From NCBI RefSeq assembly GCF_017834145.1, contig NZ_JAFIDA010000001.1:1488001-1552000 (forward strand): a stretch of DNA of 64,000 bases, in the 5' to 3' direction. This document shows, piece by piece, positions 1 through 64,000 of the stretch. The translations under genes and the position numbers were made by a program. Every line of letters begins with the position of its first letter. Position 1 is the first letter of the stretch. The notes under the pieces are model-generated. The model had not been told where the DNA came from. It saw nothing but the letters and a program-made list of their open reading frames with translations, and made no database searches. The stretch is from Leucobacter exalbidus. GTDB lineage: Bacteria; Actinomycetota; Actinomycetes; Actinomycetales; Microbacteriaceae.

Positions 1-583
1 GAATTACCGTCATCGTGGTCTGCTTCATCCCCAACCGGAATCTCGACGCGATTGTGGCTGCGGCCAGCATAATGAGCGGCAACGTCAGGTAGATCTGAGC
101 CTGCAAGGACAACGCCCAGAACTGTTGGAACGGAGACGGGTTCATCTCTTGTTGCAGGTAATCGGCGCCCGTTGCAATGAGCTGCCAGTTCTCAAATTGG
201 AATAGCGCCGCAAAACCATGCGGGATCGCGAACTGCCAGAGGCTTTGTGGCATAAAAAGAATCGAAGCGATGACCGTGCCGATGATAACCACAACCGCAG
301 AGGGCATAATCCGACGCAGCGTGCGCATCCAATAGCCAGCCACAAATTTAAATCGAGCACCGAAAGTATCAACCAACTGCATTTTAATGAGTGACTTTGT
401 TGCGAAATAGCCCGCAACCACGAAAAATACGTCAACGCCACCCGATACCCGGTTAAACCAGATGTGATAAACCGCCACGAGGAGCGCTGCAGCTGTGCGC
501 AAACCCTGCACGCCGCTCAAATAAGCCGGAATACCCGTTGAACTCGCTGTTTTCCTTGAGGCTTTGTATGACACTTCAGTCAT
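1..583 (-). CDS. Acyltransferase family 3 protein (OafA/YrhL-like), C-terminus outside window
   Basis: Reading left from the ATG at 583 gives an open frame to the window edge (194 codons). It opens with a short polar N-terminus, then GVQGLRTAAALLVAVYHIW and GGVDVFFVVAGYFATKS. These are the family-3 acyltransferase signatures: the (R)G(L/I)RxxA start of helix 1, the catalytic His in the first membrane helix, and the VDxFFVxSG-like loop. Further helices follow (VVVIIGTVIASILF; LTLPLLIMLA). Such integral membrane enzymes O-acylate cell-surface sugars. AGGGA lies upstream of the start. The gene follows the LCP/galE pair on the same strand, which fits modification of an envelope polysaccharide, but the acceptor cannot be read from sequence. 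The C-terminal half lies outside the window. Confidence 0.85.
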   Translation of the reverse strand, partial: MTEVSYKASRKTASSTGIPAYLSGVQGLRTAAALLVAVYHIWFNRVSGGVDVFFVVAGYFATKSLIKMQLVDTFGARFKFVAGYWMRTLRRIMPSAVVVIIGTVIASILFMPQSLWQFAIPHGFAALFQFENWQLIATGADYLQQEMNPSPFQQFWALSLQAQIYLTLPLIMLAAATIASRFRLGMKQTTMTVI

Positions 584-713
584 TCCTGGATTCCCTCGCC
601 ATTCATTTGCCTCGGGCCGTTACCCCTACAGCGATCCCCGCCCATATAAACGGAGATTACATCCACACAACAAGTGTACTTGAAAGCCCTTGCTGCGAGA
701 ACTTAATGGGAAA

Positions 714-733
714 ATGCATGGCATGCAATGCAT
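714..733. repeat. 20-bp near-perfect palindrome upstream of the acyltransferase gene
   Basis: ATGCATGGCATGCAATGCAT reads the same on both strands except for one mismatched pair. It lies in the A/T-richer gap between the LCP terminator and the acyltransferase start. It could be an operator; nothing ties it to a regulator here. Confidence 0.4.
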
Positions 734-765
734 AACCAGGGAACTTCATGGCACCCACCAAACAA

Positions 766-808
766 GCATTGCCCGCGGTCAGTAAGAGTACCTGAGAGCG
801 GGCAATGC
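766..808 (-). terminator. Intrinsic terminator-like hairpin after the LCP gene
   Basis: Arms GCATTGCCCGC and GCGGGCAATGC pair over 11 bp around a 21-nt loop. On the minus strand the stem is followed by a T-rich stretch (TTGTTTGG). It lies 30 bp past the LCP stop codon and probably ends the galE-LCP transcript. Confidence 0.7.
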
Positions 809-837
809 GTGAGTTACTAGGGGTTCGACTCAGAGGT

Positions 838-2277
838 TTACTCCACGGATTCGGGATCGGAGGGTGAAGCCGCAGCTACCCCATCGGCTACCAGCTGGTG
901 CGCGCGTGCGTAATCGGGTAGTTCAGGGTCAATTGCGGGCGGCACCAATTCGACGTTTACAGGCGAGTGTTCACGTGCTTTCGCCGCGAGGTCAAGGAAC
1001 CTGCCGAGCATGGACTCGGGGATGTCGGTTTCGACCAGCTCGGTGCCCGCCGCTGCAATGTCTTGGAACCGGGTCAGCACGTTCTTCGGGTTCATCTGCG
1101 CGAGGATGGCACCTTGTAGCTCGCGTTGTCGTTCCATGCGCGCATAGTCGCCGTTCTCAGATCCGTAACGAGAGCGGGCATACCACTGGGCGGTAAACCC
1201 ATCCATGTGTTGCTGGCCTATTTCGATGTAACCTTCGACGCCGTTTCCAAACTGATCGCCGCCAATCGGCAGACGTTCTTGGACGTTGATATCCACGCCA
1301 CCCAATGCGTTGATGAGGTTCTCGAATGCATCCATGTTGACAAGCACGAAGAACTGCACGTCAAGTCCGGTAGCACCCGATACAGCATCCTTCGTGGCTT
1401 CCAGCCCCGGTGACGATCCTCGAGAGGCAGCATCAGCGTAGAAGCCTTCATAGAGGCTCGCGTACGCAGGATCTAAGCCCTCGGATTCCACAATGACGTC
1501 AGCCTGTTCAAGTTCCGCGTACACGCCGTTGAGGTAGCCGGTGAGGCATCCCCCGCCGTCACCGAACGAGTTGGGGCCGATACAAAAACCATTGGGATGC
1601 ACGTTATACATCGGTGACTCTTCAGGAAACGGCATCTCGGTGAGTTCTCGCGGCAGGCCGATAATGACTGACTGACCCGTCTTCGCGTCGACGCTCACGA
1701 GCGAAATGCTATCTGGGCGCATACCGTCTCGGTCGGCGCCAGCATCAGTGCCCAACAACAAAATGTTGTAACGCCCGTCCACCGGGTCTACCGCTGGTGA
1801 TCCTTGGAACAGTCCACTTAGCAAAGACCGAGTCGATCCGATCGTGCTGCTGGCCCACCCCACTCCGAGTGACGGAAGCACCGTCAATACCACGGCGATC
1901 ACAGCCACCGGTATGCGCCAGTTTGGGGTGATCCGCACGAGCTGAGTGAGGCGTAATGTGTCGAATCCCAGCACGAGCCAGAGAATTGCGTATGCCACGA
2001 GTAGCCATTGCAGCACAAATAGTGCAGCACTGTTCGTGAACAGGTTGAGGGTCGCACTGCGCGCAGCAGCGAACCCCAGCGCCGTCAATAGTGCTCCAAC
2101 GATCAGCACGATGGTGGCGATCAGGCCAATACGGCCGAGCTTACGATTGCCCGTGAGGATCTGCGCACTACCTGGTAGCAAAAATCCGATGACGACCAGC
2201 CACAAAGACCGCTTCGTCATGAGCGAAGCAGAGTCCGTGTCGGGATACCGCAGCGGCTGCTCGAGGTTCAGGGTCAT
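838..2277 (-). CDS. LCP (LytR-CpsA-Psr) family glycopolymer transferase
   Basis: This 479-residue protein has about four hydrophobic segments in its first 140 residues, then an extracytoplasmic LCP domain (about 165-430). Visible LCP features are the NILLLGTDAGADRDGMRPDSI block, whose Asp/Arg residues bind Mg2+ and pyrophosphate, the VIIGLPREL strand, and AQWYARSRYGSENGDYARMERQRELQ, the conserved R-S-R and D-x-x-R-x-x-R-Q segment. LCP enzymes move lipid-linked glycopolymers onto peptidoglycan or arabinogalactan. Four membrane segments instead of the usual one is a variant seen in some actinobacteria. Its ATG overlaps the galE stop by 4 bp, so the two are co-translated and plausibly make and attach a galactose-containing wall polymer. 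The terminator at 766-808 ends the unit. Confidence 0.92.
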   Translation of the reverse strand: MTLNLEQPLRYPDTDSASLMTKRSLWLVVIGFLLPGSAQILTGNRKLGRIGLIATIVLIVGALLTALGFAAARSATLNLFTNSAALFVLQWLLVAYAILWLVLGFDTLRLTQLVRITPNWRIPVAVIAVVLTVLPSLGVGWASSTIGSTRSLLSGLFQGSPAVDPVDGRYNILLLGTDAGADRDGMRPDSISLVSVDAKTGQSVIIGLPRELTEMPFPEESPMYNVHPNGFCIGPNSFGDGGGCLTGYLNGVYAELEQADVIVESEGLDPAYASLYEGFYADAASRGSSPGLEATKDAVSGATGLDVQFFVLVNMDAFENLINALGGVDINVQERLPIGGDQFGNGVEGYIEIGQQHMDGFTAQWYARSRYGSENGDYARMERQRELQGAILAQMNPKNVLTRFQDIAAAGTELVETDIPESMLGRFLDLAAKAREHSPVNVELVPPAIDPELPDYARAHQLVADGVAAASPSDPESVE

Positions 2278-3287
2278 TCGTCGTACCCGTTAGGGTTCGC
2301 CGACTGCCAGGTCCAAGAGTCGCGGCAGGCCTCGGCGAGGCTGCGCGTCGTCGACCATTCAAGTTCGCGGTTCGCGAGATTCGGGTCTGCCACGAGTGCA
2401 GCGACATCGCCCGTACGCGCTGGCACCACTTCGTAAGGGACAGGGCGACCAGCTGCTGCTTCGAAAGCACGTATGACATCCATCACGCTCGACCCCACAC
2501 CAGAGCCCAAGTTGTACGTCTTTACACCAGCGTCTATTCGTTCCAGAGCGGCAACGTGCCCTTCAGCCAAGTCCATCACGTGAATGTAGTCTCGTACCCC
2601 CGTGCCATCTGGTGTTGGGTAGTCGTCGCCGAATACACTCAGCTTTTCACGTTTGCCCACTGCAACCTGAGCAACGAACGGCATCAGGTTATTGGGAATA
2701 CCCGAGGGGTCTTCACCAATCCGACCCGACTGGTGTGCACCGACCGGGTTAAAGTACCGCAGCAGCACTGCACCTAAGTCAGGCCATGCCGATTGGGTAT
2801 CTCGAATGATCTGCTCATTCATGAACTTCGTCCAGCCGTAAGGGTTAGTAATTCCCACGCCAGCCGGCTGAGCTTCGTCAACGGGCACCGTTGCTGGGTC
2901 TCCGTACACCGTCGCTGATGAGCTGAACACAAGCTTATCGACGCCGCGTTCTTGCATCAGGTCGAGCAACACCACTGTCGAATCGAGGTTGACTCGGTAA
3001 TAACGTGTCGGCTGAGCTACAGATTCACCCACGGCTTTCAACCCTGCGAAGTGAACGACCGAGTCAAACTCGACATCTGCAAGTGCGGCCCGGGTAGCTG
3101 CTCGGTCGGATAGATCAGCTGTGTACACCGGAATCGTCTTACCGGTGAGAGCCTCTACGCGAGAAACCGCTTCGACGTTACTGTTCGAGAAGTCGTCGAG
3201 CACCAGTACCTCGTGGCCACGTTCCAAAAGCACAAGGGCCGTGTGGGTACCGATATAACCGGCACCGCCGGTGAGCAAAACACGCAT
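2274..3287 (-). CDS. galE: UDP-glucose 4-epimerase
   Basis: At 337 residues this is the usual length for GalE, a cytoplasmic NAD-dependent enzyme interconverting UDP-glucose and UDP-galactose. The N-terminus carries the Rossmann GGAGYIGTHTALVLLERGH motif, and VLDDFSNS follows at the expected place. The catalytic SSSATVYG Ser and the Y-x-x-x-K pair (NPYGWTKFMNE) are intact. RYFNPVGAH and GTGVRDYIHVMDLAEGH are further GalE signatures. The gene starts divergently from the glycosyltransferase at 3502 and overlaps the LCP gene downstream by 4 bp. It likely supplies UDP-galactose for envelope glycan assembly. Confidence 0.95.
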   Translation of the reverse strand: MRVLLTGGAGYIGTHTALVLLERGHEVLVLDDFSNSNVEAVSRVEALTGKTIPVYTADLSDRAATRAALADVEFDSVVHFAGLKAVGESVAQPTRYYRVNLDSTVVLLDLMQERGVDKLVFSSSATVYGDPATVPVDEAQPAGVGITNPYGWTKFMNEQIIRDTQSAWPDLGAVLLRYFNPVGAHQSGRIGEDPSGIPNNLMPFVAQVAVGKREKLSVFGDDYPTPDGTGVRDYIHVMDLAEGHVAALERIDAGVKTYNLGSGVGSSVMDVIRAFEAAAGRPVPYEVVPARTGDVAALVADPNLANRELEWSTTRSLAEACRDSWTWQSANPNGYDE

Positions 3288-3501
3288 GCCTCTAGGGTAC
3301 TGGGCGTTTTAGGTGTGGGACACTCAGTAATGCGTAGAATTCCCAGCGAGATTCTGCGTGAGAATGCCTGTGAATGTATCGGTTACGTCTCACTCGGTCA
3401 TACGACACGGCGATGTATGCGGTTCGCAGCACAGACTTCCCTACACTGTTCATAGACGCGCAATAACACGGGTGCGCTGGTTTTGAGTTTGAGGAGACGA
3501 G

Positions 3502-4611
3502 ATGGCATCACTCACGCTCATCGCCGAACCCTTTCCTGATTGGGAAGCCCAGGTTCAACAGGCTGCCGCACGCGACCTTGTGGTTGCTCTCGGAGCGATG
3601 GCTCCGCGCAGCTGCAGCGCCCGATTTTTGATCGCTAAGGGATCCCCCGAAATCCCCTTTGCCTCTGCAAAAATTCAGACAGAGCAGCTGCCGCTGCGCG
3701 CCAGTCTGCTGCCGTTGCTCTGGCAGAGCGGTACAACTTCCCGCCCACTCGACGGCGAGTTTGTGCATTCGCTTACGCCGATGCTGCCGATTCGTGCCCG
3801 TGATGAAGACGACGGCTCTCAAACTTCGGTCACCATCCCGCATTCAATTGCGTGGGAAGCACCAGAACTCATGGGTGCATCGCAAGCACGTCTCTACCGC
3901 GGCTACGTGCGGCGCGCGATCAAGCACGCTGATGTCTTGATCACGACCACCCACGCCACGGCTCGTGCTGTACATAGTAAGTACGGCGATCACATCCCTG
4001 TGCAGGTCATGCAGCTCGCACCGCCGACTGATTTCTTGCCCGGCGATGACGCCGCAGCACGACGTGCCGAGCTGTCGCTGCCTGAGCTGTATTCGGTTAC
4101 CACGGCAATGCCTGGCGAGCTCGGGCGACTCGAGTGGTTGTTCGATGCGCTGCGCCTCAACCCGACTTTGCCCCCGTTGGTAGTTGTAGCCGGGCTCGAT
4201 CCACTCCCCGGCGTGCGCGATGCCAACATCCCCACGGTGCGCGTCCCTGATGATTTGCAGCATCGTGTCACCGTTGTACGAGCTCGCGAGCTAGCCGACG
4301 TAGGTGCGATTCTCGACGGAGCCGCGCTTCTGCTGCAGCCGCAGGCTTACACGGGCACCGGTTATACGCTGCTCGCGGCTCTCGCCACGGGAGTACCCGT
4401 GCTGCACTCGGGTCACGACGTCGCCGCAGAGATCGTGCTTGATGCCGGTGTCGAAGCGACAGACGCGGGCACCTTCAGTGCCGAGTTCGGTCGACTCTTT
4501 CGCGACCTCGAAGAGCTCCACCGACTCTCGGTATATGCGCTTGACCACAGCCGTGGTTTCACCTGGGCGTCAACGGCTTGGCAGCTGTGGGAAGCACACG
4601 CCAACCTCTAA
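3502..4611 (+). CDS. GT4-like glycosyltransferase
   Basis: This 369-residue protein has the two-Rossmann layout of GT-B glycosyltransferases. The N-terminal half includes a block resembling the mannosyltransferase acceptor lobe (SVTIPHSIAWEAPELM, then ADVLITTTHATARAV). The C-terminal half has LLLQPQAYTGTGYTLLAALATGVPVLHS, equivalent to the nucleotide-sugar EX7E region (L-x-P-S-x-x-E-G-F) but with TGTGY in place of SxxEGF. The first catalytic Glu is therefore not obvious, and donor use may differ from classical GT4 enzymes. GAGGAGACGAG precedes the ATG. It is divergent from galE, with about 210 bp of shared promoter DNA. Substrate unknown; an envelope role is inferred from the neighbours. Confidence 0.7.
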   Translation: MASLTLIAEPFPDWEAQVQQAAARDLVVALGAMAPRSCSARFLIAKGSPEIPFASAKIQTEQLPLRASLLPLLWQSGTTSRPLDGEFVHSLTPMLPIRARDEDDGSQTSVTIPHSIAWEAPELMGASQARLYRGYVRRAIKHADVLITTTHATARAVHSKYGDHIPVQVMQLAPPTDFLPGDDAAARRAELSLPELYSVTTAMPGELGRLEWLFDALRLNPTLPPLVVVAGLDPLPGVRDANIPTVRVPDDLQHRVTVVRARELADVGAILDGAALLLQPQAYTGTGYTLLAALATGVPVLHSGHDVAAEIVLDAGVEATDAGTFSAEFGRLFRDLEELHRLSVYALDHSRGFTWASTAWQLWEAHANL

Positions 4612-4654
4612 CGAGGCTCGCGCAAGCTTCCATTGCTCACGAAGCAGGCGCTAA

Positions 4655-4700
4655 AAACCCGCTGATCTGAATCGCAATTGCGACGCAGATCAGCGGGTTT
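4655..4700. terminator. Bidirectional intrinsic terminator
   Basis: AAACCCGCTGATCTG pairs perfectly over 15 bp with CAGATCAGCGGGTTT across a 16-nt loop. A-rich and T-rich ends lie on the two sides. It sits between the convergent glycosyltransferase (+) and purE (-) genes and can serve both. Confidence 0.9.
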
Positions 4701-4723
4701 CTCGTATTACTGCGGGCAGGCAG

Positions 4724-5236
4724 TTACTGCGCTGCGACCCGAGCTTTCAGCGCGTCATTCTTCTCAGCGACCATGTCGGTCAGGCCTTGCGCGTACACGG
4801 CAAGTTTCTGAGCGGTTGCAGCATCGCTCGCACCAAGAATACGAGTCGCGAGAATGCCAGCGTTCTTCGCGCCACCGATCGATACCGTGGCGACCGGAAT
4901 ACCCCCGGGCATCTGCACGATCGAGAGCAATGAGTCCATGCCATCAAGCAGGGCAAGCGGCACGGGTACGCCAATGACCGGCAGCGTGGTCATTGAGGCC
5001 ACCATGCCGGGCAGGTGTGCAGCCCCACCTGCGCCCGCGATGATGACTTTGATTCCGCGAGCTGCAGCGCCGCGAGCGTAGTCCACCATCTTGTCGGGAG
5101 TGCGGTGTGCACTCACCACCTCAACCTCGTGCGGCACACCAAATTCGCGCAGCATCAGTACAGCAGCTTCCATGACGGAGTAGTCAGAATCAGATCCCAT
5201 AATGACGCCAACAAGGGGCGCAGCTGTCTCGCTCAT
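4724..5236 (-). CDS. purE: N5-carboxyaminoimidazole ribonucleotide mutase (class I PurE)
   Basis: This 170-residue cytoplasmic enzyme of purine synthesis rearranges N5-CAIR to CAIR. It shows the class I PurE set: [16 protein letters not shown] for the substrate phosphate, [11 protein letters not shown] with the catalytic His, [11 protein letters not shown], and LPVIGVPVP. Length and motifs are complete. PurK, its partner, lies 3.3 kb upstream on the same strand; two plus-strand genes (5366-8441) stand between them. This split is notable because purK and purE are adjacent in most relatives, so purE must have its own promoter. Confidence 0.96.
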
Positions 5237-5365
5237 ATAAGTATCGTAGCGCCGTGCGCAGCAACAATTTCCGCTGAGCTAATCCCCCGCCTATGCTCAA
5301 TGTTAAGAAAGCCGTAGCGCATCCCAGGTGCACGGCATCAAGCAGCAAATGAAGCGGAGCAGAAC

Positions 5366-6628
5366 ATGGCGAATCTCCCTCCCCGGCACCCCGCACCGTG
5401 GGATCTTCCGGCACAGTCGCAGCCCTCTCCCGAGCTCCCTGGAGCCCCCGGATCACTCCCTCCCATGCCACCAGCTGATGGCCCTGCCGGGTACCCACCG
5501 GCTCCACCCGCGCCGCCTGTTTCTGCGGAACGCGCCAACTCCGTACCCGCGCCCCCGTCGACGCCGCCCGCACCACCAGCGCCCCAAGCGATGCGTTCGG
5601 GGTATCTGCCGCCAGTGCCCGCACCGGCACCGTCTGCACCGCCCCTGACGCAAGCATTCCCGCCGCCTTCCAGCGCACCTGCACCTGCACCTGCACCTGC
5701 ACCTGCACCTGCACCTGCCTATGATTATCCAGCGCCCACGGTCGCACCGGCGCTCAATTTTCCGGCACCTCAGGGGTACGCACCGGCAGCGCCCACGGCC
5801 ACGCCCGTTCCGATGCCACCGCCCGCAGCTGCTCCCCCGGCAGCTCCGGCCGTACCGGCAGCACCACAGGCTCCTTACATGGCACCGGCACCCCAGGTGA
5901 CGCCGACATCGGCGCCCGCACCTCATCCCGGCAACTACACGGCCACGCCAGCACCTTCGCAGGCCTTCGAAGAGCTTCAGCCGCTGTATCTGCCTGAGGT
6001 TCCCGCGGCACCCTTCGCTGAGGCTCCCGCAGCAGCCGAAGCACCTGTTGCCGAAGCGCCAGTTGTCGAGGCACCTGCGACACCGCTTTACGAGGCTCCC
6101 TCACCGCAGCCGGTCTATGCGCCGCCCGCAGCCGAGCCAGCAACCCACGCTGTCGAGCCTGGCCCGGCGCTGGTCGAGAACACTGTCGCAGAAGTTGTGG
6201 CCCCGGTCGCTGTCGAGGACGTGTACGACGCCAACGCCTTCGAGGTCGACGAAGAGTTTGAAGCCACCGTCGTGCTGACCCGTGGCCGGTCGACCACCCG
6301 GTGGAACCTGGTTGATATCGATGGCACACGGTTTCCCCTGGCACCGTCGAACGTGCTCGGCCGTAAACCAGCTTCGGGGCCCGAGGGCGCACAGTACATT
6401 GCGTTGTCTGACCCCGAGCGTGTACTTTCCCGCACCCACTTGCTGCTCGAGGTAGAGAACGACGAACTGTGGATCACTGATCTCAATTCAACGAACGGCA
6501 CCGAGATTTTTGAGGACGAAAACGATATGCGTCCGTGTGAAGCGCTGAGCCGTTATGCGGTGACCGTTGATCAGAGCCTCAGCTTGGGCGGTCGCTCCAT
6601 CACGTTTGACGGCCCAGGATCGCTCTAA
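5366..6628 (+). CDS. Proline/alanine-rich FHA-domain protein
   Basis: This 420-residue protein has a low-complexity Pro/Ala N-terminal region of about 290 residues with no membrane segment, then an acidic stretch, EATVVLTRG (Thr301), and a C-terminal FHA domain (about 320-410). FHA hallmarks are GTRFPLAPSNVLGRKP (G-R), SRTHLLLEV (S-x-x-H) and DLNSTNGTEIF (N-x-T-N-G). FHA domains bind phosphothreonine. The acidic-A-T-V-V segment just before the domain recalls the self-binding phospho-Thr of GarA/OdhI-type FHA regulators; that comparison is inference. The protein resembles the FHA protein at 16534-18534 in layout but lacks its membrane helices. It is followed 40 bp later by the membrane protein at 6669. 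Confidence 0.85.
   Translation: MANLPPRHPAPWDLPAQSQPSPELPGAPGSLPPMPPADGPAGYPPAPPAPPVSAERANSVPAPPSTPPAPPAPQAMRSGYLPPVPAPAPSAPPLTQAFPPPSSAPAPAPAPAPAPAPAYDYPAPTVAPALNFPAPQGYAPAAPTATPVPMPPPAAAPPAAPAVPAAPQAPYMAPAPQVTPTSAPAPHPGNYTATPAPSQAFEELQPLYLPEVPAAPFAEAPAAAEAPVAEAPVVEAPATPLYEAPSPQPVYAPPAAEPATHAVEPGPALVENTVAEVVAPVAVEDVYDANAFEVDEEFEATVVLTRGRSTTRWNLVDIDGTRFPLAPSNVLGRKPASGPEGAQYIALSDPERVLSRTHLLLEVENDELWITDLNSTNGTEIFEDENDMRPCEALSRYAVTVDQSLSLGGRSITFDGPGSL
5675..5716 (+). repeat. Seven tandem GCACCT hexamers inside the FHA gene
   Basis: The 6-bp unit GCACCT is repeated seven times without change and encodes Ala-Pro pairs. A six-base period keeps the frame, so copy-number change would alter linker length without destroying the protein. 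Confidence 0.95.
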
Positions 6629-6668
6629 TCTTCATCGCACACGCAACCCCTGTTTCTACGGAGTGACC

Positions 6669-8441
6669 ATGTTTGACCCGCGCCCTGAAATTGCCAACCC
6701 GGCGACCTCGCCCGAACGGCTGGCTCAGCTCGCGGGGCAACACCCTGAGTGGGGTGCAGCGATTGCCGCGCACCCAAATGCATACCCGGCTCTCCAAGAG
6801 TGGATCGCCCAGTATGCGGCTGCCGCCACCGCGCAGCAGGCTCAGCAGGCGCAGCAGGCGCAGCAGGCGCAGCAGGCGCAAGCGGTGACGCAGCCGTATC
6901 CACAGCAACACAACCCATACCCGCAGAGCCAATACGGCGCCCCGCAGCATGAGGCGCCCCAGCCCCAGGTATTTCAGGCCCCCGCCGGTGGCTACCCGGG
7001 CGCCTACGCTGACCCGACGCAATTTGCGGCACCGGGCCAGGTTCCCGGTGCCGCCCCGGGCACGAAGCGCAAGAAGACCCTCTTCATCGTGCTCGCTGCC
7101 GTGCTCGTGTTCCTGCTGCTTTTGGGCGGCGGTGTCTGGTTGTTCGTTGCCAATAAAATTGGTGGCTCCAAAACGGCAGAGGCGGCAGCTACGAAACTCG
7201 TCACCGGTCTCGTGCATCAAGATCTGTTGGCACTGTACGGCTCGCTCGCCCCGAGTGAGTTTCAGCCGTTTGAAGAACCGTTGAAGCAGCTCGGCGCGGC
7301 CAGCACCAAGAACTCAGACCAGAGCCTCGATCAGCTACTCGCTGAACTGCGCGGTGCGGTGAGCGTGCAGACCAAGGGGCTCGAGACCGTCACCGACGAG
7401 ATCGCCGAAGACGTGCAGCGCGTCACGTTTACCGACGGCACCATCACGTTCGACGGTGACAGCCGCGAGATCGCACGCGTTCTTGCGGGCTTCAGCACGC
7501 TGGTCGGCCCCGAGTTCTCGGCGGCCGACAAGCGCGATATCGAAGATGACATCGCTGATTCGCTTGAGCTGCCGTTCACCATCGACTTCGCGCAGCTGCG
7601 CCGTGACGCACGTGAGGGCGGCGGCTTCTTCAACGGAGCCAGCTACAGCGAAGCTGGCTACAACGATGCGTCTGTATCCCCGGCCATGTTCCCAGGGCTC
7701 GCGCTGCCCTCTGAGCCCGTCTTCATTTCGGTGCGAGAGGCGGGCGGCTGGTATGTCAGCCCACTCATGACCATCGCCGATCAGGCGTATCGGTCAGCCG
7801 CGCAGTACGGCGACTATCGCCTCGGTGACGAGGTCGTTGAGCCCACCCCTGCGCCGAGCCCTGAAGCTGCGGCCGAGGCGCTCGTGGACGCGGTGTTCGA
7901 GCCCTCACGCGATCCGCTGAACGATATTGCGGCGCTGCTGCCGCTGCCCGAGCGCCGGCTCGTCTCGATTTATGGGCAGGGCGTGTCTGCAGATCTTGCC
8001 GAGAACATGCCGTCGCACCTGACGGTGTCTGAGCAGCGGTACAGCGCAGAGAAGAGTGGCGGCCGTGCCCGGCTCACGATCGATGAATTGACGATCGGTG
8101 CCGAAACGTCAGAGTACGGGTACAGCCTCTTTAACGGCGTCACGGTGTCTGGGCAGTGCGTCGAGTATTCGTCGCAGTGGCTGCGCGACGTATCAGACAA
8201 CTACTTCTACGAAGAGTGGGAGGTCGCCGAAGATTCGGGGCGTGAATGCCTCAGCGATATTCCGCTCGCTGCAGAGTTCGGTTTCGACCAGCTCGCGGTG
8301 ATCGCGGTGCAAGAAAACGGCGGCTGGTTTGTGAGCCCGCTAGCCACCGCTGCCGAAAGCGTCGCGATCGTGTCTGAGCACGCCATTGAGCTCTACGAGC
8401 GTGGCGAGCTCGACGACACGTTCGACGAGCAGTACCGCTAG
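6669..8441 (+). CDS. Membrane protein with N-terminal variant leucine-rich-repeat segment
   Basis: The ATG at 6669, seven bases after GGAG, is preferred over an upstream in-frame start that would overlap the FHA gene. The 590-residue product opens with DPRPEIANPATSPERLAQLA and HPEWGAAIAAHP, the pattern of the actinobacterial variant leucine-rich repeat (a short helical domain). A Gln/Pro/Tyr-rich linker follows, with Ala-Gln-Gln repeats. One membrane helix (about 142-162, LFIVLAAVLVFLLLLGGGVWLF) comes after basic KRKK, leaving a soluble domain of roughly 420 residues outside the cell. That domain seems to hold two related halves: each ends with a beta segment like FISVREAGGWYVSPLMTIAD or VIAVQENGGWFVSPLATAAE. 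Function unknown. It likely forms an operon with the FHA gene. Confidence 0.85.
   Translation: MFDPRPEIANPATSPERLAQLAGQHPEWGAAIAAHPNAYPALQEWIAQYAAAATAQQAQQAQQAQQAQQAQAVTQPYPQQHNPYPQSQYGAPQHEAPQPQVFQAPAGGYPGAYADPTQFAAPGQVPGAAPGTKRKKTLFIVLAAVLVFLLLLGGGVWLFVANKIGGSKTAEAAATKLVTGLVHQDLLALYGSLAPSEFQPFEEPLKQLGAASTKNSDQSLDQLLAELRGAVSVQTKGLETVTDEIAEDVQRVTFTDGTITFDGDSREIARVLAGFSTLVGPEFSAADKRDIEDDIADSLELPFTIDFAQLRRDAREGGGFFNGASYSEAGYNDASVSPAMFPGLALPSEPVFISVREAGGWYVSPLMTIADQAYRSAAQYGDYRLGDEVVEPTPAPSPEAAAEALVDAVFEPSRDPLNDIAALLPLPERRLVSIYGQGVSADLAENMPSHLTVSEQRYSAEKSGGRARLTIDELTIGAETSEYGYSLFNGVTVSGQCVEYSSQWLRDVSDNYFYEEWEVAEDSGRECLSDIPLAAEFGFDQLAVIAVQENGGWFVSPLATAAESVAIVSEHAIELYERGELDDTFDEQYR
6831..6875 (+). 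repeat. Five tandem 9-bp repeats (Ala-Gln-Gln) in the linker
   Basis: The unit GCGCAGCAG occurs five times (one copy GCTCAGCAG) and encodes Ala-Gln-Gln. The nine-base period preserves the frame. It lies in the cytoplasmic linker between the N-terminal helical segment and the membrane helix. Confidence 0.95.
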
Positions 8442-8443
8442 CG

Positions 8444-8479
8444 GTGTGTGCGGGGCTGACCATTCAGCCCGGCACACAC
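8444..8479. terminator. Hairpin between convergent genes
   Basis: GTGTGTGCGGGGCTGA pairs, with a small bulge, to TCAGCCCGGCACACAC across a 4-nt loop. It fills the 45-bp gap between the membrane-protein gene (+) and purK (-) and can end both transcripts. There is no T-run. Confidence 0.65.
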
Positions 8480-8486
8480 GGTGGGC

Positions 8487-9635
8487 TTACGCGAACGCGG
8501 CGGCGGTGGCGCGAGCCTCGGCCAGCACCTCTGCGAGGCTGTCGCCCGTGACGGTGACGTGGCCGACCTTGCGGCCGGGGCGGGGCATCTTGTCGTAGCT
8601 GTGGATCTTGGCGCGCGGGTGCGCCGCGAGCACCTCTGCGTACCGCACCGGCATCGGTCCCTCAGCCGGGCCGCCCAAGACGTTGACCATCACCACGGCG
8701 GGGGCCGTCAGCGCGGTCTCGCCCAGGGGCAGGTCGGTGACCGCGCGCAGGTGCTGTTCGAACTGGCTCGTGACCGAGCCCTCGATCGAGAAGTGGCCCG
8801 AGTTGTGCGGGCGCATCGCGAGCTCGTTGACGAGCACGCGGCCGTCGCGGGTTTCAAACATTTCGACGGCGAGCACACCGGTCACTTCAACGCCCGCGGC
8901 GACGATTGCGCCGATGCGCGCGGCCTCTTCGAGCGTTGCCGCGTTCTGCACGGGCGCCGGGGCGAGTACCTCAGCGCACACCCCGTCGATCTGGATCGTC
9001 TCGACGACGGGCCAGGTGCGGGTTTCGCCGCTCGGGCGACGGGCGACGAGCTGTGATAGTTCGCGGGTGAAGTCGACGAGCTCTTCGACGAGCAGGCTGC
9101 CGCCGTGTGCGTCTTCGCCAAGCGCGGTGAACCAGTCGGCGACTTCGCCGGCAGCAGAGACGACGCGCACGCCCTTCCCGTCGTACCCACCGCGAGCGGT
9201 TTTCACGACGGCGCGGCCGCCGTGTGCATCGATAAATTCTTGCAGTGCGGCCTCGTCTGCCACGGCCGCCCAAGCGGGAATCGGCACGCCCAGCTCGGCA
9301 AGCTTCTTGCGCATCACGATCTTGTCTTGCGCGTACTGTAGCGAGTCGGGGCGCGGGTGCACCTGCACGCCGCGGGCCTCGAGTCCGTACAGAATCTCCT
9401 GCGGCACGTGCTCGTGGTCGAAGGTGATGACGTCGACTGTTTCGGCGAACGCGTAGACCGTCTCGGGGTCGCGGTAGTCACCGACCATGTCAGCGGCGCG
9501 CTCGGCGCTCGACCCTTCGGTTTCGGCGAGCACGCTAATGCGCAGCCCCAGGTGAATCGCCGGCGGAACCATCATGCGTGCGAGCTGCCCGCCGCCGATC
9601 ACGCCGACACGAATGCTGCCACTGTTCAGACTCAT
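8487..9635 (-). CDS. purK: 5-(carboxyamino)imidazole ribonucleotide synthase (PurK)
   Basis: This 382-residue ATP-grasp enzyme makes N5-CAIR from AIR, bicarbonate and ATP, the substrate of PurE. VGVIGGGQLARMM is the PurK N-terminal motif. TFDHEHVPQE matches the TFExExV region except that the first Glu position is Asp. The ATP-grasp part has KTARGGYDGKGVRV and the metal-binding NELAMRPHNSGHFSIEGSVTSQFEQHLRA, which is diagnostic for PurK. It is read toward purE but separated from it by two opposite-strand genes. Upstream lies the shared region with the MFS exporter promoter. Confidence 0.95.
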   Translation of the reverse strand: MSLNSGSIRVGVIGGGQLARMMVPPAIHLGLRISVLAETEGSSAERAADMVGDYRDPETVYAFAETVDVITFDHEHVPQEILYGLEARGVQVHPRPDSLQYAQDKIVMRKKLAELGVPIPAWAAVADEAALQEFIDAHGGRAVVKTARGGYDGKGVRVVSAAGEVADWFTALGEDAHGGSLLVEELVDFTRELSQLVARRPSGETRTWPVVETIQIDGVCAEVLAPAPVQNAATLEEAARIGAIVAAGVEVTGVLAVEMFETRDGRVLVNELAMRPHNSGHFSIEGSVTSQFEQHLRAVTDLPLGETALTAPAVVMVNVLGGPAEGPMPVRYAEVLAAHPRAKIHSYDKMPRPGRKVGHVTVTGDSLAEVLAEARATAAAFA

Positions 9636-9734
9636 GTTCTCTATTCTGCCGTACCCGCCGCCTTCTCAGGTGCACCCGCGAGGCGCTTTACTTTTCGCGC
9701 GACATTCACAGCCGCCGCATCCCCCACCGAGTTT

Positions 9735-9778
9735 GTTGACATTCATCAACCATCGACTTAAAGTTGATAATTGTCAAC
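9735..9778 (+). promoter_or_regulatory. Promoter with two 16-bp operators of the MFS-MarR operon
   Basis: Two inverted repeats with the same half-sites occur 28 bp apart: GTTGACATTCATCAAC (9735-9750) and GTTGATAATTGTCAAC (9763-9778). The first overlaps a TTGACA -35 box (9736-9741). A TAAAGT -10 candidate lies 17 bp on (9759-9764), and the second operator covers its downstream edge. This geometry fits repression by the MarR protein encoded at 11532 (inference). Confidence 0.75.
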
Positions 9779-9829
9779 GACTTACGCTCGTGAGATTTGC
9801 CCCGCCCCAAGCCAAGGATCCCCACCCGC

Positions 9830-11539
9830 ATGCCACAGCACACCCCGCAGGCGACTCCCGCGCCCCGCACCTCCAAGCGGGCACGCGCCGCGATCCCCGA
9901 TGTGCTGACGGGGCGCGGCAAAACCCTCGCGCTCACGGGCATCTTCCTCGCGTCGGCGGTGTCGATGCTGTCGATGACGGTGGTGGGCACCTCGATGCCG
10001 GTGATCCTCGCCGATCTGGGCGGCGACCAGGCCGCCTTCACCTGGGTGGTCACCGCCACGATGCTGTCAGCCGCGGTATCGACCCCCATCTGGGGCAAAC
10101 TCGCCGATCTCACGAGCAAGAAGGTGCTGCTGCAGGCCTCGCTCGTGCTCTTCACGCTCGGCTCGGTGCTCGCGGGCACCGCGGGCGACCCCGGCTGGCT
10201 GATCGCGTTTCGGGTGATTCAGGGCCTGGGCGCTGGCGGTCTCGGCGCGCTTGGCCAGATCGTGCTGGCCGAGATCATCAGCCCGCGCGAGCGCGGCAAG
10301 TACATGGGCATCATGGGCGCGATTATGGCGGTGTCGACGGTTGGCGGCCCGCTGCTGGGCGGATGGATCACCGACTCCATCGGGTGGCGCTGGAACTTCT
10401 ACGTCTCGGTGCCGATCGCCGTCACCGCAATCATCGTGCTGCAAAAAACGCTGCACCTGCGCACGATTCAGCGCAAGATCACGATCGATTACTGGGGTGC
10501 GGTGCTGATCACTGCGGGGTTCTCGAGCCTGCTGATCTGGGTGACGCTCGGCGGCACGAACTTTGCCTGGTGGTCGTGGCAGACCGCCGCGATGGTCGGC
10601 GGTGGCCTCGCGTTCCTGATCGCCGCGGTGCTTGTCGAACTCAAGGTGGACGAGCCGCTCATCCCCCTCACCCTGTTCAAAAACCGCACGTTCACGCTCT
10701 CGGTGATCGCCTCGCTCGCGGTCGGCCTCGCCATGTTTGGCACCTCGGTGTTCTTGGGCCAGTACATGCAGCTCGCGCGCGGCGAAACACCCACGATGTC
10801 GGGGCTGCTCACGATCCCGATGATGGCGGGCGTGCTGATTTCCTCGACGATCGCCGGCCAGCTGATCACCCGCACCGGCAAGTGGAAGCGCTACATGGTG
10901 ACCGGCTCGGTGCTGCTGCTCGCGGGCATGCTGATGATGGGTCAGCTGCGCTACGACACCGCCTTTTGGTACGTCGGCGTCTCCATGTTTGTGCTGGGCG
11001 TGGGCGTCGGCCTGTGCATGCAGAACCTCGTGCTGGTGGTGCAGAACACGGTCGACCCGGCCGAGCTGGGCGCATCGACCTCGGCGGTCACGTTCTTTCG
11101 CACGATCGGCGGCACCGCCGGAATGTCTGCCATGGGCGCCATGCTCGCCACCTCGGTGGTCGCCTACATCAAGGAGGGCATGCAAGATCTCACGCCCGAG
11201 CAACTCGCGGGCGCGGGCGACCTCGCCACGAGCGCGATTCCTAAGCTGAGCGAGCTTACCGAGCCCATTCGTACCGTGGTCGAGAGCGCATATGGCCACG
11301 GCATTGGTAACGTGTTCTTAGCGGCCTCACCCGTCGCGATCCTGGCGATCTGCGCGATCGCCTTCCTGCCGAACATTCCGCTGAGCACCAAGAGCAACGC
11401 GCAAAAACTTGCTGAGCAGCGCGCGAGCGATGCGCCAGCACCCCACGCACCCGATACCGCAGTGGCATACGCTGCTGGGACGACCACGGAGACGGCTGAT
11501 TTTGATCCGGATCCCACCCCGAAAGCCCCTCATGCCTGA
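9830..11539 (+). CDS. MFS drug exporter, DHA2 (14-helix, EmrB/QacA) type
   Basis: The product is about 569 residues from the ATG at 9830 (AAGGA 11 bases upstream); a TTG at 9797 would add 11 residues. It has the 14 hydrophobic segments of DHA2 proton antiporters. Family signs are an early helix with VVGTSMPVILADLGG, motif A (GKLADLTSKKVLL) and motif C (GPLLGGWITDSIGWRWNFYVSVP). The C-terminus is an Ala/Pro/Thr-rich tail. The stop overlaps the start of the MarR gene by 8 bp, so exporter and regulator are one unit behind the double operator at 9735-9778. The likely role is efflux of a toxic compound sensed by MarR; the substrate is not readable. Confidence 0.9.
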   Translation: MPQHTPQATPAPRTSKRARAAIPDVLTGRGKTLALTGIFLASAVSMLSMTVVGTSMPVILADLGGDQAAFTWVVTATMLSAAVSTPIWGKLADLTSKKVLLQASLVLFTLGSVLAGTAGDPGWLIAFRVIQGLGAGGLGALGQIVLAEIISPRERGKYMGIMGAIMAVSTVGGPLLGGWITDSIGWRWNFYVSVPIAVTAIIVLQKTLHLRTIQRKITIDYWGAVLITAGFSSLLIWVTLGGTNFAWWSWQTAAMVGGGLAFLIAAVLVELKVDEPLIPLTLFKNRTFTLSVIASLAVGLAMFGTSVFLGQYMQLARGETPTMSGLLTIPMMAGVLISSTIAGQLITRTGKWKRYMVTGSVLLLAGMLMMGQLRYDTAFWYVGVSMFVLGVGVGLCMQNLVLVVQNTVDPAELGASTSAVTFFRTIGGTAGMSAMGAMLATSVVAYIKEGMQDLTPEQLAGAGDLATSAIPKLSELTEPIRTVVESAYGHGIGNVFLAASPVAILAICAIAFLPNIPLSTKSNAQKLAEQRASDAPAPHAPDTAVAYAAGTTTETADFDPDPTPKAPHA

Positions 11540-12050
11540 GCCCACAGATTTCACCGCAGCCCGCACCGAGCAAGTCCTCGAGATTATCTCGGAGTTTTCT
11601 GACGCGTTCGCCCTCGCCCGCACCCGCTGGGCGCGCCTGGCAGAGGAGACCCACCCCGATCTGCGCGGCGCCGGCATCATGGTGCTGCAGGTGGTGGTGC
11701 GCAAGGGCCCCGTCACCGTCACCGGGCTCAGCCAGCTGCTCGACATGGATAAGGCGATGGTCAGCCGCCAGGTATCAAAGCTGCGCACGCTGGGGTTCAT
11801 CAACACCGAATCGGCGCCCGAAGACGGCCGCGTCACCCTGCTCACCGCCACCGAGCAGGCCCTCACCACGATAGAGGGGCTGCGCGCCCGCGCCGCCGAA
11901 GACTACCACCGGCGCTTCGCTGAGTGGGACGACGAAGCGCTCGAGCAGCTGCGCGCGGGGCTACACCGCTACAACGCGTTCACTCCCGAGCGCACCTCGG
12001 GGCCGGCGGTGCGCTGCGCGAAGGAACACGGCGGCGGCGCGACGACGTAG
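11532..12050 (+). CDS. MarR-family transcriptional regulator
   Basis: Starting at the ATG that overlaps the exporter stop (ATGCCTGA) gives 172 residues, normal for MarR. The winged helix-turn-helix spans about 45-110: KGPVTVTGLSQLLDMDKAMVSRQVSKLRTLGF carries the recognition helix and SAPEDGRVTLLTATEQA is the wing with the conserved D-x-R. Flanking helices form the dimer interface. MarR proteins typically repress a linked efflux gene until a phenolic or other ligand binds. The two GTTGA-N6-TCAAC sites before the exporter are the natural candidate targets, making the unit self-regulated. The last codons lie in the first copy of a 22-bp direct repeat. Confidence 0.9.
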   Translation: MPEPTDFTAARTEQVLEIISEFSDAFALARTRWARLAEETHPDLRGAGIMVLQVVVRKGPVTVTGLSQLLDMDKAMVSRQVSKLRTLGFINTESAPEDGRVTLLTATEQALTTIEGLRARAAEDYHRRFAEWDDEALEQLRAGLHRYNAFTPERTSGPAVRCAKEHGGGATT

Positions 12051-12125
12051 GCATTCCTATGCTTTGCTCGTGGGCATCCGGGTGCTTCCTCGCAACTATC
12101 CGTGGCGCGACGACGTAGGTATTCC
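12036..12125 (+). repeat. 22-bp direct repeat, two copies, spanning the MarR 3' end
   Basis: GGCGCGACGACGTAGGCATT (plus CC) at 12036-12057 recurs at 12104-12125 with one mismatch (GTATT for GCATT), 68 bp apart. The first copy contains the MarR stop codon. This looks like a duplication or insertion scar between the MarR and DUF1801 genes. Confidence 0.85.
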
Positions 12126-12151
12126 GTGCGCGAGCACGTAGGGTGGCTCCC

Positions 12152-12577
12152 ATGAGTGCGAGTACCGAGGTACGCGAGTTCGTGTCGCGCGTGACGCCGG
12201 CGAAAAGGCAACGCGACGCCGAGACACTGCTCGACCTATATGCGCGGGTGACCGGGCTCAGCCCGCACCTGTGGGCCACCATCATCGGGTACGGCAGCTA
12301 CCACTACCGGTATGACAGCGGGCGCGAGGGCGATGCTCCGGCGGCGGGCTTCTCGCCCCGCAAGGCCGCCACCAGCATCTACCTCGCCGACGGAGTGGGC
12401 GCGCACGCCGAGCTGCTGGCACGCCTCGGCCCGCACACCCACGGCGTCGGCTGCCTGTATCTAAAAGACCTCGCGGTCGTTGATCTCACGGTGCTCGAAG
12501 AGATCGTGCGGGCCAGCTACTTCGCGGTCACTGCCGGCACCTACACGCAGCGGGCGCGAGACGGCGCCGGGAGTTAG
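12152..12577 (+). CDS. DUF1801-domain protein
   Basis: The ATG at 12152, eight bases after AGGG, gives 141 residues. The sequence has the DUF1801/YdhG-like pattern: a helical N-terminus (TPAKRQRDAETLLDLYARVTG), WATIIGYGSYHYRYDSGREG, an ATSIYLADG strand, LARLGPHTHGVGCLYLKDL and a final VLEEIVRASY helix. This small cytoplasmic fold is widespread and has no assigned reaction. No operon partner is clear, since a gap with direct repeats separates it from MarR. The stop codon lies in the first unit of a tandem repeat array. Confidence 0.8.
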   Translation: MSASTEVREFVSRVTPAKRQRDAETLLDLYARVTGLSPHLWATIIGYGSYHYRYDSGREGDAPAAGFSPRKAATSIYLADGVGAHAELLARLGPHTHGVGCLYLKDLAVVDLTVLEEIVRASYFAVTAGTYTQRARDGAGS

Positions 12578-12628
12578 TTAGCAGTGAGTTAGCTAGTCGG
12601 GAGTTAGTTAGCCGGAAGTTAGTTAGAC
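12569..12628 (+). repeat. Four tandem 15-bp repeats with GTTAGTTAG core
   Basis: Units at 12569, 12584, 12599 and 12614 follow GGGAGTTAGTTAGCC with one to three changes each. The first unit provides the last codons and stop of the DUF1801 gene, and the array repeats TAG codons in the same frame. The origin is probably slippage. Confidence 0.9.
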
Positions 12629-12715
12629 GCTGGTTGGGCTCCCGTAATTGATCGTTCACCGAACGGCCACCTGCGGGCCCCCAAAACATATCAATAGGCC
12701 TTGTAACCTGGCCTT

Positions 12716-13474
12716 ATGACCATGACAATGGCCGCCCCGCTGCATAGCCAGCTGTATGAAGAGATGCTTTTGCGTATTCGAACCGGCGCTTGGCCAGCCG
12801 GTGAAAAAGTACCCAGCGAGAGGTCGCTCATTGCCGAGTTCGGCACCTCTCGCGGCCCCGTGCGCCAGGCGCTCGCAACGTTGCGAGCCGAGGGTATGAT
12901 CGTGGGCGGCCGCGGTGCCCCGCCCCGCGTGCACCGCTCCGCTCCCCACCAGTCGTTCGACACTTTTATGTCATTCACGGAGTGGGCGCGGGGGCTCGGG
13001 CTGGTGCCCGGGCAACGCGTCATCGAGCGAGTGCGCAGGCCCGCCACCGAAGAGATGGCGCGTGAGCTGCAGATTGCCCCCGATGCTCCCGTCGTCGAGA
13101 TCATTCGGTTGCGGTTGCTGGGCGACAAGCCGGCCATGCTCGAGCGGTCACTGTTTCCGTTTGAGGTGGGCAAGCACCTGCTGCAGAGCCCCCTCGAGTG
13201 CGGCAGCATTTACCAGACGCTGGCGCGGGTGGGCGTGGTTCCGGTGCGAGCGAAGCACGTGATCGACGCGATTCCAGCGCACCCGCTCGAGGCCGAGCAG
13301 CTACACATCAACCAGGGCACACCGCTGCTGCGGGTGCGCCGGCTCACGTATGGGGCGTCGCAGTCGATCATCGAAACAACCGATGACCGCTACCTGCCCG
13401 AGATGACCAGCTTCGTGGTCGAGAACAACACTGACCAGCGCATGCCGCTGGCCCGGCACGCGGTGGGCGTGTAG
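12716..13474 (+). CDS. GntR-family regulator, HutC subfamily
   Basis: This 252-residue protein has an N-terminal GntR winged helix (PLHSQLYEEMLLRIRTGAWP, then GEKVPSERSLIAEFGTSRGP and VRQALATLRAEG) and a C-terminal UTRA ligand domain from about 85, including PVVEIIRLRLLGDKPAMLERSLFP and a closing LRVRRLTYG strand. HutC-type regulators respond to small metabolites such as sugars or histidine intermediates. No metabolic genes lie beside it, so it may act elsewhere or only on itself. The start lacks a clear ribosome-binding site. Confidence 0.88.
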   Translation: MTMTMAAPLHSQLYEEMLLRIRTGAWPAGEKVPSERSLIAEFGTSRGPVRQALATLRAEGMIVGGRGAPPRVHRSAPHQSFDTFMSFTEWARGLGLVPGQRVIERVRRPATEEMARELQIAPDAPVVEIIRLRLLGDKPAMLERSLFPFEVGKHLLQSPLECGSIYQTLARVGVVPVRAKHVIDAIPAHPLEAEQLHINQGTPLLRVRRLTYGASQSIIETTDDRYLPEMTSFVVENNTDQRMPLARHAVGV

Positions 13475-13539
13475 CTGTTCTTGTAGTTCTTGGGGTTGCC
13501 GCCGACTTCCCTCCACAAAGATGCTTCACTGGGGCGTCA

Positions 13540-13590
13540 TTTCACGAGTGTCCCCTAAATTCCTCGCAAAATTACGGGACACTCGTCAAA
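13540..13590. repeat. 51-bp palindromic element (22-bp arms) between the GntR and hipA genes
   Basis: The left arm (13540-13561, core ACGAGTGTCCC) and the reverse complement of the right arm (13569-13590) agree at 19 of 22 positions, around a 7-nt loop. The DNA is lower in GC than its surroundings. It may be a REP/MITE-like unit or a terminator for both convergent genes, but it lacks a T-run. Confidence 0.85.
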
Positions 13591-13656
13591 CTACGCCTCC
13601 TTCATGACACGCAAACTGCTGAATCGGTAAAGCAGCGGTGCTTCAGCCTAATGTGG

Positions 13657-14874
13657 CTAGCGAAGCGTCCGTTCGGCAAGGCGCTTCAGGGTAGGAATCG
13701 CGTCAGGGTACTGCTTCGCTCGATCCGTATCTCCGTAGGCGTCATCTATATTCGCGAGGATGCCTTCAGACACTTCTCGGGCAATCATGACGACACGATC
13801 TGGGTCTAAATCTGCTTGCTTGCTGAGATATACCCAGTCGTCAACGGAGACGTTCTTTGCGTGTCGCTGGTTTCCAATTTTCATGCCGAGCCTCTGCTCA
13901 TATTCTGGAAACATCAGCATGGGGATGGTGTCATACATGGGCGTCATCTTGACCCGTCCATCACCGGTGTGCAGTAGGGAGTAGTTTTTTGCGTGGGCAT
14001 CGGCATTACTGATTCCCACGTTGAAGGCGAGCTGACGAACAAATTCGTACTGCACATCATCGTCAATTCCGAACGTTCGTAGTAACCGTATGGTTTGCGG
14101 TGCCGATACTGAGTACTTGAATGCCGGCTCCCTCCCCAAGGCTTGCGTCAGGTCCTCCATGTGCAGGCGGCGAACATTTCCGGCCTCATCCCGTTCACGG
14201 TCAAAGCGTTCAACAGTGAAGGCCGTCACTCCCCCGAACTCGCGTAGCTCTGCATGCGCCGCCTTCACACCTCGAATTTGACTGGCCAGATGCAACGAGG
14301 CTGCCTCCAGCTCTTCAAGCCCGAGAAGTTCTTTCCGCGCTGGTTTCACGATATGAGTCGATGGGGTGCCCTTGTCGGGCCAGTACACACCTTCCTCTTC
14401 TATGACCAGCGCAAATTTACCTTGCGCCCCTGCCAACGAAAAACGAGGAGGAGCGTTATAGTCACCGAACCCGCTTCCCCCTGCGGTGATGTTCGCAATA
14501 CGTGCAGAGATGTCTGTCTGAGAAGCGTTTAATGTATACGAAACGCCTTCATCAAAGCCGTTCTCGCTCGGGTGCAGTAGGACGCCACCGGGGAGGTCGC
14601 CCTCCACGGCATAGAGCAGATCCCATGCCCCGGTGCTGCGCGCACCTGTGATGCTGCGCATGTTCTCCCTGGTTCCTGGATCCTCAGGGATGAGGCCGTT
14701 CAAGAAGTTCTGTGGCGCAGCAATATACCGAGGCTCACCGTCCCGTCGAACTGACAGTGACAAGTCGTGCCGCGCCCCAGAGTCGTAGACGAACCTGGCC
14801 CTGTGGAGAGGGCTATCCTTCTCGAACCGACCGATGTATTCTCGCTCAATCCAGGTGTGCAGAACTTCAGTCAT
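13657..14874 (-). CDS. hipA: HipA-family serine/threonine kinase toxin
   Basis: The ATG at 14874 (AGGGCGAG upstream) gives 405 residues. An N-terminal HipA-type small domain is followed by the kinase core: FSLAGAQGKFALV (Ser-Ala-Gly-Ala-Gln ATP-loop), STHIVKP with the ATP lysine, ISNADAHAKNYSLL with catalytic Asp292 and metal-binding Asn, and MTPMYDTIP with the DFG-equivalent Asp315. HipA toxins phosphorylate targets such as a tRNA synthetase and cause growth arrest or persistence. Catalytic residues are intact, so the toxin is probably active. Its start overlaps the antitoxin gene by 8 bp, the usual antitoxin-first coupling. Confidence 0.92.
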   Translation of the reverse strand: MTEVLHTWIEREYIGRFEKDSPLHRARFVYDSGARHDLSLSVRRDGEPRYIAAPQNFLNGLIPEDPGTRENMRSITGARSTGAWDLLYAVEGDLPGGVLLHPSENGFDEGVSYTLNASQTDISARIANITAGGSGFGDYNAPPRFSLAGAQGKFALVIEEEGVYWPDKGTPSTHIVKPARKELLGLEELEAASLHLASQIRGVKAAHAELREFGGVTAFTVERFDRERDEAGNVRRLHMEDLTQALGREPAFKYSVSAPQTIRLLRTFGIDDDVQYEFVRQLAFNVGISNADAHAKNYSLLHTGDGRVKMTPMYDTIPMLMFPEYEQRLGMKIGNQRHAKNVSVDDWVYLSKQADLDPDRVVMIAREVSEGILANIDDAYGDTDRAKQYPDAIPTLKRLAERTLR

Positions 14875-15502
14875 TGCTCGCCCTTTCTGCCACAATTTTC
14901 ATGAACTTGATGTCCAGTGCCCTGATCACTCGGGCGGCATCCCTGTTTGTCGTAGGGGTGACACCTTGACGTTCCAGCATGCTGACCACTTGAGGGTCTA
15001 CATGCGCGGCGTCTGCCACTTCATCGATGGTCAACCCGCGGATGGCGCGGTAGTCCCCCACTCTGCGCTTAATCAAGTCAGGTGAATCCAGAATCCAGGT
15101 GTTACGTGAGCGGTGAACATCTCGTACCTGCCAGTCATAACCCTTCTGAGCAGCACGCACCAGGGCAGCGCCCCCTCTCCCCTCAGATGGCGTGCCGCCC
15201 CACCAGTCACGCAGCAGCTTCGCTGGGTCATCTGACGCCCAGAACTGTCGTATGCGTTCACCCGCCCGCTTCTTGCGGGTGCCGGTGACGTGATCCAGGG
15301 TGCCGGTGTGCAAGAATCCGAGGAAGTCTGCCCGAGACTGGGGTGAGATGGGTCGCCCGTCACGGCGTTCAACCGCTGCCCCGGCGGGGAGTTCCCACTG
15401 GTTTCCCACCTTTACAGCGTTGGGAATTCGGTGTTCGCGCGCCAAGCGCGCAGCTCGCTGAACGCTGATTCCTTCGCGGGAAGCAAACTCTTCGAGTTTC
15501 AT
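14867..15502 (-). CDS. HipB-role antitoxin with excisionase/MerR-like N-terminal HTH
   Basis: At 211 residues this is more than twice the size of classical HipB (about 90). The N-terminus (1-50: MKLEEFASREGISVQRAARL, then HRIPNAVKVGNQWELP) matches the MerR/excisionase-like helix-turn-helix used in Xis-type DNA binders. A middle region of about 95 residues is unrecognised. The C-terminus (about 148-200: GDYRAIRGLTIDEVADAAHV and DPQVVSMLERQG) looks like the XRE-type HTH of HipB. The position before hipA, the overlap and the repeated operators at its start support an antitoxin/autorepressor role. There is no ribosome-binding site because an operator abuts the ATG; a leaderless message is likely. 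Confidence 0.75.
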   Translation of the reverse strand: MKLEEFASREGISVQRAARLAREHRIPNAVKVGNQWELPAGAAVERRDGRPISPQSRADFLGFLHTGTLDHVTGTRKKRAGERIRQFWASDDPAKLLRDWWGGTPSEGRGGAALVRAAQKGYDWQVRDVHRSRNTWILDSPDLIKRRVGDYRAIRGLTIDEVADAAHVDPQVVSMLERQGVTPTTNRDAARVIRALDIKFMKIVAERASND

Positions 15503-15542
15503 GTCACAAGTGTTTCACGCGATCCCATTAAACACAAGTGTT
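15503..15542 (-). promoter_or_regulatory. Tandem operators at the hipBA promoter
   Basis: Two copies of an AACAC-TT-GTGTT inverted repeat occur at 15531-15542 (perfect) and 15503-15514 (one change), centres 28 bp apart. The second ends exactly at the antitoxin start codon. TTTAAT between them, about 24 bases before the ATG, is a plausible -10 box. This fits HipB-type autorepression. Confidence 0.7.
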
Positions 15543-15722
15543 ATCGGGTTCACTAAACTCGAGTCTGCCTAGAGTCGCTTCTTTTGGAGTCCCGCCTCAG
15601 ACCACGCCCAGCGCTCAGACCAGGCCGCTTCCTCGCGGCACTTGGTTTTTCGCTCGCCAGATCACGCCCCAGGTTTGGGGCGGGGTTCCCGGGGGATCCG
15701 GGGTCGAATTACCAGTTGCCGG

Positions 15723-16421
15723 TTAGGCCGCGGCCTGCAGGTACTCGGCGTGCTGCCGCAGCTCTGCCTCGACCAAGATCGGCAGGTGGTCAGAGAGCCC
15801 GCGATCGAGGGTGCGCACGCTGCCGACGTCGATCCCCATCGAGGTCGCAAAGTCGAAGTGCCCGCGGAACATGCGGTACCGCGTGTAGGTGCGCTTGTCG
15901 CTGAGGTTCAGCTCGTAGCCGTTGTCGCGCATCTCGGTATCGAGGCGGCCTTTGAACACGGGGTAGTTGTAATCCCCCACCATCAGCGCGGGCAGGCCTG
16001 GGCCGAGCGCCTTCAAGCCGTCGAGCGCCGCGTGAATCTGGTGGCGCCGCAGTGAGTTCAGCGCCGTCAGCGGTGCCGCGTGGAACGATGCGACCACGAA
16101 GTCACGCTCCGTCTCGCGATCAAGCAGGCGCACCCCCAGCAGCCGCTCGTGCGCGGGCGACAGGATGCGATCGTGCAGCGACTTCTTCAGCTCAAACGTG
16201 CGGGCAGCCCGCGCGTGGTAGCGATCTGACTTCACATACACCGCGAGCCCCAAGCGGTTGCGCTCGGTGGCGTGCACGAGTGACATGCGCCCCAGATGAC
16301 TCGGAAGGGTGATCGCCTCAGCTTCCTGCAAGCACAACACGTCGGTTTCGTGATCGTCGACCAGTGCCTCGAGCTCGGTCGCGGCACGGTTCTTGCGCAG
16401 GTTGTAGCTGATGACCTTCAT
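15723..16421 (-). CDS. Endonuclease/exonuclease/phosphatase-family protein
   Basis: This 232-residue protein has the EEP fold motifs in order: MKVISYNLRKN (metal-coordinating Asn), VLCLQEAEA (catalytic Glu), FVVASFHAAP (His), ALMVGDYNYPVF (Asp-x-Asn) and RGLSDHLPILVEAEL (terminal Asp-His). All catalytic positions are present. EEP members cleave phosphodiesters in nucleic acids or phospholipids; the absence of a signal peptide suggests a cytoplasmic nuclease or phosphatase. It stands alone between the toxin-antitoxin module and the FHA operon, read in the same direction as the operon. Confidence 0.88.
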   Translation of the reverse strand: MKVISYNLRKNRAATELEALVDDHETDVLCLQEAEAITLPSHLGRMSLVHATERNRLGLAVYVKSDRYHARAARTFELKKSLHDRILSPAHERLLGVRLLDRETERDFVVASFHAAPLTALNSLRRHQIHAALDGLKALGPGLPALMVGDYNYPVFKGRLDTEMRDNGYELNLSDKRTYTRYRMFRGHFDFATSMGIDVGSVRTLDRGLSDHLPILVEAELRQHAEYLQAAA

Positions 16422-16533
16422 AGGTTGCCCCTTCCAGCGGGCTCAGAGGTGGGCCCTGTCAACGGATTTCACCGCTGCAGAGCCCACTCTATGCTCAGAC
16501 GCTATGGGCTTGCCCAGAATCTTCGATTAAAGA

Positions 16534-18534
16534 TTAAAGACGTACGAGTCGTACTTCGAGGGTTCCGATGAGCATGCGCTCGGTGGTGGCCCGCTCGTGA
16601 CCGGCTTCGAGCGCAATGGTGGCTCCGGTCTCATCGATCAGTGCGACACCGTTCGTTGAGAAGAGATCCTCGATCGTCCAGATCTCGCCCGTGCGTCGCA
16701 TGCGCACGTGTGATTTCGACAGCGTGCGCGTCGGGTCGCTGATCTTCACCGGCGTCGCCGTGCTCGTCTCATCGGGCCTGCGGCCCACGATCACGTCGTA
16801 CCCCGGGAGCTCAATCAGTTCACCGTCGGGCAGTTCGAGTGCCCACCGGCTGGCCCGGTGCACCACGATCGTGCTGTCTTCGTCGGAGTCATACTCGCCG
16901 AAGTCGTCGTCGCTCGTGCCGGCCGGGGCCACGGGGGCGACCGGAGCGATCGGAGCCACGGGGGCGATCACGGGCAGGACCGCCGGGGCAGCCACGGGCT
17001 GCGGTGCTTCGAGGCTGGGTGACTCAGCGCGTGCCGGGCTGCCGAGCAGCTGCTCAGCGAGACCCTGCGGGGCTGCGGCGGGAGCGGGCACCGCAGCGGG
17101 AGCTGCGACGACTGACTCAGCGGCCGGAGCCGGGAAGTCAGTGGACAGCAGATCAGGAGCCGCGGTATCTGCCGATGCATCTGCGTTCAGCACGTCGGCG
17201 GTAACAGGTGCTGCCACGAGGGCCTCATCGATGGTGGCCTCATTGCTGGGTGTTTCAATGGCCGGCGTCTCGGCCGCGAACTCTTCAGCTGCCGGGGACT
17301 CAGCTGCGGGCTGCTGCGGGCTGCTCGCCTCAGCGGTCGGCGTTGCAGCGAGGTCAGCTGCGGGGGTCGCGGCCGCTACGGTCGTTGCAGGGGCTACGGG
17401 CGCTGCCTGTGCCGGGATCTCGACGATGGGCTGGCCAAAGATCGATGACTCGGGGGCCGGCTGCGCCTGAGCAGGCTGCTGCGCGGGCTCGGCCTGATCC
17501 TGGTAAGCGGGCGCGGCCTGAGCCGGTGCGGGCTGCTGCGCCTGCGGTGCGAACGGCGCCTGCGTTGCGGGCACCTGCTGCATCGGCTGAGCCGGATCCT
17601 GCTGGCCAGGCGCATCAAAGATGCTGGGTGATTCTGCGACGTCGGTCTGCGGTGCGGGCCACGAGAACGGCTGCTGCGGCACCTGCGCGCCCAGCGGGGC
17701 TGCGCCGTGCGCGCCACGTTCTTCAGACGCGAGACGCTCGTAAGCACCCTCGGTCGTGTTGCTGAAACCCCAGCCGCTGCGGGTTGTCCCGGGAGGTGCG
17801 GGTACTGCGGGTACCGCGGCACCGGGCGCACTCGCAGCCTGGTTGATCGCCGCGCCACGAGTGGCGTCGGCCGCAGAAACAGGAGCCGCGATTGGCGCGG
17901 CCGCCGGTGCCGCACCCTGCGGAGCGCCCTGCGACGGCGGTGCGAACACCGAACGCTGGGGCTGAGGCTGCACCTGCTGCGCATGAGCCGGCTGGCCCAG
18001 ACTCTGAGCCGACAGGCCCTGACCCTGAGCCTGCTGCATCGGCTGCACATTTGCGCGCGGCAGACCGCGCAGCACGCCAGCACCGTTCGCCGATGATCCG
18101 GATTGATCATTCACCGGAGCCCAGCCCGCGGCCGCACCGTAGCGACCGTCAGAGATGTGGTTGGTCAGCAGCATCGCCCACAGCGGCGGAATGAACGCGC
18201 CGAGCACGGTGAACCCGCCGCCCTTGCCAAACTCAGTGTTCAGGCGGTGGATCGCAATGATCGTGACGACCAGCACCGCAAACGAGCCCAGGCCGGGCAC
18301 GAGCACGAGCAGCACCAGCCAACCGGGCAGACCACCGCGCTGCAGCAGCTGCCACTGGTTCCATACGGGAATCCAGCCCCAGGCACCCTTGACGCCCAGC
18401 AGCGGAAACAGCTTCGACAGCGACCACAGGTACCAGACGTACAAGGCAATGCCGACGAATCCCCAGATCCCAGCGATCACAAAGACCGGTGTCATATCTG
18501 GCGTCAACGGGTTAACAACCTCGAGTAGGTGCAT
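16534..18534 (-). CDS. Membrane-anchored FHA-domain protein with long Pro/Ala/Gln linker
   Basis: The 666-residue product begins with two membrane helices (about 18-48 and 74-100), in a segment like the small DUF5684 membrane domain (GVKGAWGWIPVWNQW between the helices). A linker of about 400 residues rich in Ala, Pro and Gln follows, then an acidic stretch with EDSTIVVHR (Thr555) and a C-terminal FHA domain (about 570-660). FHA motifs are PGYDVIVGRRP, RTLSKSHVRM and IEDLFSTNGVALI, all intact for phosphothreonine binding. It is the last gene of the kinase/phosphatase operon, 92 bp after the tail-anchored gene. It probably docks phosphorylated partners at the membrane, or its own Thr555. Confidence 0.88.
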   Translation of the reverse strand: MHLLEVVNPLTPDMTPVFVIAGIWGFVGIALYVWYLWSLSKLFPLLGVKGAWGWIPVWNQWQLLQRGGLPGWLVLLVLVPGLGSFAVLVVTIIAIHRLNTEFGKGGGFTVLGAFIPPLWAMLLTNHISDGRYGAAAGWAPVNDQSGSSANGAGVLRGLPRANVQPMQQAQGQGLSAQSLGQPAHAQQVQPQPQRSVFAPPSQGAPQGAAPAAAPIAAPVSAADATRGAAINQAASAPGAAVPAVPAPPGTTRSGWGFSNTTEGAYERLASEERGAHGAAPLGAQVPQQPFSWPAPQTDVAESPSIFDAPGQQDPAQPMQQVPATQAPFAPQAQQPAPAQAAPAYQDQAEPAQQPAQAQPAPESSIFGQPIVEIPAQAAPVAPATTVAAATPAADLAATPTAEASSPQQPAAESPAAEEFAAETPAIETPSNEATIDEALVAAPVTADVLNADASADTAAPDLLSTDFPAPAAESVVAAPAAVPAPAAAPQGLAEQLLGSPARAESPSLEAPQPVAAPAVLPVIAPVAPIAPVAPVAPAGTSDDDFGEYDSDEDSTIVVHRASRWALELPDGELIELPGYDVIVGRRPDETSTATPVKISDPTRTLSKSHVRMRRTGEIWTIEDLFSTNGVALIDETGATIALEAGHERATTERMLIGTLEVRLVRL

Positions 18535-18626
18535 GTGTCCATCCTTGTCCCCGGCACGTTACGTGCCTCCCCGTAAACTTTGCCATGAATACGCGGCCAG
18601 CGCAGCTTCTGATCATACGGGCATGT

Positions 18627-19433
18627 TCACGCCGCAAATGCGAGCGTGGCAATGACCCATAATCCTGCGACCGACACGCACACCGCGGCGGCGTATCCCG
18701 CGAGCGTGATGACCCGCGCACGCTGGCTTCTGCGCGCGATTGAGGGCAGTTGCGCCCGCGGATGCGCCGCGGCCACGCCCCCGCTCGGGTTGTCCACCAG
18801 CTCGGGCTGCTGCTCGACCGCGATCGGGCGCGGGCCATACACGCGCGGCAAATCGCTCACGGGCCGCGTCGGCAGCCCGGGTGCCCCGGTTGCCACGCTG
18901 GCTGCGCTGGCTCCGGGTGCCCCGCTGGCTCCGATGCTCGGCGCTTCAAGCACGGGCTCTGGCACCGGATCGCCCCGATGATCAACGGCCCGCGGCTCAT
19001 TCAGCGCCTGAAGCAGGGTCTCGGGCGCCGGCGTCGGCAGAGGTGCCTGCGCAGATGTCGGTACGGGTGCCACCTCAGGTGCCGGTGCTGACGCAGGCTC
19101 CGGATCCTGTGGCTGCGCGGGTGGCGGCGGAGGCGGGAGCCGCGTCGCAGGCCCGGTCAGCGGCGCTGCCGAAGCACGCACCACCGTCGCATCCTCATCA
19201 ATGGACCGCTGCGGGCGCACCACCGTTGCATCCTCGTCGATGACCCGCTGCGGGCGCACCACCGTCGCTTCGGGGTCAACGGCAGATTCCGGATCAACCT
19301 CAGCACTCACTTCATCAGCAGCCGCATCACTGCGCGAGGCACGCGTCGTCAGTACGACCGTGGCGTCGGGATCAACAGCCGCGCGTTGGGGGCGCACCAC
19401 CGTTGCGTCATCGTCGTGCTCGTTCGCGGTCAT
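18627..19433 (-). CDS. Tail-anchored protein with five acidic-A-T-V-V motifs
   Basis: This 268-residue protein matches no family I recognise. Residues 1-90 hold five near-identical motifs, DDDATVVRPQR, DPDATVVLTTR, DPEATVVRPQR, DEDATVVRPQR and DEDATVVRAS, with Thr at 11, 25, 57, 70 and 83. A Pro-rich disordered middle follows, then basic RRSQRAR and a single hydrophobic helix at the extreme C-terminus (about 245-266), so the motifs face the cytoplasm. Thr in acidic context followed by hydrophobics resembles Pkn-type kinase sites that FHA domains read. The gene overlaps the PP2C gene by 4 bp and precedes an FHA gene. I infer a multivalent phosphothreonine scaffold. Confidence 0.8.
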   Translation of the reverse strand: MTANEHDDDATVVRPQRAAVDPDATVVLTTRASRSDAAADEVSAEVDPESAVDPEATVVRPQRVIDEDATVVRPQRSIDEDATVVRASAAPLTGPATRLPPPPPPAQPQDPEPASAPAPEVAPVPTSAQAPLPTPAPETLLQALNEPRAVDHRGDPVPEPVLEAPSIGASGAPGASAASVATGAPGLPTRPVSDLPRVYGPRPIAVEQQPELVDNPSGGVAAAHPRAQLPSIARRSQRARVITLAGYAAAVCVSVAGLWVIATLAFAA

Positions 19434-20269
19434 CGTCGCACCGGCCGCGTGATCTCGATGGTCGCGTCCATCGTTGACCCAAAGTCTTCGTGGTCGTCGT
19501 CGTGTTCTGCCGCCCCGGCGACCGTATCGACGATGACGACGGTGACGTTGTCACGCCCGCCCGCCTCGCATGCCCGCCGCACCAGTTCATCGGCGACGGC
19601 GTCTGGCCGCCCGCCCACCGTCAGCACGGCCCGAATCTCTTCGTCACTCACCTCGGTGGTGAGGCCGTCAGAGCACAGCAGCAGCCGCGACCCGGTGGTC
19701 ACCGGAATCAGCCAGGCATCGTGCCGCGAGTCTTCTGAACCGAGCGCCCGCGTAATCACGTTGCGCGGTGCCTTCGCGGCATTCGCGCTGCCCGCCGCCT
19801 GCAGTTCTGCCCGCAGCGAGTGGTCGTTGGTGAGCTGCATCAGCGAGGCACCCGTGTGCTCGTAAACCCGCGAATCACCGATATTCACGACATACCAGCA
19901 CGGCTCGTTGAGGTGTTCGACGAGCACCACTCCGGTGAGGGTGCACCCCGCCCCGCGCTCGGTGTGGCCCGCAATCTCGAGCACCGCCGCCCGCGCCACC
20001 TCAATGGCCGCGTCAACATCTGCCGGGCGCAGCTGCAGGGTCGTGCCCACGAGCGCCCGAAACGCGTCGATGGCCGCGGCGCTCGCCAGGTCGCCCGCCT
20101 CGTGCCCGCCCATGCCGTCAGCGACCAAGAAGATCGGCCGCTCGGCGATCATGCTGTCTTCGTTCGCCTTGCGCACCACCCCAACGTGGGTGCGCGCAGC
20201 CGCCTCGAGCACCACCGACTGGGTGGAAGAGGTTTCGTAGTGGGCGTGCAGCCCGCCTATCGTGTTCAT
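19430..20269 (-). CDS. PP2C-family Ser/Thr protein phosphatase
   Basis: The ATG at 20269, overlapping the upstream stop (ATGA), gives 279 residues. PP2C motifs run in order: RTHVGVVRKANEDS, LVADGMGGHEAGD (metal-binding Asp-Gly), VNIGDSRVYEHTG, LLLCSDGLT and EAGGRDNVTVVIVD (final Asp). The enzyme is soluble and the likely opponent of the kinase at 31420. It has no membrane anchor, unlike PstP-type phosphatases. Its last residues, MDATIEITRPVRR, contain a relative of the acidic-A-T-V-V motif of the next gene (Thr270), so the phosphatase itself may be a phosphorylation or docking target (inference). Confidence 0.93.
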   Translation of the reverse strand: MNTIGGLHAHYETSSTQSVVLEAAARTHVGVVRKANEDSMIAERPIFLVADGMGGHEAGDLASAAAIDAFRALVGTTLQLRPADVDAAIEVARAAVLEIAGHTERGAGCTLTGVVLVEHLNEPCWYVVNIGDSRVYEHTGASLMQLTNDHSLRAELQAAGSANAAKAPRNVITRALGSEDSRHDAWLIPVTTGSRLLLCSDGLTTEVSDEEIRAVLTVGGRPDAVADELVRRACEAGGRDNVTVVIVDTVAGAAEHDDDHEDFGSTMDATIEITRPVRR

Positions 20270-22770
20270 GCACCCTCGCCTTCCGGGGCCGGCGTTTGCG
20301 GCCGCCCCAACACAATTCCATATGAGCGCAGCGAGTACAGCGCACGCAGGCGCTGCCACGGCGTCATGCCCTGGCGACGTTCATCGCCGTCGGCCTGCAC
20401 CGCTTCCCACAGCGTCGCCACCTGCTCGGGTGTCACGGTCTCGCGCGCGAACACGGCCCGATCGACCTCGGCGGCGGCCCAGATTGCTGGCCTGGTCGCG
20501 AGCACGGCTGCGACCTCGCGGCGGGTGCCGCGATCCGGAACATTCACGCCAGCATCGCGCGCACGATCGACCATTTCTGCCCACGCGCCCACGGCCCGCA
20601 ACTCGGGCTGCACGTCGCGCTTGCGCGACCTCGCCCGCAGCCGCTTCGCGACCGGCAAGAACAGTAGTGGCAGCGCGAGCAGCAGCGCTGCGCCCAGCGA
20701 CAGCCCCACCACGCGCAGCAGCGGCCCCAACCAGGGCGCCTGCTCGGGCGGGGTATCGCTTGCCGAGCTTTCGCCTTGCTCGCCCAGGCCGATCGGCGGA
20801 TCAACCTCTTGTGCGTCACGCTCCTCGGGGGTCGTGGGATGCTCGGGCAACTGCTCGCCCTCTTCGATGCGCTGCGGCCGCTGCTCGGCCTGCGGCGTGA
20901 CATCGAACGCAACCCAATCGCCGCGGTCGCCCCGCACCTCAACCCAGGCCGCGAGCATCTCGCCCGTGCAATCCTGTTCGCACACGGCAACGCCGGGCAC
21001 CTCGTCGCCGCCCGTGCGCACGCCCACGACGACGCGTGAGTCGTAGCCGAGAGCGCGCGCGGCAAGTGCGGCCGCGGTGGCGAACTGTTCATCGTCACCG
21101 ATACCGGCCACGAGCATGCCGGCGCGGGGCTTTTCGCCCGCCGCGCTCTGCTGCTCGTTGAGCTGCGTGAACAGGGTCTCGATGCGGGCGAGCGAGTGGC
21201 CGCCCGCGCTCGATTCAAACTTGGTGCCGTACGCCTTGGCGAGCCGGTCAAGCCAGGCCTGTTCGCCCTCGCTATTGGTCAGCGAGTGGCTCAGGTAGCC
21301 GCGCTCGCGCAGCAGCTTCACCAGGGTGGCGACGCCCTCTTCGGTCGCCGAAATTCCCTGGGCCTGCACCCACCGGTCAAGCTCGGGCACCGTCTCAAGG
21401 TCGATGAGCGGGGCGTCTGAGACGGGGTCGCCGAGCGTGGTGCCCTGCGGTGCGATCTCCATCTGGGCACGGTAGCTATCGCCCTCGGTGAGGCCCTGCA
21501 CGCTCGATTTCGAGCCAGAGAACGCAATCGCTCCCCCGGTTTCACGGTTGACGTAGAAGCCGTCGGCGAGCTCTTCGGCCCGCGGGCCGCCAAACGCCGG
21601 GGGCGAGCCGAGGGTCGCGGTGGGCGCCCACACATCGGCGTAGCCCTCACCGATCTGCACGGTGACCTCGCTCGCGCTGTTCAGCGCGGCGCCGCTCGGG
21701 AACCTGGTGAACAGGCCGGCGGTGCCGTCACTGACGTGAAAATCGACCCCGTCGTAGGCATCGAGCACCGCGAGCCGCAGCCGTTCAGGCAGCCCGTTGT
21801 TACCCGAGAGAGTAAAGAGCACGCGGTCGATATCGGCGTCGCGTTTCGCGTTGCGGTATGACGCGAGTGGGCTAGGCCGGTCGCGCACGACGAGCTCGGG
21901 GTCCACCGTGTCGCGCGGCACCGCCCGTGCACCCGTGTCGAGCACGGGGGCGAGCAGCGCGCCGCCCGCGAGGCAGACGACCACGATCAGGGCGCCCACG
22001 CCGCCGCGCGCCAGGCTGCCCCGGCGCACCGGGTACTCGCCCTCGGCGCGGCCCAGTTTGAGGGCGGCCCGGCGTTCGCTGCCCGAGGTCCAGGCGATCC
22101 AGATCGCCGCGGCGAGCGTGATGCCCAGCCACAGCAGTGATTCGATCGGGGCGACGATGGTCAGCGGGCCAGCCTTCAGCGGCGCGCTCACCTCTGACGC
22201 CCCAAACACGGTGCCAAAGATCACCGGTGCGACCATCGGCACCGCCGCAAATACGGCGACGCGGCGTGACCGGCCCGCCAGCAGCATGATCACAAACGCG
22301 CTCGCGAGCGCCACCAGATAGAACGGTACGAGCGCCGTGCGGTAGGTGCCCACGGGCAGGGTGAGGGTGAGCAGTTGCTTCCAGCCGAGGGCGGTGGCGG
22401 CGAGGCCGTCGCCGAGTCCCGTGATGATGCCCGACAGCGACCCGGTGTTGAGTGACTGCGGCACCGCCACCGGCACCACCGTCACAATGAATGCGGCCAG
22501 CAGCGCGGCGATCACCACTGGCGGGCTCAGCCGCCACCGGTCTCGCGCCCACGCAATGCCGCAGCCGAGCACGAGCGCGACGAGCGCCACAAGCCACAGC
22601 CACGGGGTGCGGTAGATCGGTTGCGCGGCGAGCACGCCGAGGCTCAGGGCGACCGCGGCCGCGCTCAGACCCGCAAGGCGGTGCTGCGCGGCCTGAGACA
22701 GGCCGGCTGGTGATTTCAGCGCGCGGGCCTTCGGTGCGCGGGGCTTCGGCGCGCTCGCCTGGGGCTTCAC
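20266..22770 (-). CDS. TgpA-like transglutaminase-fold membrane protein, catalytic residues missing
   Basis: This 834-residue protein has about seven membrane helices in the first 290 residues, a large extracytoplasmic part with a transglutaminase-like core (about 545-625), another helix (about 680-700) and a cytoplasmic tail. The core is recognisable (GIGDDEQFATAAALAARALG, YDSRVVVGVRTG, then EMLAAWVEVRG and WVAFDVTP). Active TgpA-type enzymes have Cys where this has Asp560 (GDCEQFA-type motif) and His where this has Ala607 (HAWVEV-type motif); only the Asp of the triad remains. It is therefore probably a pseudoenzyme with a binding or scaffold role. It overlaps the DUF58 and PP2C genes by 4 bp each. 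DUF58-TGase-MoxR trios are common and poorly understood. Confidence 0.88.
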   Translation of the reverse strand: MKPQASAPKPRAPKARALKSPAGLSQAAQHRLAGLSAAAVALSLGVLAAQPIYRTPWLWLVALVALVLGCGIAWARDRWRLSPPVVIAALLAAFIVTVVPVAVPQSLNTGSLSGIITGLGDGLAATALGWKQLLTLTLPVGTYRTALVPFYLVALASAFVIMLLAGRSRRVAVFAAVPMVAPVIFGTVFGASEVSAPLKAGPLTIVAPIESLLWLGITLAAAIWIAWTSGSERRAALKLGRAEGEYPVRRGSLARGGVGALIVVVCLAGGALLAPVLDTGARAVPRDTVDPELVVRDRPSPLASYRNAKRDADIDRVLFTLSGNNGLPERLRLAVLDAYDGVDFHVSDGTAGLFTRFPSGAALNSASEVTVQIGEGYADVWAPTATLGSPPAFGGPRAEELADGFYVNRETGGAIAFSGSKSSVQGLTEGDSYRAQMEIAPQGTTLGDPVSDAPLIDLETVPELDRWVQAQGISATEEGVATLVKLLRERGYLSHSLTNSEGEQAWLDRLAKAYGTKFESSAGGHSLARIETLFTQLNEQQSAAGEKPRAGMLVAGIGDDEQFATAAALAARALGYDSRVVVGVRTGGDEVPGVAVCEQDCTGEMLAAWVEVRGDRGDWVAFDVTPQAEQRPQRIEEGEQLPEHPTTPEERDAQEVDPPIGLGEQGESSASDTPPEQAPWLGPLLRVVGLSLGAALLLALPLLFLPVAKRLRARSRKRDVQPELRAVGAWAEMVDRARDAGVNVPDRGTRREVAAVLATRPAIWAAAEVDRAVFARETVTPEQVATLWEAVQADGDERRQGMTPWQRLRALYSLRSYGIVLGRPQTPAPEGEGA

Positions 22771-24200
22771 AGTCCGCTCCGAATCATCAACTGCGGCAGG
22801 TCGCCCAGGGCGCCCGCCGTAAACATGGTGAGCGGGTCGATGCGCTGCGCACGCGGTTCTGCGTGCAGCTCACACCGCACCGCCAAAATCTGCACGCCGG
22901 GCCCAAACGAAATTGAGGCGCGACGCAGGCGCTGCTGATCGGGCAGTGATCCGGTCACGATTGCCACGATCGACAGCGGGCGCGATGAGTGCGCCAGCCC
23001 GTAGGCGAGCGCCTCGAACGGCAGCCCCTCGGGCGCCGGTCCGAGCTCTGACCAGGCGTTCAGTAGCTGCTGCGGGTCGCGCGATGGCAGCTCTTCGAGG
23101 CCGTCGATGCTGGGGCGCAATCGCCCCGGAGCCCACGCCGAAGCCACGTAGCGTTCGCGCCCCTCGCGCACCGCCTGCAGCGACAGCGATGCCGCGATGC
23201 TCACACCCAGCTCAAACTCTTCGTCATTTTGGTATTCCTCGCGGCGCGCATCAAACAATACGGCGACGCGAGCGCTCTGCGACTCCTCATACTGGCGCAC
23301 CATCAACGTGCCCGTTTTGGCCGTCGATTTCCAGTGCACGTGCCGCATCGCGTCGCCGTGCGCGTACTCGCGCACCGCATAGAACGACAGGTCTGAGTCG
23401 GTGAGACGGCGGCTCGACGCACCCTCGAGGTCGCGCACCAGCCCGGCCGAGTGCGGCGGCAGCTGCGTCGTGGCGGGGTGCACGTACACCTGATGCTTCT
23501 CGGGCCAGGTCACCTCTCGGCGCACCAGCCCAATGGGATCCTGCCGCGCGATCGTCAGCGGGCCCACCCGAATCACGCCGCGCACGGGCGTGGGAATCGT
23601 GATCGGCAGCTCGAGCGCGACGCCCGGCCCCACAAACGGGATCGTGATTTCGCGCAGCGCCGGGCCGACCGGCAGCTCGGCAACGGCCGGCATTACCGGG
23701 CGGGCGCCCGCGTTGCTGATGAGCAGCCGCACGTTGACCTCGCCGCCGGCGACCACCTGCTGGCGATCGATCTCGATGCCCACCTGGTAGGCACGGTTTC
23801 CCAGCAAAAACGGCAGCGCAATCAGCAGCGCCAGCCAGCCAGCGATCGCCACGAACCAGGCTTCCACCCAGGCCGACGTCGCCCCCAAAATAGTGCACAC
23901 CACCGTCACCGCGAGCACAAACCAACCGAGCGTCGTCACCGACTGCGTGGTCGCGCGCGCGGCTCGCCGCAGCTGCAGGCGCGTGCGGCGCCACCAACGG
24001 TACGCAGACACACGCCTGCGCTGGGTCTGACCCATGTGGCGCGTGGTGCCGCGGGTCTCTCCCAGGCGCGTCGTCGTGCCGCGGGTACCCCGGGTGCCGT
24101 GGGTGCCTCGCGTGCCCCGGCTCCCTCTGGTGCCGTCGCCGCCTCGTGTGCCGCCCGCCCTTGATTTAAACAGGCTGCTGCGGGTGTGCTCTTCGCTCAC
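22767..24200 (-). CDS. DUF58-domain membrane protein with N-terminal Arg-Gly-Thr repeats
   Basis: The 477-residue product starts with a basic low-complexity segment (about 14-55) made of repeated Arg-Gly-Thr units. Two membrane helices follow (about 88-130: GWFVLAVTVVCTILGAT; WLALLIALPFLLG). The DUF58 core near 270-300 has DLSFYAVREYAHGDAMRHVHWKS cut into its usual R-x-Y-x-x-G-D-x-x-R-x-I-H-W pattern, then the VLFDAR vWA-like strand. DUF58 proteins accompany MoxR ATPases and transglutaminase-fold proteins; a role in assembling or chaperoning surface complexes is suggested in general but not proven. The RGT repeats are unusual and would face the cytoplasm. The gene overlaps both neighbours by 4 bp. 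Confidence 0.88.
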   Translation of the reverse strand: MSEEHTRSSLFKSRAGGTRGGDGTRGSRGTRGTHGTRGTRGTTTRLGETRGTTRHMGQTQRRRVSAYRWWRRTRLQLRRAARATTQSVTTLGWFVLAVTVVCTILGATSAWVEAWFVAIAGWLALLIALPFLLGNRAYQVGIEIDRQQVVAGGEVNVRLLISNAGARPVMPAVAELPVGPALREITIPFVGPGVALELPITIPTPVRGVIRVGPLTIARQDPIGLVRREVTWPEKHQVYVHPATTQLPPHSAGLVRDLEGASSRRLTDSDLSFYAVREYAHGDAMRHVHWKSTAKTGTLMVRQYEESQSARVAVLFDARREEYQNDEEFELGVSIAASLSLQAVREGRERYVASAWAPGRLRPSIDGLEELPSRDPQQLLNAWSELGPAPEGLPFEALAYGLAHSSRPLSIVAIVTGSLPDQQRLRRASISFGPGVQILAVRCELHAEPRAQRIDPLTMFTAGALGDLPQLMIRSGL

Positions 24201-25195
24201 GCGGTGCCGTTCTCCTGCGGAACGGGGGTGTCGAGCAGAATCTGACCGATCACGGCCTCGGCCGTCACCCCGTCGAACTCTGCTTCAGCTTCAAGAATGA
24301 TGCGGTGCGCAAGCACACCCGTCGCCAGTTCGCGCACGTCGTCAGGGGTGACGTAGGTGCGGCCCGCGACGAGCGCCCAAGCGGCGGCCATGCGCGCGAG
24401 GCTGAGCGCGCCACGCACGCTCGCGCCAAGGCGCACCTCTGAAGCGCGACGGCTGGCCTCGACGAGCCGCGAAATGTATTCGGCGATCAGCGGGCTGATG
24501 TACACGACGCGCGAGAACTGCTGCAGCTGCGTGAGCGTGCCAATGTTCATCACGGTCGGCACCTCGGGGGTGCGCGTCACCTGCTGCAGAATGCGCATCA
24601 TCGCCGCGTCATCGGGGTAGCCGATCGACGTTTTGATCATGAACCGGTCAAGCTGTGCCTCGGGCAGGCGGTAGGTGCCGGCCTGCTCGACGGGGTTCTG
24701 CGTCGCGATCACCAAGAACGGATTGCCGACGGGGTGGGTGCGCCCGTCAACGGTGACCTGCTGCTCCTCCATCACCTCGAGCAGCGCCGACTGCGTCTTG
24801 GGGCTCGCGCGGTTAATCTCATCGGCGAGCACCACGTTCGCAAAAATGGGGCCGGCGTGAAACTCAAACACGCCCTGCTTCTGGTCGTACACGGTGATGC
24901 CCGTGACATCGCCCGGCAGCAGATCGGGAGTGAACTGAATGCGCGACGACGTGCCGTGCATCGACTTCGCGAGCGCACGCGCAAGCGCCGTCTTCCCCGT
25001 ACCCGGAACATCCTCAAGCAGCACATGCCCGCCCGCAATCGCGGTCGCAAGCACGAGCTCGATCACGCGTCGTTTCCCCTGAATGGCGTGCTCGATGGCA
25101 TCGGCGGCGGTGCGCACCGCGTCGGCTGCCCACCGTGCGCGATCCTCGGTGAGGGGGCCCTCGGCATCAACCGTGAAGTTCGGCTCTGTTGTCAT
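24197..25195 (-). CDS. MoxR-type AAA+ ATPase
   Basis: This 332-residue cytoplasmic ATPase shows Walker A (EDVPGTGKTALARALA), Walker B (NVVLADEINRASPKTQSALL), the MEEQQVTVDG insert, sensor 1 (FLVIATQNPVEQAGTYRLPEAQLDRFM) read in two parts, and a C-terminal lid ending in VTAEAVIGQILLDTPVP. All catalytic residues are intact. MoxR proteins act as chaperone-like ATPases with DUF58/vWA partners, to mature or activate surface or metal enzymes. It follows the giant Ig-like gene by 62 bp and overlaps DUF58 by 4 bp, so the Ig-like protein is a plausible client (inference from order). Confidence 0.95.
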   Translation of the reverse strand: MTTEPNFTVDAEGPLTEDRARWAADAVRTAADAIEHAIQGKRRVIELVLATAIAGGHVLLEDVPGTGKTALARALAKSMHGTSSRIQFTPDLLPGDVTGITVYDQKQGVFEFHAGPIFANVVLADEINRASPKTQSALLEVMEEQQVTVDGRTHPVGNPFLVIATQNPVEQAGTYRLPEAQLDRFMIKTSIGYPDDAAMMRILQQVTRTPEVPTVMNIGTLTQLQQFSRVVYISPLIAEYISRLVEASRRASEVRLGASVRGALSLARMAAAWALVAGRTYVTPDDVRELATGVLAHRIILEAEAEFDGVTAEAVIGQILLDTPVPQENGTA

Positions 25196-25257
25196 TCGGG
25201 TTCCTAACTGGTGATGAATGGTGCGTACTGCTGCAAATTTGTGCGCGGTGCTGATTC

Positions 25258-28200
25258 TTAAGCTGCACCGGATCCGGCATCGGCATCTGTGCCATCCGCG
25301 GCGGTGGTAGCTGTACCGTCCGCAGCGTCAGTGCCGGTGCCATCCGCGGCATCGGTACCGGTACCCGTGGAATCAGATGTGCCTGAGGATCCCGTAGTGC
25401 CGGAGGAATCCGAGGTGCCCTCCGGATCAGTAGTGGGCTCTGGCTTGTCTGGGCGGTCGTTGACCACGTTTCTAAATTCAACGCTTTGACGTTCACCGTT
25501 CTGCCAGCTCACGATAACGCTATTTGAGGTGTCAGACACTCGCGTGAATTCTAGGGTCCCGCCTGGTTCACCAACCCACGAGAAGGCAGCGCGAATCTCT
25601 TGGCCTGTTGGCGGAGTGTCATAGTTTGCCCACTCCAAAGGCACAGATGCCGTGAAACTCAGTTCGAAGGGTGCCAAGCTTGCCGGCGATAGCGTTCCCG
25701 GGTTTGAACAGTTCGGGCTGCCCGGCTTACCGGCCGGGCACTGCACAACGTCGCCAACGGTCGGAGAGCCAGCTGTCGGCTGCGAGTAAGTTACATCGCC
25801 GTCAGCGTTCGGGCTCCACTTCGGGTCGCCCTTCATCGCCCACGCATACGAGGTCGCGCTTATCTGCGAGCCTTTCGCGCTGACCTGGTACGTGCCATTG
25901 AGCTGGTCCAGTTTCACGCCGGTGAAGATCTCACCAGCCGACACGACCCCGGTGCGACCGTACTCGGTGCTGGCACAGACAAAGCCTGCGTAGGTTTCGT
26001 TCGCTTTCAGCCCGTGGCCCGATTCCTTACTGCCGGTGCACTCCTGGCTGGCGCCCGCGAGATCCATGCCATAGGTCATCTTCAGCTCGCCGCCGCCATT
26101 CGCCTTCCAACCGGGGGTCGCAAACTCCCACTCGGTCAGCCGGTCGCCCTTCGCCGTGATCGTCGCGCTACCCGCTTCGGGCGCCCCGATGGGGGTCACC
26201 GATGCCGTGCTCGTGCTATCGCGCTTCGACCCGCTGTAGTTATCGGGGATCAGCGCATCAGCCACGATCACCCTAAAGCTGTGCGAGGTGCCCGCCGAGA
26301 GCACATACTCGCCATTGCCGGCCACCGGGGTCTCGTTATCGTCAAAAAACAGCCTGATCGATACGCCCGGTGCGTCACCGATGTTCAGCTTCACCTTGCC
26401 CCGTGTGGAGTCGGTGTTGTCGGCCCACGTCATCGTCGATGCCGTCAGCTTCGGGGCCGCGGGTGGCACATACGCCCACGCCTCGGCGCCGCTCGCCGAT
26501 ACTTCAGACACTCCCACATCGTTCGTGGCGCGTGCCTGATAGGTGCGCTTCTCGCCGGGGGTGAGGTTCGAGACGGTGCAGGTCGCCACCGTGCTGCCGA
26601 GTGAACAGCTGCCCACGGGGGTGCCGCCGCCCGTCACCAATTCCACGCCCGTCACTGCCGGGTAAGACTGGCCGCTGCCCAGCGTGACCGAGAACTTCAC
26701 GCTGCTCTCGTCTGAGTCCACCCACGAAATGTTCGACGGAGCCGCGGGGATGCCGCGCACGTCGAGTTCGATTGATCCGGATCCAATGCGGTTTTGCGCG
26801 TCTCGCACCGTGAACGTCGCCGTGCACGTGCCGCCCGGCACCTTGTCGTTTGCCCAGGCCAGGCTCGCGCCGTCGCCCGCCACCTGCAGGGTGCCAAACG
26901 CCGCGCACGCCGCGCCATCGAGGGCATCGAGCTTCAGCCCGCCGCCGCTCTTGCCCGCGAACGGATCGTACTCGCCGGGGGCCCCGATGAGTTGCGTCTG
27001 GCAGCTGCTGCCGACGGTGCAGCTGAGTTGCACGGTCGCGCCGCGCGGCGTATCTTTCGCCGCCTCGCCCACGCGCAGCACGAGCGGGGCCTGGCTGTCG
27101 CCCGCGCCCGTCACCGTGACCGTCGTGGCGTCTTCGGCACCGGGCACCGCGTCTGCACGCGCCTGCACCGACACCTGCTGGCCCGAGGTTACGATCTCAA
27201 AGCTGTGGCCGCCGCCAGAAACCGCGAACTGCAGGTTTGCCGGGGTGCCCTCGCGCTCGCCGTGCCACTTCACCATGTCCATCAGGTTCACGGTTTCGGT
27301 GGCTCCGGGGGCGACGGTGCGGGTGAGCGCTTCGAGCTCAGCGATCGGCTCCTTCGGCGCGATCTGCACGGGCACCGACAACTGGGTCCACGTGTTTTGG
27401 TCGGCGAGCTTCACCGAGATGAGGCAGCTGTCGATCCACGGTTCGCCCTTGCCCGCGGTGTAGCGCAGGGTCGTTGAGGTGGTCGCTTCGCAGGCCGCCT
27501 GCCCGCGCTGGGTGGCGAAGCGGCCAACGTTGAACTCGGCGGTATCGCCGACGCCCAGGTCTACGAGCTCGGCGAGCCCCACCTCACGCGTATTATCTTC
27601 GTCGACCTTGATCGGGGCGAGGCCCGGCACCAGCGTCAACCGCAGTTCATCGAGCGGGGGGATCACCAAGAACCCAAAGGTTTCGACCTTTGTGCCAGTC
27701 ACATCGGTGCCCGTCAGCTTGAACGGCACGAGGTCGCCCTTGGCGCTGTAGGCACCCGAGATGTGGTTGCCGTTCGCCGTGAACTTCTTCGCGGCGCTGC
27801 CCCACACCGAAAGCTTCAGCGTCGAGGTGTCACCGGTCGCCCAAATCACGCGATCGGTGACCACGTCAACGCCGCCGCCCTCGAGCTCGGCGCGGTCGCG
27901 CGCCGACAGCACGGTGTCGCGCACCGTGGGTGCTTGCTGCCCCACGCGCGCCGACACCTGCACGACGATGAGCCCGTCGGCGGTGCTCAACGATTCTGAT
28001 GAACGTACTTTGTAGCGGAAGGACACGGTGCCCGGCTCGGCGCTGCCCGTCACCTTGATGCGCCCCTTTTTCAGCTCTGAGGTATCGAGTCGCGCCGCAA
28101 GCTTGCGGTATTCGGGGCTGTTCTCGCCGCCGGCCACATTGGGCACGACGTCGACGAGGCTGAGTTTGCCGCCAGCTGGGTCGATATCGTTCTCGAGCGG

Positions 28201-31200
28201 CTGCACCACGGCCGGTTCGCCAGCCCCGCTGACGAGGCGCACGTAGTCGCTGTAGGCGATGGGAGCGCCTGCTCCCGAATCGTCATCAGTCACGATGATG
28301 CGCAGCGTGCCCGTGGCCGCGCCACCAAATTCATCGCGCACTTCATAGTTGACGGCCTGCGTGCCGGCCTCGGCCTTCACCGATGCTTCCACGCGAACCG
28401 ACGAGCTGCGCGCCGAAATCGTTGCGGTGAGCTGCGCATCCTTGGGCGCGTCAACGCCGACGAGGCGTACCCGGTCACCATCGGGGTCGACGCCCGACAG
28501 CGGCACCTGCACCACGCCGCTGTCACCGGGCGCGAGGCGCACCGTGAGGGCGGGAGGAGTGGGCTCGCGGTTGGCATCGCGCGCCACCACGGTGATCTGC
28601 ACCTGCCCCACGTCGCTCGCCTGGGGCGAGCTTGCCCCATAGGTCGTGTAGCTGAGCGTGTAGGTGCCAGGCTCCTTGGGAGCCAGGTATCGCAGGGTGT
28701 TGCCCGACGCGAAGGCCAGCTCGCCCTTCGCACCCGACCCGGTGATCTCGGGGTGCAGCACGAGCCGCTCGCCCGGGGCCGAGACATCGTTGTCGAGCAC
28801 GGCGATGTCGGCGACGGCCCCCGCGCGCACGGTGGCGTTGTCAGCGACCGCGATCGCTCCGGTGTCGTTTTGTTCGGCTACCTGAAAAACAGTGAGCCGG
28901 CCCACGGCTGTATCGGCGCCCTCGGCGACCGTAATATCGGCCGAGCCGATGCGCCCCGGCGCACCGTCGGCGGTGCTGCCTGAAACACGCACGTTGGCGT
29001 ACTCAATAACGTCGGCGCGCATTTCACCGTCGGTGACCTGTGCGCTTTGCACCACGAGCGCGCGGCTGTTGCCGCCCGGTACGACGGTGAGCACATCGAC
29101 CGTGGTGTCGGCGAGCGGGCGCACGAATGCGCGCAGCGGCGGCAACCCCAGTTTGGCGTGGGTGGGCACCGAGGTGATGCGCAGCAGCCCGGTGGCTTCT
29201 TGTTTGGTGCCGAGGTCGCGCACGGTGAGCGCGACCAGAGTTTGGCCGGCCTGGTCAGCGTTCACGCGGATTCCGCCGCTGGCGCCGATCGTCACCTTCG
29301 CTGCGCCGCTTTGCACGTTCGCGTCGACGAGCGTGTATGAGCCTGACCCGCCGGTGACCCTTGTCAACGGCTGCACCGTGACCGGTTGATCAATTTCAAC
29401 GGTGGTGGCGATGGGGTTCAGCTCTACCTTGGCGTTCGAGCGCACCTGCACGACGAGATCGCGTTTGGTGACCTTGCCGTGGGCATCTGCCACCCGCAGT
29501 CGCACCGCTACTTCGCCGCCGTCTGCGTTGGCGTCGAGGTGGCGTACTGCCAGTCGGCCATCGGCCGTGACCAGCGCGCGTACCGGATCTTCGTCATTCA
29601 CGGGCGTCGCCGACTCGAGCATGATGGGGTCGCCCTCGGGGTCGACCCAGCTCTCGAGAATCGGCAGCACGAGGGTGCCGCCCGGGGCGAGCTCGGGGCT
29701 CGGCCATTCACGCTGGCAGCCGTCGACGGGGCACCACTCGGGTGCCGTGTTCACACTGTCGGCGACGACCTGCAGTGTCACCGTTGCCGGTTCTGAGGTG
29801 TTGACGCCGTCAGTGATGCGGTAGCTAAAACTTGCGCTGCCCTGCGCGGCCGCACCCGGCGTAAACACCAGGTTCTGCTCATCGGGGGTCAGCGAGATCT
29901 CGCCAAACTTTTTGTCGAGCCCCTTCGCGAGCCCCTCGGGCACGATCGTGAGCACGTCTTTGCGGTTCGGATCGTAATCGTTGAGCAGCACGGGCAGGGC
30001 CGCGGTCTCGGTAGCGCGCACTCCAAACGCATCGTCAACGGCAACCGGGGGTTCTTGCTCGGTGACATCGGCGACCACGATCGTGCCGTCGCGCTCCTTG
30101 GGCGGGTCAGCCAGCGTCCACTGCTCGACGGGAATCAGGCGCCCCTCGGGCACCGTCCACAGCATGCCGGTCTTCACCTCAGACAACAGGGTCGCCGAGC
30201 CATTGGTGCGAAACACCGGATCAGGGTCACCCGGCATCTTCACGCTGTCGTCAACCGCAAGCTCGGTGACCTTGCCGGTCCCCTCGCCGTCGCTGTTGCC
30301 GTCGCCCTGCCACAGGCTCGCGCCGCCCTGTCCGATCCAGGCGGCGTACTGTTTGCCCGCGACGGTGACCGGTTGCGCGGGCAGACCCTGCGCTTTGGCG
30401 AGGTTCGTGGCTTCGTCATCGGTGACGCGCCACAGCCCTTCGCCGTCGGCGACGAGCACGCCGGTGCCGTCACCCTTCAGGCTTGAGGCCTGCAGCTTGG
30501 GGGTCGCGTCGAGGGCCAGCGTGACAGGCTCTTTCGCGCCCGCCCGCCACAGGTTCTGGCCGTTCAGAGCCACCCACGAACCATCAACGATGGCGAGCTG
30601 CAGATCCTCTGCCGTAATGTCTTCAGAAATGCGCTCGGTGTCGGTGAACTCGCCCCGCGCTACCGAATACCAGCGCACCTCGTGCTCGGTGGCCGACAGC
30701 AGTGCGACACGGCCATCGGCATCGATCGCGGCGGCATCGGCGGTGAACTTCAGCGGCTCAGCGTCTGCGCCCTCTGCACCGCTTTCGTCTGCTGCTGCCC
30801 GCTCGCCCGCGAACGGGTCGATGAGGCTGAAATCTACGGCTTCGTCTGTGGCGCCAGCGGTGAGCGTGCCCACATACGCTTCGCCTGATTCGGTGCGCAC
30901 CAGCAGCTGGTCGGCCGCCGCAATCACATCACGGGTGCCATCGGGCATGCGCGCCGCTTGGCTCGACGCGTCTTCGCTCGCCGTTGCAGCCTCAGCATCG
31001 TCGGCCTGCGCCTGAATATTGGCGGCCTGCTGCGCGTCTTTCTTGTTGTTCTTCGACTTCTTCTGGGTGTCTGCTTCAGCGTCTTTGCCGTTCGCAGCGT
31101 TCTCCACAAAATCTTGGGGCAGCATCGGATCGATGGCCCACGCGCGGCCGTTGCCGTGTGTGAGCACCACGCCCGCGGCACCGGCCTGCACGACCCCGCT

Positions 31201-31419
31201 GGGGTCATCAACCGTGCGCACCGTGTCGATCTCGGCGGTGAGCGTATTCACGCGCGCGTACTGGCCCGAGCTGCGCATCGCCCACACCGAGGGCTCCTCG
31301 CGCGGAGTTTCGCGGGCGTCATAGCCCGCAGCAACCACTGCGATCGTGCCGATCATCGCGAGAGCTGCGATCCCCGATACCCAGGTGACAATGCGCGACC
31401 GCTTCGATTGCTGCGCCAT
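25258..31419 (-). CDS. 2053-residue membrane-anchored Ig-like/fibronectin repeat protein
   Basis: A short basic N-terminus (SKRSRIVTW) precedes a single helix (about 13-32) that anchors the rest outside. Residues about 40-440 look like a repeated beta region (propeller-like, inference) with a Lys/Ala-rich insert near 120-150. From about 450 come tandem Ig-like modules of the cadherin/Big type, for example VAVDDAFGVRATETAALPVL and FSYRITDGVNTSEPATVTL, with the pattern repeated in at least five places. A fibronectin III-like unit (AAPSNISWVDSDESSVKFSV) lies near 1595. The C-terminus ends in Asp/Thr/Gly/Ser-rich repeats with no sorting signal. It starts one base after the kinase stop codon. It probably forms a large surface structure managed by the operon's ATPase and kinase; ligand unknown. 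Confidence 0.88.
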   Translation of the reverse strand: MAQQSKRSRIVTWVSGIAALAMIGTIAVVAAGYDARETPREEPSVWAMRSSGQYARVNTLTAEIDTVRTVDDPSGVVQAGAAGVVLTHGNGRAWAIDPMLPQDFVENAANGKDAEADTQKKSKNNKKDAQQAANIQAQADDAEAATASEDASSQAARMPDGTRDVIAAADQLLVRTESGEAYVGTLTAGATDEAVDFSLIDPFAGERAAADESGAEGADAEPLKFTADAAAIDADGRVALLSATEHEVRWYSVARGEFTDTERISEDITAEDLQLAIVDGSWVALNGQNLWRAGAKEPVTLALDATPKLQASSLKGDGTGVLVADGEGLWRVTDDEATNLAKAQGLPAQPVTVAGKQYAAWIGQGGASLWQGDGNSDGEGTGKVTELAVDDSVKMPGDPDPVFRTNGSATLLSEVKTGMLWTVPEGRLIPVEQWTLADPPKERDGTIVVADVTEQEPPVAVDDAFGVRATETAALPVLLNDYDPNRKDVLTIVPEGLAKGLDKKFGEISLTPDEQNLVFTPGAAAQGSASFSYRITDGVNTSEPATVTLQVVADSVNTAPEWCPVDGCQREWPSPELAPGGTLVLPILESWVDPEGDPIMLESATPVNDEDPVRALVTADGRLAVRHLDANADGGEVAVRLRVADAHGKVTKRDLVVQVRSNAKVELNPIATTVEIDQPVTVQPLTRVTGGSGSYTLVDANVQSGAAKVTIGASGGIRVNADQAGQTLVALTVRDLGTKQEATGLLRITSVPTHAKLGLPPLRAFVRPLADTTVDVLTVVPGGNSRALVVQSAQVTDGEMRADVIEYANVRVSGSTADGAPGRIGSADITVAEGADTAVGRLTVFQVAEQNDTGAIAVADNATVRAGAVADIAVLDNDVSAPGERLVLHPEITGSGAKGELAFASGNTLRYLAPKEPGTYTLSYTTYGASSPQASDVGQVQITVVARDANREPTPPALTVRLAPGDSGVVQVPLSGVDPDGDRVRLVGVDAPKDAQLTATISARSSSVRVEASVKAEAGTQAVNYEVRDEFGGAATGTLRIIVTDDDSGAGAPIAYSDYVRLVSGAGEPAVVQPLENDIDPAGGKLSLVDVVPNVAGGENSPEYRKLAARLDTSELKKGRIKVTGSAEPGTVSFRYKVRSSESLSTADGLIVVQVSARVGQQAPTVRDTVLSARDRAELEGGGVDVVTDRVIWATGDTSTLKLSVWGSAAKKFTANGNHISGAYSAKGDLVPFKLTGTDVTGTKVETFGFLVIPPLDELRLTLVPGLAPIKVDEDNTREVGLAELVDLGVGDTAEFNVGRFATQRGQAACEATTSTTLRYTAGKGEPWIDSCLISVKLADQNTWTQLSVPVQIAPKEPIAELEALTRTVAPGATETVNLMDMVKWHGEREGTPANLQFAVSGGGHSFEIVTSGQQVSVQARADAVPGAEDATTVTVTGAGDSQAPLVLRVGEAAKDTPRGATVQLSCTVGSSCQTQLIGAPGEYDPFAGKSGGGLKLDALDGAACAAFGTLQVAGDGASLAWANDKVPGGTCTATFTVRDAQNRIGSGSIELDVRGIPAAPSNISWVDSDESSVKFSVTLGSGQSYPAVTGVELVTGGGTPVGSCSLGSTVATCTVSNLTPGEKRTYQARATNDVGVSEVSASGAEAWAYVPPAAPKLTASTMTWADNTDSTRGKVKLNIGDAPGVSIRLFFDDNETPVAGNGEYVLSAGTSHSFRVIVADALIPDNYSGSKRDSTSTASVTPIGAPEAGSATITAKGDRLTEWEFATPGWKANGGGELKMTYGMDLAGASQECTGSKESGHGLKANETYAGFVCASTEYGRTGVVSAGEIFTGVKLDQLNGTYQVSAKGSQISATSYAWAMKGDPKWSPNADGDVTYSQPTAGSPTVGDVVQCPAGKPGSPNCSNPGTLSPASLAPFELSFTASVPLEWANYDTPPTGQEIRAAFSWVGEPGGTLEFTRVSDTSNSVIVSWQNGERQSVEFRNVVNDRPDKPEPTTDPEGTSDSSGTTGSSGTSDSTGTGTDAADGTGTDAADGTATTAADGTDADAGSGAA

Positions 31420-32538
31420 CTACAGGGCTCCCATCATGGCCATAATGCCTGCGCCTGCGGCAAGCACGACGGCGGCTGCACCCGCACCGATCAACGCTGG
31501 TTTCAGCGCGCTGTTGCCTGATGATGTAGTTCCAACGCGCGTGCGGGTACGCCGCGAAGCATCATTTGCGAGGGCTGCGCGCTTCGCCGCACGCCCGCCC
31601 TGCTGGACCGTTGAAACTTGTGGCCCACGCACTCCCTGCATTGTCACCGCGGGGGTCACCCACGTCGACTTCACGACGTCGAGGGGCGTGACGTCGAGGC
31701 CGTAGTGGCGTTGCAGCTGCTGCATTGTGATGCCGAGCTCGTGCATCGAGGTGAATCGCTGTGCCGGATCTTTCGCCAGCGCCCGCGCCATCACGCTATC
31801 GAACGCCTCATAGCCCTGTGCACCGGGCACGGGCACATACTTGGCGCGTTCGATTCGCCCGATCAGTTCACGATCGGTGCCCTTTTTGGTGGCCCGACCG
31901 AATGGGGGCTGGCCTGCGGCAAAAGTGTAGAGCGTGGCGCCCAGCGCCCACACCTCGCTTGCGACGGTGCCGCTCGTTGATCCGGTCACGACCTCGGGAG
32001 CCGCCCAGGGCAGCGACATCGCGCGGTCGGTGTATTCGCCCCGCATCTGGCCGCGCAGTGACACAATGCCAAAATCGGCGAGCAGCGGTCGGTCGGTCGT
32101 TGCCCGCAGCACGTTCGAGGGCTTGATATCGCGGTGCAGCACGCCCGATTGGTGGGCGGTCTCGAGGGCGCCCGCGAGCCTCACACCGGCGTCGAGCACG
32201 TCAGCGAGCGGCACCACGGCCCCCTTGCTGCCCGTGCGAAAGGATTCGGGGCAGTACTCCATGGCGATGAACGGGTGCCCGTCACTCGACACACTCGCGG
32301 TGTAAATCGAGACGATCGAGGGGTGGCTCGACAGCCTGGCCATAGCATCGGCCTCGGCCTCAAACGCGGCGCGGCCGTTCTCGTCTGCGACGTCGTCTTT
32401 CAAGACCTTTACGGCGACCACTCGCCGGGGCATATCTTGTTCGTACTGGTACACGCGGGCGAACCCGCCCGAACCCAGTGGGCGAACATAGTTGAACCCA
32501 GAAATATGGGGCGGGGTCTGTGCTTTGGAGCTATGCAC
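31420..32538 (-). CDS. Ser/Thr protein kinase (Pkn-type), tail-anchored
   Basis: A GTG at 32538, seven bases after AGGGG, is the best start (372 residues); an in-frame GTG at 32559 lacks a ribosome-binding site. The kinase domain holds the G-loop (PLGSGGFARV, 20-29), ATP lysine 44 (VVAVKVLK), catalytic loop HRDIKPSNVL (Asp137), DFG (Asp155), WAAPEV and SEVWALG. A basic linker leads to one C-terminal helix (LIGAGAAAVVLAAGAGIMAM). There is no PASTA or other sensor outside, so it is anchored but faces inward. As first gene of the operon with PP2C and FHA genes it is the probable writer of the T-V-V phosphosites. Direct adjacency to the Ig-like gene suggests tight coupling. Confidence 0.93.
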   Translation of the reverse strand: MHSSKAQTPPHISGFNYVRPLGSGGFARVYQYEQDMPRRVVAVKVLKDDVADENGRAAFEAEADAMARLSSHPSIVSIYTASVSSDGHPFIAMEYCPESFRTGSKGAVVPLADVLDAGVRLAGALETAHQSGVLHRDIKPSNVLRATTDRPLLADFGIVSLRGQMRGEYTDRAMSLPWAAPEVVTGSTSGTVASEVWALGATLYTFAAGQPPFGRATKKGTDRELIGRIERAKYVPVPGAQGYEAFDSVMARALAKDPAQRFTSMHELGITMQQLQRHYGLDVTPLDVVKSTWVTPAVTMQGVRGPQVSTVQQGGRAAKRAALANDASRRTRTRVGTTSSGNSALKPALIGAGAAAVVLAAGAGIMAMMGAL

Positions 32539-32594
32539 CACACTGCCCCTTTCCTGCACCTGGATATGCCAACATACTCTCCATGCTAGACGAC

Positions 32595-32629
32595 AAATGG
32601 CCCTCCCCCGAACCGGGGAAGAGCCATTT
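32595..32629 (-). terminator. Intrinsic terminator after rplA
   Basis: AAATGGCCCTCCCCCG and CGGGGAAGAGCCATTT pair with small mismatches around a short loop. On the minus strand the stem is followed by TTTGTCGTC. It separates the ribosomal transcript from the kinase operon. Confidence 0.8.
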
Positions 32630-32672
32630 GTGGGAGTTCGTGTTGCCGGTGAGGGCTACACGATCAGGCTAT

Positions 32673-33362
32673 TTAGAGGCCTGAAACGTCGAGCTGGATG
32701 CTGGGACCGAAAGTGGTCGAAACAGCGCCCTTCAGAACGTACTTGCCCTTCGAAGACGAGGGCTTCAGACGTGAGATCTCGTCGAGAACCGACGAGATGT
32801 TCTCGTCAAGCTGCTCGGCCGAGAACGATGCCTTGCCAACAATGAAGTGCACGTTAGCGTGCTTGTCGACGCGGAACTCGATCTTGCCGCCCTTGATGTC
32901 CTTGACAGCCTTAGCGGTGTCAGGGGTAACGGTGCCGGTCTTCGGGTTCGGCATGAGACCACGGGGGCCCAGTACCTTACCGAGACGGCCAACCTTGCCC
33001 ATGAGCTCGGGGGTCGATACAGCTGAATCGAAGTTCGTGTAGCCAGCAGCTACCTTCTCGATCAGCTCGTCGCCACCAACCTCGTCAGCGCCAGCAGCGA
33101 TTGCAGCTTCAGCTGCAGCGCCAACCGCGAACACGATAACGCGTGCGGTCTTGCCGGTGCCGTGGGGCAGGTTGACGGTGCCGCGCACCATCTGGTCTGC
33201 CTTGCGGGGATCCACACCAAGCTTGACTGCAACCTCAACGGTCGAGTCAGTCTTAGCTGAACCGGTCTCCTTCGCCAGGGCTACTGCCTCAGCGGGAGTG
33301 TAAAACTTGTCTGCCTGAATCTTCTCAGCAGCGGCGCGGTACGCCTTCGACTTCTGTGCCAT
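32673..33362 (-). CDS. rplA: 50S ribosomal protein L1
   Basis: At 229 residues this is the standard bacterial L1 length. It contains [50 protein letters not shown] and [11 protein letters not shown], the L1 signature blocks. L1 binds 23S rRNA at the stalk and often its own mRNA leader as a repressor. It is 10 bp after rplK with the same orientation. Confidence 0.98.
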
Positions 33363-33372
33363 GTTCGTACCC

Positions 33373-33801
33373 TTACTCGACCGTGATGCCCATGGAACGG
33401 GCGGTGCCCGCGATGATCTTCGACGCTGCGTCGAGATCGTTTGCGTTCAGATCAGCCTTCTTCTGCTCGGCGATCTGACGCACCTGCTCAGCGGTAACCG
33501 ATGCAACCTTAACGGTGTGCGGGGTACCCGAACCCTTCTGAACGCCAGCGGCCTTCTTCAGGAGCTCTGCTGCCGGAGGAGTCTTGAGCACGAACGTGAA
33601 CGAGCGATCCTCGTACACCGTGATCTCAACAGGCACGACGTTGCCGCGCTGTGATTCTGTTGCAGCGTTGTACGCCTTGCAGAATTCCATGATGTTGACG
33701 CCGTGCTGACCCAGTGCGGGGCCAACGGGGGGCGCCGGGTTGGCTGCGCCGGCTGAGATCTGAAGCTTAATCAGACCTGTAACCTTCTTTGCCTTTGCCA
33801 T
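33373..33801 (-). CDS. rplK: 50S ribosomal protein L11
   Basis: The ATG at 33801 (AAAGGAAAG upstream, [15 protein letters not shown]) gives 142 residues, the normal length; a longer frame from 33825 is not needed. [20 protein letters not shown] and [15 protein letters not shown] are L11 hallmarks, and [11 protein letters not shown] is the usual C-terminus. L11 forms the GTPase-associated centre with 23S rRNA. In most actinobacteria it follows nusG directly; here an opposite-strand gene separates the two, so rplK-rplA needs its own promoter. TATGCT on the minus strand (33912-33917) is a candidate -10 box. Confidence 0.98.
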
Positions 33802-34238
33802 TTTCTTTCCTTTCGTCGAGCACACGCGTTCGCGTACGCTCTCCCGCTAACCCGGCCGATCCGGGTGGCGGTGTTGCTGCGGTACACCGGGGCATACGCG
33901 CAAACTCAATAAGCATACCCGATCATGCGGATTCCCGCACCTCTTTATCTTGTGGGCGCCTTGAGATCTCCTGCCTGTGCCGGATTCCTCCTTTGGATTC
34001 AGCTGGGGCCAGAGATTTCACCCCGAGCAGAGCCTTTCTGCCTTTTCGCTCTGTTCCTGCCGAAATCTCTGAGCCAAGCAGAAATGACAGGCCCTCTGCC
34101 AACACTTCCCCGGGCACACCCCGCACGCACGTACACACCGATGCGCTCCCCGAAGTCCCATGCAAGGAAATACAGCAAGTTATCCACACTTTGCTCGGCA
34201 CTCCCCCATGCCACCAAAGCCCGAGACACCATGGGAAC
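33802..34238. other. 437-bp intergenic region upstream of rplK
   Basis: I see no gene here. It should carry the rplK-rplA promoter and leader (minus) and the start region of the AbiEi/DUF559-type gene (plus). An inverted repeat AGAGATTTC (34011-34019) / GAAATCTCT (34062-34070) encloses a second, smaller one (GAGCAGAG / CTCTG), forming a branched hairpin about 210-270 bases before rplK. It may be part of a long rplK leader or a terminator; neither strand has a T-run after it. Confidence 0.5.
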
Positions 34239-35951
34239 ATGTCTCTTCTGTCCGATATGAGTGTGTTCGGCGGCATCGTTCGCTCCGAAAGACTTTTGCG
34301 CCGAGGACATTCGCACTATCGAATGAAACAAGCCATCGAGCAGGGCTCACTCATACGACCGATTCGGGGATGGGTTGCACTGCCGAATGCGAACCCCGAA
34401 CTGTTATTCGCAGTGCGACATCGAGTAATTCTCACGTGCGCAACCCAGGCAGCGCGGCTAAAACTCTGGACACTCAAAACAGATGCCCTCCATGTCACGC
34501 CACGCACTCTGGGCACACACGTTGACCACTCAATTGGGGTTATACATTGGCGTAAACCCATCGTGCCCCGCCCGCCCGATCTGCTCGCCGACCATTTGGA
34601 GAACACACTCGATTGCGTTGCGGGCTGCCTACCCCATGAAGAAGCCCTAGCGATCTGGGATTCAGCACTGCAATCTGGTCTGATCGATTACTCTTCTCTG
34701 ACTTCGCTACCGTTCTCTGGTCGCGCTCGCAGTGTGCTCGCGGAATGCACGCCTTTAGCTGACTCCGGCCTCGAATCATTATTTCGAACCCGGTTGCGTT
34801 GGCTTAGAGTTCCCATCCGGCCACAATCTTGGGTTCACGGCCACCGCGTCGATTTCCTCATCGGCGATCGCCTCGTCATACAAATCGACGGGCGACAACA
34901 TGAGGGAGTACAGCGCACGTCAGATCGGATACACGACGCGGAGCTTCTGAAGCGCGGTTACTACGTCATTCGCCTCGGATACGCCCAGGTGGTTCACGAT
35001 TGGAATAGCGCCGAAAGCCTCATCCTCGCAGTCGTGTCACGAGGCCTTCACTTGGCGCCTAAAACGCACTATAACCGGGCCCCAGAAACGACAAATGCCC
35101 CACTCCGTAGAGTGAGGCATTCGTCAGCAGTCGAAGACTTAGACCATCTTGGTGACCTGGTCGAAACCAAGCTCGACCGGGGTCTCGCGCTCGAACAGCG
35201 ACACCAGCACGGTGAGCTTGCCCGCAGCAGCGTTGATCTCGCTGATCGTGCCGGGGAGACCCTCGAAGGAGCCCGACTTGATCGTGATCGTCTCGCCGAC
35301 CTCGAAGTCGATCTCGATGTTGCCCTGAGCGGCAGCATTGGCAGCTGCCATGCTCTTGCCGGTGCCGGGAACAACCTCAAGTTCAACGGTGCTCTTCAGC
35401 ATCTCGAAGGCCTCGTTGATGCGCAGCGGTACCGGGTTGTGAGCGTTGCCCACGAAGCCGGTCACACCGGGAGTGTGGCGAACGACAGACCAAGTGGTCT
35501 CGTTGAGGTTCATACGAACGAGTACGTAACCGGGGATGCGCACGCGGGTGACCATCTTGCGCTGGCCGTTCTTGACCTCCATGACATCTTCCATGGGGAC
35601 CTGGATCTCGTAGATGTCATCTACAGCGCCCATGACCTCGCGGCGGTTCCAGAGGTTCGACTTCACCTTGCGCTCGTAACCGGCGTAGGTGTGAATCACG
35701 AACCACTTACCGGGGCGACGACGCAGATCCTTCTTGAAAGCCTTGTAGGGGTCGATCTCAGATTCGGCTTCTTCTTCCGACTCTTCATCAACGATTGCGT
35801 TGGCCGCGGCCACCGCTTCTTCCTCGGTGTCAATCACGAGGGCGTCTTCGACCGCTGCATCTGCGATGGGATCAGGAGACTGAACCAGCGCGTCGAGAGC
35901 CGCGTCGAGGTTCGCCTCAGGGTTGTTGCTGTTCTCGCTGGTCATCTGTAG
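34239..35951 (+). CDS. AbiEi/DUF559-type endonuclease-fold protein; no stop until past nusG antisense
   Basis: From the ATG at 34239 the first 280 or so residues form a recognisable protein: an AbiEi-like helix-turn-helix N-terminus ([20 protein letters not shown], then [14 protein letters not shown]) and a C-terminal Vsr/DUF559-like PD-(D/E)xK part ([46 protein letters not shown]). The family normally ends soon after this (near 35060). Here no stop follows, and the frame runs on through the nusG terminator and the whole antisense of nusG to 35951, so the C-terminal half is not credible protein. Either a stop was lost by a small indel or the gene is decaying. The start lacks a good ribosome-binding site. 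It interrupts the usual nusG-rplK order. Confidence 0.5.
35094..35121 (-). terminator. Terminator after nusG
   Basis: AATGCCCCACTC pairs with GAGTGAGGCATT around a 4-nt loop, one mismatch. The minus-strand stem continues into TTTGTCGTTTC. It ends the tRNA-Trp–secE–nusG transcript and lies inside the unterminated plus-strand frame of the DUF559-type gene. Confidence 0.8.
35139..35945 (-). CDS. nusG: Transcription termination/antitermination protein NusG
   Basis: This 268-residue NusG has an acidic N-terminal extension of about 85 residues, common in actinobacteria, then the NGN domain ([42 protein letters not shown]) and a C-terminal KOW domain ([20 protein letters not shown] and [14 protein letters not shown]). 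NusG binds RNA polymerase and links it to Rho or ribosomes. It follows secE by 42 bp on the same strand. Confidence 0.97.
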
Positions 35952-35987
35952 TGCTTTCCTTAGCTCGAATGAAACGGACGCGCTGAA

Positions 35988-36260
35988 CTAGCTAAGAGGC
36001 GTTCCGAAGATAAATAGCGTGACAAACCCGAAGACCTGATCAAGGGCCCACACGAGAGCCATCATAATAACCACAAATGCGATCACCACGAGCGTGTAAT
36101 TGATGAGCTCTTTGCGGGTCGGAGTTACGACCTTCTTGAGCTCGGCAATGATCTGCTGAATGAACAACGCGATGCGGCTAAACAGATTGCGCTTTGCAGC
36201 ACGATCGGACTTGGCGCGCTCGACGGGGCCATTGCCTTCCTCGATTTCAGTGCTGCTCAC
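35988..36260 (-). CDS. secE: Preprotein translocase subunit SecE
   Basis: The 90-residue protein has a basic amphipathic helix (FIQQIIAELKKVVTPTRKEL), which is the SecE signature, followed by one membrane helix (NYTLVVIAFVVIMMALVWAL). It clamps SecY in the Sec channel. It lies between tRNA-Trp and nusG, the standard actinobacterial order. Confidence 0.97.
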   Translation of the reverse strand: MSSTEIEEGNGPVERAKSDRAAKRNLFSRIALFIQQIIAELKKVVTPTRKELINYTLVVIAFVVIMMALVWALDQVFGFVTLFIFGTPLS

Positions 36261-36314
36261 TCGGGTGTCCTTTCATCTGCCCCACCGGGCACGTCGGACG
36301 CCCGGCGGGATCTG

Positions 36315-36387
36315 CAGGGCGGACAGGACTCGAACCTGCAACCTGCGGTTTTGGAGACCGCTGCTCTACCAATTGAGCCACCACCCT
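36315..36387 (-). tRNA. tRNA-Trp (CCA)
   Basis: On the minus strand a 73-nt cloverleaf begins AGGGTGG and ends CCGCCCTG. The anticodon stem GCGGT/ACCGC holds loop CTCCAAA, so the anticodon is CCA. The T-arm is GCAGG TTCGAGT CCTGT. The 3' CCA is not encoded. It lies 54 bp before secE. Confidence 0.97.
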
Positions 36388-36578
36388 CTGGAGACTGACG
36401 TCCTGTCACACTCTATTGCACCCTTGGGCGCAAAAAAGTTTGGTAGACGTCAACTACCTCGAATCACTTTACGCGATACGGCCCTCGATGTCGAACTGAC
36501 CGACTTGCCACGCCCACTTCCGCGCGTGTCGCAGCCCTCAGCTGCAGCGCGCCCAGCGTGCTCAAGTAGGATCGTGGC

Positions 36579-37781
36579 GTGACCCAAAACACTCGTCTCT
36601 CAAAGAAGATTGCAGCCATCGCCGAGTCCGCCACCCTCAAGGTTGACGGCAAGGCAAAGGCGCTCCAGGCCGAAGGCCGCCCGGTGATTAGCTACGCTGC
36701 CGGCGAGCCCGATTTCCCCACGCCTCCCCACGTTGTGGACGCGGCTCGTGAGGCCCTCAACAACCCGAAGAACTTCCGCTATACCCCCGCCGTTGGCTTG
36801 CCTGTGCTGCGCGAAGCGATCGTGCGCAAGACGAAGCGCGACTCGGGTCTCGACATCTTGCCCAGCCAGGTCATCGTCACGAACGGCGGCAAGCACGCCG
36901 TCTACGCGGCTTTTCAGACGATCCTGAACCCTGGCGACGAGGTCATCCTGCCCGCGCCGTACTGGACGAGCTACCCCGAAGAGATTCAGCTCGCCGACGG
37001 CGTGCCCGTCGAGGTATTCGCTGGCTCAGATCAGGGCTACAAGGTCACCGTCGCACAGCTTGAGGCCGCGCGCACCAACAAGACCAAGGCACTGCTCTTC
37101 TGCTCGCCCTCGAACCCCACCGGCGCGGTCTACACGCCCGAGGAGACGAAGGCGATCGGCGAGTGGGCACTCGAGCACGACCTGTTCGTCATCAGCGATG
37201 AGATCTACCAGAACCTCACCTATGACGGAGTGCGCGCCGTTTCCATCGTCGAGGCCGTGCCCGAGCTGGCGAAGAACACGCTGCTCGTCAACGGTGTCGC
37301 GAAGACCTTTGCCATGACCGGCTGGCGTATCGGCTGGATCGCCGGCCCCGCAGACCTCATCAAGGGTGCTGCGAACCTGCAGTCACACATGACGTCGAAC
37401 ATCAACAATGTTGCACAGATTGCTGCTGCCGCTGCGCTAGATGGCCCGCAGGAGCCCATCGAAGAGATGCGCCTCGCATTTGACCGCCGCCGCAAGCTCA
37501 TCGTTACCGAGCTCAACAAGGTGCCAGGCTTCCACTGCCCCACGCCCGAGGGCGCGTTCTACGCGTACGTCGACGTGACTGGCGCGCTGGGCACCGAGAT
37601 CGCGGGAGTAACGCCCACGACCTCGCTCGAACTCGCTGACCTGATCCTCGAAAAGGCAGAGGTTGCCGCGGTTCCTGGTGAGGCGTTCGGCCCCTCGGGC
37701 TACCTGCGCTTCAGCTACGCCCTCGGCGACGAGGCTCTCGTAGAGGGCATCCAGCGCATTCAGAAGCTGCTCGGCGCGTAG
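36579..37781 (+). CDS. Class I PLP-dependent aminotransferase (aspartate type)
   Basis: The GTG at 36579 (AGGA nine bases upstream) gives 400 residues. This is a fold-type I aminotransferase of the AspC Ib group: [60 protein letters not shown], the PLP lysine in [20 protein letters not shown], and the carboxylate-binding Arg in GYLRFSYAL. It probably interconverts aspartate and oxaloacetate with glutamate/2-oxoglutarate, though prephenate or alanine forms are close. It is divergent from tRNA-Trp–secE and ends at a strong terminator. Confidence 0.93.
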
Positions 37782-37805
37782 TTCTGGCGTCTCGACGCCG
37801 ACACA

Positions 37806-37863
37806 AAATGCTCCCTAGGCGGTTGGGCTGAAATCTTCAGCACCAATCACCTAGGGAGCATTT
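37806..37863 (+). terminator. Strong intrinsic terminator after the aminotransferase gene
   Basis: AAATGCTCCCTAGG and CCTAGGGAGCATTT form a perfect 14-bp stem with further pairing in the loop (GGTTGG/CCAAT), followed by TT. It can also serve the convergent minus-strand gene at 37919. Confidence 0.92.
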
Positions 37864-37918
37864 TTATGAGTTCATGCCCGCCGCGGGTCACCCGAGCAGC
37901 ATGAGCTTTGCTGCAGGC

Positions 37919-39337
37919 CTAGTAGTAGGACTTCGAGGAAGACTTCGAGGACTTGTACGTGCTCGATGCCTTCACAACAAAGCGGTAGCTTCCGCTCTTC
38001 GTGGGCGCGTACTTCACGTTGCCCGCAGAGTTCGTCTTCACCGTCTTGAAGGTGCTCCAGGCCCCATTCGTCTTCTTCTGCACGCGCACCTTCACGCCAG
38101 CGGGAGCCTTGTAGTAACCGCCACCCGCGTTAATCTTCACGGTGCCCTGGTAGTAGCTTGGGCCGCTCCAGTTATAGACGTACTCGTTAGAAACCTTGGT
38201 CTTCGCCTTACCCGATGACTTCTTGACCACAGACTTTGCCGCTGACGTGGCGCCAAATGCCGAGGAGTTCGCCGGCAAGACAGCCCGCCAGGTGCCCTTC
38301 TTAGAATCCTTAATCAGCGTGCTGTATTTGCCCTTCCAGTTCATGGTGACCGTCTTCTTGGTTACCCAATTGCCCGCAGAGTTCTTCTTCTGCAGCGAAA
38401 CCTGGCGGTTGGGGAGGGCAATCATCTTATTGTTGCTCGCGTCAAAGCGGGTCACGGTGCTCGTGAGACGAACTCCGCTGATTTCACGCTGCAGCTTGAG
38501 CGGCGCGGAAGCAGCCGCGCGCACGTCGACGGTCTTGTTCACGATGTTAATCGTGGGGTAGTCACTCCACGCGCTGAGGTTGTTGCTGTTCGCCCACGAG
38601 TAGTTGAGTGATCGCGACGATACTTCTGCAACATATTTGCCGGCAATATTGCCATTGATCCAGTACGAGCTGGGGAGCTCTTTAGTCACGCGGCCGGTCT
38701 GGTACTGGCTATCCGATCCATAGATATTCCAGCTATCGAGTTCCAGATTATCGCTGGCGCGACGCAGTGTAATCTCTACACGGTCCAGGCAGCTCGTGCC
38801 CTTGGTACCGATGTGGAATGCCTGATTTTCGCGGCTGACCTTGATAGTCTTCGGCATCGTCAGCGTCACTGTGCACTTCTTCGTAATCGCATCAGCAACA
38901 GGGCCCGGAGCCTCGACCTTCACGCTGGGCGCAGCGCTCTTCTGCTGAGCCGACTTTGGCGCCACAGGCAACTCGGGAGCAACAGGTTCTTCTTCAGCAG
39001 GAACGACCGGTGCGGCCGTCGACCCTTCTGCTTCTGGCGCCGGATCATTCGAATCCACGTCAACGGGAAGCTCCGTCGCATCGTCTTCAGTCACAACGAC
39101 TTCAGGCGAATCGATTTCTTCCGAAGCTTCAGCCTCTTCAGCTTCGACCGCCACCTCGGGCGAGATCACTTCATCAACGGAAACAACTTCTGTCTGCTCG
39201 ATCGCCGAAGTGCCGTTGACATCTTCGTCTGCCATCGCGGGTGTCACACTGCCGAGCATCAACCCCGCGATCATCAATCCAGCGAGTCCACCCGAAAGCG
39301 CCTTTGCTCGCGATTTGGATATGCGTTGTTGCTCCAT
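37919..39337 (-). CDS. Secreted surface protein, paralogue 1
   Basis: The 472-residue product has a signal peptide (basic SKSRAKA, hydrophobic GGLAGLMIAGLMLGS, cut after AMA-DE), an acidic linker (about 35-125), a Cys-paired module (KCTVTLTMPKTIKV ... TSCLDRVEITLRRASDN) and two Ig-like beta repeats. The repeats share V-x-L-Q-K-K-x-x-x-G-x-W-x-T-x-K-T-V, a Gly-x-Tyr strand and a Lys/Ser-rich end. The C-terminus (KSSSKSYY) is basic and could bind wall polymer; there is no LPxTG. It equals the protein at 41346-42764 in length and layout. The pair flanks an AraC-type gene. Function unknown; GGGGGAAATTT precedes the ATG. Confidence 0.85.
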   Translation of the reverse strand: MEQQRISKSRAKALSGGLAGLMIAGLMLGSVTPAMADEDVNGTSAIEQTEVVSVDEVISPEVAVEAEEAEASEEIDSPEVVVTEDDATELPVDVDSNDPAPEAEGSTAAPVVPAEEEPVAPELPVAPKSAQQKSAAPSVKVEAPGPVADAITKKCTVTLTMPKTIKVSRENQAFHIGTKGTSCLDRVEITLRRASDNLELDSWNIYGSDSQYQTGRVTKELPSSYWINGNIAGKYVAEVSSRSLNYSWANSNNLSAWSDYPTINIVNKTVDVRAAASAPLKLQREISGVRLTSTVTRFDASNNKMIALPNRQVSLQKKNSAGNWVTKKTVTMNWKGKYSTLIKDSKKGTWRAVLPANSSAFGATSAAKSVVKKSSGKAKTKVSNEYVYNWSGPSYYQGTVKINAGGGYYKAPAGVKVRVQKKTNGAWSTFKTVKTNSAGNVKYAPTKSGSYRFVVKASSTYKSSKSSSKSYY

Positions 39338-39529
39338 AAATTTCCCCCAATGATTCCGACCGGCCCACCCATTGGGCCAGTGCGGCTATCACCCAGATTA
39401 TTAAAAGCCACGCATGTCGCGCATCGGCCAAACGGACGAGATCTTCGTCGTAATTGGGGAGAAAATCTCCAAGCAATGCGCCACAAATTCCGCTACACCG
39501 CTCAGCTAGAGCCTGATGCTCACGCCAAA

Positions 39530-39670
39530 GAGCAAAGCCCCAAGCGTGAACTTGGGGCTTTACTGGGGGATCCCCAAGGCCATCAGCAGGGGGACCGCTG
39601 AGACTTCGGGAAGCTGTAGATCGGTTGAGGTTTCAGTCGCCTGTCGCCTCACCGATTTCAACGAATGCGC
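39530..39670. ncRNA. Structured element, copy A (candidate small RNA)
   Basis: Copy A contains stem 1 (AAAGCCCCAAG 39534 / CTTGGGGCTTT 39551), GGGGGATCCCC, a small hairpin CAGC-AGGGGG-GCTG, a TCGGGAAG block, a longer stem (ATCGGT/ACCGAT with GAGG/CCTC) and a conserved tail CGATTTCAACGA. Copy B shares the order and spacing. Read on the minus strand, stem 1 is 3'-most and is followed by GCTCTTTGG, like a weak terminator, and the small hairpin exposes CCCCC in its loop. A minus-strand small RNA is my preferred reading; strand is not settled. Confidence 0.5.
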
Positions 39671-39837
39671 GCCGTTGCGCTTTCGCCGAGTAACAGCTTC
39701 AGGATGCCACTGCTGCGCGTGGTGCCGGGCCTATTTGCGGAGACTGAACGCCCCGATGCGGGAAGTGCTACCGCTACGCCAGGGCTGGCTCACGCTGCTG
39801 TCGCCACAACGTCGAGCATTTCCCAAGAGGGAACACC

Positions 39838-39951
39838 ATGACCATTCAAGAAAATGGCATTTCGCCATACCAGCTAGAAAAGCGTAGAGCCCCAGGCCAA
39901 GGCTTGGGGCTCTACTGGGGAATTCCCGATTCTAGTAGGGGGAACTACTGA
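39838..39951 (+). CDS. Possible 37-residue peptide overlapping element B
   Basis: An ATG seven bases after AGAGGG opens a 37-codon frame ending in QGLGLYWGIPDSSRGNY. Element A has an in-frame relative (NLGLYWGIPKAISRG), and the LGLYWGIP codons differ only at third positions (CTT/CTC, GGG/GGA, ATC/ATT). Two of those changes also preserve base pairing, so the peptide signal may be a by-product of structure. No processing enzymes lie nearby. Confidence 0.3.
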   Translation: MTIQENGISPYQLEKRRAPGQGLGLYWGIPDSSRGNY

Positions 39952-40022
39952 GCATCGGGAAGTCTTGGATCTGCCGGAATCGCAGCTGCCTGCGTTCCAT
40001 CTCGATTTCAGCGAGAATGCTT
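39881..40022. ncRNA. Structured element, copy B (candidate small RNA)
   Basis: Copy B repeats copy A 351 bp away with paired base changes: stem 1 AGAG/CTCT for AAAG/CTTT, GGGGAATTCCC for GGGGGATCCCC, and TAGT/ACTA for CAGC/GCTG (slipped by two bases). The tail is CGATTTCAGCGAGAATGC. On the minus strand stem 1 is followed by CGCTTTTC. The plus strand also encodes the short peptide frame described at 39838. Confidence 0.5.
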
Positions 40023-40149
40023 TGCGCTTTTATCGCGCGAACCATTCAGACCCTATGCATAAAGTATGTCACTGCATTTGCCCGGTGTGACGCCAATTGC
40101 GGGAACCGATTCACATACTGCAGGCCGCGACCCGTTTGGGGTCCCGAGG

Positions 40150-41100
40150 TCACACTTCTGAAGCCGAAGGTTCCTTCATCGCCCGCACCATCGACGAAAT
40201 AGAGCCGAATCCTGCCGCTTTCGCGAGGTCATTTCGCGTTATGCCGGGGTTACGTTTTCTAATCTCTTCAGCCGCTCGGGCTCGCATGACTCGCAGCTCA
40301 GTCATCACGGTAGTGTCTCGCTCAGCAAAGGCCGAGTGCAGGGTGCGCTCAGACACATTGACCGCCCCCGCAATGTCAGTGACCACCAAATGCGGCTTGG
40401 AATACTCACGCTTAATCACCTGCATCGCAAAATCAAAGGTGGTCATTGAGCTTGCTGCTTCTTTGGTCACTAACTGCACAAGTGCCCGAAACACTTCGCC
40501 GGCCACGAGCTGCAGTGGCACCACCTGCGCCATGTCTTCGAGCGTGGTCTCGCAGAGCGAGTTCACAAACGCGAGCAGCGGGGCCAGGGCCTCTCCGCTG
40601 ACATCGCCGGGGTGTTGCTCGCCACGCCACTTAGGGAGCACAAGGCCCCGAATCACCGAGGTGCTCGCGTTGATATAGACGAGATCTTCGATCGGCTCCG
40701 TGGCCCGAAACGTGATGAAGCTATCCCCCGGAGGCACAAAGAACAGCCCGGGGGCGGCCCGCCAGATTGGACCCTCGCCCTCGATCGAAAACTTGTTGTG
40801 GGGCGCGATGAGGATGAGGCCCCTATCGAGAGACATCGCATCTCGCGGCCACTCGATCGTAGATTTCGGCAAGCGCGCCCGCGCAACAGTCAGCTGTGGA
40901 AACTGGACGATGCGTGCGGCGAGCCCGGTAGAGGCATCAATCTCACGAAAACTAATATTGGCTGCGGCAAGGTACGACTGAAAGACGACGTTCTGTCTCA
41001 CGTCACTCTCGCCGCGAAACCTGAACGCCATACGTTGAAATGGCACGAGCTCGCGTCGTCTCGAACGACGCACAGATCTCGCGTGTTCCCGACCTTGCAT
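40150..41100 (-). CDS. AraC-family transcriptional regulator
   Basis: The ATG at 41100, seven bases after AAGGGG, gives 316 residues. The N-terminal two thirds fit an AraC-type sensing domain (FRGESDVRQNVVFQSYLAAA; APGLFFVPPGDSFITFRATE). The C-terminus has two helix-turn-helix units: KPHLVVTDIAGAVNVSERTL with HSAFAERDTTVMTELRVMRA, then NDLAKAAGFGSISSMVRAMK. The second unit lacks the canonical P-x-x-F-x-R ending (SSMVRAM in place of SxFxRxF), a modest deviation. It lies between the two paralogous surface genes, all on the minus strand, and is the obvious candidate for controlling them and the twin elements (inference). Confidence 0.88.
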   Translation of the reverse strand: MQGREHARSVRRSRRRELVPFQRMAFRFRGESDVRQNVVFQSYLAAANISFREIDASTGLAARIVQFPQLTVARARLPKSTIEWPRDAMSLDRGLILIAPHNKFSIEGEGPIWRAAPGLFFVPPGDSFITFRATEPIEDLVYINASTSVIRGLVLPKWRGEQHPGDVSGEALAPLLAFVNSLCETTLEDMAQVVPLQLVAGEVFRALVQLVTKEAASSMTTFDFAMQVIKREYSKPHLVVTDIAGAVNVSERTLHSAFAERDTTVMTELRVMRARAAEEIRKRNPGITRNDLAKAAGFGSISSMVRAMKEPSASEV

Positions 41101-41287
41101 CCCCGAGCCCCTTTGCTTATTTCTTGTAAGTTTTTCCCAATACTTCAACCCACAAGCCCCACAGCACATAGACCATGGTTTAGCTGTACCTAGTCTTTCA
41201 GCTTTCTAGGCAACGCATGGCGCACTTGCGCAATATGACACAAGAACTGCATCCATTGGCCGGATTGTCCCGCAAAAGCGATATTTC

Positions 41288-41320
41288 CCCGCCGTACCGC
41301 GCATTGAGCGGTACGGCAGG
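41288..41320 (-). terminator. Hairpin after surface-protein gene 2
   Basis: GCCGTACCGC pairs perfectly with GCGGTACGGC around a 7-nt loop, extended by CCCC/AGGG. It lies about 25 bases beyond the stop of the gene at 41346. No T-run follows. Confidence 0.7.
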
Positions 41321-41345
41321 GAAACCCTGGCAGCCACAAAAAGGC

Positions 41346-42764
41346 TTAGTAGAACTTCTTCGCCGAGGACGTCGATGACTTATAGGTACTCGATGCTTTC
41401 ACCACGAAGCGGTAGCTACCGCTCTTGCTCGCCGTGTATTTCACCTTGCCCGCAGAGTTCGTCTTAACGGTCTTGAACGTGCTCCACTTACCACCCTTAT
41501 TCTTTTGAACGCGCACCTTCACGCCCGCCGGGGCCTTGTAGTAGCCGCCGCCAGCATTGATCTTCACCGCGCCCGTGAGTGTCATGTAATCGTAAGACCG
41601 CGAGATCTTGGTCTTTGCCTTACCTGAGCTCTTCTTCGCCACGCTCTTCGCGCCCGAGGTAACGGCAAACGCCGACAAATTTGCCGAGACTACCGCGCGC
41701 CAGGTTCCCTTCTTCGAGTCCTTAATCAGCGTGCTGTACTTGCCCTTGGAGTTCGTGGTCACCGTCTTCTTGGTAACCCATTTACCCACCGAGTTCTTCT
41801 TCTGCAGCGCAACCCGAGTATTCGGCATCCCGACCTTGACGTCGCTACCCGCGTCATAGCGCTGCACCGTGCTCGTTATGCGAACGCCGCCCACCTCGCG
41901 CTGGAGCTTGATTGGCGCGGAGGCAGCGGCCCGCACATCGACCACACCATTCACGACCTTGACCGTGGGAAAGTCGGTTTGCCAGTCGAGATTATTGGCA
42001 TCGGCCCAATTACCGTCGAGGTGTCGATCTGAAATCTCAACGGCGTATTTTCCGGCAATGTTGCCCTTTATAACACCCTCAAGGTGGTAGGGCATGGGCA
42101 GTGTCAACGGGATTCGACCGCTTTGATATTCACTATCTTCGCCATAAATACTCCAGGTATTGAGAACTACGTTGTCACTCGTGCGACGCAGCGCAATCTT
42201 CAACCGGTCCAAGCACTGTATTCCGTTGGTATTCACGTGGAACGACTGAAAACTCTGCCCCACTTTAATAGTCTTGGGCATCGTCAACGTCACCGTGCAC
42301 TTTGACGTAATAGCGTCGGTCACCGCCCCCGGCAGCCCGGCTTTCGGGACCACCTTTTCCGCTCGCGGTGCCGCGGGGCTGGGGGCCGGCGCAGCAGGAG
42401 CAGCGGGCACCGCTGCTGCCTCAGCACCTGACGCGTCATCGACCTCGGTGGCAGCCACTCCATCTTCGCCAACGGCGGCATCTTCCCCGGGGTCCCCGGG
42501 CACTACGGGCGCCCCGAGCGCCTCGGGCACCTCAGCACCAATCGAAACCTCGGGCGAGATGACGCCTTCGTCCCCGCCGAGCACCTCCGTGAATTCTGTA
42601 TCAGTAGGTGCGTACTCGACCGCTTCGACCGTGGTCACCGCAGCGAGATCATCATTGGCCAGCGCGGGCGTCATTCCACCCAGCACCAACCCCGCAACGA
42701 GCATGCCGGCCAGGCCGCCCGATACCTTCCGTGCCCAACCGGGCCCTACGATGTGCTTCTCCAC
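41346..42764 (-). CDS. Secreted surface protein, paralogue 2
   Basis: A GTG at 42764 just after AAGGGGGAG gives exactly 472 residues, the same as paralogue 1, which supports this start over the ATG at 42812. Signal peptide: GGLAGMLVAGLVLGGMTPALA, split here by cleavage before ND. The acidic/Ala-Pro linker is followed by the Cys module (KCTVTLTMPKTIKVGQ ... IQCLDRLKIALRRTSDN) and two Ig-like repeats (VALQKKNSVGKWVTKKTV; VRVQKNKGGKWSTFKTVKTN). The end is SSTSSAKKFY. The Cys and Ig modules are highly conserved against paralogue 1, while the linkers diverge freely, as expected for spacers. Function unknown; a wall-associated adhesin or coat protein is plausible. Confidence 0.85.
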   Translation of the reverse strand: MEKHIVGPGWARKVSGGLAGMLVAGLVLGGMTPALANDDLAAVTTVEAVEYAPTDTEFTEVLGGDEGVISPEVSIGAEVPEALGAPVVPGDPGEDAAVGEDGVAATEVDDASGAEAAAVPAAPAAPAPSPAAPRAEKVVPKAGLPGAVTDAITSKCTVTLTMPKTIKVGQSFQSFHVNTNGIQCLDRLKIALRRTSDNVVLNTWSIYGEDSEYQSGRIPLTLPMPYHLEGVIKGNIAGKYAVEISDRHLDGNWADANNLDWQTDFPTVKVVNGVVDVRAAASAPIKLQREVGGVRITSTVQRYDAGSDVKVGMPNTRVALQKKNSVGKWVTKKTVTTNSKGKYSTLIKDSKKGTWRAVVSANLSAFAVTSGAKSVAKKSSGKAKTKISRSYDYMTLTGAVKINAGGGYYKAPAGVKVRVQKNKGGKWSTFKTVKTNSAGKVKYTASKSGSYRFVVKASSTYKSSTSSAKKFY

Positions 42765-42786
42765 GACTCCCCCTTCAAGGCGACTG

Positions 42787-42840
42787 AACATTTGCCTCGA
42801 AAGACTACCCACGGCGGCGAGACGTTTCGCGGCAAATGTT
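42787..42840. promoter_or_regulatory. Inverted repeat before surface-protein gene 2
   Basis: Perfect 10-bp arms AACATTTGCC / GGCAAATGTT are separated by 34 bases, with centre about 50 bases upstream of the GTG start. It could be a looped operator or a leader hairpin. I do not find the same arms before paralogue 1. Confidence 0.45.
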
Positions 42841-43014
42841 GCCCAACTCGAGGCCTCCAGCTGTTCAGCCCACCAACTTCCGCTGAATCATTGGCCTCCC
42901 AAGGTCATCCATCCCCCAACCCTGCACAACCCTGAACACCCACCCACGCCGATACGCACCCGATGCGCACCCAAAACTCCTCCCACATTCAGGGAATACC
43001 CCAGGCACTTCTGT

Positions 43015-43042
43015 GTTATATTTACATGCAAGCGCATATAAC
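43015..43042 (+). promoter_or_regulatory. Candidate operator upstream of the LLM oxidoreductase gene
   Basis: GTTATAT and ATATAAC form 7-bp arms around 14 bases, with a weaker inner pair (ATGC/GCAT). The A/T-rich site stands out in GC-rich DNA, about 80 bases before the start codon. The MarR protein at 44362 is a possible ligand (inference). Confidence 0.5.
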
Positions 43043-43123
43043 TGCAGGCGCGGAACTCGCACCACCGCAGCCCATCACCACGCAGGCGCACACGAAGCCC
43101 TCGGAATATACGGAGTACACATC

Positions 43124-44311
43124 ATGGAATTTGGAATCTTCTCGGTCTCAGACGTCACCCGCGACCCCGTATCGGGCTACACGCCCAGCGAGGCCGAGCG
43201 CATCACCGGCCTGAGCCGCATCGCGGTGCACGCCGAAGAGGTGGGCCTCGATGTGTTCGCCGTCGGTGAGCACCACAACCCGCCCTTCTTCTCCTCGAGC
43301 CCCACCACGTTCCTCGCATACGTGGCAGCCCTCACCAAGAAGATCAAGCTCTCCACGAGCACCACGCTGATCACCACCAACGATCCCGTGCGCATCGCCG
43401 AAGAGTACGCCATGCTGCAGCACCTCGCGAAGGGCCGCATGGACCTGATGCTCGGCCGCGGCAACACCGCCCCCGTGTACCCCTGGTTCGGCAAGGACAT
43501 TCGCAGCTCGCTGCCCCTCGCCCTCGATAACTACAACCTGCTGCACCGCCTCTGGAACGAAGACGTCGTCGACTACGACGGCAACTTCCGCACCCCGCTG
43601 CAGGGCTTCACCTCGACGCCCCGCCCCCTCGACGATGTCGCCCCCTTCGTGTGGCACGGCTCGATCCGCACCCCCGAAATCGCCGAGCAGGCTGCGTACT
43701 ACGGTGACGGATTCTTCTCGAACCACATCTTCGCCCCGAGCGAGCACTCGCTGCGCCTCATCAACTTCTACCGCGAGCGCTTCGAGCACTACGGCCACGG
43801 CACCAAGAGCCAGGCCATCGTGGGGCTGGGCGGCCAGACCTTCATTGCGAAGAAGTCGCAAGATGCCCTCGACCAGTTCCGCCCTTACTTCAACGAGGCC
43901 CCCGTCTACGGTCACGGCCCCCGCATGGAAGATTTCATGCGCCAGACCCCGCTGTCGGTGGGCAGCCCGCAAGAAATCATCGACAAGACGCTCTCGTTCC
44001 GTGAGATCTTCGGTGACTACCAGCGCCAGATGTTCTTGATCGATCACGCGGGCCTGCCCGAGAAGATGGTGCTTGAGCAGCTCGACCTGCTCGGCAGCGA
44101 GGTCATTCCGGTGCTGCGCCGCGAGCTCGCCGCTCTGCGCGGGCCCGAGGTGCCCTCGACGCCAACTCATGAGAACCTAGTACGTGCAAAGTACGGCGAC
44201 GCCGAACCTCGCCAGCCCCGCCCCAACGCGAACCGTGGCGACAACGTCACCGGAGGATCCCCCTACCAGGATTCCCCCGCGCTGCGCGGAGCCGCCTTCG
44301 GGCTGAAGTAG
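43124..44311 (+). CDS. LLM-class flavin-dependent oxidoreductase (CE1758-like)
   Basis: The ATG at 43124 (GGAG ten bases upstream) gives 395 residues starting MEFGIFSVSDVTRDP, the usual N-terminus of this luciferase-like group. VGLDVFAVGEHHNPPFFSSS, STSTTLITTNDPVRIAEEYA, KGRMDLMLGRGNT and FVWHGSIRTPEIAEQAAYYG are luciferase-fold segments. Such enzymes use reduced FMN and O2 to oxidise a small substrate. The matching NADPH-FMN reductase at 44884 would supply FMNH2, with a MarR regulator between them. The C-terminal tail is Pro/Arg-rich. Substrate unknown. Confidence 0.93.
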   Translation: MEFGIFSVSDVTRDPVSGYTPSEAERITGLSRIAVHAEEVGLDVFAVGEHHNPPFFSSSPTTFLAYVAALTKKIKLSTSTTLITTNDPVRIAEEYAMLQHLAKGRMDLMLGRGNTAPVYPWFGKDIRSSLPLALDNYNLLHRLWNEDVVDYDGNFRTPLQGFTSTPRPLDDVAPFVWHGSIRTPEIAEQAAYYGDGFFSNHIFAPSEHSLRLINFYRERFEHYGHGTKSQAIVGLGGQTFIAKKSQDALDQFRPYFNEAPVYGHGPRMEDFMRQTPLSVGSPQEIIDKTLSFREIFGDYQRQMFLIDHAGLPEKMVLEQLDLLGSEVIPVLRRELAALRGPEVPSTPTHENLVRAKYGDAEPRQPRPNANRGDNVTGGSPYQDSPALRGAAFGLK

Positions 44312-44361
44312 CCCCGCGGCCCGGCAGGCACGCCGCCCACCCCAACCCGAAAGAGCCACCA

Positions 44362-44802
44362 ATGAGCACCCCCTCTCGCGCAGATGTGCGCCGCGCCAAC
44401 CAGTCATGGGAAGCCCTCATGACCACCCACGCCACGATGACGCAGCGCTTCGCCGGCGAGGGCATGTGGAGCGAGGTCAGCATGCGCGAGTACGACGTGC
44501 TCTACACGCTCGCGAAGGCCGATGAGCCGCTGCGCCTCAGCGAACTGCAGTCGGGGGTGCTGCTCAGCCAGCCCGCCCTGTCACGCATGGTCGACCGATT
44601 GGTCACCCGCGGCCTCATCTCACGCGCCGAAGATCCCACCGATGGCCGTGCCGTGCGCATCTCGCTCACCGAGGCCGGCACGACCATCCAGCGCGAGGTG
44701 GGCCGCGCCCACGCCAAGAGCGTCACCCGCGAGGTCGGCGGCTCACTGACCGATGACGAGCTGCTCGAGCTCGAGCGACTCTGCCGCAAAATGATTGCTT
44801 AA
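44362..44802 (+). CDS. MarR-family transcriptional regulator
   Basis: A 146-residue protein with the MarR winged helix: EYDVLYTLAKADEPLRLSEL, VLLSQPALSRMVDRLVTRGL (recognition helix) and AEDPTDGRAVRISLTEAG (wing with D-x-R). The DELLELERLCRKM C-terminal helix belongs to the dimer interface. It lies 50 bp after the oxidoreductase gene and 81 bp before the reductase gene on the same strand, probably one operon. It may respond to the oxidoreductase substrate or to oxidants. Immediately after its stop lies one of the GATCCGGATC palindromes (44806). Confidence 0.92.
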   Translation: MSTPSRADVRRANQSWEALMTTHATMTQRFAGEGMWSEVSMREYDVLYTLAKADEPLRLSELQSGVLLSQPALSRMVDRLVTRGLISRAEDPTDGRAVRISLTEAGTTIQREVGRAHAKSVTREVGGSLTDDELLELERLCRKMIA

Positions 44803-44883
44803 TTTGATCCGGATCCGGCCTTGCGGGGTCCCAGCCGGCCGCGCCTATCGCCCCGCCGCGCACAGACTTTGAAGGAGACCAGC

Positions 44884-45612
44884 ATGAACGCACCACTCGA
44901 CGGACACCTGCCCGCCGCAAACTCTGAGCCCGCTCAGACGCCCGCTGCCTCGCAGCAGCCCCTCACCCTCGCTGTGGTGACCGCGGGCACGAGCGACCCT
45001 TCGACCTCGACCATGCTTGCGCAGCGCGTCGCCGACAAGTTCGCGACCCTCGCCGCGGGCCAGGGGCGCGCAGCCCAGATTCGCGTCATCAACCTGCGGC
45101 TGCTCGCCGCCGATATCACGACCGCGCTCGTGTCGCAGCACGTCTCTGAAGAGTTGCAGGCGGCCAGCGATATTCTGCGCGACGCCGACGCCATCGTCGC
45201 CGCTACCCCGGTGTACAAGGCGGGCGCGAGCGGGCTGTTCACCTCGTTCTTCCAGGTGCTCGACAACGATCTGCTCATCGGCACCCCGGTGGCGCTCGCG
45301 GCGACCGCGGGCAGCCCCCGCCACGCACTCGTGGTTGATGACCAGCTGCGCGGCGTCTTCGCCTACCTGCGCACCATCACGACGCCCACGTCGATCTTCG
45401 CGGCCCCCGATGACTGGACCAGCTCAGAGCTGGGCGGCCGCATCACCCGCCAGGCAACCGAGCTCTTCGCGCTTGCGCAGGCAGGGTTCCGCGAGACGGT
45501 GCGCGGCAACGCATGGAACAGCTACCAGCACACCTACGGCAGCGCGGGCGGCACCGAGCTCGGCATCGAGTTCGATACCGACCTGATGCGCCTGGCCACG
45601 GGCGGCAAATAA
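44884..45612 (+). CDS. NADPH-dependent FMN reductase (CE1759-like)
   Basis: The ATG at 44884, six bases after GGAG, gives 242 residues. The flavodoxin-like fold shows LAVVTAGTSDPSTSTMLAQR (FMN phosphate loop), VAATPVYKAGASGLFTSFFQ (the T/S-P-x-Y block of FMN reductases) and VALAATAGSPRHALVVDDQL. It reduces FMN with NAD(P)H for a two-component monooxygenase, here most likely the LLM oxidoreductase two genes upstream. The stop codon lies at the edge of the triple-hairpin array at 45611. Confidence 0.92.
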   Translation: MNAPLDGHLPAANSEPAQTPAASQQPLTLAVVTAGTSDPSTSTMLAQRVADKFATLAAGQGRAAQIRVINLRLLAADITTALVSQHVSEELQAASDILRDADAIVAATPVYKAGASGLFTSFFQVLDNDLLIGTPVALAATAGSPRHALVVDDQLRGVFAYLRTITTPTSIFAAPDDWTSSELGGRITRQATELFALAQAGFRETVRGNAWNSYQHTYGSAGGTELGIEFDTDLMRLATGGK

Positions 45613-45722
45613 CTCGGAATAGGGGTGGTCTTATTCCGAGTTATCCCGCTAAGTCGGAATAACGAACCTCTTATTCCGACTTATCCGGCTAAGTCGGAAT
45701 AACGAGCCCCTTATTCCGAGTT
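45611..45722. repeat. Three tandem 32-bp hairpins with 40-bp period
   Basis: Hairpins start at 45611, 45651 and 45691, exactly 40 bp apart. Stems are AACTCGGAATA/TATTCCGAGTT, AAGTCGGAATAA/TTATTCCGACTT and AAGTCGGAATAA/TTATTCCGAGTT, with 8-10-nt loops. In unit 2 both arms changed together (CTCGG/CCGAG to GTCGG/CCGAC), which supports selection for pairing. They fill the gap between convergent genes, so one role may be termination. Confidence 0.9.
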
Positions 45723-45756
45723 AGGTCTCGCATGAGCTCGCGGTTTCGTTCGCGGT

Positions 45757-46083
45757 TTAGGCGGTCGCGGGGTCAGCCTGATCGGCGGGTTCAGCCGGGT
45801 CCGTGTGCTCCGCGTCCCAGCGGGCCGCGCGCTCGTTGAGTAGCGCGGCGAGCCGTTCGAGCTCACCCGGTTCGGCTGTTGTTTGCCCGGCCGAGGCCCG
45901 ACCCAGCGCGAGCCCCATCAGAAATGTGCTGAGCGGGGCCGCCGGCCGGGCCACCCCGCGCGCCACGTGTTTGGCCACGTTCAGCACCGTCGCGATCGAG
46001 ACCTCTTCGGGTTCAAGACCCAGCTCTTCAGCGGCCGCAACCAGCCATTCGTCGAGTGCCTCTGGGGGCAGGTGAACGGCCAT
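45757..46083 (-). CDS. DUF6457-domain protein
   Basis: The ATG at 46083, six bases after AAGGGA, gives 108 residues; a longer frame upstream is discarded because it overlaps mobA. The N-terminus is LPPEALDEWLVAAAEELGLE, then VLNVAKHVARGVARPAAPLS and FLMGLALGRA, a small all-helical domain found beside molybdopterin genes in actinobacteria. It is 50 bp after mobA in the same direction. Function unknown; a helper of Moco handling is inferred from context only. Confidence 0.8.
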   Translation of the reverse strand: MAVHLPPEALDEWLVAAAEELGLEPEEVSIATVLNVAKHVARGVARPAAPLSTFLMGLALGRASAGQTTAEPGELERLAALLNERAARWDAEHTDPAEPADQADPATA

Positions 46084-46133
46084 GGTGATTCCCTTCGGTT
46101 GAGCGGCAAAACGGTCGAGCAGCAGCGCGGCTG

Positions 46134-46784
46134 CTAGCCCGGCTGATCTGCCCGCCGCCTGGCCTCGGCCAGTGACTCGGGCGTATCGATATCGGCTGCC
46201 AGCGCCGCCGGAACATGCAGCTCGCGCAGCTTCAGCCCCGCGAGCGCCCGCTTCACCGGAGCGTTCAAGACCCCATCGCCGAGCCCCGCGCAGGCTTCGG
46301 CCACGGCGGCCGACCGGTAGCTGGCGGCCAGCCACTGGGCACGGCCTGCGCTGTCGACGAGCAGGGTACCGTCGGCTTCGGCCGCGCTGCGCCCCTCGGC
46401 CTGCGCCCGGGCGTGATCCTTGCCGAGCACGGTGCACACGCGCTCGGGGTACTCAAGATCGCACGCGAGCACCCACACCTGTGCGGCGGTGACTTCCACG
46501 ATGCCGGCCGCGATACCGGCGAGCGGCCCCGCAAACTCGGGGTCTTCGCGCAACACCACATCGGCGCCCGTGCCCGCAGATTCTGGGCCCACCACGATGA
46601 TGCGGCTGGCGCCCGCAATACGACTGGCGCGCACAACACGGTCGACGAGCCGTTCACCCGCGAGCTTCAGCGCGGCCTTATCGACGCCGCCGAGCCGTGA
46701 TGCGCGGCCCCCGGCGAGCACGATGACATCGAAGGGTGCGTCGCCACGTGAACCGTGAGCGCGTACCGGGCCTGCTGCATGCAT
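46134..46784 (-). CDS. mobA: Molybdenum cofactor guanylyltransferase-like NTP transferase
   Basis: This 216-residue protein shows the NTP-transferase start FDVIVLAGGRASRLGGVDKA (the G-G-x-S-x-R-x-G-x-D-K signature with Gly inserted), ELVRE-like nucleotide strands, EFAGPLAGIAAG and VWVLACDLEYP (metal-binding Asp). It likely attaches GMP to molybdopterin to form the bis-MGD cofactor. MobA also has a PPALxxDIDTPEdl end, matched here by PAALAADIDTPESLAEA. The mob–DUF6457 pair lies beside moeA. Confidence 0.88.
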   Translation of the reverse strand: MHAAGPVRAHGSRGDAPFDVIVLAGGRASRLGGVDKAALKLAGERLVDRVVRASRIAGASRIIVVGPESAGTGADVVLREDPEFAGPLAGIAAGIVEVTAAQVWVLACDLEYPERVCTVLGKDHARAQAEGRSAAEADGTLLVDSAGRAQWLAASYRSAAVAEACAGLGDGVLNAPVKRALAGLKLRELHVPAALAADIDTPESLAEARRRADQPG

Positions 46785-46879
46785 CGATGTCTCCAGTCAC
46801 TGTCAATGAGCATCGCTAGCTCAACTATGCCCGATATTCGCCCGCAATACCCGCATTGACGCCACAGATGATGCCCGCG

Positions 46880-48286
46880 TCACGCAACGACCCTGATCAC
46901 GGTGACCTGATCACCCTCGTGCACGTCGCCCGTTTCTGGGCCGACGAGCGCATAACCCTCGGCCGCTCCGTGCCCACCGACCGAATGGGAGACGCGCCCC
47001 GCGTGCACCGCGGGCAGGCAGCGCAGCTCGCTCGCTGCGGGGGCGATCGAAGGCTCCGGATCCTGCGTAAAGATCACCGGCAACACCTGCAGCCGCCCGG
47101 TCGCGCCGCGCCAGCTTGCCGCCGCGGTCGCGCGCAGGCGGGGCCGCGAGGTGTCAGCGCAGCCCTGCATGGTGCGCAGCGCGGGCCGCACGAACAGTTC
47201 GAAACTCACCGCCGCGCTCACCGGGTTGCCGGGCAGCGCGAAGATCCAGGCGCCCGCCGTCAGCCGCCCCGTGCACTGGGGTTGCCCCGGTCGAACCGCC
47301 ACCCGCACAGCCCGCACCTCGGGCTCGTCGGCGAGCACGATGCGCATGACATCGCGGGTTCCGGGCCCCACCCCGCCCGTGGTGACGACGAGGTCGTGGG
47401 TGGCACCGAGCTTTGCGAGCTGCGCGCGCACCGTGGCCTCGTCATCGGGGCAGCGGGCCACGTGCACCCGGGTGATGCCACACTCGGCGAGCAGCCCGCG
47501 CATCAGCAGCGAGTTAGATTCGGGAATCTGGCCGCGCGACAGCTGCGCCCCCAAGGGCTGCAGTTCGGCGCCCGTCACCAGCACCGCAACGCTCGGGGCC
47601 TCGCGCACGAGCACCTCGGCGATGCCCGCTGCGGCGAGCGCTGAGGCCCGTGCCGCGGTGAGGGAGTCGCCGGATCGGGCGACGAGATCGCCGGCGTCGC
47701 GGTCTTCGCCGCGGGCGCGCACATCGGTGCCCGGGGTGACCGCTTCGGTGATTTGCACGGTGTGGTCGGCCCAGGCGAGCTCGGAGCGTGCGTGTGCGGG
47801 GGCCAACGCCGAATGCGTGGACGAGGCCGCGCGCTCGCGGTCCCCGCGGGTGCGTTCGACCCGCACCACGGCGTCGGCTGAGGTGGGCAGCGGCGCACCC
47901 GTCATGACGCGCACGCACTCCCCCGGGTTGAGGTGCGGATCCCAGTCAGACCCGGCCGCGACCTCGCCCAGCACGGTGAGGGCGACCGGCTGCTCGGGCG
48001 TCGCCCCGCTCGTGTCGCCCGAGCGCACCGCATAGCCGTCCATCGCAGAGTTGGCCCACAGCGGCAGCGGGTGCGCGGCCCGCACGTCTTCGGCGAGCAC
48101 CGTGCCGAGCGCGTCTTCGAGGGGCAGCAGCCGCGGAGCGATCTGGGTCATGCGCGCAAGCACCCAGGCGAGGTGCGCTTCGGGTGTCACCGCGACGGCC
48201 TGCGCGGGGTCTGGCGCTGCGGGTGCTGCGGGCGTTGGGGCCACCTGTTCTTCCACACTTGAAAGTATGCCCGGTTCACGTGCCAC
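46880..48286 (-). CDS. moeA: Molybdopterin molybdenumtransferase, copy 1 (MoeA family)
   Basis: The 468-residue protein has an Ala/Pro-rich N-terminal extension and then the MoeA domains: LEDALGTVLAEDVRAAHPLP, ANSAMDGYAVRSGD (active region), VMTGAPLPTSADAVVRVE, ARGEDRDAGD, VLVTGAELQP, VVTTGGVGPGTRDVMR and FALPGNPVSAAVSFELFVRP. MoeA inserts molybdate into adenylylated molybdopterin. The window carries a second copy at 58325; the two are only distantly alike, so they may serve different metals or enzymes. It starts 3 bp after the TPR gene's stop on the same strand, so they share a transcript. Confidence 0.92.
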   Translation of the reverse strand: MAREPGILSSVEEQVAPTPAAPAAPDPAQAVAVTPEAHLAWVLARMTQIAPRLLPLEDALGTVLAEDVRAAHPLPLWANSAMDGYAVRSGDTSGATPEQPVALTVLGEVAAGSDWDPHLNPGECVRVMTGAPLPTSADAVVRVERTRGDRERAASSTHSALAPAHARSELAWADHTVQITEAVTPGTDVRARGEDRDAGDLVARSGDSLTAARASALAAAGIAEVLVREAPSVAVLVTGAELQPLGAQLSRGQIPESNSLLMRGLLAECGITRVHVARCPDDEATVRAQLAKLGATHDLVVTTGGVGPGTRDVMRIVLADEPEVRAVRVAVRPGQPQCTGRLTAGAWIFALPGNPVSAAVSFELFVRPALRTMQGCADTSRPRLRATAAASWRGATGRLQVLPVIFTQDPEPSIAPAASELRCLPAVHAGRVSHSVGGHGAAEGYALVGPETGDVHEGDQVTVIRVVA

Positions 48287-48289
48287 GGC

Positions 48290-50098
48290 CTAGCGCTCAG
48301 AGATGACCACTTCGGGGATCTCGGGGATCTCGATCTGCGGAATCTCAATGGGGGTGTTCGCGCGTTCTCGCATGCGGTCGAGCTGGCAGCTCACCCGAGA
48401 GGCGGTGCGGCCCGAGCACGCCTTCTCGGCGGGCTCTTCTTCTGTGCCGTCGCTGCCATCGTCGCCCACGGGCGGCTCCGGATCGGCGTACCGCCCCACA
48501 CTGTCATGCATATTGGGCAGCACCGGGATAGATGCCGCTGCCCCCACGAACCCCAGCACCGCCACCACGGCGACGAGGGCGGCGAGCACCGGCGACCACT
48601 TGGCTGGTGGCTTGGCTTCGGCCCCCACTTCAATGGCCGCGTCGAGGCTGCGGCGTGCGCGGCGCTCGGTGGCCCACGTCAGCGCCCACCCGATGAGCGG
48701 CGAGAGCACCATGCCCGAGGCGGCCAAACCGACCACCGCGCCCACGTCGCTGCGGCTGTGGTCGAGCCCCGAGGCGGCGCGCACCACCCCAAACAGCGCC
48801 CACAGGGCGAACACGCTCAGGCACCGCAGCACCACCACGGCGACCAGCTCGCGGCGGTGCCGGCTCAGCCGCACCACCGCGGCACGGTCTGTCGACGCCC
48901 CTTCAAACTGGCGGGCACGCGCGTGATAGCCGAGCTGCCACAGCAGTGAGCAGGCGAATGCGAGCAGCACCAGCGCACACATTGCGACAATCACCCAGCG
49001 CACCGCGACCGCGTCGCGCACCACAAACGCGACCACTCCGCACAGCAACAGCCCGACCCACGTTGCTCGTTCGCCCCACACGCGGGCGCGGTCGACGGGG
49101 CGGGATCCGGCGATGCTGCGCAGAAAACCGCGGGCCACGTGCTGCCCCGCCGCCCGGTATCGCAACCATTGCACGCCGCCGAATACGCCAGCGACCGCCC
49201 ACCACAGCGCGACGCCGCTGGGGGCGGCGGCGGTGCCCGGGAATCCAAACATGATGCCCATCGCGGCCACCGCGATGAGGTAGACGGGGGCGTCGATGCG
49301 GGTCATCGATCGGTGCCAGAGCTGCGCGAACAGTGCGGTGCGGGCGTCGCGGTGTTGGGGGTCGGTGGCGAGCAGCTTGCCCATTTCGGTCGCGTGCACC
49401 GCTTCTTGGTGCGCGTTGACGGTGCCGGGGCGGGCCGCGTTCGCGGTGACCAGCCCGGCGTGCAGGGTGAGCAGCCCCGCGTGCTCGGGGGCCTCGGCCA
49501 GTGCGCGCGCCGCGATGTCTTGTGCCTCGCGCGGCTTGCCCAGGCTCCACAGCACATGCGCGGCTTCTTCGTATGCCGCCGCGTCGCCCGCGGCGAGCGC
49601 GAGGGCCTGATCGACCTGCTGCCGGGCGGTGTTGCGCAGCGTGCGCGTGCTGCGGTTGCCCCGGTTGACGTGGTTTCCGCGGCTGTCGCGCGGCTCGGCC
49701 GAGATGGCGAGCAACACCCGGGCGTATTGCAGCCGGTGCAGCGGCTCGTGGGGGGCCGCGGCCAAACACCCCAGGATGGTGCGTTCGGCGGCGCCCAGAT
49801 CACCCTGCCGCTGCAGCGTGATCGAGAGCATACGCCGGGCGTCGTGCAGTTCGGGGTGTGCCCCCAGTAACTGTTCGAAGGTCTGCTGTGCCTCATCCAG
49901 GCGCCACAGCGTGAGCAGTAGCCAGGCGCGGGTGCCGCCCAGCTCGGCGCTCCAGGGGTTCACCGCGAGGCCCGGGTTCAGTGCCTCGAGCGCTTCGTCA
50001 TGCCGCCCCTGCGCCGCCAGCATTTGGGCGTGCTTCAGGCTGACGCCGACAATCTGCTCGTTGGATGCTTCGCTGGCGGGCCGCGGCTGCTCACTCAC
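48290..50098 (-). CDS. TPR-containing multi-pass membrane protein
   Basis: The 602-residue protein has N-terminal TPR units (AQGRHDEALEALNPGLAVNP, LWRLDEAQQTFEQLLGAHPE, ARRMLSITLQRQGDLGAAER) up to about 220. At least six membrane helices follow between about 265 and 540, then a short acidic/basic C-terminal domain with two Cys (KACSGRTASRVSCQLDRM) outside or inside the membrane. TPRs bind partner proteins. It lies 10 bp after the AAA+ ATPase gene and 3 bp before moeA, so ATPase, TPR protein and MoeA form one unit. Role unknown. Confidence 0.8.
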   Translation of the reverse strand: MSEQPRPASEASNEQIVGVSLKHAQMLAAQGRHDEALEALNPGLAVNPWSAELGGTRAWLLLTLWRLDEAQQTFEQLLGAHPELHDARRMLSITLQRQGDLGAAERTILGCLAAAPHEPLHRLQYARVLLAISAEPRDSRGNHVNRGNRSTRTLRNTARQQVDQALALAAGDAAAYEEAAHVLWSLGKPREAQDIAARALAEAPEHAGLLTLHAGLVTANAARPGTVNAHQEAVHATEMGKLLATDPQHRDARTALFAQLWHRSMTRIDAPVYLIAVAAMGIMFGFPGTAAAPSGVALWWAVAGVFGGVQWLRYRAAGQHVARGFLRSIAGSRPVDRARVWGERATWVGLLLCGVVAFVVRDAVAVRWVIVAMCALVLLAFACSLLWQLGYHARARQFEGASTDRAAVVRLSRHRRELVAVVVLRCLSVFALWALFGVVRAASGLDHSRSDVGAVVGLAASGMVLSPLIGWALTWATERRARRSLDAAIEVGAEAKPPAKWSPVLAALVAVVAVLGFVGAAASIPVLPNMHDSVGRYADPEPPVGDDGSDGTEEEPAEKACSGRTASRVSCQLDRMRERANTPIEIPQIEIPEIPEVVISER

Positions 50099-50108
50099 TG
50101 CTGCCCGC

Positions 50109-51512
50109 TCACCGAATGAACTTCTCCCGAGTCAGGTAGGTCTCGAGCTCGTCGTACCTGCCGTCGGCGTTACTGAAGGTGACCACGTTGACCGCGCTCT
50201 GCATCCACCCGCCCGTGCTCGGCTGCACCTCGCGCAGCGCGGCATCAAAGTCGGCCATCGTGACGGGGCGCACCTGCCCCGACGCGATCGAATCGGCCAT
50301 CGCCCGTTCGGCCGCGGTCGTCGCAAGGTGGTCAAGATCGGCGCCCGAGAACCCGTGGGTGCGGGCCGCCAACTGGGCCAGATCGATGCCCGCGACCGGG
50401 CGCCCGGTGAGGGCCCCGCGCAGAATCTCGACGCGCGCCGGTTCGTCGGGCGGGGTGATGAGCACCACGCGGTCGAGGCGGCCCGGGCGCATCAGCGCAT
50501 CATCGACATCCCACGGATGGTTGGTCGCGGCGAGCACGAATACCCCGTCGTTCTTGCTACCCACGCCGTCCATCTCGGTGAGCAGCTGGTTGACGACGCC
50601 GAGCATCCAGGTCGCATTCGATCCATACATCGACCGTTTGCCGCCGATCGAATCGAGCTCATCAATAAACAAGACGCACGGGGCATGCTTGCGAGCACGC
50701 GCAAACAGCCGCTGCACATTCTTCTCGCTCTCGCCGATAAACGAGTTCAGCACATCGGCAACCGTCACCGTCAAAAACTTGGCGCCAAGCTCGCCCGCGA
50801 TCGCCTTCGCAATAAAGGTCTTGCCCGTTCCCGGAGGCCCGTACAGCAGCAACCCACCGCGCAGATTCTTCTGAAACGCCTTCGCGATCTCGGGGTTGCG
50901 CATCGGGTCAAGAAACGCGACCCGCAACCGATCCTTCACGTGCTGCAGCCCGCCCACATCGGCGAGCGTCACATCGGGAGCCTCGGGCGCCTCGTCGGTG
51001 CCATCGTCGGTGCCGTCACCCGCGACCTCGATGCGCTGCGCATCACCGGGCTCACTGCCCACAAACGGCGGCTCGATCACACTGTCGAGCTCGCTCTCGA
51101 GCCGCGCCCAATCGATGCCAGCTGCCGGAGCAGGCGTCTCGGGCGTAGCGGGTGACTCCGGATCAACGGGCGCTTCGGGCTGAGCGGCGGCGGGATCTAT
51201 CGCGGGCTCCCCCGCCGATGGCGCTGGCGGGGCGACGGGCGCGGCGGGGACGGCGGGGACGGCGGGGACGGCGGGGACGGCGGCTGCTGATCCGGATCCT
51301 GCCTCGCCCGCCGTCGGCATCGCCAGTGCCTGGCGCATCAGTTCTTGCGCCCGCGCGTTCGCGCCGTCACGCATCAGCACCTGTGACAGCTCGGCCACGG
51401 CGCGCGCCTGGTCGCCGTGCGCAAGCAGCAGCTCGGCGAGGTGGAGGCGCAGCGGCAGCGACTCGGGGTCGGCGGTGACCGCAGCAGAGAGCGCGGTGAT
51501 GAGGTCAGACAT
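50109..51512 (-). CDS. AAA+ ATPase with N-terminal TPR-like region
   Basis: The ATG at 51512 (AGGAG upstream) gives 467 residues. An N-terminal TPR-like helix pair (LPLRLHLAELLLAHGDQARA) leads to an Ala/Pro linker and one Cdc48/FtsH-like AAA domain: VGGLQHVKDRLRVAFLDPMR, LLLYGPPGTGKTFIAKAIAG (Walker A), VLFIDELDSIGG (Walker B), VLAATNHPWDVDDALMRPGR with LDRVV (arginine finger). All catalytic residues are present. Such single-AAA proteins remodel proteins; the neighbouring TPR membrane protein may recruit it. It lies between modC and the TPR–moeA pair, so Moco-enzyme maturation is one guess. Confidence 0.9.
   Translation of the reverse strand: MSDLITALSAAVTADPESLPLRLHLAELLLAHGDQARAVAELSQVLMRDGANARAQELMRQALAMPTAGEAGSGSAAAVPAVPAVPAVPAAPVAPPAPSAGEPAIDPAAAQPEAPVDPESPATPETPAPAAGIDWARLESELDSVIEPPFVGSEPGDAQRIEVAGDGTDDGTDEAPEAPDVTLADVGGLQHVKDRLRVAFLDPMRNPEIAKAFQKNLRGGLLLYGPPGTGKTFIAKAIAGELGAKFLTVTVADVLNSFIGESEKNVQRLFARARKHAPCVLFIDELDSIGGKRSMYGSNATWMLGVVNQLLTEMDGVGSKNDGVFVLAATNHPWDVDDALMRPGRLDRVVLITPPDEPARVEILRGALTGRPVAGIDLAQLAARTHGFSGADLDHLATTAAERAMADSIASGQVRPVTMADFDAALREVQPSTGGWMQSAVNVVTFSNADGRYDELETYLTREKFIR
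51242..51277 (-). repeat. Four tandem 9-bp repeats in the ATPase linker
   Basis: The unit CGGCGGGGA occurs four times without change and encodes Ala-Val-Pro on the minus strand. The nine-base period keeps the frame. Confidence 0.9.
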
Positions 51513-51582
51513 GGGACTCCTCGGCGGTGCTGCGGGGCTTTGGTGGGTGATGCGTGGTGCAGGGCGCCCGAGATTTAGTGTC

Positions 51583-52443
51583 TCACGCGGGCAGCGTGGT
51601 CGCGACCGCCGCGACAAACCTCGTGGCCGGGGCCGCGAGCACCTCGCGCACCGCGCCCTGCTGCACAATGCGGCCCTGCTCGATGACGATGAGGCGGTGC
51701 GCGAGGGCGACCGCGTCAACCGCCGAGTGCGAGACCACAATCGCCGTGGTGCGGGTGCGGGCGAGCTCCTCGCGCACCAGCTCGCGCACGTCTGCCGCGG
51801 CCTCGACGTCGAGCGAGGCGAAGGGCTCATCGATGAGCAGCAGGCGGGGGCTTGCGGCGAGCGCGCGGGCCAGGGCGATGCGCTGGCGTTGCCCGCCCGA
51901 GAGCTCGGTCGGTCGTTGCCCGCTCACCTCGGTGAGTTTGAGCCGTTCAAGCCACTCGGTTGCGGTGTCGGCGGCGGCGCGTTTGGAGAGGCCTCCAGCG
52001 CGGGCCCCAAAGGCGATGTTGCCGTGCGCGGTGAGGTGGGGAAACAGGCGGGGGTCTTGCCCGAGCATACCGATCGCGCGGCGGTGCGGGGGCAGGTGGA
52101 TGCCGGCAGCGGCGTCGGCGAGCACGGATGTTGAAGCGGCAGAGGTCGCGGTCGGCGACGCAGAAGAGAACACCGTTGGGGTCGCGGCGGCTGCCCCGCT
52201 TGGTGCCGGCGTCGCACGATCGCCGAGCACGATGCGCCCCTCAGTGAGGCGTTCGATGCCGGCAATGGCGTGCAGCACGCTCGATTTGCCCGCCCCGCTC
52301 GGCCCCATCACCGCGAGAGTTTCGCCCGCCTCTACCCGCAGGTCGACCACGACATCAAACTCGGGCCGGGGCACACACAGCTGCGCGGTCAACGCAAAGC
52401 CAGCGCTGTTGCCGGCGGTATCGCCAGCCGTGTTGCCGCTCAT
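51583..52443 (-). CDS. modC: Molybdate ABC transporter ATP-binding protein
   Basis: From the ATG at 52443, overlapping modB by 4 bp, the product is 286 residues. Walker A (GPSGAGKSSVLHAIAG), Q-loop region (GMLGQDPRLFPHLTAHGNI), signature (TELSGGQRQRIALARALA), Walker B (LLLIDEPFASLD) and the H-loop (VVSHSAVDAVAL) are intact. Two oddities: an Ala/Ser/Thr-rich insert of about 35 residues lies before the Q-loop, and the C-terminal TOBE (molybdate-binding) domain usual in ModC (about 350 residues) is absent. Confidence 0.92.
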   Translation of the reverse strand: MSGNTAGDTAGNSAGFALTAQLCVPRPEFDVVVDLRVEAGETLAVMGPSGAGKSSVLHAIAGIERLTEGRIVLGDRATPAPSGAAAATPTVFSSASPTATSAASTSVLADAAAGIHLPPHRRAIGMLGQDPRLFPHLTAHGNIAFGARAGGLSKRAAADTATEWLERLKLTEVSGQRPTELSGGQRQRIALARALAASPRLLLIDEPFASLDVEAAADVRELVREELARTRTTAIVVSHSAVDAVALAHRLIVIEQGRIVQQGAVREVLAAPATRFVAAVATTLPA

Positions 52444-53333
52444 TTCAGGGCTCCCGGTCGCCAGGCCCGCACGCTCACGAGCACGAGCACGGCGGTGACG
52501 AGCAGCAGCAGGGAGAGGGCGACGGCGGGTTCGCGGCCTGATCCGGCGCCGTTGAACGCCGTATAGATCGCGAGCGGCATGGTCTGGGTGACGCCCGGAG
52601 CGTTGCCCGCGAACAGCGCGGTCGCCCCGAATTCGCCGATTGCGCGCGCGAAGCACAAGATGACGCCCGCGATCAGGCCCGGGGCGGCGAGCGGCAGGGT
52701 GATGCGGGTGAGCACCATCCAGCGGCCCGCGCCGAGGGTGGCGGCGGTGCGCTCGTAGGCGGCCCCCGTGGTGCGCAGCGACCCTTCGACCGAGAGCACC
52801 AAGAATGGCAGCGCGACAAACGCCTGCGCGATCACCACGGCGGCCGTGGAGAACGGCAGAGTGACGCCCCACAATTGATCGATGATCTGCCCGATGGGGC
52901 TCGTGCGCCCAAACAGAAACAGCAGGGCCACGCCGCCCACCATGGGCGGCAGCACGAGTGGCACCGCGACGAGCGCCCGCAGCAGCTGTGAGGTGCGAGG
53001 GCCCGAGCGGGCGATGACGAGGGCGAGGGGCACCCCGAGCAGCACGCACAGTGCGGTCGCGGTGAGGCCCGTGCCGAGTGAGAGGGCCAGCGCTTGCCGG
53101 GCGGTTTCGCTCGTAATGTCTTGCCACAGCGTGCTCCACGAGGCGCGGCTGATGAGTGCGATGAGGGGCAGAATCAGCAGGGCGATGCCGAGCACCGCGG
53201 GGGCGAGCGCGAGGGCCGGGGCGTTGGCGCCGGTGTCGGCGGGGCGATGCGACGTGCGCGATGCGCGCGAGCGGGCACCGTTCGACCCGGGCTTGTGCGC
53301 GGCGCGCACGGTGCCGCGGTTGGTCTCACTCAT
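52440..53333 (-). CDS. modB: Molybdate ABC transporter permease
   Basis: From the ATG at 53333 the 297-residue permease has about six membrane helices and the cytoplasmic EAA loop (LRTTGAAYERTAATLGAGRW), which couples to ModC. VPLVLPPMVGGVALLFLFGR and ARAIGEFGATALFAGNAPGV are ModB/CysT-type segments. The N-terminal 45 residues are basic and poorly conserved. It lies between modA and modC with a 4-bp overlap to modC. Confidence 0.95.
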   Translation of the reverse strand: MSETNRGTVRAAHKPGSNGARSRASRTSHRPADTGANAPALALAPAVLGIALLILPLIALISRASWSTLWQDITSETARQALALSLGTGLTATALCVLLGVPLALVIARSGPRTSQLLRALVAVPLVLPPMVGGVALLFLFGRTSPIGQIIDQLWGVTLPFSTAAVVIAQAFVALPFLVLSVEGSLRTTGAAYERTAATLGAGRWMVLTRITLPLAAPGLIAGVILCFARAIGEFGATALFAGNAPGVTQTMPLAIYTAFNGAGSGREPAVALSLLLLVTAVLVLVSVRAWRPGALK

Positions 53334-53419
53334 CACGCTTCACAACATATCTGACATCGGCGCACATGATGCGTTTCGTTGGCTCCCTGCGTCGCCCTCG
53401 CAGGTGAGCGGTCGCCAGC

Positions 53420-54187
53420 TCAGGCGCCCGGCCCGAAGCCGTGATCTACAAGCAGGCGCTGCCCGTCTTCGCCGCGCACGAAGTCGACAAACGCCTGCGC
53501 CGCGTCTGCGTGATCGGACCTGGCGAGCGCCGCGATCGGGTAATTGTTCACCACGTTCTCGGCGCCAGTGGTGGTGATACCTGTGACCGCGTCGTCGCGC
53601 AGCACGTCGGTGCGGTAGACGAGCCCGGCGTCGGCCTCGCCCGCTGCGACCTTCTGCAGCACGCTCGTGACGTTTTGTTCGAGACTCGCGGCCCTCACCT
53701 CAACGCCCGCCAGCTTGAGCAGCTGCTCAGAAGCGGCTCCGCATGGCACCTCTGGCGCACACAGCACCGTCAAAACCTCGTCACGCGCAAGGTCTTGCAG
53801 CCCTGTGATCGAGGCCGGGTTGCCCGCGGGCACCGCGATCTCGAGGGTGTTCGTCGCGAAGACGTCGGCCTCTTGTACCATCCCCGCGTCGATCACCGTT
53901 TGCATGTTGCGGTCGTCGGCCGAGGCAAACACGTCAAAGGGTGCCCCCTCAAGGATTTGGGTGGCGAGCGTCGATGAGCCGTCGTAGCTCGTCGACGAGA
54001 TCGTGATGCCCGGGTGCGTGCGTTCAAACTGCGCCACGATCTCGGTAAAGGGGCTCTCCAGCGACGCCGCTGCCGCCACCGTGATCGTGACGGGCGCGCC
54101 CGCACCAGACTGCGCCGAGCAGCCCCCCAGCCCCACGGCGGCGAGCGCCACGATCGCCAGCAGCGCCTTCGATGCGCGTGCACCCAT
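53420..54187 (-). CDS. modA: Molybdate-binding lipoprotein
   Basis: The 255-residue protein has a lipoprotein signal (LLAIVALAAVGLGGC, Cys23) and the ModA fold: TVAAAASLESPFTEIVAQFE, SYDGSSTLATQILEGAPFDV, ADVFATNTLEIAVP and AGEADAGLVYRTDVL. It captures molybdate or tungstate outside the membrane for ModB/C. It is divergent from moaA with a 244-bp shared region; TAGCGT on the minus strand near 54250 is a plausible -10 box. I could not find a clear molybdate operator there. Confidence 0.95.
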   Translation of the reverse strand: MGARASKALLAIVALAAVGLGGCSAQSGAGAPVTITVAAAASLESPFTEIVAQFERTHPGITISSTSYDGSSTLATQILEGAPFDVFASADDRNMQTVIDAGMVQEADVFATNTLEIAVPAGNPASITGLQDLARDEVLTVLCAPEVPCGAASEQLLKLAGVEVRAASLEQNVTSVLQKVAAGEADAGLVYRTDVLRDDAVTGITTTGAENVVNNYPIAALARSDHADAAQAFVDFVRGEDGQRLLVDHGFGPGA

Positions 54188-54431
54188 GTTGTGTTCTCCT
54201 TCGCCGCCCCGGTGTGCCGCAGCCGGGCAGTCACCCAGTCGACGTGAGTAACGCTACCGAATCCCCCACGCACCGCGCACGAACTCGCAGCTCACACCCC
54301 GGCGGCATAGGCTGGGGAGCACACGCTCGCAGCTGCACGCACACCGTGAGCACCCGCTCACGCGCAAGCACCGCACACGCGAGCGTCGTTAAGTACCGTA
54401 AGCGCCCGCGCACATCACCACGGAGGTGACC

Positions 54432-55538
54432 TTGAGTCAAGCACTGCCCCCTATTCGGGTGCTGCCCCCGACCGGTCGCGTGCCGGGGTCATCGGCCGCC
54501 GCCGCATCGCCCGGGGTCAACCTTGTTGATGCCCGCGATCGCCCTCTGCGCGATTTGCGCATCTCGGTCACCGACCGCTGCAACTTTCGCTGCGTGTACT
54601 GCATGCCGAAGGAAATCTTCGGCCGCGATTTTCAGTTTCGTGAGCGCGACGAGCTGCTCACCTTCGAAGAGATCGAGCGGCTCGCCCGCGCCTCGGTGCA
54701 GTTGGGGGTGCGCAAGCTGCGCATCACCGGCGGTGAGCCTTTGCTGCGCCGCGGCATCGAGGAGCTCATCGAGAAGCTGGCCCAGATTCGTACGCCCGAG
54801 GGTGAGCCCGTCGATCTCGCGCTCACCACGAACGGCTCGGCACTGCCCGTGAAGGCGGCGGCGCTGAAGGCCGCGGGCCTCAAGCGCGTCACGATCTCGC
54901 TCGACTCGCTCATCGAGGAGCGCTTTCAGGCCATCAACGACGTCAAGTTTCCTGTTTCTCGCGTGCTCGCCGCAATCGATGCTGCCTCAGAGGCCGGCCT
55001 CGGCCCCGTCAAAATCAATACGGTGCTCAAGCGCGGCGTCAACGATGACGAGATTCTCTCGCTCGCCGAGAAGTTTCGTGGCACCGGCCACGTGCTGCGC
55101 TTCATCGAGTACATGGATGTGGGCGCGACGAACGGTTGGCGTCTCGATGATGTGGTGCCCTCGGCTGAGGTCGTGCGCCGCATCAGCGAGCGCTATCCCC
55201 TCGAGCCCGCGGCCCCCACGCACCCGGGCGAGACCGCGAAGCGGTGGCAGTACGCTGACGGCGCCGGTGAGATCGGGGTCATTTCGAGCGTCACCGGAGC
55301 CTTCTGCGGGGACTGCTCGCGCGCCCGCATCTCGGCAGAGGGGCAGCTCTACACCTGCCTGTTCGCGTCATCGGGGTACGATCTGCGCGCGGTGCTGCGC
55401 GACGGCGCGAGCGACGCCGAACTCGTCGAGGTGCTCTCGGGCCGCTGGCGCACACGCGACGACAACTACTCTGAGCAGCGCGCGGCCCTCACCCCGGGGT
55501 CACGCAAGCGCATCGAAATGTCATACATCGGCGGCTGA
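54432..55538 (+). CDS. moaA: GTP 3',8-cyclase
   Basis: A TTG at 54432, five bases after CGGAGG, is the likely start (368 residues); a GTG at 54426 overlaps that site. This radical-SAM enzyme performs the first step of molybdopterin synthesis. TDRCNFRCVYCMP holds the SAM cluster (Cys50, 54, 57), KLRITGGEPLLRRGI the SAM-binding GGEP, and GAFCGDCSRARISAEGQLY the second cluster. It ends in the required Gly-Gly. It opens the moaA–pentapeptide pair. Confidence 0.96.
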   Translation: MSQALPPIRVLPPTGRVPGSSAAAASPGVNLVDARDRPLRDLRISVTDRCNFRCVYCMPKEIFGRDFQFRERDELLTFEEIERLARASVQLGVRKLRITGGEPLLRRGIEELIEKLAQIRTPEGEPVDLALTTNGSALPVKAAALKAAGLKRVTISLDSLIEERFQAINDVKFPVSRVLAAIDAASEAGLGPVKINTVLKRGVNDDEILSLAEKFRGTGHVLRFIEYMDVGATNGWRLDDVVPSAEVVRRISERYPLEPAAPTHPGETAKRWQYADGAGEIGVISSVTGAFCGDCSRARISAEGQLYTCLFASSGYDLRAVLRDGASDAELVEVLSGRWRTRDDNYSEQRAALTPGSRKRIEMSYIGG

Positions 55539-55589
55539 TGTTGCGCACACTGCGCTCACGCCCCACCACCAGTTTGAGGAAAATCACCA

Positions 55590-56249
55590 GTGCAGAGCCA
55601 GACCCACGCCCCCAAAATCGATACCCCGCGCTTGGCGCACCTCGAGCCGGGCGACTTTGACGCGGTTGAGGCCCACGAGTACTACGAGGGGCAACGCTAC
55701 GAGGCGGCCAATGCCGAGGGCCGCGACCTGCAGGGCGTCACCTTCACCGAGTGCGAGTTCCTCTCGCTCACCTCGGGCGACAAGCTCGATCTGCGCGCCG
55801 CGGGCATCATCGAGAGCCGCTTCGAACGCCTCAACGCCCCCACGTTTCAGGCGCTGCGGTCGCGGTGGCGCGACGTCACCATCGAGTCCTCGCGCCTAGG
55901 ATTCGCCGACTTCGCCGAATCCAGCCTCCACTCAATGCACTTCATCAACTGCAAGCTGGGGTTCGTGAACCTGCGCGCTTCTTCCGTGCAAGACGTGCTC
56001 TTCACGAACTGCACGATCGACGAAATCGATCTGGGCGGCGCCAAAACCAATCGGGTGTCGTTCGTCGACACCGAGGTGGGCACCCTCGATGTCACGCGGG
56101 CCACTCTCAAGCACACTGATCTGCGCGGCCTGCTGATGCGCAAAATCGTGGGCCTCGAGGGGCTACGCGGAGCCACCATGAGCGACTACCAAATCACGCA
56201 GCTCGCGCCGCTGTTTGCGGCGCAGATCGGCATTCAGGTCGCGGGCTGA
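55590..56249 (+). CDS. Pentapeptide-repeat protein
   Basis: The GTG at 55590 (GAGGAAA upstream) gives 219 residues. From about 45 the sequence follows the pentapeptide A-(D/N)-L-x-x pattern: GRDLQGVTFTECEFLSL, LGFADFAESSLHSMHFINCK, LGFVNLRASSVQDVLFTNCT, DEIDLGGAKTNRVSFVDTEV. The fold is a right-handed square helix of protein interaction type; some members protect gyrase, but no such function is implied here. It sits 51 bp after moaA and converges on moaE; its operon role is unclear. Confidence 0.85.
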   Translation: MQSQTHAPKIDTPRLAHLEPGDFDAVEAHEYYEGQRYEAANAEGRDLQGVTFTECEFLSLTSGDKLDLRAAGIIESRFERLNAPTFQALRSRWRDVTIESSRLGFADFAESSLHSMHFINCKLGFVNLRASSVQDVLFTNCTIDEIDLGGAKTNRVSFVDTEVGTLDVTRATLKHTDLRGLLMRKIVGLEGLRGATMSDYQITQLAPLFAAQIGIQVAG

Positions 56250-56254
56250 GAGCT

Positions 56255-56306
56255 GCCCGCTGATCCGGATCGCCCCAGATTCACGGCCCCTGCTCAGTCA
56301 GCGGGC
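56255..56306. terminator. Hairpin between convergent pentapeptide and moaE genes
   Basis: GCCCGCTGA pairs perfectly with TCAGCGGGC over 9 bp around a 34-nt loop that includes a GATCCGGATC palindrome at 56262. It can end both convergent genes. Confidence 0.6.
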
Positions 56307-56311
56307 CAAGA

Positions 56312-56725
56312 TTACAGCCCGACCCACTCAGATGAGCGGTCGGTGTAGTGCTGACGCTTCCAAATCGGCACCTCGTGTTTGATGCGCTCCACGAGGCGTT
56401 CGATCGCGTCGAATGCCTCGCGCCGGTGCGCCGAAGCGGCCGCGGCGACGAGGGCCGCATCACCGATGCCGAGCGCGCCCACCCGGTGCACCGCGGCGAG
56501 CCTGATGCCCGTGCGCTCGCGCTCTTCATTGACCACGCGGGCGAGAAACGTCTCGGCGTCGGGGTGGCTTGAGTAGTCGAGGGCGGTCACCGATTCGCCG
56601 CCGTCGTGGTTGCGAATGATGCCGTGAAACATCACGACCGCGCCCGCGTCGGGGCCGTCGACCGCGGCGCGCACGGCGGCCTCGTCGATGACCTCGGTAG
56701 AGACAAGGGCCAGCGTCTCGCTCAT
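56312..56725 (-). CDS. moaE: Molybdopterin synthase catalytic subunit
   Basis: A 137-residue MoaE: AVVMFHGIIRNHDGGESVTA, LDYSSHPDAE, RIGAIHRVG-like AAVHRVGALGIGDAALVAAA, AFDAIERLVERIKHEVPIWK (catalytic lysines). It combines with MoaD to put sulfur on precursor Z. Its start overlaps the moeB stop by 4 bp, so moeB and moaE are coupled. Confidence 0.95.
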   Translation of the reverse strand: MSETLALVSTEVIDEAAVRAAVDGPDAGAVVMFHGIIRNHDGGESVTALDYSSHPDAETFLARVVNEERERTGIRLAAVHRVGALGIGDAALVAAAASAHRREAFDAIERLVERIKHEVPIWKRQHYTDRSSEWVGL

Positions 56726-57948
56726 GCGTTCCTCTCAATCAGTTCGGGTGCCACCTCGGCAACCTCAAAAATACCGCCCGTCACCACGCGCGTGCGCACC
56801 CCGCCGCGGGCCAGCAGCTGGGCCGCCCGCACCGAGCGCGGGTCGCGGGCGCAGTGCACGATGAGCGGGGCGTCGCCGTGCTGCGCGGCCTGAGCGACCA
56901 AGGCCGCAAGGCTCGCGGGCAGCGGGGATCCGGCGGCCACGGCGTCTTCAATGTCAGCGAGTGGCACCCCGATCGCGCCCGTGATGCGTGATGCGGCCCG
57001 CTCTTCGGCGGTGCGCACATCGAGCAGCGCGGGGGCCTCGCCCGCCCGCAAGAGGTCGGCGAGTTCTGTGGCGGTGATGCGCTCGGGCTCGACGTCTTGC
57101 GCAGCGTTAGGCCCCGCGCAGAAGAGTTCGTAGTCGATGAGCTGCGTCACGGGGGCCGCCTGCGGGTCGCGGGCGTACCCAATTTCGCGGGTGCGGGCGG
57201 CGAGCGCGTCGTAGACCAGCACCCGCCCGATGAGCGGAGCACCGATGCCGGTGATCACCTTGAGCGCCTCGGTCGCGAGCAGCGAGCCGACCGTGCCGCA
57301 GAGCCCGGGCAGCACGCCGCCGACCGCGCAGCTGGGCACCGTGCCCGGCTCGGGCGGGGTGGGAAAGAGGTCGCGGTAGCCGGGGCCGTGCGCGTGCCAG
57401 GCGACGCCCACCTGGCCGTGATGCTGCAAGAGCGCGCCCCACACGAGCGGAATGCCCGCGAGCTGGGCCGCATCGTTGGCGAGGTAGCGCGTCGGAAAGT
57501 TGTCGCTGCCGTCGATGACAAGGTCGTAGCCCGCGAAGATCTCACGCGCGTTGTCTGCGGTGAGGCGTAGCGTGTGGGTGACGACGTTGACAGCGGGGTC
57601 GAGATTCTTTGCTGCCTCGGCGAGGGAATCGGTTTTGCTCTTGCCAAGGTTCGCGGTGGGGTGCGTGACCTGGCGGTGCAGGTTCGAGAGCTCGACCACA
57701 TCGTCGTCGAGGATACCGATGCAGCCCGCGCCCGAGCCCACCCCAGATCCCACGAGGTAGGGCACGCTCGCGCTGCCCAGCCCGCCCGCGCCGATGATCA
57801 GCACGCGTGCATTGGCGAGCCGGCGCTGGGCGTCGTCGCTGAAGCCGGGCAGACTGAGCTGCCGTTCGGCGCGGGCCCGCTGTTCGGCCGTCAACGGTGG
57901 CCCCGGCTGCACCGCCGGGCCGGGCGCTGCGTGTTGGCGTTCGGTCAT
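56722..57948 (-). CDS. moeB: MoeB/ThiF-type adenylyltransferase with C-terminal rhodanese domain
   Basis: The 408-residue protein has the E1-like adenylation fold (VLIIGAGGLGSASVPYLVGS; LVIDGSDNFPTRYLAND; R-x-x-x-Q region QLAGIPLVWGALLQHHGQVG) and a rhodanese domain (about 300-400: PALLDVRTAEERAASRITGA, PLIVHCARDPRS with active Cys). It adenylates and thiolates the MoaD C-terminus. The zinc-binding C-x-x-C pairs of typical MoeB are not complete: only isolated Cys residues occur (PSCAVG, LFCAGP). It is divergent from moaD. Confidence 0.9.
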   Translation of the reverse strand: MTERQHAAPGPAVQPGPPLTAEQRARAERQLSLPGFSDDAQRRLANARVLIIGAGGLGSASVPYLVGSGVGSGAGCIGILDDDVVELSNLHRQVTHPTANLGKSKTDSLAEAAKNLDPAVNVVTHTLRLTADNAREIFAGYDLVIDGSDNFPTRYLANDAAQLAGIPLVWGALLQHHGQVGVAWHAHGPGYRDLFPTPPEPGTVPSCAVGGVLPGLCGTVGSLLATEALKVITGIGAPLIGRVLVYDALAARTREIGYARDPQAAPVTQLIDYELFCAGPNAAQDVEPERITATELADLLRAGEAPALLDVRTAEERAASRITGAIGVPLADIEDAVAAGSPLPASLAALVAQAAQHGDAPLIVHCARDPRSVRAAQLLARGGVRTRVVTGGIFEVAEVAPELIERNA

Positions 57949-58073
57949 ACTGGGATCCTACGCGGGTTCGCGGGGCAGGTTGTGTTGTGAGTGGCGGGCG
58001 GCGAACGCTGCAGGTGGCAGCCTCGCACCCAATTACCGTGCGGGGCGTCTGCGGCACCAGATAGCATGGCAGC

Positions 58074-58319
58074 ATGTCGCAGATCACCATTCGCTATTTT
58101 GCGGCCGCGGCCGAGGCTGCCGGGCTCGAAGAAGAGTTGTGGGAGGCCGAAACCCTGGCGCAGCTGCGCGGTGAGCTCACCGAGAAGTACGGCGCCGCCA
58201 TGTCGCAGGTGCTGCGGGCCGGCAGTTTTTTGGTCGACGGCGTCGTGCGCAAGGATGACGGGCCCATCGGCCGCTCGGGTCTCACCGTTGATGTGCTCCC
58301 CCCTTTCGCTGGAGGATAA
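58074..58319 (+). CDS. moaD: Molybdopterin synthase sulfur carrier subunit
   Basis: An 81-residue ubiquitin-like protein (ITIRYFAAAAEAAGLEEELW; FLVDGVVRKDDGP; LTVDVLPPFAGG) ending in the required Gly-Gly. It carries thiocarboxylate to MoaE. It is 5 bp before moeA copy 2. Confidence 0.95.
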   Translation: MSQITIRYFAAAAEAAGLEEELWEAETLAQLRGELTEKYGAAMSQVLRAGSFLVDGVVRKDDGPIGRSGLTVDVLPPFAGG

Positions 58320-58324
58320 CCACT

Positions 58325-59725
58325 ATGACCTGCACCTACGACTCCCATCGCGCTGAGGTTGCCGCCAGGCTCGCTCCGCTGCTCGCTCACGTGCGCGCGA
58401 ATGCCGCCGAAAGTCTGCACATCGCAGACCCCGAGCTCGCCACCCGGGTGACCGCCCGCGAGATCACGGCGCACCTGCCTATCCCAGCGTTCACAAACTC
58501 GCAGATGGATGGTTATGCGGTGCGCGCGGTTGATCTCGCGCACGCGTCAGCCGACCACCCGGTCACGCTGCCGCTCGGCTACGCCGCCGCCGCGGGTGAC
58601 CCGCAGCTGTGGCACGCCCCCGGGTCAGCCACCCCCGTCATGACGGGCGCCCCCATTCCACGTGGTGCCGACACCGTGGTGCCGGTCGAGCTGACGGTCG
58701 GCGGCCAGTTTCCGAAGCTGATGCGGGCGCCCCGCGAGAACGCATCAATCGAATCGTTTGTTGAGGCGGCGACCGGGCCGATCTCGATGGTTGCGCTGCA
58801 GGCCGCGATCGACGCGCCCGCAGAGCTCACTCAGTCGACGTCGCAGCCCGTCGACACGGCCACGTACCAGGCGCTGCCCTCGGGCTCTGCGACCTTCCAC
58901 GCGCCGAGCCCCGAGGGCCGCTTCGTGCGCAAGGCCGGTGAAGACCTCGCTGCCGGGGCCGTCGTCGCGGCGGCTGGGGCCGCGCTCACCCCCACCATGA
59001 TCGGGGCGCTGGCGGCCAGCGGTATCACGCAGGTGCCCGTACGGCGCCGGCTGCGCGTGCTCGTGTGTTCAACGGGTGACGAGCTCGCGCACCCGGGCGA
59101 GAGCCACAACGCCGCCCATATTCCTGACGCGAACGGTCCCATGCTCGCGGCGCTGCTGCGCCGCTACGGCGCCGAGGTCGACCTCACGATTGTGCCCGAT
59201 AGCCCCCGGCAGCTCGCCGACCGGCTGCGCGTGCACGCCGGGCTCGCCGATCTCATCGTCACGATGGGTGGCATCAGCGCGGGCGCGTTCGAGGTGGTGC
59301 GCGATGCGCTCGAGCCACTCGGCGGCGAGTTTCACCCCGTGGCGATGCAGCCGGGCGGCCCGCAGGGCTTCGCGAGCATCACCATCGAGGGCGTGCCCGA
59401 TACCCCGGTGCTGTGCTTCCCCGGCAACCCGGTGAGCTCTTTTCTGTCGGCCGAACTGTTTCTCGCGCCCGTGCTGCGTGAGTTTGCGGGGCTGCGCCCG
59501 CCCGCACCGCGCACCCGCACGCTGGCCCACGACGTCGAGTCGCCCGCCACGAAGCACCAGGTGCGTCGCGGCCTCATCACGCCCGAGGGCACCGTGCGCA
59601 TTCTTCCCCCGGGATCACACTTTGTGCACGACCTCGCCAGCGCCGATGTGCTCGTACACATTCCCGTAGGCGTCAGCGAGATCGCGGCCGGCACCCCCGT
59701 AGAGACCTGGAGTTTTGATGTCTGA
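58325..59725 (+). CDS. moeA: Molybdopterin molybdenumtransferase, copy 2 (MoeA family)
   Basis: The 466-residue protein holds the MoeA blocks [91 protein letters not shown] and [20 protein letters not shown]. An insert of about 75 residues rich in Thr/Ser/Pro, not seen in copy 1, separates the VVPVE strand from the next block (about 125-195). It lies between moaD and moaC with tight spacing. With copy 1 at 46880 the genome region has two MoeA enzymes. Confidence 0.92.
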
Positions 59726-60233
59726 TCACGCGACTCACTCGACCGCGGTGCCCGAGCAGCGCCTCACCCACCTGCGCCAGGACGGCAGCGCACACATGGT
59801 CGACGTCAGCGATAAGGCCGTCACCAAGCGCACCGCCACCGCCGAGGCCTTCTTCGTGACCCGCGCCGATGTCATCGCGCAGATCATGAGCGGTGACCTG
59901 CCCAAGGGTGAGGCCCTCGGCACCGCCCGCGTGGCCGGCATCATGGCGGCCAAGCGCACCTGGGAGCTCGTGCCCCTGTGCCACCCGCTGCCCATCTCAA
60001 AGGTGTCGGTCGACTTTGCGGCCGAGGGTGATCGGGTGCGCGTCACCGCTTCGGTCACCACGAAGGGGGTCACCGGTGTTGAGATGGAGGCGCTCACGGC
60101 GGCCAGTGTCGCAGCGCTCACCCTCTACGACATGACGAAGGCCGTCGATAAGCACGCCTCGATCACCGGCCTGCGCGTGCTCGCGAAGTCGGGCGGCAAG
60201 AGCGGCGACTGGGTCATCGACGATGCCAACTGA
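59718..60233 (+). CDS. moaC: Cyclic pyranopterin monophosphate synthase accessory protein
   Basis: Starting at the ATG at 59718 (GGAG upstream), overlapping moeA by 8 bp, the product is 171 residues. [54 protein letters not shown] and [10 protein letters not shown] are MoaC signatures, including catalytic Lys and His. It completes the MoaA reaction to cPMP. It overlaps mog by 11 bp. Confidence 0.97.
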
Positions 60234-60729
60234 TTCAGGCCGCGCGGCCGTGATCGTCGCGTCGACGAGCGCGGCCGCCGGCACGAACCCCGATCTCACG
60301 GGGCCAGAAATCGCGGTCTGGCTGCGTGATCGCGGCTACGACGTCTCGGGCCCGATTGTGGTGGCCGACGGGGATCCGGTGGGCCATGCCCTGCGTACCG
60401 AGCTCGCGGCTGGCGCCCGCGTGATCATCACGACCGGCGGCACCGGAGTCTCGCCCAGCGACCTCACCCCCGAGCAGACGGCCCCGCTCATCGAGGCCAA
60501 GTTGCCCGGCATCATCGAGGCAATCAGGCGCCGCGGCGAAGCACACACCCCGTTCGCGATCCTCACGCGCGGGGTCGCTGGCTTCGCGGGCCACTGCTTC
60601 ATCGTGAATCTGCCCGGATCACGCGGCGGAGTGCGCGATGGGTTGTCGGTGCTCGACCCGGTGCTGGCACACCTGCTCTCGCAGCGTTCAGGGGCACATG
60701 CTACAAACGCCCACGGGCCGCGCGCGTAA
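60223..60729 (+). CDS. mog: Molybdopterin adenylyltransferase (MogA/MoaB-type)
   Basis: A 168-residue protein with the MoCF fold: [40 protein letters not shown] and [19 protein letters not shown]. It adenylates molybdopterin before MoeA acts. Last gene of the moaD–moeA–moaC–mog unit; the hairpin at 60793 follows. Confidence 0.93.
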
Positions 60730-60792
60730 CTCGCTGAGTCCAGTCGCTCGGCTACGCAAGCACGCTCAGCCATGTGGGCGCAGAAACACGAA

Positions 60793-60823
60793 TCTCCCTC
60801 CCGCAAGGTTTGCGAGAGGGAGA
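60793..60823. terminator. Bidirectional terminator hairpin
   Basis: TCTCCCTC and GAGGGAGA form an 8-bp stem enclosing a further GC/GC pairing. It lies between convergent mog (+) and the class III aminotransferase (-); on the minus strand AAGTTTCTCCC leads in. Confidence 0.75.
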
Positions 60824-60840
60824 AACTTGTTATTCGTTGG

Positions 60841-62229
60841 TTAGGCGGTGACGTACGAGTCGGCGATGTTGAGCGCCTCGTCGATGATGTCGAGGCCCTT
60901 CACCAGGTCCTCTTCCGAGATGATCAGCGGGGGTGCGACCTGCAGGCGGTTGCCCGCAGCGAACGGCCACAGACCGGCCTGCTTGCAGGCTGCCACGACC
61001 GCGTTGAATGGTGCGGCGGCCTCGCCCGCGGCGTTGAACGGTACGAGCGGCTCGCGGGTTTCGCGGTCGAGCACGAGCTCGATGGCCCAGAACAGGCCCT
61101 TGCCGCGCACTTCGCCCACCGAGGGGTGCTTCTCGAGCATGGCTTCGAGGCGGGGGCGTACGACGCGCTCGCCCAGGTCGCGCACGCGCTCCAGGATCTG
61201 CTCTTCTTCGAAGATGTCGAACGTGGCCACGCCTGCCGCGCAACCGAGGGGGTGACCCGAGTAGGTCAGGCCGCCGGGGAACGAGCGCTGGTCGAACGTG
61301 TTGTGGATCGCCTCAGAGATGATGACGCCGCCCAGGGGCACGTAGCCCGAGTTGACGCCCTTCGCGAAGGTCACCAGGTCGGGGTTGACGCCGAAGCCCT
61401 GGAACGCGAACCACTCGCCGGTGCGACCGAACCCGGCCATCACCTCGTCGCAGATCATGAGAATGCCGAACTCGTCGCACAGTGCGCGCACACCCTCGAG
61501 GTAACCGGGGGTGGGGATCAGAATGCCGTTGGTGCCGGTGACCGACTCGAGGATGATCGCGGCGATCGTGTTCGCGCCCTCAAGCTCGATCGTGGAGCGC
61601 AGGTGCGCCAGCGCCCGCTCGGTCTCTTGCTCGGGCGTCTCAGCGTAGAACGCCGAACGGTACGGGTAGGGGCCCGTGAAGTGCACGACGCCGGCGTCGA
61701 GCGTGCCGTTGGCCCAGCGACGCGGCTCACCCGTGAGGGTGATCGCGGTGCTCGTCGAGCCGTGGTACGAACGGTAGCGTGCGAGCACCTTCTGGCGGCC
61801 GGTGTGGTGGCGCGCCATGCGCACGGCATACTCGACGGCGTCGGCGCCACCGTTGGTGAAGAACACCGAGCGTGCACCCTCGAAGGAGTGCTCAACGATG
61901 CGCTTGGCGAGCTCGCCGCGCACGTCATTAGCCAGCGCGGGCTGGATAGTCGCGAGGCGGCCGGCCTGCTCTTGAATGGCCTTCACAAGGCCGGGGTGCT
62001 GGTGGCCCAGGTTGAGGTTGACGAGCTGCGACGAGAAGTCGAGGTACTCGGTGCCGTCGTAGTCCCAGAAGCGTACGCCCTCGCCCTTGGCGATGGGCAG
62101 CGGGTTGATCGCGCCCTGCGCCGACCACGAGTGGAAGACGTACTGGCGGTCGTTTTCGCGCACCTGGCGCTGCGCCTCGGTGTCGCCAAAGCTCTGCTCG
62201 GCGCCAAACAGGTCAACATAGTCAGACAT
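60841..62229 (-). CDS. Class III PLP-dependent aminotransferase (omega-amino acid type)
   Basis: The 462-residue enzyme shows GVRFWDYDGTEYLDFSSQLV, VFFTNGGADAVEYAVRMARH, YRSYHGSTSTAITLTGEPRR, LMICDEVMAGFGRTGEWFAF and the PLP lysine in LVTFAKGVNSGYVPLGGVI. Such enzymes move an omega-amino group (beta-alanine, GABA, taurine or polyamine-derived) to pyruvate or 2-oxoglutarate. The adjacent semialdehyde dehydrogenase supports beta-alanine or a similar substrate, which would yield malonate semialdehyde and then acetyl-CoA. The amino donor is inferred. It lies 85 bp after that dehydrogenase gene. Confidence 0.93.
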   Translation of the reverse strand: MSDYVDLFGAEQSFGDTEAQRQVRENDRQYVFHSWSAQGAINPLPIAKGEGVRFWDYDGTEYLDFSSQLVNLNLGHQHPGLVKAIQEQAGRLATIQPALANDVRGELAKRIVEHSFEGARSVFFTNGGADAVEYAVRMARHHTGRQKVLARYRSYHGSTSTAITLTGEPRRWANGTLDAGVVHFTGPYPYRSAFYAETPEQETERALAHLRSTIELEGANTIAAIILESVTGTNGILIPTPGYLEGVRALCDEFGILMICDEVMAGFGRTGEWFAFQGFGVNPDLVTFAKGVNSGYVPLGGVIISEAIHNTFDQRSFPGGLTYSGHPLGCAAGVATFDIFEEEQILERVRDLGERVVRPRLEAMLEKHPSVGEVRGKGLFWAIELVLDRETREPLVPFNAAGEAAAPFNAVVAACKQAGLWPFAAGNRLQVAPPLIISEEDLVKGLDIIDEALNIADSYVTA

Positions 62230-62268
62230 GTAATTCCTTCTTCAGTGAAAGTTACGAGAGATGGGTAC

Positions 62269-62307
62269 GGGCCTGCCGCCCACTCAGTATGAGTGGACGG
62301 CAGGCCC
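62269..62307 (-). terminator. Strong hairpin between dehydrogenase and aminotransferase genes
   Basis: GGGCCTGCCGCCCACTC and GAGTGGACGGCAGGCCC pair over 16 bp with one mismatch around a 5-nt loop. No clear T-run follows on the minus strand, so it may be an attenuator or mRNA-stability element. Confidence 0.7.
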
Positions 62308-62314
62308 AAAGCAA

Positions 62315-63802
62315 TTAGCTGTTGCTGGGGAAGCCGAGGTCGACCTTCGACTGATCGGGGTTGGGCCAGCGAGTGGTGACCACCTTCGAGCGGGTGTAGA
62401 AGTTGACCGACTCTGGGCCGTAAATGTGGGTGTCGCCGAACAGCGAATCCTTCCAGCCACCGAACGAGAACGAACCAACGGGCACGGGGATCGGCACGTT
62501 GATGCCGACCATACCGGCTTCAACGTCGAACTCGAACTGGCGAGCCACGCCACCGTCGCGGGTGAAGATCGCGGTGCCGTTGCCGAACTGGTGCGAGTTG
62601 ATGAGCTCGAGGCCCTCTTCGTAGGTGTCGACGCGCACCACAGCGAGCACCGGGCCGAAGATCTCTTCGCGGTACACCTTGCTGTCGGTCTTGACGTGGT
62701 CGAGCAGCGTGGGGCCGGTGAAGAAGCCGTTGCCCTCGAACTTGAAGTCGCGGCCGTCAACCACCACGGTGGCGCCCTCGGCTGCAGCGCCTGCAACGTA
62801 GCCCTCAACGCGAGCTTTCGCCTCGGGGGTGATCAGCGGGCCCATGTCGGTGCCAGCAACTGCGCCGTCACCGATCTTGAGGTCGGCAATGCGGCTGACG
62901 ATCTCGGGGATGACGCGGTCGGCCATCTCATCGCCCACGGCGACGAGCACCGAAACGGCCATGCAACGCTCGCCGGCTGCGCCGTACGCTGCCGAGATCG
63001 CGGCGTCTGCAGTGACCTTGAGGTCGGCGTCGGGCATCACGAGCATGTGGTTCTTTGCGCCGCCGAGTGCCTGCACGCGCTTGCCGTTGGCTGCCGCACG
63101 CTCGTAGATGTACTTCGCGATGGGGGTCGAGCCGACGAACGAGATCGCCTTCACATCGGGGGCGTCGAGCAGCGTGTCAACGGCAACCTTGTCGCCGTGC
63201 ACGACGTTCAGCACGCCGTCGGGCAGGCCAGCCTCGCGGAACAGGTCGGCGATGAACACCGATGCTGAGGGGTCGCGCTCTGAGGGCTTGAGCACCACGG
63301 TGTTGCCGCAGGCGATCGCGCTGGCGATCATCCACAGGGGCACCATGATGGGGAAGTTGAAGGGGGTGATCGCTGCGACCACACCGACGGGCTGCTTCAC
63401 CGAGTGCACGTCAACGCCGGTCGATACCTGCTCGTCGCGCTCGCCCTTCAGCAGGTTGAGCAGGCCCGATGCGAACTCGACGTTCTCGAGCCCACGTGCC
63501 ACCTCACCGGCGGCGTCCTCAAGTACCTTGCCGTGCTCGGCGGTCACAATCGCCGAGAGCTCGGGGGTGCGCTGCTTGAGCAGCTGGCGCAGGTTGAAGA
63601 ACACGTTGGCACGCTTCGTGAGACTGGTGCGGCGCCACATGGGCAGCGCGGCCTGAGCTGCCGCGATGGCCTGCTCAACGGTTTCGACCGATGCGATGGG
63701 CACCTCGTGGTGCTTCTCGCCCGTGGCCGGGTTGAAGACCGTCTGCAGACGCTCAGCTGCGTCGACCTTTTCGCCGCCGATAACGTGGGGAATGAGTGCC
63801 AT
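62315..63802 (-). CDS. mmsA: CoA-acylating methylmalonate-semialdehyde dehydrogenase
   Basis: The ATG at 63802 gives 495 residues, close to the usual length of about 500; the frame continues to 63835 without need. VFNPATGEKHHEVPIASVET, GVVAAITPFNFPIMVPLWMI, LKPSERDPSASVFIADLFRE, FVGSTPIAKYIYERAAANGK, ALGGAKNHMLVMPDADL and GERCMAVSVLVAVGDE (catalytic Cys) are all MmsA-type. The CoA-dependent enzyme oxidises malonate or methylmalonate semialdehyde to acetyl- or propionyl-CoA, supporting valine or beta-alanine breakdown. It is paired with the aminotransferase downstream and divergent from the gene at 63960. Confidence 0.95.
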   Translation of the reverse strand: MALIPHVIGGEKVDAAERLQTVFNPATGEKHHEVPIASVETVEQAIAAAQAALPMWRRTSLTKRANVFFNLRQLLKQRTPELSAIVTAEHGKVLEDAAGEVARGLENVEFASGLLNLLKGERDEQVSTGVDVHSVKQPVGVVAAITPFNFPIMVPLWMIASAIACGNTVVLKPSERDPSASVFIADLFREAGLPDGVLNVVHGDKVAVDTLLDAPDVKAISFVGSTPIAKYIYERAAANGKRVQALGGAKNHMLVMPDADLKVTADAAISAAYGAAGERCMAVSVLVAVGDEMADRVIPEIVSRIADLKIGDGAVAGTDMGPLITPEAKARVEGYVAGAAAEGATVVVDGRDFKFEGNGFFTGPTLLDHVKTDSKVYREEIFGPVLAVVRVDTYEEGLELINSHQFGNGTAIFTRDGGVARQFEFDVEAGMVGINVPIPVPVGSFSFGGWKDSLFGDTHIYGPESVNFYTRSKVVTTRWPNPDQSKVDLGFPSNS

Positions 63803-63945
63803 TCGTTCGCGCTTCCTTGCTGTGTAGAGAGGCAATACCTAAGTTTCGGGCATTGTGTGTGAGCCTTCATTGCTCGCTTGATCTCAGTGTGCCAGGGGCC
63901 TTCAGATAGATCGAGCGACAGACCATCGCAACATCAGCCGGTTTC

Positions 63946-63960
63946 CATACAATGTGTATG
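63946..63960. promoter_or_regulatory. 15-bp palindromic operator at the divergent promoter
   Basis: CATACAATGTGTATG is a perfect inverted repeat (CATACA/TGTATG) overlapping TACAAT, a good -10 box, and ending at the GTG of the rightward gene. A regulator bound here would control that gene, and perhaps mmsA on the other side. Confidence 0.6.
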
Positions 63961-64000
63961 TGAGTGAATTTAGCGCGACGACCGCGCAGGCCCTGTCGAT
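63960..64000 (+). CDS. 5' end of a divergent gene, probably a regulator
   Basis: A GTG at 63960 opens a frame MSEFSATTAQALS that runs off the window. TACAAT lies only 6 bases before, so the transcript is probably leaderless. Divergence from mmsA and the palindromic site suggest a regulator of the beta-alanine/mmsA genes. Too little is present to name a family. Confidence 0.4.
   Translation, partial: MSEFSATTAQALS

Follow-up and report, generated by a model that had tools for sequence, protein, structure and literature searches.

The window analysed here, a stretch of 64,000 nucleotides from Leucobacter exalbidus, contains a hipA gene and, directly 5' of it on the same strand as in hipBA type II toxin-antitoxin systems, a gene for a protein with two helix-turn-helix (HTH) domains (Table 1). 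The sequence-only reading had proposed an ORF of 211 residues overlapping an intact hipA by 8 nt, and both points are borne out by the ORF calls and by the domains and motifs of HipA. In Pfam, the hipA product matches HipA_C (1.1e-43) and Couple_hipA, which is N-subdomain 1 of HipA (1.8e-7), comparison with solved HipA gives 3.5e-20 to E. coli HipA, and the kinase motifs are present in the motif table; on these three grounds we regard hipA as intact. Four HipA_C genes occur in the genome (3.18 Mb, one contig), and the one at locus L001 is preceded by a 93-aa single-XRE gene. The window HipA (13657-14874) has a further match (E 6.4e-19) to phrog_14837, a family of phage proteins of unnamed function, and some phages therefore carry HipA relatives. 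An inverted repeat, CGAGTGTCCC ... GGGACACTCG, was noticed by eye at 13545-13585, between a GntR gene and the 3' end of hipA and near the border of the low-G+C stretch described below, and an Rfam scan of 13400-15800 at gathering scores returned no RNA elements.

Table 1. Features of the locus, with positions in the window and the basis of each assignment.
Feature	Positions	Strand	Basis
Two-domain HipB-type antitoxin, 211 aa	14867-15502	-	ATG ORF; Pfam HTH_3/HTH_17; homologue linkage to hipA
hipA, 405 aa from ATG at 14874, HipA-type Ser/Thr kinase toxin	13657-14874	-	Pfam, E. coli HipA match, motif table
Antitoxin/hipA overlap, 8 nt	14867-14874	-	ORF starts; 4 nt in 12 other loci
Proposed operator reader: lambda Xis-like winged HTH at the N terminus (residues 1-40)	15383-15502	-	AlphaFold model, Xis match, conserved basic recognition helix
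Helical middle, residues 48-104, common to HTH protein of nucleotidyltransferase-fold gene pairs	15191-15361	-	hhalign, hmmsearch
HipB-like XRE domain (residues 134-204), proposed to dimerise and bind HipA	14891-15103	-	VIA-align, hhalign; usual DNA-reading residues lost
Promoter/operator-like element TGAAACACTTGTGAC, abutting the start codon	15503-15517	-	Motif score p 0.0012, window outside training set
Direct repeat copy 2, AACACTTGTG	15505-15514	-	Exact copy
Direct repeat copy 1, AACACTTGTG (AACACTTGTGTT)	15533-15542	-	Exact copy

The antitoxin is not a single XRE domain, and an additional N-terminal half is found by structural modelling, fold matching and profile comparison. The AlphaFold model (mean pLDDT 86.3, 12 sequences) consists of a winged HTH at the front (helices 3-10 and 14-22, strands 30-32 and 35-37), a middle of helices 54-66, 74-89, 93-101, 112-119 and 123-131, and a rear part with a strand, four helices (141-195) and a final strand. 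In VIA-align, residues 1-47 superimpose on lambda Xis (1rh6) at Z 7.0, rmsd 1.4 A and 28% identity, a middling score given that a Z of 7-8 can reflect a common arrangement. The likeness to Xis is backed by HTH_17, which stays under the Pfam cut-off in the window protein alone (residues 3-36, E 0.007, 17 vs 27 bits) and passes it in both full-length homologues tested, and by excisionase models in one protein of a second gene-pair family presented below (TIGR01764, below its cut-off, and phrog_1840, E 1.9e-4). At the rear, HTH_3 passes the Pfam cut-off on residues 151-199 (E 8.3e-7), and the top VIA-align rows for residues ~134-202 are the HipBs of S. oneidensis (4pu7, Z 9.8) and Legionella (8ezt, 9.3), with further HipB rows from E. 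coli (4z5h, 8.8), hipBST (7ab3, 8.8) and 9u9g (7.8). As other XRE proteins lie within about 1 Z of the HipBs (4ghj, Z 8.7; 5woq, 8.5) and the HipB 9u9g reaches 7.8, the modelled fold alone identifies the rear domain as XRE, with HipB heading the list. Foldseek returned nothing for the antitoxin model at E<=0.001, the best row being HipB(Lp) 8ezt at E 0.016. The window protein is without the P-x-ALP tail that most members have and carries a one-residue insertion in its first HTH.

From the letters alone, the protein had been read as a MerR/excisionase-like HTH, an unknown middle and an XRE-like HTH at the end. The last of these agrees with the HTH_3 and HipB matches, and of the first the excisionase-like part stands; a MerR regulator was rejected, the MerR HTH model lying below its cut-off in two full-length homologues and being unlisted for the window protein. 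The middle resolves into a helical segment that hhalign and hmmsearch find in the second family as well. A frameshift or annotation artefact is ruled out by 12 further intact full-length copies.

To describe the distribution of the protein, samples of genomes from the order, family and class were searched with up to seven candidates scored per genome, so that the counts may be low. Full-length matches were found in at least 4 of 396 genomes of the order and at least 11 of 398 of the family, the window genome included in both, and among the matches listed at E<=1e-12 in 394 genomes of the class, only the window genome and G181 had one. The nine congeners listed within the family sample had none. 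Two fragment matches, G232 (132-203) and G086 (37-83), were counted neither as full-length nor as N-terminal-half homologues. Of the 12 other intact homologues, 11 come from the same family and one belongs to a different family in the order; L019/L020 and L033/L034 are near-identical pairs. Every one of the 12 has hipA directly downstream in the same orientation, the two genes overlapping by 4 nt. Homologues occurring mainly without hipA, the outcome that the sequence-only reading had named as speaking against an antitoxin, are thus ruled out for the whole protein, the sole copy without detected hipA being itself broken. This linkage lends good support to the putative antitoxin role of the 211-aa protein. 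The broken copy, extra to the family count, is in G438 (L109:3897-4580), where no hipA was detected in a 9-kb stretch, and at two other loci hipA is in two ORFs and the antitoxin ORF is intact (L035:2112-3123 and L075:1390-2627). The window antitoxin had no match in plasmids, and the antitoxin of L033 none in plasmids and phages; a single-protein search of genome contigs gave no match, and a further genome-contig scan (A1) matched two Microbacterium records.

The same association appears from the side of the kinase. A HipA search of 299 family genomes gave at least 25 matches at E<=1e-30, and the fused antitoxin accompanies every HipA at 260 bits or more (the window and six others). No fused-antitoxin match was found beside the 18 weaker HipAs, 16 of which are immediately preceded by an XRE ORF; at L091 none was detected, and in L092 the XRE part is within the same ORF. 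At L083, L086 and L087 the upstream XRE ORFs measure 176-274 aa as opened, their starts being unsure. The ORF at L092:1180-2784 (G483), 534 aa long and consisting of an XRE HipB-like part and HipA, is either a natural antitoxin-toxin fusion or an assembly effect. In the HipA tree, the partners of fused and single antitoxins are separated by one change, with a support of only 54/93.

Many homologue matches in the order, family and class samples span only about residues 3-103, and these N-half homologues mostly adjoin a partner gene other than hipA. Of the 21 loci of this kind that were fetched, 20 encode a match to the L021 protein, and in 16 a match to the L021 partner gene also lies within the fetched stretch, L042 having a short piece only and L039 the partner on the opposite side; in the N-half loci from the class search (n=8), the partner is next door in five, more than 1 kb away in two and was not found in one. 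In these pairs the gene for an Xis-like HTH protein of about 217-250 aa comes first and that for a nucleotidyltransferase-fold protein second, with overlaps of mostly 4 nt (L049:1477-2873, L061, L062, L064 and others). Seven partners tested had no Pfam match above cut-off, and five or fewer had none in NCBIfam and PADLOC. In the partner the motif GGQM...D.D...QIDVLIP is present, and for its model (pLDDT 88.6) the best Foldseek row was the ANT(2'')-Ia nucleotidyltransferase (prob 1.00, E 1.3e-3), later rows being weak. Relatives are present on 31 plasmid records, all from actinobacterial genera, including Rhodococcus, Bifidobacterium and Tsukamurella; in the two that were viewed, an overlapping upstream HTH gene was seen, which matches the first HTH at E 4e-12 and the middle only weakly. 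The pair is a candidate toxin-antitoxin family, unannotated in the libraries searched. The window genome additionally holds, at L108:2151-2822, a lone 223-aa protein with an excisionase-like HTH and another C-terminal part, and no nucleotidyltransferase-fold partner was found in that 5.5-kb stretch.

Profiles were compared using 22 of the 28 second-family proteins and 15 single HipBs. With hhalign, the N-terminal half of the antitoxin matches the second family at 99.8% (1.8e-30), and because the helical middle alone still gives 98.2% (3.9e-14) and is found by hmmsearch in 21 of the 22 proteins, the sharing goes beyond the HTH. The C-terminal part matches the single HipBs at 98.6% (1.2e-15; 15 of 15) versus 13.9% for the second family, in which its profile weakly matches 6 of 22 proteins by hmmsearch (best E 1e-5), probably at the first HTH.

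The two HTHs of the fused proteins differ in their recognition helices, as compared in 11 non-redundant fused proteins (L034 left out). The N-terminal helix has 58% identity and a net charge of +2 to +4, being basic in every fused member, against 28% identity and a net charge of -3 to +2 for the XRE helix. In XRE proteins, DNA is contacted from the positions of a glutamine in helix 2 and an arginine in the recognition helix. The glutamine is present in 0 of 11 fused proteins versus 14 of 15 single HipBs, and the arginine in 0 of 11 versus 12 of 15, the single HipBs also without it being L090, L067 and L082. Judging by these residues, the HipB half seems no longer to read DNA.

Upstream of the antitoxin gene, the two exact copies of AACACTTGTG lie 28 nt apart, start to start, and contain a short palindromic core. 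Of 200 dinucleotide-shuffled versions of the 90-nt upstream region, 1 contained a pair as good, and the spaced pair is unique in the genome with up to three mismatches allowed, which makes a chance direct repeat unlikely; a single 10-mer match is unremarkable (2 found, 2.0 expected with one mismatch). The pair was not seen in the upstream sequences of the other fused loci compared; direct repeats at L028 and L030 differ from it in sequence, those of L030 lying 23 nt apart. The sequence-only reading had placed two operators 28 bp apart at this position, and what remains of this is the exact repeat and its spacing, without a pair common to the other fused loci. Directly 5' of the start codon, 8 of the 12 other fused loci have GGTATANTTGTGWC, which places a -10-like TATA box 6 nt before the ATG, so that the message at these loci may be leaderless. 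A scan found no consensus sigma-70 promoter at the antitoxin.

The likeness of this element to second-family upstream regions was spotted by eye before the motif test, and the matrix was built from seven fused loci picked after the upstream sequences had been seen, meaning that the test was not blind. It left out L023 (start unclear) and the near-copies L020 and L034; it covered, like the inverted-repeat test, 19 of the 28 second-family loci with L023 omitted, and in addition 14 single-HipB loci, L067 (no hipA found adjoining) and L092 (XRE-HipA ORF) being noted as exceptions among the single HipBs. At p<=0.01 the motif is present in 11 of the 19 second-family loci and absent in eight, and it is found in none of the 14 single-HipB loci (lowest p 0.047). 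Eight of the 11 form one group of close relatives, and the motif-bearing loci therefore represent about four independent groups; further, three of four held-out fused loci fail the motif test, namely L030, L032 and L036, whose upstream regions are of a different type. In the second family, inverted repeats 30-38 nt long are common (9 of 19 loci at P<=0.05 for the best repeat), and none of 12 fused loci has a significant one; the inverted-repeat operator considered for the window antitoxin was likewise not significant (P 0.113). Taken over these loci, the upstream element appears to track the front half in part.

Since its recognition helix is conserved and basic, the XRE helix has lost its usual residues and the motif is shared with part of the second family, the front half is most likely the operator reader. 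We consider it probable, with a good margin of doubt, that the locus is a chromosomal hipBA module with a modular fusion antitoxin, in which the rear HipB-like part holds HipA and the front half reads the operator and autorepresses. In this mechanism, the C-terminal domain (134-204) would dimerise, bind HipA and keep the kinase inactive, the Xis-like winged HTH together with the helical middle (1-103) would recognise an operator overlapping both promoter and start codon, and the operon would be repressed by its own product, either the antitoxin or its complex with HipA. The front half and part of its operator would be common to the second gene-pair family with its putative nucleotidyltransferase-fold toxin; we infer an exchange of the front half, and any direction given to it.

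The best surviving alternative is that both HTHs read DNA, an XRE dimer and the Xis-like HTH binding neighbouring sites and clamping the repeats with their 28-bp spacing, much as had been suggested from the sequence alone, where two HTH units were thought to bridge two operators. Two HTH folds in one chain and a repeat pair with a palindromic core, rarely equalled in shuffles, are in line with such a clamp, but the XRE recognition helix is poorly conserved and without its usual DNA-reading residues, the pair is unseen upstream of the other fused genes compared, and 8 of 12 loci share a single start-abutting element instead, which leaves the clamp unlikely. Still less probable is a reading in which the N-terminal half acts in sensing or partner binding and both jobs stay with the HipB part, as they do in E. 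coli HipBA. In its favour, the XRE/HipB fold is complete, and passages of PMC10440598 propose the Panacea antitoxin domain as a sensor; against this, the N-terminal recognition helix is basic and conserved, and the motif is found at loci that have the N-terminal half and no HipB part and at none of 14 single-HipB loci.

The region has features of an acquired element. Its G+C falls to 0.54-0.57 in hipA and 0.59-0.61 in the antitoxin gene, compared with 0.61-0.72 outside, and the locus looks acquired. The flanking genes (GntR/UTRA and exonuclease/endonuclease/phosphatase) are separated by about 95 nt and 130 nt in the congener loci L100 and L101 and, by eye, lie 0.8-1.0 kb apart with another gene between them in four more, the GntR gene being outside the fetched stretch in the other 8 of 14 congener loci; no DNA match to hipBA was found in these 14 loci, fetched from 25 congeners. 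A regulator and a HipA-like kinase that act in signalling and are not a toxin-antitoxin pair would suit the chromosomal location, but this is the least probable of the readings, as the patchy distribution within the family, the lower G+C over hipA, the nearly adjacent flanking genes in two congeners and the broken copies (one relative with a broken hipA, one with a broken antitoxin and no detected hipA) are as expected of a mobile toxin-antitoxin module.

Compared with known systems, the modular hipBA reading keeps the features of hipBA (E. coli K-12, S. oneidensis HipB), namely a HipA kinase with N-subdomain 1, an overlapping upstream HTH antitoxin gene and a C-terminal HipB-like fold, whereas the antitoxin is about twice as long, has an extra Xis-like module and has lost the usual XRE DNA-reading residues. 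Its tail also has no Trp, unlike that of E. coli HipB, whose C-terminal Trp sits in a HipA pocket, as described in part of PMC10627512. The HipB of hipBST (E. coli O127, Legionella) is among the best structural matches (7ab3, 8ezt), and hipBST divides the jobs between separate HipB and HipS (passages of PMC8262856 and PMC10627512), HipB regulating transcription and not being the antitoxin (a passage of PMC8262856); a division of jobs in a Hip system therefore has precedent, although here a single chain would carry one job in each of its halves, and HipA is unsplit. Putative antitoxins bearing another kind of DNA-binding part also accompany the Hip kinases of hipRF/hipRG, hipMP and other organisations of the Hip tree, HipR being Stl-like and HipP resolvase-like in the excerpted account of PMC8262856. 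The excerpts of this Hip survey (PMC8262856) describe no excisionase-HipB fusion, and no description of the architecture was found in open-licence papers; the fusion is a new form of hipBA.

Outside the Hip systems, AbiEi has an N-terminal winged HTH as reader and a C-terminal domain sufficient for antitoxicity (from passages of PMC7319586). By analogy, this reader-front and neutraliser-rear plan would be the nearest precedent for the proposed division, and a nucleotidyltransferase-fold partner is common to AbiEi/AbiEii and the second gene-pair family. Here, however, the C-terminal part is HipB-like, and the partner in the window is HipA, not an AbiEii-type nucleotidyltransferase; AbiEi_4 matched one second-family protein only (E 0.014) and AbiEii one of seven partners tested (E 0.28). 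With lambda Xis the antitoxin has the winged HTH fold of residues 1-47 in common, but here the front half is joined with a HipB-like domain in a protein whose gene accompanies hipA. An excisionase with its own recombinase was ruled out, as no tyrosine or serine recombinase match lies within 200 kb of the locus (8 PF00589 and 4 PF00239 matches in the whole genome). In Panacea, one antitoxin part (PanA) occurs with several unrelated toxins and is favoured as a sensor in the sections of PMC10440598 on this domain; the reuse across unrelated toxins is alike, and the difference is that the shared part is here the proposed operator reader.

The sharing of the front half leads to a broader and more speculative idea, which we hold to be possible and on balance doubtful: that the Xis-like HTH and the middle are a portable 'operator address', moving between antitoxins together with its DNA site and linking HipA-kinase modules with a nucleotidyltransferase-fold toxin-antitoxin family. 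Both front-half systems were observed about 6 kb apart on one contig and the same strand in genome G598 (L119, about 1980-3359 and 9518-11409). Their upstream regions are unlike, with a motif p of 0.014, 20 nt from the start, versus 0.59, so that cross-regulation in G598 is not suggested, and our estimate for the portable address was lowered accordingly.

In hipBA, a single small HipB domain does both the operator reading and the holding of the kinase, and the two jobs are therefore hard to separate. The fused variant described here seems to split them between the halves of one protein, each of which could be tested alone. Further, it suggests that an antitoxin's DNA-reading module can pass, along with the site it targets, between modules whose toxins are unrelated, and the nucleotidyltransferase-fold gene pair, which is unannotated, emerges as a candidate toxin-antitoxin family. 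If the portable address holds true, genomes with both systems could cross-regulate them.
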